IMG/VR virus record: IMGVR_UViG_3300027969_000476
Location: 1 to 20,992 of that record
Origin: a virus
Reading direction: 5' to 3' (one strand)
Length of the DNA stretch: 20,992 bases
The notes under the pieces were generated by a model. The model saw only the letters and a list, made by a program, of their open reading frames with translations, ran no database searches and had not been told where the DNA came from. The position numbers and the translations under genes are program-made. Positions 1 through 20,992 of this stretch are shown one piece after another; position 1 is the stretch's first letter, and each line of letters begins with the position of its first letter.

Positions 1-132
1 AATAAATCATTATTATGTCAAAATCAAAAAAAAATAGGGAAACCTAAAAAAAACAGAGTAAATGTTGTTAAGAAGTTAAAAATAATGAATAAGAACAACG
101 AAATCCTTTCAAGATTAAAATCTGAAATATGA
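1..132 (+). CDS. C-terminal end of an unknown Lys/Asn-rich protein (partial)
   Basis: Frame 1 is open from the first base to a TGA at 130-132, giving 43 codons rich in Lys and Asn and ending in SRLKSEI. The stop overlaps the ATG of the next gene as ATGA, the arrangement seen elsewhere in this window between co-translated genes. This is the main reason to believe it is the end of a real gene beginning outside the window. No domain is recognisable. An alternative is a short internal start at the ATG at 85. The poly-A runs make the upstream part uncertain. Confidence 0.5.
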   Translation, partial: NKSLLCQNQKKIGKPKKNRVNVVKKLKIMNKNNEILSRLKSEI

Positions 133-698
133 GAAAATTAATAATAACCGAAGAAGAGAAAAAATCTATTTTAAGATTACACAGAATAGTTGAACAAATA
201 GATACTAGTGTTGCACCTAAAACTTGGCAAACTATGACTCCCGCCGAAAGAAAATCTAAAAGATTAGAACTTGGACCTGAATTATATCAAGTGTATAGAG
301 ATTCCGTAAGTAAAGTTGTTCAAGATAAAAAAAAAATGGACTTTGAAAAATATGTAGTTATTAAAGGATTTTATGATGTTGTTGATGATAAAACTTTTTT
401 GAAAGGTATTCAGGATGAAGCTAAAGATACAAATGAATATAAAGATTTTGTGTATAGAGAATGGCCGGACAAATCAGGTAAAATGTTAAAGATAAAACTA
501 TATTTAAAAGAATATCGTAAATACTTGAAAAAATGTTCAAACAGAAAAGATGTTCCTTTAGATGGTTTAAACAGTATGAATAACTCAAAAAAATCAAGTG
601 CTGTAGATGGAGGAAGTTTTTGGAATAAGATAAACATATTTAAAGAAATACCCGGATGTCTTAATACTGATGAAGATAAAAGTGGAGTTAAAAAATAA
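129..698 (+). CDS. Unknown protein with N-terminal IITE-type (putative capsid-targeting) peptide
   Basis: This 189-aa protein has no recognised catalytic domain. Its first 23 residues (MRKLIITEEEKK..RIVEQ) match the N-termini of the muramidase at 13640-14398 and, more loosely, the proteins at 2556 and 3451. The shared part runs from IITE to an [I/L]xE triplet, here I20-V21-E22. The rest is charged, Lys-rich and predicted soluble, with no signal peptide or membrane segment. By analogy with T4 internal proteins, the N-terminus could be a head-targeting propeptide cut after E22, and the remainder a protein carried in the virion. That is inference. The start overlaps the preceding stop (ATGA), and a hairpin terminator follows directly. 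Confidence 0.8.
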   Translation: MRKLIITEEEKKSILRLHRIVEQIDTSVAPKTWQTMTPAERKSKRLELGPELYQVYRDSVSKVVQDKKKMDFEKYVVIKGFYDVVDDKTFLKGIQDEAKDTNEYKDFVYREWPDKSGKMLKIKLYLKEYRKYLKKCSNRKDVPLDGLNSMNNSKKSSAVDGGSFWNKINIFKEIPGCLNTDEDKSGVKK

Positions 699-700
699 AA

Positions 701-728
701 AACCTCATCCTAATCGGTGGGGTTTTTT
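701..728. terminator. Bidirectional hairpin terminator
   Basis: AACCTCAT (701-708) pairs with GTGGGGTT (717-724), allowing G-U pairs. A T-run follows on the plus strand and an A-run (691-700) precedes it, so it can stop both converging transcripts. The minus-strand gene's TAG stop lies inside the loop. Confidence 0.8.
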
Positions 729-1432
729 AATTTATCTTCCATCATTGAATGTACCTTCTTCTTTAATTTTTTGGTGTCCTTAATTGTTAACCCATCAACA
801 CTAACCTCATCTAAAAATACAACACGATTTATTCCCGGAGTTAACCCAAACAAACTTGAATAATGAAGACGTTTATCAGTGTCCAACAATAACATTGGTT
901 TGATAGGTGTTTGAGTTTCTATTGCAATTCTAAACGCTCCATCAAAGAAATCACATAACATTTCATCCGTATCATTAAACTTACCTTCCGGAAATAAAAA
1001 TATTGAAAACCCTTTTGATATTTCTGATTTTAATTTTCTGATACTCTCAACACGACTGCTCGACTCGGTCCGTTTAATTGTTATTACACAGGTTTTCCAA
1101 ATGTAACCCAACAAAGGGATTGATGATGTTTCGTGTTGACCCAAAACTCTAAAAGGTTGATTGATACTCAACGCAATTGATGGCGCGTCCATATAGGATT
1201 TATGATTCGAGATAAAAACATATTGTTTGTTCTTATCGTGAGGTTTGTCGTAAATTATTTTGTGACGAATACCAATTAAGAAGAACCAAGATTTCGCCCA
1301 CAGGTTAACCACCCGGTAATTAATATTGGTTCCTTTCATACCAAAAAATGAAAATACAAATATGATTGGGGATATTAATAACATTATTAAGACAAATGTT
1401 ATTAACGAATATATTGTAAATATTTTTTTCAT
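710..1432 (-). CDS. plsC-like: PlsC-like 1-acyl-glycerol-3-phosphate acyltransferase
   Basis: This 240-aa protein belongs to the lysophospholipid acyltransferase family, which transfers an acyl chain to the sn-2 position of lysophosphatidic acid at the inner membrane. Visible signatures are the catalytic NHxxxxD box (NHKSYMD, residues 76-82), a motif II-like stretch (VITIKRTE, 116-123) and the FPEG substrate box (147-150, FPEGKFND). The N-terminal 30 residues are strongly hydrophobic and should anchor it in the membrane. An in-frame start six codons upstream (1450) is possible; MKKIF was chosen because it gives the usual Lys-rich start of a membrane anchor. The family is normal in bacteria but unusual in a phage, where it could remodel host membrane lipids. 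It is a single-gene minus-strand unit converging on the terminator at 701-728. Confidence 0.88.
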   Translation of the reverse strand: MKKIFTIYSLITFVLIMLLISPIIFVFSFFGMKGTNINYRVVNLWAKSWFFLIGIRHKIIYDKPHDKNKQYVFISNHKSYMDAPSIALSINQPFRVLGQHETSSIPLLGYIWKTCVITIKRTESSSRVESIRKLKSEISKGFSIFLFPEGKFNDTDEMLCDFFDGAFRIAIETQTPIKPMLLLDTDKRLHYSSLFGLTPGINRVVFLDEVSVDGLTIKDTKKLKKKVHSMMEDKLKNPTD

Positions 1433-1488
1433 ACAACAAAAATAAGACAATAGTTTCTTATTATCAATTTATACTTTATATTTTTTAA

Positions 1489-1785
1489 ATGAAGAAATTG
1501 ATTGCAATAAGAAAAGTTTTAAAGATGTTATATCCTGAGTTAAAGGTTATTGTTCGGTATAACAAAGACAAACATTTTGAAATCATTCTTAAAAATGTTA
1601 ATTTAGCTTACGTTGACCCAACAACTTTTACACTTATGTTAAGAATTCCAGATAAAGATGCGTTGGTTGTGGAAGATTTTGTAAATGGATTGTTTGGTTA
1701 TTGTTCTATTATAAATGTGGATAATTGTGTTATTAAATATTTGGGTGGTAAAAATGGTGGAGTCATAACGAAACCAAGAATATAA
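1489..1785 (+). CDS. Unknown 98-aa protein with LYPELKV motif
   Basis: No family is recognised. The N-terminal part (KVLKMLYPELKVIV) closely resembles that of the 77-aa protein at 6541-6774 (KILNLLYPDLKVMD), so the two are probably distant paralogues of one small-protein family. The remainder alternates hydrophobic and charged residues, suggesting a compact alpha/beta fold. There is no signal peptide. It is divergent from the PlsC-like gene, with 56 bases between starts that must hold both promoters. Confidence 0.75.
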   Translation: MKKLIAIRKVLKMLYPELKVIVRYNKDKHFEIILKNVNLAYVDPTTFTLMLRIPDKDALVVEDFVNGLFGYCSIINVDNCVIKYLGGKNGGVITKPRI

Positions 1786-1808
1786 ACTATTGATTGGTAA
1801 ATAATTTT

Positions 1809-1815
1809 TATTTAT
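1809..1815 (+). promoter_or_regulatory. TATTTAT motif, candidate phage promoter element
   Basis: TATTTAT (followed by AATT) lies 8 nt before the ATG at 1824. It is one of about eleven same-strand copies placed just upstream of starts in this window. Confidence 0.45.
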
Positions 1816-1823
1816 AATTTCCT

Positions 1824-2006
1824 ATGGAAGAAATTAAAATCACAAGAACTATTAAGTTCTCAGACAAAAAATGTGTTATGAAACCTATGGATGGTGAAAC
1901 CGGTTTGACTGAAATATGGAATACCCACCCAACTGTTGATAATCCGAGAGATGTGTTTATGAAACACCAAGGAACCACGTATTATTTAGTTTCATCTAAA
2001 GAATAA
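1824..2006 (+). CDS. Unknown 60-aa protein
   Basis: A small soluble protein with no recognised domain. It begins with an amphipathic Lys/Thr-rich strand (EEIKITRTIKFSDKK) and ends shortly after a Tyr-Tyr-Leu strand. The TATTTAT motif 8 nt upstream and the strong terminator 4 nt downstream suggest a self-contained one-gene transcription unit, which supports it being real despite its length. Confidence 0.72.
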   Translation: MEEIKITRTIKFSDKKCVMKPMDGETGLTEIWNTHPTVDNPRDVFMKHQGTTYYLVSSKE

Positions 2007-2010
2007 TTTT

Positions 2011-2034
2011 GACCCCCAATGAGGGGGTTTTTTA
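2011..2034 (+). terminator. Rho-independent terminator
   Basis: ACCCCC (2012-2017) pairs with GGGGGT (2023-2028) around an AATGA loop, followed by a T-run. Confidence 0.88.
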
Positions 2035-2047
2035 ATTTAATAAGAAT

Positions 2048-2542
2048 ATGAAATTTATTATTTGTTTATTGTTTTATTTGGTTGGGTATGCACAGACTCC
2101 CAACAACATTATCATTGGAGATTCCCAAACTCCATATGTCGATAAGAACTCAAAAAAAGTTGAGAGGGTGGTTGGACTATGGAAAGGTGGAATTAATGTC
2201 CCATACCTTACAAAAATGGTTCAGAGATATAAAGTTTCATCCAATGTCCAAAATGTTTTTTTGTGTATTGGGACCAACGACTTATACGTGGATAAAGGAA
2301 TTGATAAATTATTTAAGTCAATACGGATTACATTTCCAAATGCTAAGATTTATGTCATTCAGGGTTCTTGGGGTTGGGGTGGACTTAAATACACAGGTTA
2401 TGATAAGGTTAAGAAATACTATAAACGATACGAGGAATTGGGTGGAACAATAATTGGACCCCCGATTGGTAAAGGTGACCCCCATTGTGATTGTCCGGTG
2501 TATAAAGAAATAGGTAGAGTTATTGATAATATCTTGTTATGA
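2048..2542 (+). CDS. Secreted SGNH/GDSL-type hydrolase
   Basis: This 164-aa protein starts with a signal peptide (MKFIICLLFYLVGYAQ; likely cut near residue 16). It carries the SGNH-fold landmarks: block I IIIGDSQ with catalytic-type Ser26, block III GTND (75-78) and a C-terminal Asp/His pair (GDPH, D144 and H146). SGNH enzymes remove acyl groups from carbohydrates, lipids or peptidoglycan. Here the product would act in the periplasm or outer envelope, for example on surface polysaccharide or O-acetylated peptidoglycan. The substrate cannot be read from sequence. The C-terminal spacing D-x-H is one residue shorter than the usual D-x-x-H, and the downstream Cys-x-Cys is odd. It starts 14 nt after a terminator and has no TATTTAT motif. 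Confidence 0.82.
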   Translation: MKFIICLLFYLVGYAQTPNNIIIGDSQTPYVDKNSKKVERVVGLWKGGINVPYLTKMVQRYKVSSNVQNVFLCIGTNDLYVDKGIDKLFKSIRITFPNAKIYVIQGSWGWGGLKYTGYDKVKKYYKRYEELGGTIIGPPIGKGDPHCDCPVYKEIGRVIDNILL

Positions 2543-2544
2543 GA

Positions 2545-2551
2545 TATTTAT
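2545..2551 (+). promoter_or_regulatory. TATTTAT motif, candidate phage promoter element
   Basis: GAGATATTTATTGAT ends at the ATG at 2556, with a 4-nt gap. The same 4-nt gap occurs before the ATGs at 3451, 14451 and 16838 (minus). Confidence 0.5.
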
Positions 2552-2555
2552 TGAT

Positions 2556-2942
2556 ATGAAAATAATAATAACTGAAAATAAATTACATCAAGCGATAATT
2601 GATTACCTAAATGAGAGGTATGATATCAATAATATTCATTGGACATACTTAACTGATGATTGGGGTGATGAGGTGGATTATGCAATGTCGTTCTATGAAG
2701 GTGATTTTGGAGATGATAATGATTTATTTAAATGGTACGATAAAGGATATTGGTATAGTGATGAAATGGACCATTATAGTAAAGAAATTCTTGATAAATG
2801 GGTTGAACAATCACCAATATTAAGTTTTAATGATACCGACACTCTGAATACTTTGAACGGATATTTTGGTGATAAATGGCATCAACCATTTAAAGATTGG
2901 TTTATGAAACACTTCAAAAAACCCATAAAAACCATAGAATAG
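2556..2942 (+). CDS. Unknown acidic protein with IITE-type N-terminus
   Basis: This 128-aa protein starts MKIIITENKLHQ, the same type of N-terminus as the genes at 129, 3451 and 13640, and reaches an LNE triplet at residues 18-20. The rest is acidic and very rich in Trp, Tyr and Asp (for example WYDKGYWYSDE), with no known domain seen. The ATG at 2556 was preferred to an in-frame ATG at 2523 inside the SGNH gene because it places the motif at the N-terminus and sits directly after TATTTAT. If the shared peptide is a head-targeting signal, this would be another packaged protein; that is inference. Confidence 0.78.
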   Translation: MKIIITENKLHQAIIDYLNERYDINNIHWTYLTDDWGDEVDYAMSFYEGDFGDDNDLFKWYDKGYWYSDEMDHYSKEILDKWVEQSPILSFNDTDTLNTLNGYFGDKWHQPFKDWFMKHFKKPIKTIE

Positions 2943-3022
2943 TGGAAAATATTTGACAAAACACTTATTTTAATGGAAAAAAACACCATAAATGGTATAA
3001 AATTTGATATTTAATGGAAATT

Positions 3023-3277
3023 ATGAGAAAAATTGTATTACTTTTAATGTTAGTGTTGTTAACTTCTTGTGAAGGTTATCAGGCTGTAGTATATTCATAT
3101 GGTATTCGTCAACGTCCTGAACCAAGACCAAGACGTGTTTATCATTATTGTACCCCATACACTTATTATCCGGTAATGACTCCGGTTTATGTCTATCCAC
3201 GAAGATTTTCCGCACCATATTTTAATGTTAGAGGGAACAACTTTGAACAACAACATCAGGGAGGAAGAAGACGTTAA
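3023..3277 (+). CDS. Small Arg/Pro/Tyr-rich lipoprotein
   Basis: An 84-aa protein with a textbook lipoprotein signal: Met-Arg-Lys, a Leu/Val-rich core, then the lipobox LTSC. Signal peptidase II would cut before that Cys. The mature part begins EGYQ and is low-complexity, rich in Arg, Pro and Tyr (RPEPRPRRVYHY) and ends GGRRR. This suggests a small basic envelope protein without a globular fold. It would be lipid-anchored in the host envelope, where phage lipoproteins often interfere with superinfection; that role is only a possibility here. An alternative start three codons upstream (3014) adds MEI. Confidence 0.75.
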   Translation: MRKIVLLLMLVLLTSCEGYQAVVYSYGIRQRPEPRPRRVYHYCTPYTYYPVMTPVYVYPRRFSAPYFNVRGNNFEQQHQGGRRR

Positions 3278-3315
3278 TTTTTTTTTAATCAATTTGGATT
3301 TTTATTTTTTTGAGA

Positions 3316-3428
3316 TATTTATAAAAACTAGAGCAATATATTTCTAGCTTTTTATTTCTAGAATTTTTTATTATATAAGATATTAAAATTATCAAGACCC
3401 AAATTCCCTCTAATTCAGAGGGTTTTTT
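3316..3428 (+). ncRNA. Candidate small RNA between TATTTATA and a terminator
   Basis: The 173-base gap between genes contains TATTTATA (3316-3323), no ATG-started reading frame, and a clean terminator at 3406-3428. Transcription from the motif would give an RNA of about 95 nt. Within it, arm TTCTAG (3342-3347) can pair either with CTAGAG upstream (3328-3333, one G-U) or with CTAGAA downstream (3358-3363). The two hairpins are mutually exclusive, a hallmark of structured RNAs or switches. It may equally be a short leader with no function. Confidence 0.35.
3406..3428 (+). terminator. Rho-independent terminator in the intergenic gap
   Basis: CCCTCT (3406-3411) pairs with AGAGGG (3417-3422) around AATTC, followed by six T. 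It ends a transcript with no obvious gene, only 22 nt before the next start. Confidence 0.85.
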
Positions 3429-3439
3429 ATTTTTACAAG

Positions 3440-3446
3440 TATTTAT
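3440..3446 (+). promoter_or_regulatory. TATTTAT motif, candidate phage promoter element
   Basis: AAGTATTTATAACT abuts the ATG at 3451 with a 4-nt gap. It lies right after a terminator, so the gene needs its own promoter. Confidence 0.52.
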
Positions 3447-3450
3447 AACT

Positions 3451-4575
3451 ATGGATATTATTATTACAGAATCTCAATTAAAATACATCATTAAAGAGAC
3501 ATTTAATGTTGATTACACATTTGATAGATTTAAACCAACTTTTGACCCAAAATACGGACCACCTAAAATTTTCTTCAATAATTCCGTTAAAGTTGATGGT
3601 AATAAAGATTCTGAAACTGAAATTTATAAATTCACTCGTAAAGATGGTGAAGAATATCAGTTCGATAGCCGTGATATATCTATAGCATCTAATGGAACAC
3701 CTTTTATTAAATTATCGGATTTTGAAATTGAATACCCTGAAGAAGGTGATAAAATTCGTGGAATGATTGAATTAGAAAAGAAAAATAATGAAACCAAAGT
3801 TAATTCGGTTGATACTAATAAAATTATTGACAATCCATTATCCGATATTAATCAGGCATATTTTAAGAAAAATATAAGTGGTGTCCCACAAACAATATTA
3901 GATTCTATTAAAAGTGTTTATCCTTCTAATTGGGGTAAGATTGATGAGGAGGGTTGTAAAACAGGTGAAGGATTATTAGATATCGAAACCGTTGGTGTTG
4001 GACAGAGATGGTCGATTATGAATTATTTTGATACCAATCCTAAAGTGATTTATATTTTAACTAATGAATTTTTAAATGACCATAATAATTTTACAATAAA
4101 TGATTTTAAAAATTGGATTCAAAGAGAATCAAAAAAATTGTTTGGAGAAAATAGTGATGTGTTAAAACAGATGGTGTCGGTGAATAAAAAAAGTTTAGAA
4201 TCAGGGCTTAAAACTGAAGAACAAGCCATAAATCATTTGGTTAATAAATTTGGTGTGTCACCCGAAAAGATTGTTCAATATTGTAGTGGGTCAGAAGATG
4301 ATAGAAAACTTTCTAGAGACATTAAATTCACCGTAAATGGTAGAGATTATTATATTCAAATAAAACCATTGTCGTCCATAAATAAAGTTAATGATAGATA
4401 TGATGTGAGTACAAGAGGTATGAAGGATTCGTATAAAACATACAATCAAAAAACCGTTGATTATATTGGATACGCAGACAGAAATGATTTAATATTATTT
4501 CCAAACAAACAATATAGCACTCAAGAAAATGGAAGAAAGGTGATACACTATGTTGACCCTATAGAAAAAGTTTAA
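3451..4575 (+). CDS. Putative PD-(D/E)XK-type nuclease with IITE-type N-terminus
   Basis: A 374-aa protein whose N-terminus (MDIIITESQLKYIIKE) is the clearest example of the shared IITE...[I/L]xE peptide (I14-K15-E16). The middle region (about 25-240) is unrecognised. The C-terminal third has the spacing of a PD-(D/E)XK nuclease core: E257 in a helix (TEEQAINHL), D290 at the start of a strand (RDIKF) and Q303-x-K305 (YYIQIKP). If this reading is right, the protein could cut DNA or RNA. The N-terminus raises the possibility that it is carried in the head and injected. A structural or host-modifying role is equally open. It has its own TATTTAT promoter candidate and a terminator shared with the converging gene. 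Confidence 0.72.
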   Translation: MDIIITESQLKYIIKETFNVDYTFDRFKPTFDPKYGPPKIFFNNSVKVDGNKDSETEIYKFTRKDGEEYQFDSRDISIASNGTPFIKLSDFEIEYPEEGDKIRGMIELEKKNNETKVNSVDTNKIIDNPLSDINQAYFKKNISGVPQTILDSIKSVYPSNWGKIDEEGCKTGEGLLDIETVGVGQRWSIMNYFDTNPKVIYILTNEFLNDHNNFTINDFKNWIQRESKKLFGENSDVLKQMVSVNKKSLESGLKTEEQAINHLVNKFGVSPEKIVQYCSGSEDDRKLSRDIKFTVNGRDYYIQIKPLSSINKVNDRYDVSTRGMKDSYKTYNQKTVDYIGYADRNDLILFPNKQYSTQENGRKVIHYVDPIEKV

Positions 4576-4582
4576 ATAAAAA

Positions 4583-4611
4583 AACCCTCCTGTCCGGAGG
4601 GTTTCTTTTTA
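4583..4611. terminator. Bidirectional hairpin terminator
   Basis: AACCCTCC (4583-4590) pairs with GGAGGGTT (4596-4603) around TGTCC. It is flanked by A-run and T-rich sequence, between converging genes. Confidence 0.85.
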
Positions 4612-4902
4612 TTTTTTAATTCTGTAGAAACGTAAAATTTCTTTTCTTGAAAACAATGACTTATCAAATACTTCAGGTGCTGCCCAATCATATTTTACGT
4701 AATATGTTTTAACATATTGTTTTACGGTTTCAATATCTTCTTGATTAAGATTCTTTTTTGTTTCAACAATCAGGTGACCCTCTTTTGTGTAGTAAATCTT
4801 TTGACCATATTCCATTGGTTCAGGAAGTTTGTCTACTTGTGTTGATTGTGAATAAATCTGTGTAGATAACAACAATGTAATTATTATTAATATTTTTTTC
4901 AT
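4609..4902 (-). CDS. Small secreted protein
   Basis: This 97-aa protein starts with a clear signal peptide (MKKILIIITLLLSTQIYSQ, cleavage expected near residue 19). The mature part is about 78 charged residues with a helical stretch (NQEDIETVKQYVKTYYVK). No lipobox and no known domain were seen. It is the last gene of the minus-strand ClpP operon, 7 nt after the preceding gene, and its stop lies beside the bidirectional terminator. It would reach the host periplasm. Confidence 0.75.
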   Translation of the reverse strand: MKKILIIITLLLSTQIYSQSTQVDKLPEPMEYGQKIYYTKEGHLIVETKKNLNQEDIETVKQYVKTYYVKYDWAAPEVFDKSLFSRKEILRFYRIKK

Positions 4903-4909
4903 AAAATTA

Positions 4910-5251
4910 TTAGATTGAGATTGAATCTATGGTTTCAAAATTACCATTTTTGTAATTATCTTCAGGTGTTGATTTACCTATTTGTAGTTCTCCTTCAAAA
5001 TAGTTTTGATAAGAACCCCAATATTCTTCCATTGACCCGTGTTGTAATTCACCCAAAGCATTATTAGTTTCTTCATCAAATGGTGGTTCTTCATCACCAT
5101 TGGTCCATTCATCTAAATTGTCGTAGATGTATTGTAAGAACTCTTCTTCAGTTTCACCCTTGAAGTCAGGGAATTTTTCGCTATCCAACTCTACCGGAGT
5201 GTTTGCGTTGTAGGAGGTGTAATACTCCGTTTTTCTAAAATGTGATTTCAT
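4910..5251 (-). CDS. Unknown very acidic 113-aa protein
   Basis: No family is recognised. The protein is strongly acidic (stretches such as ETEEEFLQYIYDNLDEW and DEEPPFDEETN). It has no signal or membrane segment, and its start is 2 nt after the clpP stop, so it should be co-translated with ClpP. Acidic small phage proteins are often DNA mimics or inhibitors, but nothing in the sequence proves this. Confidence 0.72.
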   Translation of the reverse strand: MKSHFRKTEYYTSYNANTPVELDSEKFPDFKGETEEEFLQYIYDNLDEWTNGDEEPPFDEETNNALGELQHGSMEEYWGSYQNYFEGELQIGKSTPEDNYKNGNFETIDSISI

Positions 5252-5253
5252 AT

Positions 5254-5988
5254 TTATCGTTTTAATATTTCTTTATTATAAAAATCTTCAAATCCAAACA
5301 TCATTTCTGTCATAGATTTATTTGTATCTAATCCAACGATGTTGTCAATTAAACCAAATTCTTTTGCCTCATCCGAGTTGAACCATTTGTCATTTCGTGA
5401 TGACTCATACATCTCGTCAAATGTTTTTCCACAATTTTCCGCCAAGATTTTGAATAACATATAGTTATACTTCTCTGCCTCTAATTGGTTGATACGAGTG
5501 TCCTGAACATTTCCTGATGTCCCGTGAGACACCATATGCGTCATAATTTTTGAAAAGATTAATGAACTTCTTTTTCCTTTGGCCCCTGACGATACTAATA
5601 CGGAACCCATAGACGCACACATTCCAACATTTAATGTTGCAATATCCGGTTTAATGTAGTTCATTGTGTCTCTGATACCTAACCCTGATAAAACACTTCC
5701 ACCCGGAGTGTCAAGATACATACTAATATCCTTTTTATCTGTCGTTTCCAAGAAGATAAGTTGTGCTTGGATGATTGATGCCATCTGACTCTCAACCGGT
5801 CCGGAAACCCAAATAATTCTGTCCATCATAAGTCGGGAGAAAATATCAAGTTGAGTGGCTCTCATTTCTCTTTCTTCCAAGATGTATGGTGTTACACCCT
5901 CAATATGTTTTTCAAAATAATCTAAGTTAAGTCCGGACACACCTTTCTCACTCATTGCAAATTTTCTAAACTCTTTTCCGTAATTCAT
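5254..5988 (-). CDS. clpP-like: ClpP-like serine protease
   Basis: This 244-aa ClpP-family peptidase shows the LDTPGGSV strand-turn (92-99), nucleophile Ser126 in CASMG (124-128), His151 in IMTHMV, and Asp200 in NDKWFNSDEAKEFGLID. Together these give a complete Ser-His-Asp triad. It is longer than bacterial ClpP at both ends (about 45 residues before the core), so docking to the host ClpX/ClpA may differ. In phages, ClpP-fold enzymes serve either as head-maturation proteases or as modifiers of host proteolysis. No scaffold or capsid gene is next to it, so the role stays open. It is the third gene of a minus-strand operon starting at 6441, separated by 1 nt from the gene before it. Confidence 0.92.
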   Translation of the reverse strand: MNYGKEFRKFAMSEKGVSGLNLDYFEKHIEGVTPYILEEREMRATQLDIFSRLMMDRIIWVSGPVESQMASIIQAQLIFLETTDKKDISMYLDTPGGSVLSGLGIRDTMNYIKPDIATLNVGMCASMGSVLVSSGAKGKRSSLIFSKIMTHMVSHGTSGNVQDTRINQLEAEKYNYMLFKILAENCGKTFDEMYESSRNDKWFNSDEAKEFGLIDNIVGLDTNKSMTEMMFGFEDFYNKEILKR

Positions 5989-5989
5989 A

Positions 5990-6217
5990 TTATGATTTTT
6001 TGGTTTTCTTTCTTTTTTTAGGTTTTAGGGTTGCGATAGCATCTGAGGATATATCAACAGAACCTTCTTCCATACCATACACGTCAACATTAATTTTTAA
6101 TTTAAGGTTGTTATTTTTAAGTTGTTTAACTATTTTACGTTTTAGTTTTGATTTGACTTTACTTAAATTCAAATCAACTAATACATCAAACCCGGGTTTT
6201 GCTACATTTTCACTCAT
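5990..6217 (-). CDS. Unknown small basic protein
   Basis: A 75-aa protein with a Lys-rich body and a highly basic C-terminus (LKPKKRKKTKKS), which suggests binding to nucleic acid or to acidic proteins. The middle (KLKINVDVYGMEEGSVDIS) looks like beta strands. Its ATG overlaps the stop of the upstream gene (TAATG) and its stop is 1 nt before the clpP start, so it is translationally coupled on both sides. The function is unknown. Confidence 0.75.
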   Translation of the reverse strand: MSENVAKPGFDVLVDLNLSKVKSKLKRKIVKQLKNNNLKLKINVDVYGMEEGSVDISSDAIATLKPKKRKKTKKS

Positions 6218-6441
6218 TACGCTTTTTGTTTAGATGGAACAATAGTTGATGCTTTTGCCACGGCAGCCTCTTTGGATTTTAATCCTTTCTCAATAAGTTT
6301 TCCGTTTTTGTAGATTCGGTAATCAAACGTCATCGAATATCCGTGTTTTTTTGTTGTATCCGGTTTTTTTGTTGCTAATACATAAATGTCGTTAAGACCT
6401 GCTTTAACAACATACTTCCCTTTTGAACTTGGTTTTCCCAT
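6217..6441 (-). CDS. Unknown basic 74-aa protein, first gene of the ClpP operon
   Basis: A basic protein (MGKPSSKGKYVVKAGLNDIY...) with a strand-rich central part (YSMTFDYRIYKNGKLIEKG) and an Ala/Lys-rich end. No domain is recognised. The frame continues upstream to a TTG codon at 6474, but that codon falls inside the TATCTTTG promoter, so the ATG at 6441 is the sensible start, 30 nt after the -7 element. It is coupled by TAATG to the next gene. Confidence 0.72.
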   Translation of the reverse strand: MGKPSSKGKYVVKAGLNDIYVLATKKPDTTKKHGYSMTFDYRIYKNGKLIEKGLKSKEAAVAKASTIVPSKQKA

Positions 6442-6471
6442 TTTTAAATGTTTTAGATTATTAATATTGGA

Positions 6472-6502
6472 CAAAGATATACAAAAAATATTATTGCAAC
6501 AA
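6472..6502 (-). promoter_or_regulatory. Bacteroidota-type promoter for the ClpP operon
   Basis: On the minus strand, TTG (6502-6500), 20 nt, then TATCTTTG (6479-6472). This matches the TTG / TAnnTTTG consensus of the Bacteroidota primary sigma factor. It lies back to back with the promoter at 6526. Confidence 0.72.
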
Positions 6503-6525
6503 CTTTTTATTAAAAATATTTTTAT

Positions 6526-6533
6526 TATATTTG
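6526..6533 (+). promoter_or_regulatory. Candidate -7 element TATATTTG before the 6541 array
   Basis: TATATTTG matches TAnnTTTG and lies 7 nt before the ATG at 6541, so the RNA would be leaderless or nearly so. No TTG at the right distance was found, so this is weaker than the other promoters. Confidence 0.45.
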
Positions 6534-6540
6534 GGTTATT

Positions 6541-6774
6541 ATGGAACAGAAAAAATTTGAGAAGATATTAAACTTATTATATCCAGACCTTAAAGTGATG
6601 GACTATGCGTTATTTGAAAGGTATGACGTTGGTGAGGATGGTAAATTTGAGAATAAAATAACTTCAGCAATATTTGTTGTGGTTAAAGGTAAGTTTGAAA
6701 GTATTGGTGTTAGTATTAGTGAAGATATTACACGTATGACCGGTATTGAAGTTGTGGTAGATAAATTTGAATAA
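6541..6774 (+). CDS. Unknown 77-aa protein with LYPDLKV motif
   Basis: First gene of the long plus-strand array. Its N-terminus (KKFEKILNLLYPDLKVMD) resembles that of the 98-aa protein at 1489-1785, pointing to a small paralogous family; the C-terminal half is beta-rich (SAIFVVVKGKFESIGVSIS). No signal peptide and no known domain. Its stop is directly followed by the ATG of the next gene (TAAATG), so the two are probably translated together. Confidence 0.78.
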   Translation: MEQKKFEKILNLLYPDLKVMDYALFERYDVGEDGKFENKITSAIFVVVKGKFESIGVSISEDITRMTGIEVVVDKFE

Positions 6775-7182
6775 ATGGATAAGAAACCGGATTTAGTTGT
6801 TTGGAGTGAAAATAATGGATATGACGCAAAATTAAAGTCGTATCCAACAAGTGCCGGGGGTCAAGGTTTTGATTTACCCAATGTTCCGTTATTTAGAACT
6901 CAATCATCAAAAAAGATGATGGATGTCTTTAATAGAGAACAACAAGAAATAAGAGAAAGGATAGAAAAACTATATGATGAGTATAATACTTCGATTATGG
7001 TATGGGAATCTAAAATTTCTTTTGAGCCAATAGTTGGAAAGTCATATTTTTTATATAACTTTGCAGGAGAATTAACATTATCATTAATCGCACCAAATGA
7101 ATGGGGTCGAGAAAAAGACTTTATAGGTGAATACATATTAAATTCAGATAACAAATGGATAACAAAAGAGAAGAAATCGTAA
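6775..7182 (+). CDS. DUF2452-like protein
   Basis: This 135-aa protein resembles the DUF2452 family (found in Bacteroidota and in eukaryotic C1orf50-like proteins). It has an N-terminal region of low conservation, a central helix (QQEIRERIEKLYDEYN) and the family's closing pattern: SFEPIVGKSYFLY, an SLIAPNEWG strand-turn, then a strand ending in a conserved-looking DNKW. The biochemical function of the family is unknown. The recognition is from memory of the family pattern and should be confirmed by a profile search. It directly abuts the upstream stop. Confidence 0.75.
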   Translation: MDKKPDLVVWSENNGYDAKLKSYPTSAGGQGFDLPNVPLFRTQSSKKMMDVFNREQQEIRERIEKLYDEYNTSIMVWESKISFEPIVGKSYFLYNFAGELTLSLIAPNEWGREKDFIGEYILNSDNKWITKEKKS

Positions 7183-7349
7183 AATACCACTTGTCAATGG
7201 GACAAGAAATAAGTGAGGTTGAATTAAACGAAACAATTACAATGAGTGACTTTAATGAATTCTTACTTAAAGTCGTTGAATCTAAAGTAGGTTTAAGAAG
7301 AAAAATAGTTTCGGTTGAAGAATATTTAAAGACAATAAAAAATGTGTAA
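7155..7349 (+). CDS. Unknown 64-aa protein
   Basis: A small, charged, helix-rich protein (EEIVKYHLSMGQEISEVELNE). It overlaps the upstream gene by 28 nt if the first ATG is used; an internal ATG at 7197 (MGQEISEVEL) would remove the overlap and give 50 residues. The next gene begins within its last codons (8-nt overlap), so it sits inside a continuous co-translated array. No domain is recognised. Confidence 0.65.
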   Translation: MDNKREEIVKYHLSMGQEISEVELNETITMSDFNEFLLKVVESKVGLRRKIVSVEEYLKTIKNV

Positions 7350-7560
7350 GAAATCCTGTAAAGAATGTCCTTGGATAGTTAGGAATAAATTTAATGATAT
7401 GATTATCGGACATTCAATGAAACACGACAAGTCCCACAATTGTCATATGATACCACCGGATAAAAGAGGTGGTCTGTGGGAAACAAAAGAAGAAACTAAA
7501 TGTATTGGTAGAAAACAATTTGAAAAACAACAAGAATATGAAAGCAACATTATCGTATAA
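7342..7560 (+). CDS. Cys-rich DUF6283-like small protein
   Basis: A 72-aa protein with the pattern C-x3-C-x2-CPW near the N-terminus (CKKSCKECPW), CHMIPPDKRGG in the middle (preceded by HDKSHN) and a closing C-I-G. This Cys/His arrangement matches small phage and bacterial proteins of the DUF6283 type (CxxCPW...CH...C-x-G) and suggests metal binding, probably zinc. The function of such proteins is unknown. It overlaps the neighbour on each side, by 8 nt upstream and 23 nt downstream. Confidence 0.72.
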   Translation: MCKKSCKECPWIVRNKFNDMIIGHSMKHDKSHNCHMIPPDKRGGLWETKEETKCIGRKQFEKQQEYESNIIV

Positions 7561-7789
7561 CTTAAACGACCCGGATGACAGAATGGCTCACTTGAGAGCG
7601 GTTAAATCTTTGGATATGGCATCCGCATTATTTGATATAACAAGAAACTTAAAAAATAAAATTGAAAATCGATATGAAGATATTGATAACACAAATAATG
7701 ATGTGTTTGACGGGATTGATGCTGTTTTTGATGAAATTTATGATATTTTGGAAGATAACAACATAGATATAGACGAATTAATAAATTAA
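7538..7789 (+). CDS. Conserved small phage protein, MKATLSYNL type
   Basis: An 83-aa protein starting MKATLSYNLNDPDDR, then an ALFDI...NLKNKIE helix and a very acidic helical C-terminus. This layout (MKA-x-L-x-(F/Y)-NLP/D near the start, then a single helix pair) recurs in many phage genomes as a protein of unknown function. An in-frame ATG at 7469 lies deep inside the previous gene and was rejected. The protein is predicted soluble. Confidence 0.75.
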   Translation: MKATLSYNLNDPDDRMAHLRAVKSLDMASALFDITRNLKNKIENRYEDIDNTNNDVFDGIDAVFDEIYDILEDNNIDIDELIN

Positions 7790-7793
7790 TGAT

Positions 7794-7997
7794 ATGGAAA
7801 AAACAGAATTAGAATTTGTGTATTTTATGAGAGGTACATCAGGGTCGTTTATGTCAAATTTATTTCAAACTATTTTTAGTGCTGATTTGGAAAATATGAG
7901 AAAATTATCGTTAGGGTTTCCTAATGAAGTTGATGTGGTTCATAGATATCAAAATGAAGAAGGTTATTGGCAAAAATTACAAAAAAGATTAGAGTAA
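7794..7997 (+). CDS. Conserved small phage protein, FMRGTSGSF type
   Basis: A 67-aa protein with YFMRGTSGSFMSNLFQTIFSAD, a helix and a closing GFPNEVDVVHRYQNEEGYW. This resembles a small protein common in tailed phages, with a pattern of MRG-x-SGSF, then kL-x-x-GFP-x-EV-x-V. Its function is not known. It follows the previous gene by 4 nt and ends 1 nt before the lipoprotein gene. Confidence 0.75.
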   Translation: MEKTELEFVYFMRGTSGSFMSNLFQTIFSADLENMRKLSLGFPNEVDVVHRYQNEEGYWQKLQKRLE

Positions 7998-7998
7998 G

Positions 7999-8448
7999 AT
8001 GAAAAAGTTAATTATATTATTAAGTTTAGTGTTAACATCGTGTTATGTTCCTGAACTACGTGAAGGGCCGATTAGCAATACTGGACCAATCATTATAACT
8101 CCACCATCTAACGGTGGAACAACAACAACCCCAACATTGGTTGGGCAAACTTGGCATATATTTTATTACCGAGTTGGGCCAACTAGTCAAGTAATGATGA
8201 CTAACGACACGTTGGTGTTCTTAACCTCATCAACATATAAGTTTAATGGTTATCAATCAACATATCATTTAACACCAACCGGGTCAGGATATAACTTAAG
8301 TTTATATGAAACAACTTGGGGTAATTTGAGTGGTTCAATATTATCAAACAATATTACTCAGGGACAAATATTGGGAACCAAGTTTGTGGATATCTCAACC
8401 GGGTCATCAAATACTACGGAATATTACTTATGGATGAATAAATTATAA
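7999..8448 (+). CDS. Lipoprotein with Pro/Thr-rich linker and beta-rich C-terminal domain
   Basis: A 149-aa protein with a lipoprotein signal (MKKLIILLSLVLTSC; Cys15 is the lipidated residue). A Gly/Pro/Thr-rich linker (about 16-48) leads to a beta-rich domain that opens LVGQTWHIFYYRVG and continues in short alternating strands, like lipocalin-type lipoprotein domains of Bacteroidota. It should be anchored in the host envelope. Phage lipoproteins can block superinfection, but nothing here identifies a target. It is followed 4 nt later by a secreted protein, so the two are likely made together. Confidence 0.78.
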   Translation: MKKLIILLSLVLTSCYVPELREGPISNTGPIIITPPSNGGTTTTPTLVGQTWHIFYYRVGPTSQVMMTNDTLVFLTSSTYKFNGYQSTYHLTPTGSGYNLSLYETTWGNLSGSILSNNITQGQILGTKFVDISTGSSNTTEYYLWMNKL

Positions 8449-8452
8449 AACT

Positions 8453-8887
8453 ATGAAAAAAATACTATTGATGTTCCTAATTGGAACGATGACAATGTTC
8501 TCACAAACAATAAAAGTGAAAGGGGTGACATTATCTTATGATAAGGTTAAGAAAATTATGACATTGACAACCACACCAAAGGTTATGTATACGAATGATG
8601 CGGATATGGATGTGAAAATTGTAATTAATAAAGAGTTTGCGCTTAAAATGACAATTGGTGGTGTTAATTATTCTGTAACTGAGGCGTTTTTTGAGCATTC
8701 GGGTCACGTAAGAGATATGGGTTGGGTTTTTATGACGTATAAACCTAAAGGGTGTAAGGAAATTAAAAACAATTATGTTTTTCAGTTCACAGGTGTTGAA
8801 CCCGGAGAATATATTCTGACCGTGAGTAATGTGTGTGATGAGAAATATGTGACCAACGAACAAACAATGTCAATTCAAATTAATTAA
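8453..8887 (+). CDS. Secreted beta-rich protein
   Basis: This 144-aa protein has a signal peptide (MKKILLMFLIGTMTMFSQ, cut near residue 18). The mature part resembles an immunoglobulin-like beta sandwich: VKGVTLSYDKVKKIMTLT, VKIVINKEF, VEPGEYILTVSNVCDE. Two Cys in the second half could form a disulphide bond in the periplasm. No lipobox. It lies directly after the lipoprotein and 1 nt before the next gene. It may act with the lipoprotein at the cell surface; the function is unknown. Confidence 0.75.
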   Translation: MKKILLMFLIGTMTMFSQTIKVKGVTLSYDKVKKIMTLTTTPKVMYTNDADMDVKIVINKEFALKMTIGGVNYSVTEAFFEHSGHVRDMGWVFMTYKPKGCKEIKNNYVFQFTGVEPGEYILTVSNVCDEKYVTNEQTMSIQIN

Positions 8888-8888
8888 T

Positions 8889-9392
8889 ATGGATAACAAA
8901 ATTTACGAATACATAAAGAACGGAATTACAATTGATGGTAATCCAATTGACGGATATAAGGTTTTTACCATCCCAACACAACATTTCAAAATTGATTCTT
9001 TACATCAATTAACACCGGAAGTGTTTGAAGAAGCGATTAGAAAACAGAAAGAAATAGAAAACTTAGTTATTGAAATGTTTAATGAGGTTAGTGATGAAAC
9101 AGGTATTGAAATTGATTGGAGGGGTTATCTTCTGTTCAATAAATTTATGGAGACATCTAAAGGTGACCCCGATTTAATTTGGAACAAAGAACAATTTGTT
9201 AATATGTTATTAACCGATGATGACTTCTACCAAGAGTGGGGTGAGAATTCTTGTGTGGAATTGACTTATGAAGAAAGATATAAATATTGGTTTTCGCATA
9301 ACTATGAAACAGGAATGGAGTATTATCCTGATAATGTTCCCGATTTTGATAATGATTATTATGAACCAACACCAAAAAGAAAATTAAAATAA
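8889..9392 (+). CDS. Unknown acidic 167-aa protein with FxxxLxTDxxFxxxWG motif
   Basis: A soluble acidic protein without known domains. Residues around 104-119 (EQFVNMLLTDDDFYQEWGE) match the C-terminal motif of the next gene (EEFIEKLKTDEEFNKKWGG), so the two share a small domain and may have arisen by duplication. The N-terminal part contains a helix (PEVFEEAIRKQKEIENLVIEM). There is a 1-nt gap to both neighbours. Confidence 0.75.
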   Translation: MDNKIYEYIKNGITIDGNPIDGYKVFTIPTQHFKIDSLHQLTPEVFEEAIRKQKEIENLVIEMFNEVSDETGIEIDWRGYLLFNKFMETSKGDPDLIWNKEQFVNMLLTDDDFYQEWGENSCVELTYEERYKYWFSHNYETGMEYYPDNVPDFDNDYYEPTPKRKLK

Positions 9393-9393
9393 A

Positions 9394-9999
9394 ATGGAAT
9401 TAAGTGTAATGGAAAGGTATGTTGCATTCATCTGTAGTGAACTACCAAAAACAAGAAGAGTATTATTAAACCCCCCACCTCCAATGGAAAACGGAGAGTA
9501 TGGGTATAAGAGAATGAGTAAAATCGGACCTCACGTTTATATGGAAACAACGATTGAGATTGTTGAGACATATACTCGTTCTGCTAAGTTGTGTGTCAAA
9601 TTTGAGGATTATCAAATGAACGATATATTCTATATGTCCCGTCATAAGGGACCGGATAAACTATTAGAGGAAATTGACAAGAAGATTGATAAGATTGTTA
9701 ATAGAACCTTGATTGATGATGGAAGACAAGAATGGGTTAGAGAACAATATAAAATCAAGAGTGATGATTTCCCATTATTTAAGTTTCGTCCGGGAGTTGA
9801 GGTTGATGTCTATGGTGATTTGTATGAGAAGTATGAGAACAAATATTACAAAGGACAGGCATTTGGGTATAAAAAACTAAATGACAATGAGTTTTCACCT
9901 GACCTAAAATTATCACAAGAAGAATTTATTGAGAAGTTAAAAACCGACGAGGAGTTTAATAAAAAGTGGGGTGGTATGAGAGAAAATATTTTAGAGTAA
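9394..9999 (+). CDS. Unknown 201-aa protein sharing a C-terminal motif with its neighbour
   Basis: A soluble charged protein with a proline run (NPPPPMENGEYG) near residue 28 and no recognised domain. The C-terminus (EEFIEKLKTDEEFNKKWGG) repeats the motif of the preceding gene. The stop overlaps the next ATG (TAATG), and the start is 1 nt after the previous stop. A start at the second Met (residue 6) is possible. Confidence 0.75.
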   Translation: MELSVMERYVAFICSELPKTRRVLLNPPPPMENGEYGYKRMSKIGPHVYMETTIEIVETYTRSAKLCVKFEDYQMNDIFYMSRHKGPDKLLEEIDKKIDKIVNRTLIDDGRQEWVREQYKIKSDDFPLFKFRPGVEVDVYGDLYEKYENKYYKGQAFGYKKLNDNEFSPDLKLSQEEFIEKLKTDEEFNKKWGGMRENILE

Positions 10000-10181
10000 T
10001 GGATAAAAAATTAGAAAGTGATTGGAAATCTTATTCTGAAACATTATCTTTGTCCAAAGAAATATATTTGGAAGTATTTGGTGAGCCAAAGACCCACGCA
10101 GAATGGGCGGATAGTTTCAATAAAGTAGGAAGAATAAACAGATTAATAATAAAACACGCAAATGGCAAAATACGAGAATAA
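9999..10181 (+). CDS. Unknown 60-aa protein
   Basis: A small protein with Trp-rich helices (ESDWKSYSETLSLSKEIY, HAEWADSFNKVGRINRL) and a basic end. No domain is recognised. Its ATG overlaps the previous stop as TAATG, which decides against the in-frame ATG at 9966 inside the previous gene. The next gene begins 20 nt before its end. Confidence 0.7.
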   Translation: MDKKLESDWKSYSETLSLSKEIYLEVFGEPKTHAEWADSFNKVGRINRLIIKHANGKIRE

Positions 10182-10665
10182 AAACAGAAAACCCCACTTA
10201 GGATTACTAAATTTTGAGGGTGACACATTCAGGGCATACAAACTTGGTGTCTCTGATTACGTAATCGTGGATGACCAACACGAGATAATTGAATTTACCA
10301 ATACAAAAGGTATAATCTACATTATGAATGGGGGAAAAACTCTAACAACTAGTTACGGGAGAACATATACCATTCCAAACGAACACGAGAATGCAAGACC
10401 ATCTGACGAACAATTAAGAAGTTTCTTGGGATTGTCTTCTTTGGAAGAAGAAGAAGATGATTTGGAACTTTGGGAATCCGTTAGATATAGAATGGATGAA
10501 GAAGGGTTTGACTATTGTTTTGAGGGCTATAGTCATTGGGAAGAAATCAAAGATGAAGAATTCCACCGGTTGAGAAAAGAGTTTTTAAGAACGATGGAAG
10601 AACTAAGAAACTATATTGAAAATAAAGTTGATGAAGGAAGACAAAAAGAGTGGGATGGTGAATAA
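10162..10665 (+). CDS. Unknown 167-aa protein
   Basis: The N-terminal half is beta-rich (GLLNFEGDTFRAYKLG, DYVIVDDQHEIIEFTN). The C-terminal half is an acidic helical region starting with the run SSLEEEEDDLELWE and ending KEWDGE. No family is recognised, and there is no signal or membrane segment. It is embedded in the co-translated array and overlaps both neighbours (20 nt upstream, 11 nt downstream). Confidence 0.74.
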   Translation: MAKYENKNRKPHLGLLNFEGDTFRAYKLGVSDYVIVDDQHEIIEFTNTKGIIYIMNGGKTLTTSYGRTYTIPNEHENARPSDEQLRSFLGLSSLEEEEDDLELWESVRYRMDEEGFDYCFEGYSHWEEIKDEEFHRLRKEFLRTMEELRNYIENKVDEGRQKEWDGE

Positions 10666-10756
10666 TCCACAAGTAATTCACGATGAATTGTGGGACTATT
10701 ATAGTGGTTTACCAAACCCGATGTGGTATCAACATATTGAAGAACTAAAAGATTAG
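10655..10756 (+). CDS. Possible 33-aa small protein
   Basis: ATG at 10655 opens a 33-codon frame (MVNNPQVIHDELWDYYSG...) rich in Trp and Tyr and ending at TAG. It overlaps the previous gene by 11 nt in the style of this array and fills an otherwise empty 160-base gap. After the TAG the same frame stays open for 15 more codons (EENTSDSDDTEITTQ) to a TAA, which looks like protein-type sequence, so the gene may have been shortened by a recent nonsense change. Confidence 0.48.
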   Translation: MVNNPQVIHDELWDYYSGLPNPMWYQHIEELKD

Positions 10757-10778
10757 GAAGAAAATACAAGTGATAGTG

Positions 10779-10841
10779 ATGATACTGAAATTACTACTCA
10801 ATAAAATAAAACGAAAAAGAAAAAGTATATGGGATTTATAG
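10779..10841 (+). CDS. Doubtful 20-aa hydrophobic/basic peptide
   Basis: ATG at 10779 encodes MILKLLLNKIKRKRKSIWDL, a hydrophobic start followed by a strongly basic stretch, and overlaps the next gene by 13 nt. It could be a membrane-active micropeptide, but the length gives little support and it may be chance. Confidence 0.2.
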   Translation: MILKLLLNKIKRKRKSIWDL

Positions 10842-11020
10842 ATAATTTAATACAAGAAGGTGAAGACCAACTCAAACATTATAAAGAAACAAAAGAATCT
10901 TTTTTATCTGACCCAAACATACCAGAGAAGTTAAAAGAAGCCTATATTGGTTTAGGTGAAGCTTTAAAACCGATGCTAGAGTTATTATATAAAGAAAAAA
11001 ATAGAAAACAAAATGAATAA
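10829..11020 (+). CDS. Unknown 63-aa helical protein before thyA
   Basis: A small all-helical charged protein (NLIQEGEDQLKHYKETKESF..., ending in NRKQNE) with no recognised domain. It overlaps the thyA start by 8 nt, so thyA is probably translated by ribosomes leaving this gene. Nothing ties it to nucleotide metabolism except this position. Confidence 0.7.
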   Translation: MGFIDNLIQEGEDQLKHYKETKESFLSDPNIPEKLKEAYIGLGEALKPMLELLYKEKNRKQNE

Positions 11021-12113
11021 ATTAGATAAACAATATACAGACCTACTTCAAGATATTCTTGATAACGGCACCCCTAAATCTGACCGTACTGGTACAGGAA
11101 CAATCTCAGTATTCGGAAGACAAATCAGACATAAAATGTCAGAAGGTTTCCCATTACTTACGACCAAGAAGATGCCATTTAAAACAATTGTAACAGAACT
11201 ACTTTGGTTCTTACGAGGTGATACCAATATTAAGTTTTTAGTTGATAATAATTGTCACATTTGGGATGGAGACGCTTATAAACGATATGAAAATAGTTAT
11301 GCTGCTTGGGTTGGAAATTCTTCGTGGTCAAATAATGCTGAGCCTTGGGATATGGAAAACTTTATTCGACTAATAAAAGAAGACGAGAGGTTTTGTTCCA
11401 TATTTGGTGAGTTAGGTCCAATTTACGGAGCACAATGGAGAAATTGGGATGGTTATCATAATGCAATTGGTGAAGATAATAGATTCATAAAAAATATGAA
11501 TGGTATAGACCAAATCCAAAACCTAATCAATGACCTTAAAGCGAATCCAGACAGTAGAAGATTGATGGTTAATGCTTGGAATGTTGGAGAATTAGACCAA
11601 ATGGTTCTTCCACCTTGTCATTATGGATTTCAAGTTTATACAAGAGAGTTGAGTGAAGATGAGAGATATAATCTACTTTCAGATAATGAAAAGAAAAGTT
11701 TTATAGTTGCAACCAACCCTGAAGTAAAATATGGTGAAGAAGTAAAATATACATTAGACACATTCTATAAACATATACCAACCAGAGCAATATCTTTAAT
11801 GTGGAATCAACGTTCAGTAGATACAGGATTGGGTTGGAGTTTCAATATAGCGTCTTATTCATTACTTTTAATTATGTTAGCAAAACAAGTTAATATGATT
11901 CCGGATGAAATAATATGTAATTTAGGTGATGTTCATCTTTATTCAAATCATATTGAACCAATTAAAGAACAATTAGGTAGAGAACCATTTCCACTACCAA
12001 ATGTTACATTATCAGATAGAATTGTTAATGATATTTCTGAATATACTTTAGAAGATATTAGATTGGAAAATTACCAATCTCATCCAACCATAAAGTTACC
12101 ACTATCTAATTAA
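11013..12113 (+). CDS. thyA: Thymidylate synthase ThyA
   Basis: This 366-aa ThyA methylates dUMP to dTMP using methylene-tetrahydrofolate, supplying dTTP for phage DNA synthesis. Landmarks are the RTGTGT loop (25-30), the LLWFLRGDTNIKFL segment (63-76), IYGAQWRNW (137-145), RRLMVNAWN (182-190), the catalytic Cys202 in PPCHYGFQ, NQRSVDTGLGWSFNIASY (265-282) and DVHLYSNH (306-313). It is about 100 residues longer than E. coli ThyA because of an insertion between residues 90 and 170 and a second insertion (about 211-255) just after the catalytic Cys strand. Extra segments of this kind occur in other phage and bacterial ThyA. The gene is intact. A homing endonuclease lies directly downstream instead of inside an intron. 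Confidence 0.96.
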   Translation: MNKLDKQYTDLLQDILDNGTPKSDRTGTGTISVFGRQIRHKMSEGFPLLTTKKMPFKTIVTELLWFLRGDTNIKFLVDNNCHIWDGDAYKRYENSYAAWVGNSSWSNNAEPWDMENFIRLIKEDERFCSIFGELGPIYGAQWRNWDGYHNAIGEDNRFIKNMNGIDQIQNLINDLKANPDSRRLMVNAWNVGELDQMVLPPCHYGFQVYTRELSEDERYNLLSDNEKKSFIVATNPEVKYGEEVKYTLDTFYKHIPTRAISLMWNQRSVDTGLGWSFNIASYSLLLIMLAKQVNMIPDEIICNLGDVHLYSNHIEPIKEQLGREPFPLPNVTLSDRIVNDISEYTLEDIRLENYQSHPTIKLPLSN

Positions 12114-12118
12114 TTTTT

Positions 12119-12174
12119 AGGACTACCCTTTAACTTTTAACATTTTAATGATATTTATATTAAAAGGTAGTCCT
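12119..12174 (+). promoter_or_regulatory. Hairpin hiding the homing-endonuclease start region, with a promoter motif in its loop
   Basis: AGGACTACCCTTTAA (12119-12133) and TTAAAAGGTAGTCCT (12160-12174) are inverted repeats of 15 bases with one mismatch. The right arm ends at the base before the ATG and contains the only AGG-type ribosome-binding sequence. RNA reading through from thyA would fold and block translation. TATTTATA (12152-12159) is in the loop, so RNA starting there lacks the left arm and is free to be translated. No T-run follows, so it is not a terminator. Confidence 0.72.
12152..12158 (+). promoter_or_regulatory. TATTTAT motif, candidate phage promoter element
   Basis: It lies in the hairpin loop, 16 nt before the ATG at 12175, in the place where T4 has a late promoter for I-TevI. 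Confidence 0.55.
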
Positions 12175-12909
12175 ATGATTGGTATTTATAAAATTACAAA
12201 TAAGAATAACGGTAAATCATATTTTGGTTCATCAAAGAATATTGAAACCCGATGGTTAACTCATAAAAATCAATTAAAAAATGGTATACACCATAATATA
12301 TATTTACAAAGAACTTGGGATAAGTATGGTGAAGACATTTTTGTTTTTGAGATTGTTGAAGAATGTGATATAAATATTTTACTTGAAACCGAGCAGAAGT
12401 ATTTAGATTCTAATCCGGAATATAATATTGGGTTAACCGCTAGCGGTGGTGATAATATTAGTAAAAATCCAAATAAAAAGGACATTATTAGTAGAATAAC
12501 TAAATCGGTTAAAGATAGGTATGATTCTATGACTGATGATGAAAAAAAAATGAAACATTCTCAACCTATGGAACAAAACCCAAATTGGAGAGGTGGTACA
12601 AGTTTCAAATATTGTGAATGTGGTAATAGAATAGGTTATGGTAACATTTGTTGTAGTAAGTGTAGACCAAGAACTGAAAGTAATAATCCTTTTTACGGAA
12701 AAAACCATACAGAAGAAACTAAAAATAATTTAAGAGAAAAAAGATTGGGTGTTTATAACGGAAACCAAAATATCCCAATAATAATTGATAATGTTGAATA
12801 TAGGTCTTCAGGTGAAGCCTCAAAGATACTTAATATCCCAATGGTTACAATTCGTTGGAGGGTTAGAAGTAATAATAAAAAATTTAATAATTACCAATAT
12901 AAAGAATAA
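12175..12909 (+). CDS. GIY-YIG homing endonuclease with NUMOD modules
   Basis: A 244-aa I-TevI/Seg-like homing endonuclease that would cut a specific DNA site and spread its own gene. The GIY-YIG nuclease domain (1-90) has GIYKIT (3-8), NGKSYFG (12-18, YFG in place of YIG), Arg26 and acidic residues at 63-73 for the catalytic Glu. Next come a likely zinc finger (C147-x-C149...C159-C160-x2-C163), a NUMOD3-like motif (NPFYGKNHTEETKNNL, 171-186) and a NUMOD1-like DNA-binding end (VEYRSSGEASKILNI..TIRWRV, 207-230). The start at 12175 was chosen over 12148 because GIY follows at once and the hairpin abuts it. It is free-standing, 61 nt after thyA. Insertion beside thyA matches the habit of such genes to settle next to nucleotide-metabolism genes. 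Confidence 0.93.
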   Translation: MIGIYKITNKNNGKSYFGSSKNIETRWLTHKNQLKNGIHHNIYLQRTWDKYGEDIFVFEIVEECDINILLETEQKYLDSNPEYNIGLTASGGDNISKNPNKKDIISRITKSVKDRYDSMTDDEKKMKHSQPMEQNPNWRGGTSFKYCECGNRIGYGNICCSKCRPRTESNNPFYGKNHTEETKNNLREKRLGVYNGNQNIPIIIDNVEYRSSGEASKILNIPMVTIRWRVRSNNKKFNNYQYKE

Positions 12910-12914
12910 AAAAT

Positions 12915-13094
12915 ATGGAACAAAATATAAGAAAATATACCCACGAAGAAAGAACAGAATTGTTAAAACAAGCGATGGGGGAAGAAAGATATAATAAAGC
13001 GGTCGATGAGTTAATGCCGTTTGGTGGTGGTATGAGTGAATATTACGACTTTTATAAAATACCTTATAACGTAATAGAACCTTTAAGCAATTAA
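12915..13094 (+). CDS. Unknown 59-aa protein
   Basis: ATG at 12915, 5 nt after the endonuclease stop, opens a 59-codon frame (MEQNIRKYTHEERTELLKQ...EPLSN). It has an acidic/basic amphipathic helix, a Gly-rich turn (PFGGGMSEYYD) and no known domain. It ends 2 nt before the next ATG, and codon use resembles the neighbours, so it is likely real. Confidence 0.62.
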   Translation: MEQNIRKYTHEERTELLKQAMGEERYNKAVDELMPFGGGMSEYYDFYKIPYNVIEPLSN

Positions 13095-13096
13095 AA

Positions 13097-13333
13097 ATGT
13101 TAATTCATATTCAGACACAGGAATTAGAAAAAGAGTTTATAAATCCGGTTAAAAATGGGTTTGTGTCTCATCCGGCAATTGATTACCAAACAAATGCCAT
13201 CCACGCACAATACGAAGGAAACGATGTTATCATCTTTAACTTCAAAAAGTATGGATGGTTAAACGATAACAGATTTAACACCTACAACCTATCATTAGGT
13301 TCAGCAGGTATAACAATTGAAATATTATTATGA
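13097..13333 (+). CDS. Unknown 78-aa beta-rich protein
   Basis: A soluble protein with several strand-like segments (MLIHIQTQELEKEFI, DVIIFNFKKYGW, LGSAGITIEILL). No domain is recognised. Its stop overlaps the ATG of the YgiT-like gene by 4 nt (ATGA), so the pair is translationally coupled. The pairing with an antitoxin-like domain makes a two-gene module conceivable, but the protein shows no toxin-family motif. Confidence 0.75.
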   Translation: MLIHIQTQELEKEFINPVKNGFVSHPAIDYQTNAIHAQYEGNDVIIFNFKKYGWLNDNRFNTYNLSLGSAGITIEILL

Positions 13334-13608
13334 AAAGTCCATTAACCGGAAGAGAAATGAAACTAATGTCGGAACCATCCACATTAACTTACAGAGGAAA
13401 ACAATACAATGTGAATCACCACTTCTACCTATGTGAATTGTCAAACGAACAATTCACAACAACAGAGTTAGATGAAATGAATTTATTAGAACTAAACAAA
13501 CAAGTTAAATTAGATTTTTTAGAAGAGAGTGGTCTTTTAGAGGTTGACGAAAGAAAAATAAATATAGCAACCTTATATGAAGGTAAAGATAAACAATATC
13601 TTAAATAA
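13330..13608 (+). CDS. YgiT/MqsA-like N-terminal domain protein lacking the HTH
   Basis: This 92-aa protein matches the N-terminal domain of YgiT/MqsA-type regulators of Bacteroidota: KSPLTGREMKL, a strand pair around TYRGKQYNV, YLCELSNEQFTTTELDE. The zinc-binding CxxC pairs are mostly lost: SPLTG replaces CPxCG, and only one Cys remains, in YLC. The usual C-terminal helix-turn-helix is absent, replaced by a short acidic tail. It may be a decoy or antitoxin-like protein, or a derived protein with another task. It is coupled by ATGA to the gene before it and followed by a strong terminator. Confidence 0.7.
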   Translation: MKSPLTGREMKLMSEPSTLTYRGKQYNVNHHFYLCELSNEQFTTTELDEMNLLELNKQVKLDFLEESGLLEVDERKINIATLYEGKDKQYLK

Positions 13609-13611
13609 AAA

Positions 13612-13634
13612 AAACCGACGTAATGTCGGTTTTG
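13612..13634. terminator. Bidirectional hairpin terminator
   Basis: AACCGAC pairs with GTCGGTT around a GTAAT-type loop, with an A-run before and T-rich sequence after. It separates converging genes. Confidence 0.85.
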
Positions 13635-13639
13635 TTGTT

Positions 13640-14398
13640 TTATGCTAAACCTAAATCAGAACTTGTCATAACCGAAGCTACTTTATCTTGATTATATAAA
13701 TTTGTATTTTTTCTATTGGAAATAGCTTGTTTAATTAATTCTTCATCAGATTTACCTGATTTAACACCATCCTCTAAACTTTTTGCAAATTTCTTAAAAT
13801 ATCCGGGACCGTTCCAGCTAGCATATGCGAAGTGCATTAATAATCTATCATTATTTTCAACACGTTCTTTAAGTTCAGGGGAAAAATAATTTTTTGAATT
13901 GTTATCGTATTGATGTTTCATTATTTTTGCTGCTAAAGTTTTTAATTTGTCTTCTAAATGACCACCTCTGTAAAGCCATTTCCAAGTTTTACAAAACTGT
14001 TGCATACCTAAATCAGTTTTTTCTTTATCAATAATTCTAAAAAACTCCTTACCTTCAGGTGTACTTTCAATATTACCATTATATCTATCAAGACCAAACA
14101 TAGTTTCTGTTGATTTACCCATTCCTTTAGTTTGATGACCACATTTAGGGTTCCAGTAACCACCTTCAAATTCATCAATAACTTTTTTGGTTACCTTTTC
14201 CCATTTAGAATCTACAGAACCTGAACTTGTGTCATTTAAAAATGACTCATCATCTTCTTCTGAATCAGTTTTATCTAACATTTTAAGAATTGAGTCAGCC
14301 AATCCTTTTAGAATATCACCCGCACCCTGTTCATTAATATTATATAATGATTTAATTTCATTTTTTTCTTGTTCTGTGATTATAAATTTTTTGGACAT
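13640..14398 (-). CDS. Lysozyme-like muramidase with IITE-type N-terminus
   Basis: A 252-aa protein in two parts. Residues 1-24 (MSKKFIITEQEKNEIKSLYN..) carry the shared peptide ending I21-N22-E23. After an acidic Ser-rich linker (about 40-65), residues 70-210 resemble lysozyme-fold peptidoglycan hydrolases (GH108-like or transglycosylase-like): IDEFEGGYWNP with likely catalytic Glu78, a MFGLDRYNG turn and the typical SWNGPGYFKKFA (194-205). It has no export signal, which fits a virion-carried or internal lysozyme better than a free endolysin. It would open the cell wall at entry or at lysis. It has its own TATTTAT motif, divergent from the metalloprotease gene. Confidence 0.8.
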   Translation of the reverse strand: MSKKFIITEQEKNEIKSLYNINEQGAGDILKGLADSILKMLDKTDSEEDDESFLNDTSSGSVDSKWEKVTKKVIDEFEGGYWNPKCGHQTKGMGKSTETMFGLDRYNGNIESTPEGKEFFRIIDKEKTDLGMQQFCKTWKWLYRGGHLEDKLKTLAAKIMKHQYDNNSKNYFSPELKERVENNDRLLMHFAYASWNGPGYFKKFAKSLEDGVKSGKSDEELIKQAISNRKNTNLYNQDKVASVMTSSDLGLA

Positions 14399-14416
14399 AT
14401 GAATTTTTCTTTTATT

Positions 14417-14423
14417 ATAAATA
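14417..14423 (-). promoter_or_regulatory. TATTTAT motif (minus strand), candidate phage promoter element
   Basis: It lies 18 nt before the muramidase ATG at 14398 and is back to back with the copy at 14440. Confidence 0.5.
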
Positions 14424-14439
14424 CTAACAAACTTTAATA

Positions 14440-14446
14440 TATTTAT
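14440..14446 (+). promoter_or_regulatory. TATTTAT motif, candidate phage promoter element
   Basis: ATATATTTATAAAT abuts the ATG at 14451 with a 4-nt gap. It forms a divergent pair with the minus-strand copy 16 nt away. Confidence 0.5.
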
Positions 14447-14450
14447 AAAT

Positions 14451-14840
14451 ATGAAAGTAATTATTAAACATATTGATTCTGATGTTCCAAAAGAAAATTA
14501 CGAATTCTACAATGACTTTATAAAATATCTGCAAAAAATAAAACCTTTGAAACACGATATTACTATTAAGTTTGTTGGTAAGAGAGAAGGTGATATGACT
14601 ACCGGTCAAAGAAATTCTAAAAATGAATTATTGGTATTATCTAAAAATAGAATGAATAGAGACATTTTAAGAACACTTGCTCACGAATGGGTTCACGAAT
14701 ATCAACGAACAATTTTAAACCGAGATAAAGGTCCGGATATTGGTGGAAAAAATGAAGACGAAGCCAATTCAGAATCAGGTTCAATTATTAAGAAATACGA
14801 GAAATCACGTCCTAATAATGAAAAAAAGATGTATGAATAA
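14451..14840 (+). CDS. Small zinc metallopeptidase (HExxH, minimal gluzincin-like)
   Basis: A 129-aa protein with the zinc-protease signature LAHEWVHEYQ (H78-E79-x2-H82) and a downstream acidic helix NEDEANSESG (101-110). Glu102 or Glu104 in that helix can be the third zinc ligand, as in short gluzincins. The N-terminal half is an alpha/beta scaffold ending in a strand-turn (NSKNELLVLSK). No signal peptide, so it acts in the cytoplasm or in the virion. The substrate is unknown. Processing of head proteins or cleavage of a host regulator are both possible. It diverges from the muramidase gene, and its stop directly abuts the stop of the transglycosylase on the other strand. Confidence 0.82.
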   Translation: MKVIIKHIDSDVPKENYEFYNDFIKYLQKIKPLKHDITIKFVGKREGDMTTGQRNSKNELLVLSKNRMNRDILRTLAHEWVHEYQRTILNRDKGPDIGGKNEDEANSESGSIIKKYEKSRPNNEKKMYE

Positions 14841-15401
14841 TCACACACCTTTTATATACACCCAATTTTTTTGATAGTTTTTATTGTTAACACAGAACGA
14901 CGCATATCCATTAACAATTGGTCTCCCGGTGTTATAATAACCACAAACTAATTTCCAATTACCATACCTTCTATGTAACTGATGAAGTAATTTCATACTA
15001 GTTTGAATATTAAGTTCAATATTATTCTTTAGATTTTTTTTAGATATTGTTTGATTATGAACATCATTTGCCGTTGCCGGCATAATTTGCATTGGACCTA
15101 CAGCTCCGGCGTAAGAAGTTTGACCCGGTTTATATTTCCAATCGAATGGTCCTTTGTATCTTGTTTCTAAATAAGCCACGTTGAAGGCGATGTGTTTTGG
15201 TATTTCGTAGATATCTGAATAATGGTCTATTAACTCATACATCTTTAACGGAGTTGGGGAACTCAAATCTGAGTTCCCCAATTTAGAAAGTTCGATACTT
15301 GGATTTTTCTCCACTTTATTGTTCATAATTTTGAACGAAGTTGTTAATACAATCGTCGACAGAATTAATGTCGTAAATAAGATTATTCCACGTATTTTCA
15401 T
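14841..15401 (-). CDS. Membrane-anchored lytic transglycosylase (SLT type)
   Basis: A 186-aa enzyme that cleaves peptidoglycan between MurNAc and GlcNAc with formation of anhydro-MurNAc. SLT landmarks are catalytic Glu79 in YLETRYKG, the GAVGPMQIMPAT box (99-110) and the CGYYNTG motif (153-159). An N-terminal hydrophobic segment (about 4-22) is an uncleaved anchor or signal, placing the enzyme in the periplasm. This could be for lysis, for wall opening, or for local wall remodelling during infection. The start MKIRG was preferred to an ATG 16 codons upstream, which lies inside the previous gene. It follows the small membrane protein by 5 nt in one operon. Confidence 0.9.
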   Translation of the reverse strand: MKIRGIILFTTLILSTIVLTTSFKIMNNKVEKNPSIELSKLGNSDLSSPTPLKMYELIDHYSDIYEIPKHIAFNVAYLETRYKGPFDWKYKPGQTSYAGAVGPMQIMPATANDVHNQTISKKNLKNNIELNIQTSMKLLHQLHRRYGNWKLVCGYYNTGRPIVNGYASFCVNNKNYQKNWVYIKGV

Positions 15402-15406
15402 AGTTT

Positions 15407-15748
15407 TTATTTTATAGTTGATGTCGTAACAGTATTGTTTTGACCCCATACGTTTTTGGCGTATAGTTTAAAAATAGTTTTCCCAATTGAATCTTGGTAT
15501 ATACTATAATTACCTGTTTTTTTCTCAATGACTATCAAATGGTTATTTTCATCAATCGCCAAATTAACTTCTGACTTAACAATTGTTTTAACTTGAACCT
15601 TCGATGATTTGTCTTTATTGGTCATTTGGTTGTAAAAATTCCCAAGAAAGAATGATGCGGTTATGGCACAGATAATGATACCATAAATGACTCCGTTTTT
15701 AAATAACTGTGATAATTTCACTTTCAAATTTTTTAATTTTTCGTTCAT
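15407..15748 (-). CDS. Small single-pass membrane protein, operon partner of the transglycosylase
   Basis: This 113-aa protein has a basic amphipathic N-terminus (MNEKLKNLKVKLSQLFKN), one membrane helix (about 20-37, VIYGIIICAITASFFLG) and a C-terminal part of about 75 residues expected in the periplasm. It resembles neither a multi-helix holin nor a known spanin by sequence, but its pairing with a peptidoglycan enzyme suggests a shared role at the wall. The start at 15748 follows the TATCTTTG promoter by 23 nt; an in-frame ATG upstream at 15802 would lie before that promoter. Confidence 0.75.
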   Translation of the reverse strand: MNEKLKNLKVKLSQLFKNGVIYGIIICAITASFFLGNFYNQMTNKDKSSKVQVKTIVKSEVNLAIDENNHLIVIEKKTGNYSIYQDSIGKTIFKLYAKNVWGQNNTVTTSTIK

Positions 15749-15771
15749 ATTTTTAAGTTTTAATGTTTTAA

Positions 15772-15802
15772 CAAAGATATGAATAAAAAAATAAACTAAC
15801 AA
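15772..15802 (-). promoter_or_regulatory. Bacteroidota-type promoter for the transglycosylase operon
   Basis: On the minus strand, TTG (15802-15800), 20 nt, then TATCTTTG (15779-15772). Spacing and -7 sequence are identical to the ClpP operon promoter. Confidence 0.75.
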
Positions 15803-15813
15803 CTTTATTAACA

Positions 15814-15848
15814 GAAAAAAGTTAGTACCTCATTACGAGATACTAACT
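15814..15848 (-). terminator. Terminator overlapping the end of the FKBP gene
   Basis: On the minus strand, AGTTAGTATCTC pairs with GAGGTACTAACT (12 bp, one G-U) around GTAAT, followed by six T. The gene's TAA stop falls in the loop. Confidence 0.88.
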
Positions 15849-16258
15849 ACTTCTAAATCAAAGATTAAGTTTTTACCAGCAAGTGGGTGATTTGCGTCTA
15901 ATGTTACGGTTTCTTCATTTACCGCAACAACTTGAACGTTAACCGGTCCTTGTGGTCCCATTCCTTGTAAAGATTCTCCTACTTGAATACCTTCAGGTAC
16001 GTTTGTTTTTGGAACTTCACTGATAAATTCAGGTTTTGGTTCTCCGTAAGCATCTTCCACTGAAATTTCAACAGTTTTTTTATCTCCTTCAGACATATCA
16101 ATTAATCCGGCCTCAAATCCTTTAATAAGTTGACCTAAACCTAACTCAACATCTAACGGCTCACGACCTTCCGCAATTGATGTATCGAAAATTGTTCCAT
16201 CTTCTAATCTCCCTGTGTAATGTACTTTTACTTTACTTGTTGTTTCTACTTTTTTCAT
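15833..16258 (-). CDS. slyD-like: SlyD-like FKBP-type peptidyl-prolyl isomerase
   Basis: A 141-aa FKBP of the SlyD type, which speeds cis/trans isomerisation of Xaa-Pro bonds and acts as a folding chaperone. It shows the FKBP start (VKVHYTGRLEDGTIFDTS, 10-27), the LIKGFEAGL helix (44-52), the inserted IF chaperone domain (about 68-122, DAYGEP...) and the closing NHPLAGKNLIFDLEV (123-137). The C-terminal His-rich metal tail of E. coli SlyD is absent. It is cytoplasmic. A phage copy could help fold virion or replication proteins. It has no TATTTAT motif; the promoter must lie in the 123-base divergent gap upstream. Confidence 0.93.
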   Translation of the reverse strand: MKKVETTSKVKVHYTGRLEDGTIFDTSIAEGREPLDVELGLGQLIKGFEAGLIDMSEGDKKTVEISVEDAYGEPKPEFISEVPKTNVPEGIQVGESLQGMGPQGPVNVQVVAVNEETVTLDANHPLAGKNLIFDLEVVSIS

Positions 16259-16381
16259 AAAATTAAATGTTTTTGATAATTATAAGATTAATAAAAATAA
16301 AAATCAAACCTTGTTGATTAAAAAACTAATTATTCTTATAATTATAATTAATAATTAACCCCTTAAAACCTTTATAACTAT

Positions 16382-16576
16382 ATGTCAAACGAAGAACACG
16401 TTGAGGAAATGTACTATTTTGCTCATATTTCAGGAGTATTTAAAGAATTCTCAAATGAAGTAACTAAAATTAAAAATAATGACCCTAAAAGAAATTTATC
16501 TGAGGTTGTTCAAGACGTGTTTGATGAATTTGTTAATGGAGGGTTAATTCATTCAGACACTCATTTATTTATTTAA
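16382..16576 (+). CDS. Unknown 64-aa protein
   Basis: A small acidic helical protein (MSNEEHVEEMYYFAHISGVFKEF...). No domain seen. The sequence before it (CTTTATAACTAT) resembles the TATTTATAACT before 3451 but lacks the full motif. Its last 8 bases overlap the end of the converging gene. The upstream gap 16259-16381 is very AT-rich, with TTATAATTATAATTAAT-type palindromic sequence and no clear promoter. Confidence 0.65.
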   Translation: MSNEEHVEEMYYFAHISGVFKEFSNEVTKIKNNDPKRNLSEVVQDVFDEFVNGGLIHSDTHLFI

Positions 16577-16838
16577 TGTCAATTGTTGACGTTATATGAA
16601 TATTTTCTTTAATTCCCATATATTTCCAACTTTCATAGGATAAGTGATTCATCCCATCCGGAAAAGTATCCCTACATAATTCAGGGTTGGTAGTAAGTAA
16701 CTTACAATCGACCGTGAATGATTTATTATTGGTTGAATATTTAATAAAATTAACCACAATCTCACTACCTTCCCCAAAAAGTAATTCAAGGTCGCTTTTT
16801 AATACGTTATTGATAAAAAATTCAAATGGTTTCTTCAT
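16569..16838 (-). CDS. Unknown 89-aa protein
   Basis: A soluble protein of mixed alpha/beta type (MKKPFEFFINNVLKSDLELL, then EIVVNFIKYS). No domain seen. The ATG at 16838 was chosen over 16874 because it stands 4 nt after a TATTTAT motif on the minus strand, the same arrangement as at 3451 and 14451. It converges with, and overlaps by 8 nt, the gene at 16382-16576. Confidence 0.7.
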   Translation of the reverse strand: MKKPFEFFINNVLKSDLELLFGEGSEIVVNFIKYSTNNKSFTVDCKLLTTNPELCRDTFPDGMNHLSYESWKYMGIKENIHITSTIDIK

Positions 16839-16842
16839 ATTA

Positions 16843-16849
16843 ATAAATA
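16843..16849 (-). promoter_or_regulatory. TATTTAT motif (minus strand), candidate phage promoter element
   Basis: TATATTTATTAAT lies before the ATG at 16838 with a 4-nt gap. It is divergent from the copy at 16902. Confidence 0.5.
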
Positions 16850-16901
16850 TAGGTGTAAAAACCAGTATTTTCAATTGAGCATTTGATTTATGTAAATTGA
16901 T

Positions 16902-16908
16902 TATTTAT
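16902..16908 (+). promoter_or_regulatory. TATTTAT motif, candidate phage promoter element
   Basis: GATTATTTATTATT lies 18 nt before the ATG at 16927, the first gene of a plus-strand block. Confidence 0.45.
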
Positions 16909-16926
16909 TATTAAAGAAAAAAAACT

Positions 16927-17184
16927 ATGTATTTAAATGTAATCTTAACAATTTTTGTAATTGTCCAAATAGTGACAATGGTATTAATCTACAAATGGTG
17001 GGATAAGTATGGTAGAAAACTTTTCACATCATTTACTGATATAAAAAAAGTATTTCCGTCTAAAATGATGGATTCTGTTAGCACGAGCGGGATTAAAGGT
17101 CCAAATCCATTTGGGAACATTCCGGATATGAGTGTTATGATGAAACAATTGGAAAATATGACCAAAAATATGGGTAAAAAGTAA
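16927..17184 (+). CDS. Small single-pass membrane protein
   Basis: An 85-aa protein with one N-terminal membrane helix (about 3-22, LNVILTIFVIVQIVTMVLIY) followed by KWWDKYGRK and a Met/Lys-rich soluble tail. The positive charges after the helix suggest the tail stays in the cytoplasm. The tail holds a Pro/Gly stretch (GIKGPNPFGNIPD) and a closing amphipathic helix (MMKQLENMTKNM). The function is unknown. It is followed 2 nt later by the next gene. Confidence 0.75.
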   Translation: MYLNVILTIFVIVQIVTMVLIYKWWDKYGRKLFTSFTDIKKVFPSKMMDSVSTSGIKGPNPFGNIPDMSVMMKQLENMTKNMGKK

Positions 17185-17186
17185 TA

Positions 17187-17399
17187 ATGGACGTTTTTCA
17201 GATTCATCAAGAGTTCAATTGGGTAAATAAAGCATTATTTTCCTCTCAAACTAATACACATATTGAAAGTAGTATTAAATTATTCAATAATTTTATGAAT
17301 AAATGGCGTTTTGATATGACTGAAGACCTGAAAATCACTTTTGATAGAGATTTTCTAAAAAATTGTTTGTATCAGACAGAAAATGTATTATCTTTGTAA
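17187..17399 (+). CDS. Unknown 70-aa protein
   Basis: A small soluble helical protein (HQEFNWVNKALFSS, SSIKLFNNFMNKWRF), no known domain. Its 3' end contains a complete host-type promoter for the next gene, so part of its coding sequence serves two purposes. Confidence 0.68.
   Translation: MDVFQIHQEFNWVNKALFSSQTNTHIESSIKLFNNFMNKWRFDMTEDLKITFDRDFLKNCLYQTENVLSL
17366..17396 (+). promoter_or_regulatory. Bacteroidota-type promoter
   Basis: TTTG (17366-17369), 19 nt, TATCTTTG (17389-17396), then the ATG at 17412. It is an excellent match to the host consensus, embedded in the end of the previous gene. Confidence 0.75.
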
Positions 17400-17411
17400 A
17401 AAATATTAAAA

Positions 17412-18047
17412 ATGGAACCAGAAAAAGACATATTCGACGAATGGGCGGAAAAAAGAGACAAAGAATCGTGGATTGTAAGAAAATTACAATTTATCCCATT
17501 ATGGTGGAATCACGATGGTCAATATTACCACAAATACATCAAAATGGGAGTAAAAAATCTAATTTATTGGTTTCCAATCATATGGAAAGACCGAAATTGG
17601 GATAGTCATTACATCTTTGATATAATGAAACACAAATTATCAGGACAAGCCGAATATATTGGACGTAGAGATTTACATACCCGAGCACAAGAAGATGCTA
17701 GTAAAATGAGATTGTGTGTGAAATTGATGGGGTTGGTTCAAGATGAGTTCTATTCTTCTGAATATTCAGATTTTCATAAAACTAAACATTGGTTTGAACC
17801 TGTACCGGGTGACGAAAGATTATCATCTTGGGAATCACGATTATTAGAAGAAAATTTTGATGATTACTTTAAAAAATATCCACTAATCTACAAAAGAGTA
17901 TTAAATGGTGAAGGTGTTTTTGGTAGAGAAGGTCGTGAGGAAGATAAACAAATTATAGCAATGAATATTGCTCACATTAATCACGATAGAGCGAGAAAGT
18001 TGTTATTCAAAGTAATGGAAGAGAACATCGAGAGATGGTGGGACTAG
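17412..18047 (+). CDS. Conserved phage protein of unknown function (211 aa)
   Basis: A Trp-rich protein (QFIPLWWNHDGQYYHK, FPIIWKDRNWDSHYIFDI, QAEYIGRRDLHTRAQEDASKMRLC) of a type seen in many large phages. The PLWWNHDG and W-K-D-R-x-W-D stretches and the A-x-x-D-A-x-K-M-R-L-C helix are its typical marks. No catalytic motif is established. The hydrophobic NLIYWFPIIW segment is too short to be a membrane helix. A host-type promoter 16 nt upstream and no leader RBS suggest early, independent expression. Confidence 0.8.
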   Translation: MEPEKDIFDEWAEKRDKESWIVRKLQFIPLWWNHDGQYYHKYIKMGVKNLIYWFPIIWKDRNWDSHYIFDIMKHKLSGQAEYIGRRDLHTRAQEDASKMRLCVKLMGLVQDEFYSSEYSDFHKTKHWFEPVPGDERLSSWESRLLEENFDDYFKKYPLIYKRVLNGEGVFGREGREEDKQIIAMNIAHINHDRARKLLFKVMEENIERWWD

Positions 18048-18050
18048 ATT

Positions 18051-18218
18051 ATGAGCACATTTGATGAAGTACGGACCAAAGTTACCGAAGAACTCAGAGG
18101 TAATTTGACTGTTGAAGAATATAAAGAGTTAATCTCACTTGAATATGTTTTAACTTGGGGTTATGATAATCCGGAAGATGAGGAACGTTATAAAGAATTA
18201 AGAATTAAAAAAAAATAA
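18051..18218 (+). CDS. Unknown 55-aa acidic protein
   Basis: ATG at 18051, 3 nt after the previous stop, opens a 55-codon frame (MSTFDEVRTKVTEELRGNL...RIKKK). It is helical and charged with a Lys-rich end. No domain seen. Its tight spacing to both neighbours supports it being real. Confidence 0.65.
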   Translation: MSTFDEVRTKVTEELRGNLTVEEYKELISLEYVLTWGYDNPEDEERYKELRIKKK

Positions 18219-18221
18219 GTT

Positions 18222-18395
18222 ATGTGGAAAGTTTATGGAATAATGTTTTTAGTTGTTGTTGTAATTGTGTTTTTTTGGGTTAGAGGTATTGATAATATGA
18301 TGAAAAATCATCCTGACTATAAGGGTGAGGATTGGTTAAATTGGGGGGACGATAATGACGACTTTAAAAAAGAAGACGAAAAAGAAAAAAAATAG
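18222..18395 (+). CDS. 57-aa single-pass membrane protein with charged tail
   Basis: ATG at 18222, 3 nt after the previous stop. The protein is one membrane helix (about 5-20, a Val-rich run ending FFWV) followed by a strongly charged tail (GDDNDDFKKEDEKEKK). The function is unknown. Small membrane proteins of this form are often lysis accessories or inhibitors of host membrane systems. It ends 5 nt before the metallophosphoesterase. Confidence 0.68.
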   Translation: MWKVYGIMFLVVVVIVFFWVRGIDNMMKNHPDYKGEDWLNWGDDNDDFKKEDEKEKK

Positions 18396-18400
18396 AAATT

Positions 18401-19093
18401 ATGAGAGTGACACTTTTGTCAGATACACACAACAAACACAAACAAATAACCGGTGATTTACCGGGAGGTGATTTGTTGGTACATAGTGGAGATTTAACAT
18501 CTATGGGTTACGAGCACGAAATCAGAGAGTTCTGTAAGTGGTTCAACAACATAGAAGGTTATACTCACAAGGTATTCATCGCCGGAAACCACGATTGGGG
18601 ATTCCAAGACAACGTTGATAAGGTAAAAGAGATATTAGATTTCTACACCGGAATCACATATCTTCAAGATAGTGAATTAGTAATCAAAGTTGGTGATGAA
18701 AGAGAAGTTAAAATCTACGGTAGTCCTTGGCAACCTTGGTTCCACGATTGGGCGTTTAACCTTCAAAAAAATGGTATAGGTTTAGCGGGTAAATGGGAAG
18801 GAATCCCTGATGATACTGACATCTTACTTACTCACTGTCCGGCATTTGGAATATTAGACACCGTTGACGGTAGAAGACACGATAATTTGGGTTGTGAGTT
18901 ATTAGTTGAAAGATTAGAGAGATTAAACGTTAAACTTCATAATGTTGGTCATATCCACACCGGATATGGTTACGTTAAAAAAGGAGACACACATCACTTT
19001 AACTCTGCGGTTTTAGATGAAAGATATATCTACACTCAAAAACCAATGACTGTTGATTGGAATCCGGAAACAAACGAAGTAGAGTTTGTGTAA
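18401..19093 (+). CDS. Calcineurin-like metallophosphoesterase
   Basis: A 230-aa protein with the full set of metal-binding motifs of this superfamily: SDTH (7-10, D8 and H10), HSGDL (28-32, D31), AGNHD (61-65), LLTHCP (142-147, H145) and NVGHIH (181-186, H184 and H186). The layout resembles the MPPED1/239FB group, which has broad phosphodiesterase activity. Likely substrates are cyclic nucleotides or other phosphodiesters. A phage could use such an enzyme to destroy cyclic nucleotide alarm signals of the host, but that is speculation. The domain is complete and cytoplasmic. It ends a plus-strand block, with a strong terminator right after. Confidence 0.93.
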   Translation: MRVTLLSDTHNKHKQITGDLPGGDLLVHSGDLTSMGYEHEIREFCKWFNNIEGYTHKVFIAGNHDWGFQDNVDKVKEILDFYTGITYLQDSELVIKVGDEREVKIYGSPWQPWFHDWAFNLQKNGIGLAGKWEGIPDDTDILLTHCPAFGILDTVDGRRHDNLGCELLVERLERLNVKLHNVGHIHTGYGYVKKGDTHHFNSAVLDERYIYTQKPMTVDWNPETNEVEFV

Positions 19094-19095
19094 TA

Positions 19096-19122
19096 AAAAA
19101 CCCCCTTAATTGGGGGTTTTTT
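19096..19122. terminator. Bidirectional hairpin terminator
   Basis: AAAACCCCC pairs with GGGGGTTTT around TTAATT, with an A-run before and T-run after. It stands between converging genes. Confidence 0.88.
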
Positions 19123-19310
19123 TATCCATTCATAATCTGTTGTAATCTTGCCATAATTCTCCTTTGTTGTTCTTGGAGTTTGTTAATTCTGGCTTGTTGT
19201 TCTTGGTTTAGGTCAATACTTTCACCTTTAATAGAGGCGATTTCATTAGCAATACTATCATAACCATATGTTAGATTACTATACTCTTGGGCTTTTTGTT
19301 CTTCGTTCAT
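19122..19310 (-). CDS. Small coiled-coil protein
   Basis: A 62-aa protein that is mostly one long amphipathic helix (NQEQQARINKLQEQQRRIMARLQQIMNG), likely a coiled coil that forms dimers. The N-terminus is acidic. Such small coiled coils in phages can be chaperones or tail-assembly accessories. No family is recognised. It has no TATTTAT motif upstream, only an imperfect TTTATA, and converges on the terminator at 19096-19122. Confidence 0.7.
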   Translation of the reverse strand: MNEEQKAQEYSNLTYGYDSIANEIASIKGESIDLNQEQQARINKLQEQQRRIMARLQQIMNG

Positions 19311-19373
19311 ACAATAATTATATCTGTATAAATTTAAAAGTAAAACATATTGACTTTTTATCTTAATATTGTA

Positions 19374-19380
19374 TATTTAT
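19374..19380 (+). promoter_or_regulatory. TATTTAT motif, candidate phage promoter element
   Basis: TGTATATTTATTACCA lies 5 nt before the ATG at 19386 of a 14-codon frame. It begins the leader of the synthetase-like gene. Confidence 0.48.
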
Positions 19381-19385
19381 TACCA

Positions 19386-19430
19386 ATGAAACGATATGAA
19401 TTATACACGCCGAACAATTATATTACTTAA
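19386..19430 (+). CDS. Possible 14-aa leader peptide before the synthetase-like gene
   Basis: ATG at 19386 encodes MKRYELYTPNNYIT and stops at TAA, 5 nt before a strong terminator. It contains two adjacent Asn codons and three Tyr codons, and lies upstream of an AsnRS/AspRS-like gene. Its place right after a TATTTAT motif is like that of true genes here. It could be a ribosome-sensing leader for attenuation, a micropeptide, or chance. Confidence 0.35.
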   Translation: MKRYELYTPNNYIT

Positions 19431-19435
19431 CAAGT

Positions 19436-19467
19436 AAGTCCCTATTTTATTTTAGGGACTTTTTTTT
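19436..19467 (+). terminator. Strong terminator in the leader of the synthetase-like gene
   Basis: AAGTCCCTA (19436-19444) pairs with TAGGGACTT (19453-19461) around TTTTATTT, followed by a run of T. A smaller hairpin TTACTT-AAC-AAGTAA (19423-19437) just upstream touches its base. Confidence 0.88.
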
Positions 19468-19503
19468 GCCCATACGTAAACAATTAAAATTAAATATAAA
19501 ACT

Positions 19504-20334
19504 ATGAAACAAACAAAAACTTACCACGAATTGGTACAAAAATTAAGAACATTCTTTGTAACAAAAAATTTTATTGAGGTTCCGACTCAATCAAGATTAT
19601 CCATTTTAGCAGCTTGTGAAAATCCGTATTCAGTTAAAACATTTGAATATGGGGGTGAAATTTGGCCGTTACCACAAACCGGACAAATGTGGTTGGAATT
19701 GGAATTATTGAATAATCCTGAATGGGATGGGGTATTCTGTATTTCAACATCATACAGAGAAGAGAAAAATCCAATCCCGGGTCGTCACGAATTAATCTTT
19801 CCAATGTTTGAATTTGAATCAAAAGGAACAATGGAGGATTTGGTTGCGTTAGAACTTGAATTACTACAATTTTTAGGGTTCGATTCGCCTGTTGAGGTTA
19901 ATTATGAAGATGTGTGTGAAGAATATGGTGGTGTTATAATATTGGAAGATGAACACGAATCAAGAATGTGGAAAGAAAAAAGTGAGGTTATTTCTCTACA
20001 AAATTTTCCAATCAGAACAAACCCATTTTGGAATATGAAACACGATTCAGATAATATCTTCAATAAGGTTGATGTTATTCTTTTCGGTCAAGAAACTATT
20101 GGTTCCGCTGAAAGAAGTTGTGATGTTGAAAAAATGAGAGAGATGTTCTACACGATTGAAGGTGGTGGTTACTGTTCAAAATTATTTGAATTATTCGGTA
20201 AAGAAAGAGTTGAAAAAGAGTTGGAGGAATTTTTATCTTTAGATTTCTTTCCAAGATTTGGAGCGGGTATTGGTTTAACAAGATTAGCTAGAGCTTATGA
20301 ATTAAATCAAAAAGTTTTGGAAGTTGTGGAATAA
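19504..20334 (+). CDS. Class II aminoacyl-tRNA synthetase-like catalytic domain (AsnRS/AspRS or asparagine synthetase-like)
   Basis: A 276-aa protein with only a class II catalytic core. Motif 2 is STSYREEKNPIPGRHELIFPMFEFE (81-105; Arg85 and Glu86 bind ATP and the amino acid). Motif 3 is FGAGIGLTRLARA (252-264, with Arg260). A weak motif 1 is around IEVPTQSRL (24-32). The AspRS/AsnRS/LysRS subgroup is indicated by the FEFE strand and the GxGxGLTR pattern. No OB-fold anticodon domain is present, so it is unlikely to charge a whole tRNA normally. Free cores of this type include archaeal asparagine synthetase (AsnRS-derived) and EpmA/PoxA, which modifies EF-P. Substrate and function in the phage are open. 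It is preceded by a leader with a terminator. Confidence 0.85.
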   Translation: MKQTKTYHELVQKLRTFFVTKNFIEVPTQSRLSILAACENPYSVKTFEYGGEIWPLPQTGQMWLELELLNNPEWDGVFCISTSYREEKNPIPGRHELIFPMFEFESKGTMEDLVALELELLQFLGFDSPVEVNYEDVCEEYGGVIILEDEHESRMWKEKSEVISLQNFPIRTNPFWNMKHDSDNIFNKVDVILFGQETIGSAERSCDVEKMREMFYTIEGGGYCSKLFELFGKERVEKELEEFLSLDFFPRFGAGIGLTRLARAYELNQKVLEVVE

Positions 20335-20347
20335 TTTATTACCTTTG
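20317..20347 (+). promoter_or_regulatory. Bacteroidota-type promoter
   Basis: TTG (20317-20319), 20 nt, TACCTTTG (20340-20347), then ATG at 20352, so the RNA would be leaderless or nearly so. It overlaps the end of the synthetase-like gene. Confidence 0.68.
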
Positions 20348-20351
20348 TCCT

Positions 20352-20531
20352 ATGAGTAAAGTAGTAAAAGAAATAGGAAAAAAATGGGAACAAGTTTATG
20401 ACGACATAGACGAGACAATTATTTGGAGATATGACACTTCAAAAAGTACATTTGGACCGTATGAGGTCGAAATAAAATATAAACGACCGGTGGTTAAAAC
20501 CAAGAAGGTAACAAGGAAAGTCACAATATAG
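20352..20531 (+). CDS. Unknown 59-aa basic protein
   Basis: ATG at 20352 opens a 59-codon frame (MSKVVKEIGKKWEQVYDD...KVTRKVTI) with a strand-rich basic C-terminal half. No domain is recognised. It has a host-type promoter directly upstream, and the terminator that follows has its TAG stop in the loop, so it is a compact single-gene unit. Confidence 0.68.
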   Translation: MSKVVKEIGKKWEQVYDDIDETIIWRYDTSKSTFGPYEVEIKYKRPVVKTKKVTRKVTI

Positions 20532-20542
20532 TGACTTTTTTT
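20517..20542 (+). terminator. Terminator overlapping the end of the 59-aa gene
   Basis: AAAGTCAC (20517-20524) pairs with GTGACTTT (20531-20538) around AATATA, followed by T. The gene's TAG stop is at the loop and arm junction (20529-20531). Confidence 0.85.
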
Positions 20543-20553
20543 GGTTTATAAAA

Positions 20554-20560
20554 TATTTAT
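20554..20560 (+). promoter_or_regulatory. TATTTAT motif, candidate phage promoter element
   Basis: AAATATTTATGAATT abuts the ATG at 20566 with a 5-nt gap, right after a terminator. Confidence 0.5.
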
Positions 20561-20565
20561 GAATT

Positions 20566-20748
20566 ATGGAACAAACAAGAATGTCAGAAATTAATCAACT
20601 ATTTGAGGAAATTAAAAGTCAAACTACATTGAAAGAAGTTAAACCTTTATTGGTTGAATTGGAAGAAATAATTACCAAAAAAGAGGAATCAATTCAAAAT
20701 AAAGTCATCCAACTACAAGAGGAGAACAAACGTCTAAGTCATCTGTAA
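20566..20748 (+). CDS. Coiled-coil protein, possibly with a frame-shifted Ser/Thr/Asn-rich tail
   Basis: The 60-aa frame is one long charged helix (KPLLVELEEIITKKEESIQNK..QLQEENKRL), a likely coiled coil. It stops at 20748, but the -1 frame runs open from about 20700 to a TAA at 20866-20868 and encodes a Ser/Thr/Asn-rich tail (SGNNSTPKTNNSTTPNYNN...). This looks like the natural continuation of a coiled-coil protein. A frameshift (real, sequencing-made or programmed) may have cut the gene short. No classic slippery heptamer was seen. Confidence 0.65.
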   Translation: MEQTRMSEINQLFEEIKSQTTLKEVKPLLVELEEIITKKEESIQNKVIQLQEENKRLSHL

Positions 20749-20981
20749 CATCCGGTAACAATTCTACACCAAAAACTAATAACTCCACAACACCAAATTA
20801 TAATAACTCCACAAGGAATCAGGTGGGGTATACCCATAATTCACAACTTAAGGGGTGTAATAACTAAATTTCACCAATTATACCTAATTTTCACGATTTA
20901 CCAATATAACTTAAAAAAAAATGAAATAAATACTTAATCTGATTATTTGTTGATATTTATTAGTAACCAAATAAAGTAATT
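20749..20981 (+). other. Intergenic/tail region with a direct repeat and an AT-rich leader
   Basis: The first part (to 20868) is the open -1 frame described for the preceding gene and contains the sequence TAATAACTCCACAA twice, 25 nt apart. The rest is AT-rich, without a clear gene or terminator, and ends in the TATTTAT motif at 20954. Confidence 0.5.
20954..20960 (+). promoter_or_regulatory. TATTTAT motif, candidate phage promoter element
   Basis: TTGATATTTATTAG lies 21 nt before the ATG at 20982, the start of the last, truncated gene. Confidence 0.45.
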
Positions 20982-20992
20982 ATGAAAAACCT
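20982..20992 (+). CDS. Start of a gene cut by the window end
   Basis: ATGAAAAACCT after a TATTTAT motif looks like the first codons (MKN...) of a further plus-strand gene. Nothing about its product can be said. Confidence 0.4.

Follow-up and report, generated by a model that had tools for sequence, protein, structure and literature searches.

The Locus Downstream of thyA

The window, by which we mean the whole stretch of DNA that was analyzed, is a virus fragment of 20,992 nt in which a thymidylate synthase gene (thyA) is followed by a gene for a GIY-YIG homing endonuclease and by a short open reading frame. The features of this region, together with the evidence for each of them, are the following.

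11013–12113, plus strand: thyA, complete, stop codon included (Pfam Thymidylat_synt, 5e-97; open reading frame)
11808–11812, plus strand: CAACG, a CNNNG cleavage motif in thyA spaced exactly as in T4, 21 nt ahead of the Leu codon (sequence; present in 42 of 44 thyA genes that lack the endonuclease gene)
11829–11846, plus strand: homing-site core of thyA, encoding L-G-W-S-F-N (TTGGGTTGGAGTTTCAAT) in place of L-G-L-P-F-N (contrast between alleles with and without the endonuclease gene)
12117–12134, plus strand: putative operator, a non-coding mimic of the thyA homing site (match to endonuclease-less thyA; likeness to T4 and Melville operators; no CNNNG)
12118–12133, plus strand: left arm of the hairpin (inverted-repeat search, conservation, covariation)
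12152–12159, plus strand: TATTTATA, late-promoter-like motif in the loop (position in leaders; enrichment before immuto late genes)
12160–12175, plus strand: right arm of the hairpin, over the region just 5' of the start codon and the A of ATG (inverted repeat, covariation, start accessibility)
12175–12909, plus strand: free-standing homing endonuclease, 244 aa (Pfam, phmmer)
12915–13094, plus strand: 59-aa open reading frame, remnant of the native thyA 3' end downstream of the inserted cassette (ThyA similarity; empty site in L062)

The endonuclease comprises a GIY-YIG domain (aa 2–78), an I-TevI zinc finger (145–175), a NUMOD3 motif (170–186), and a C-terminal HTH-like region. Pfam models PF01541, PF22635, and PF07460 matched above their cut-offs, and phmmer comparison with the I-TevI chains gave e values of 1.2e-12 (1i3j/1t2t) and 1.8e-10 (1mk0), these chains being the catalytic and DNA-binding domains of I-TevI whose structures are solved. 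By its domain architecture the protein is an I-TevI-type GIY-YIG homing endonuclease. It is not located inside a group I intron of td, as thyA is complete, uninterrupted, and upstream of the endonuclease gene; the intron location defines I-TevI itself and not the protein type. We rejected a group I intron remnant because there was no Rfam match in the window and six relatives. Among named relatives, Flavobacterium phage immuto comes closest at thyA, with 71% DNA identity; it has no endonuclease there, and its genome encodes T4-like gp20 and gp23. The host of the window phage is one that we infer from such relatives, and a phage collection contained no isolate with a member of the endonuclease family at 60% protein identity or more.

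A Hairpin over the Endonuclease Start Is Conserved with the Gene

The leader of the endonuclease gene contains an inverted repeat of 16 nt with one mismatch, formed by 12118–12133 (TAGGACTACCCTTTAA) and 12160–12175 (TTAAAAGGTAGTCCTA) around a 26-nt spacer. The last base of its right arm is the A of the start codon, ATG 12175, and TATTTATA (12152–12159) lies between the arms, in the loop. A previous sequence-only reading had reported a 15-base repeat with one mismatch that ends exactly at this ATG and encloses a late-type motif; the end point, the mismatch count, and the enclosed motif are all borne out, and only the length is corrected to 16 nt, so the hairpin observation is real. Inverted repeats this good, with arms within 60 nt, occur at only two places in the window. 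A second strong inverted repeat, of at least 16 nt with one mismatch, is found at 16276–16345, in the intergenic stretch that separates the genes at 16258 (minus strand) and 16382 (plus strand). Among 60 dinucleotide shuffles of the window the mean number of comparable repeats was 0.22, and seven of the 60 had at least one. By itself the leader repeat is unusual and not decisive; the decisive evidence is its conservation.

Our searches yielded 127 loci at which the endonuclease matched well, with 57 distinct leaders, and dozens of viral contigs have the hairpin ahead of this same I-TevI-type endonuclease. Across 25 distinct leaders 94.5% of the stem cells pair, and the paired share falls to 28–54% when the stem register is slid. 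In the same 25 leaders the stem cells changed on both sides number 10 versus 2.9 in shuffles (none of 500 as high), and further pair types in the stem number 9 versus 5.9. The variant stems include GGACTACC/GGTAGTCC as well as GGATTACC/GGTAATCC in L087 and GGGTTACC/GGTAACCC in L241. Because the G-U pairs found at several stem positions keep an RNA stem and break DNA symmetry, the stem appears to act as RNA.

In relatives whose endonuclease genes are 70–74% identical in DNA sequence, the arms are 81–100% identical and GATATTTATA 80–100%, with only 62–75% identity in the 5' half of the loop. The leader is unchanged in L007 and L008, where thyA differs, and in L010–L016, which have a divergent thymidylate synthase variant upstream, identity resumes at TTTTTAGG. 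These comparisons indicate that the hairpin travels together with the endonuclease gene. The exact right arm followed by ATG is present in 48 viral contigs, mostly in leaders of the endonuclease gene; we considered solo hairpins without the gene and rejected them, as the few right-arm matches elsewhere have no left arm and look like chance. A search of genome contigs for cellular relatives returned one distant match only.

In divergent members of the family, for example L230, L133, and L100, the start is not hidden. A sister clade of endonucleases of about 314 aa (L212, L117, L215–L217, L223, L227–L229, and L067) has a second C-terminal DNA-binding repeat. Its hairpin is formed by other bases. 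Its operator core reads LGLEFN or LGIPYN, which together with the extra repeat suggests changed or longer target recognition. Other GIY-YIG endonucleases (L017–L019, L023, and L036) are preceded by a typical intrinsic terminator and a conserved TTTACC...TATATATAG, with no start-hiding hairpin.

Start Accessibility and a Late-Type Promoter Motif in the Loop

Folding predictions that include 75 nt upstream rank the endonuclease start last in accessibility among the 42 starts of the window (mean unpaired probability 0.11, compared with a median of 0.53). The start is opened in predicted folds of an RNA that begins 5 nt past TATTTATA, and the same is seen in nearly all relatives. The hairpin is thus predicted to hide the start in RNA initiated upstream, as expected of I-TevI-like leader control. 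An in-frame ATG at 12148 was rejected as the start since the L008 family has a TAG stop there; ATG 12175 is conserved.

TATTTAT is located 20–23 nt 5' of the ATG in 54 of the 57 distinct leaders, compared with 2.2 expected from shuffled leaders, and is absent from the other three. In immuto the same motif is found 15–60 nt upstream of 17 of 60 late-block genes versus 10 of 164 other (early) genes and about 1 in 60 random positions; gp20, terL, tail sheath, hub, and PhoH are among the genes that it precedes. On the opposite strand TATTTATA reads TATAAATA, which is the T4 late consensus, and only three of the 60 immuto late genes have TATAAATA in that opposite orientation versus 17 with forward TATTTAT. 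We therefore rejected a minus-strand TATAAATA acting as an antisense promoter, because the forward motif is the orientation enriched before immuto late genes, and it is these gene data on which the orientation assigned to the motif in the leader would rest. Taken together, the position in leaders and the enrichment support a late-type promoter in the hairpin loop and make TATTTATA a strong candidate for the late promoter of immuto-type T4-like Flavobacterium phages (L251–L253, the immuto genome). The sequence-only reading had proposed that read-through RNA folds over the start, that RNA started in the loop escapes the block, and that TATTTAT is a late-type promoter; the covarying stem and the predicted lowest accessibility agree with its first proposal, the predicted opening with its second, and the leader and immuto data with its third.

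By T4 promoter geometry, transcription would start at about 12165, which leaves the predicted late transcript with a very short 5' leader of about 10 nt. Such a leader would be odd unless the phage tolerates near-leaderless mRNA.

The Left Arm Resembles the Homing Site in thyA

As triplets, the left arm reads TTA GGA CTA CCC TTT AAC, which spells L-G-L-P-F-N. In thymidylate synthase, LGLPFN marks the insertion site of the T4 td intron, and I-TevI acts around this motif. When left arms were scanned along 44 thyA genes that lack the endonuclease gene, the best match fell at LGLPFN (13.7 of 21 versus a background of 5.9, sd 0.69). Distinct left arms differ mostly at codon-degenerate positions although they are untranslated, and relatives retain the arm even where their upstream genes differ. 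The CNNNG motif at the exact T4 spacing is present in 42 of 44 thyA genes without and 26 of 39 with the endonuclease gene, and in none of 42 leader operators. A homing-site-like sequence that adjoins the promoter and has no CNNNG is what characterizes the operator of I-TevI, and we consider the left arm a putative operator. This role, which in our interpretation of the sequences is the main point, was overlooked by the sequence-only reading.

The putative operator shares its core TAGGACT with the td endonucleases of T4, Melville, and Bobb, and the codon pair GGACTA occurs in 24 of 30 operators versus none of 34 local targets. Because GGACTA is found in operators and not in local targets, the operator seems to descend from an I-TevI-like ancestor and not to be a fresh copy of the local thyA. 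Where convergent or inherited control had been left as alternatives, the shared core and the distribution of GGACTA thus favor inheritance.

The operators of L242, L245, and L237, whose endonuclease genes lie next to the divergent thymidylate synthase variant, have cores LGWYIS/FGGYFN that are unlike the thyA motif LGLPFN and not clearly like the AGYIN of the variant. We examined whether operators located beside the divergent thymidylate synthase variant (L010–L016, L213, L235, L237, and L242) track that variant and rejected the idea: the variant has no LGLPFN whether or not the endonuclease gene is present, so its carriers are simply non-targets.

Altered thyA Alleles and a Probable Footprint of Homing

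The window thyA encodes GLGWSFN at the homing-site core, an allele that is presumed from its sequence to be cleavage-resistant. Among metagenomic contigs, which share ancestry, intact FLG[LIM]P[FYW]N is encoded by none of 39 thyA genes that carry the endonuclease gene next to them and by 35 of 44 that do not (Fisher 2.4e-15). Carriage labels are scattered in a ThyA tree based on the portion that precedes the motif, with 24 changes of which at least nine are forced by supported branches. Nine independent pairs can be drawn on the tree, and the target allele is opposite to carriage in about seven of these and the same in none (p about 0.016). An exception to target loss is Salmonella phage SP01, in which a related free-standing endonuclease gene lies next to a thyA with intact FLGLPFN.

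The putative cut site is 367 nt upstream of the endonuclease start. The endonuclease-less L062 represents an empty site in which the thyA stop codon is followed by AA and then by the ATG of the gene that starts at 13097 in the window. The product of 12915–13094 is 73–85% identical over 55 residues to internal or C-terminal ThyA of L007, L084, and L062; this open reading frame stops at the native thyA stop and marks the right border of the co-converted tract. In L087, L211, L214, L235, L238, and L241 the endonuclease frame runs into a thyA tail, ENYQSHPTIKAPLSN, and both genes end in the same peptide, a fusion that represents a recombination junction inside the gene pair. The thyA remnant, the empty site, and the tail fusions are the footprint expected of homing and co-conversion from a cut inside thyA. 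In addition, the gene lies between conserved genes and is absent in relatives, its putative site lies hundreds of base pairs away, and thyA is altered in 39 of 39 carriers, which argues for a free-standing homing endonuclease.

Proposed Control of the Endonuclease and Alternative Explanations

We propose, with a probability of roughly 0.78, that the 60-nt leader controls a mobile, free-standing endonuclease of the I-TevI type, which targets the LGLPFN codons of thyA. The proposal draws on patterns in the compared sequences, namely the covarying hairpin, the motif position and its association with late genes, the mimicry, the missing cut motif, the resistant alleles, and the empty site; late timing, the translation block, protein binding and repression, and actual cleavage are what we infer. 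In RNA that reads through from thyA, 12118–12133 would pair with 12160–12175 and hide the start codon, and no endonuclease would be made early. Late in infection the phage late polymerase would start just 3' of TATTTATA, at the predicted position near 12165, and this RNA, which does not contain the left arm, would be translatable. As DNA, the left arm would serve as an operator that mimics the homing site, and the endonuclease would bind it via its zinc finger/HTH part and repress the late promoter; the operator would stay uncut because CNNNG is missing at the right distance. The endonuclease is thus probably made only late in infection and probably limits its own expression. The cassette would spread by cutting endonuclease-less thyA and bringing along the resistant thyA 3' half. 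The I-TevI-like control logic suggested before is upheld in that the hairpin over the start, the late-type motif in the loop, and the I-TevI-type protein are each supported by comparative sequence.

Whether both roles of the arm are needed is the question raised by the strongest alternative, in which the repeat is a translational silencer only and the likeness of its left arm to thyA is an insertion leftover with no operator function. Covariation does show that an RNA stem is selected, and a history of repair leaves thyA fragments around the cassette, but the left arm is kept beside different upstream genes, its variation falls mainly at synonymous codon positions, its core recurs in T4, Melville, and Bobb, and CNNNG is absent from all 42 operators and present in targets; we regard this alternative as unlikely. 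The converse, that a dimeric regulator binds the repeat as a palindromic DNA site and that RNA folding is incidental, would fit the high conservation of the arms and the operator-like behavior of the left one. It is considerably less probable still, as the G-U pairs in the stem break DNA symmetry and the end of the right arm always falls on the start codon. Moreover, I-TevI-type proteins bind asymmetric sites as monomers.

The location of the hairpin 4 nt past the thyA stop codon could also point to a terminator or stabilizer at the 3' end of thyA mRNA. There is no U run after the stem, which was not listed by a terminator scan, and the hairpin moves with the endonuclease gene to a different upstream gene (the thymidylate synthase variant of L010–L016) and is not downstream of thyA in the endonuclease-less L062, so that we give this possibility very little weight. 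Least probable of all is a chance inverted repeat in AT-rich DNA: shuffled windows hold a comparable one about 1 time in 8, but conservation and covariation in 25 distinct leaders, always ahead of the same endonuclease, speak against chance, and the covariation already refutes it.

Returning to the proposed control region, we somewhat favor the further view that one 16-nt sequence does two jobs, as a DNA operator that copies the target and as an RNA arm that silences the gene's own start codon. The whole would then be a self-contained and portable cassette for late expression, one that has left the td intron and moves among phages whose late regulation is T4-like. An arm that has to resemble the target and also pair with the start region would link the evolution of the target to autorepression and to the silencing of translation.

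Implications and Comparison with Known Systems

We found no literature on such control in Flavobacterium or Bacteroidetes phages, and these results would extend the classic control of T4 I-TevI to phages related to a Flavobacterium phage. They suggest that operator, late promoter, and start-hiding hairpin move as one unit with the endonuclease, without an intron. The dozens of variants constitute a natural experiment for comparing operator, hairpin partner, and target, TATTTATA is offered as a candidate late-promoter motif for immuto-type phages, and homing would explain the altered active-site motif in the thyA of carriers.

As described in excerpts of the review PMC2988022, the T4 I-TevI gene has a start-sequestering structure, a late promoter, and a homing-site-like operator without CNNNG, and I-TevI binds this operator over its own late promoter, represses itself, and cuts there inefficiently because CXXXG is missing. 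The window resembles this system in protein architecture, in the putative LGLPFN-codon homing site, in the TAGGACT operator core, in the adjoining candidate late promoter, in the hairpin over the start region, and in the operator without CNNNG; the T4 I-TevI leader carries TAGGACTTGCCCTTTAAT and that of Melville TAGGACTACCATTTAAT. All the ingredients are therefore known from T4, and the difference lies in the wiring, the intron-free cassette, and the presumed protection by a changed thyA. The T4 hairpin has the late promoter as its left arm, with the operator immediately 5' of this promoter and overlapping it, whereas in the window the left arm is the putative operator and the promoter motif is in the loop. 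The endonuclease of the window is free-standing and intron-less, its target would be protected by an altered thyA and not by an intron, and its late motif is TATTTATA rather than of the TATAAATA type.

The td-intron endonuclease of Salmonella phage Melville has a leader with TAGGACTACCATTTAA, identical to the left arm of L008 and L010, but is intron-encoded with a hairpin built as in T4. The T5-like Salmonella phage SP01 (L258) encodes a related GIY-YIG protein (40%) directly after thymidylate synthase; there the gene overlaps the stop codon of td and has neither an operator-like arm nor a hairpin, and td keeps FLGLPFN. Aeromonas phage Aeh1 mobE and T4 segB are free-standing homing endonuclease genes that, according to the excerpts of PMC2988022, have a start-sequestering RNA structure and a late promoter, and for which those excerpts describe no homing-site operator doubling as a hairpin arm. 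MobE is an HNH enzyme in nrdA, and neither mobE nor segB is linked to thyA, unlike the endonuclease gene of the window.
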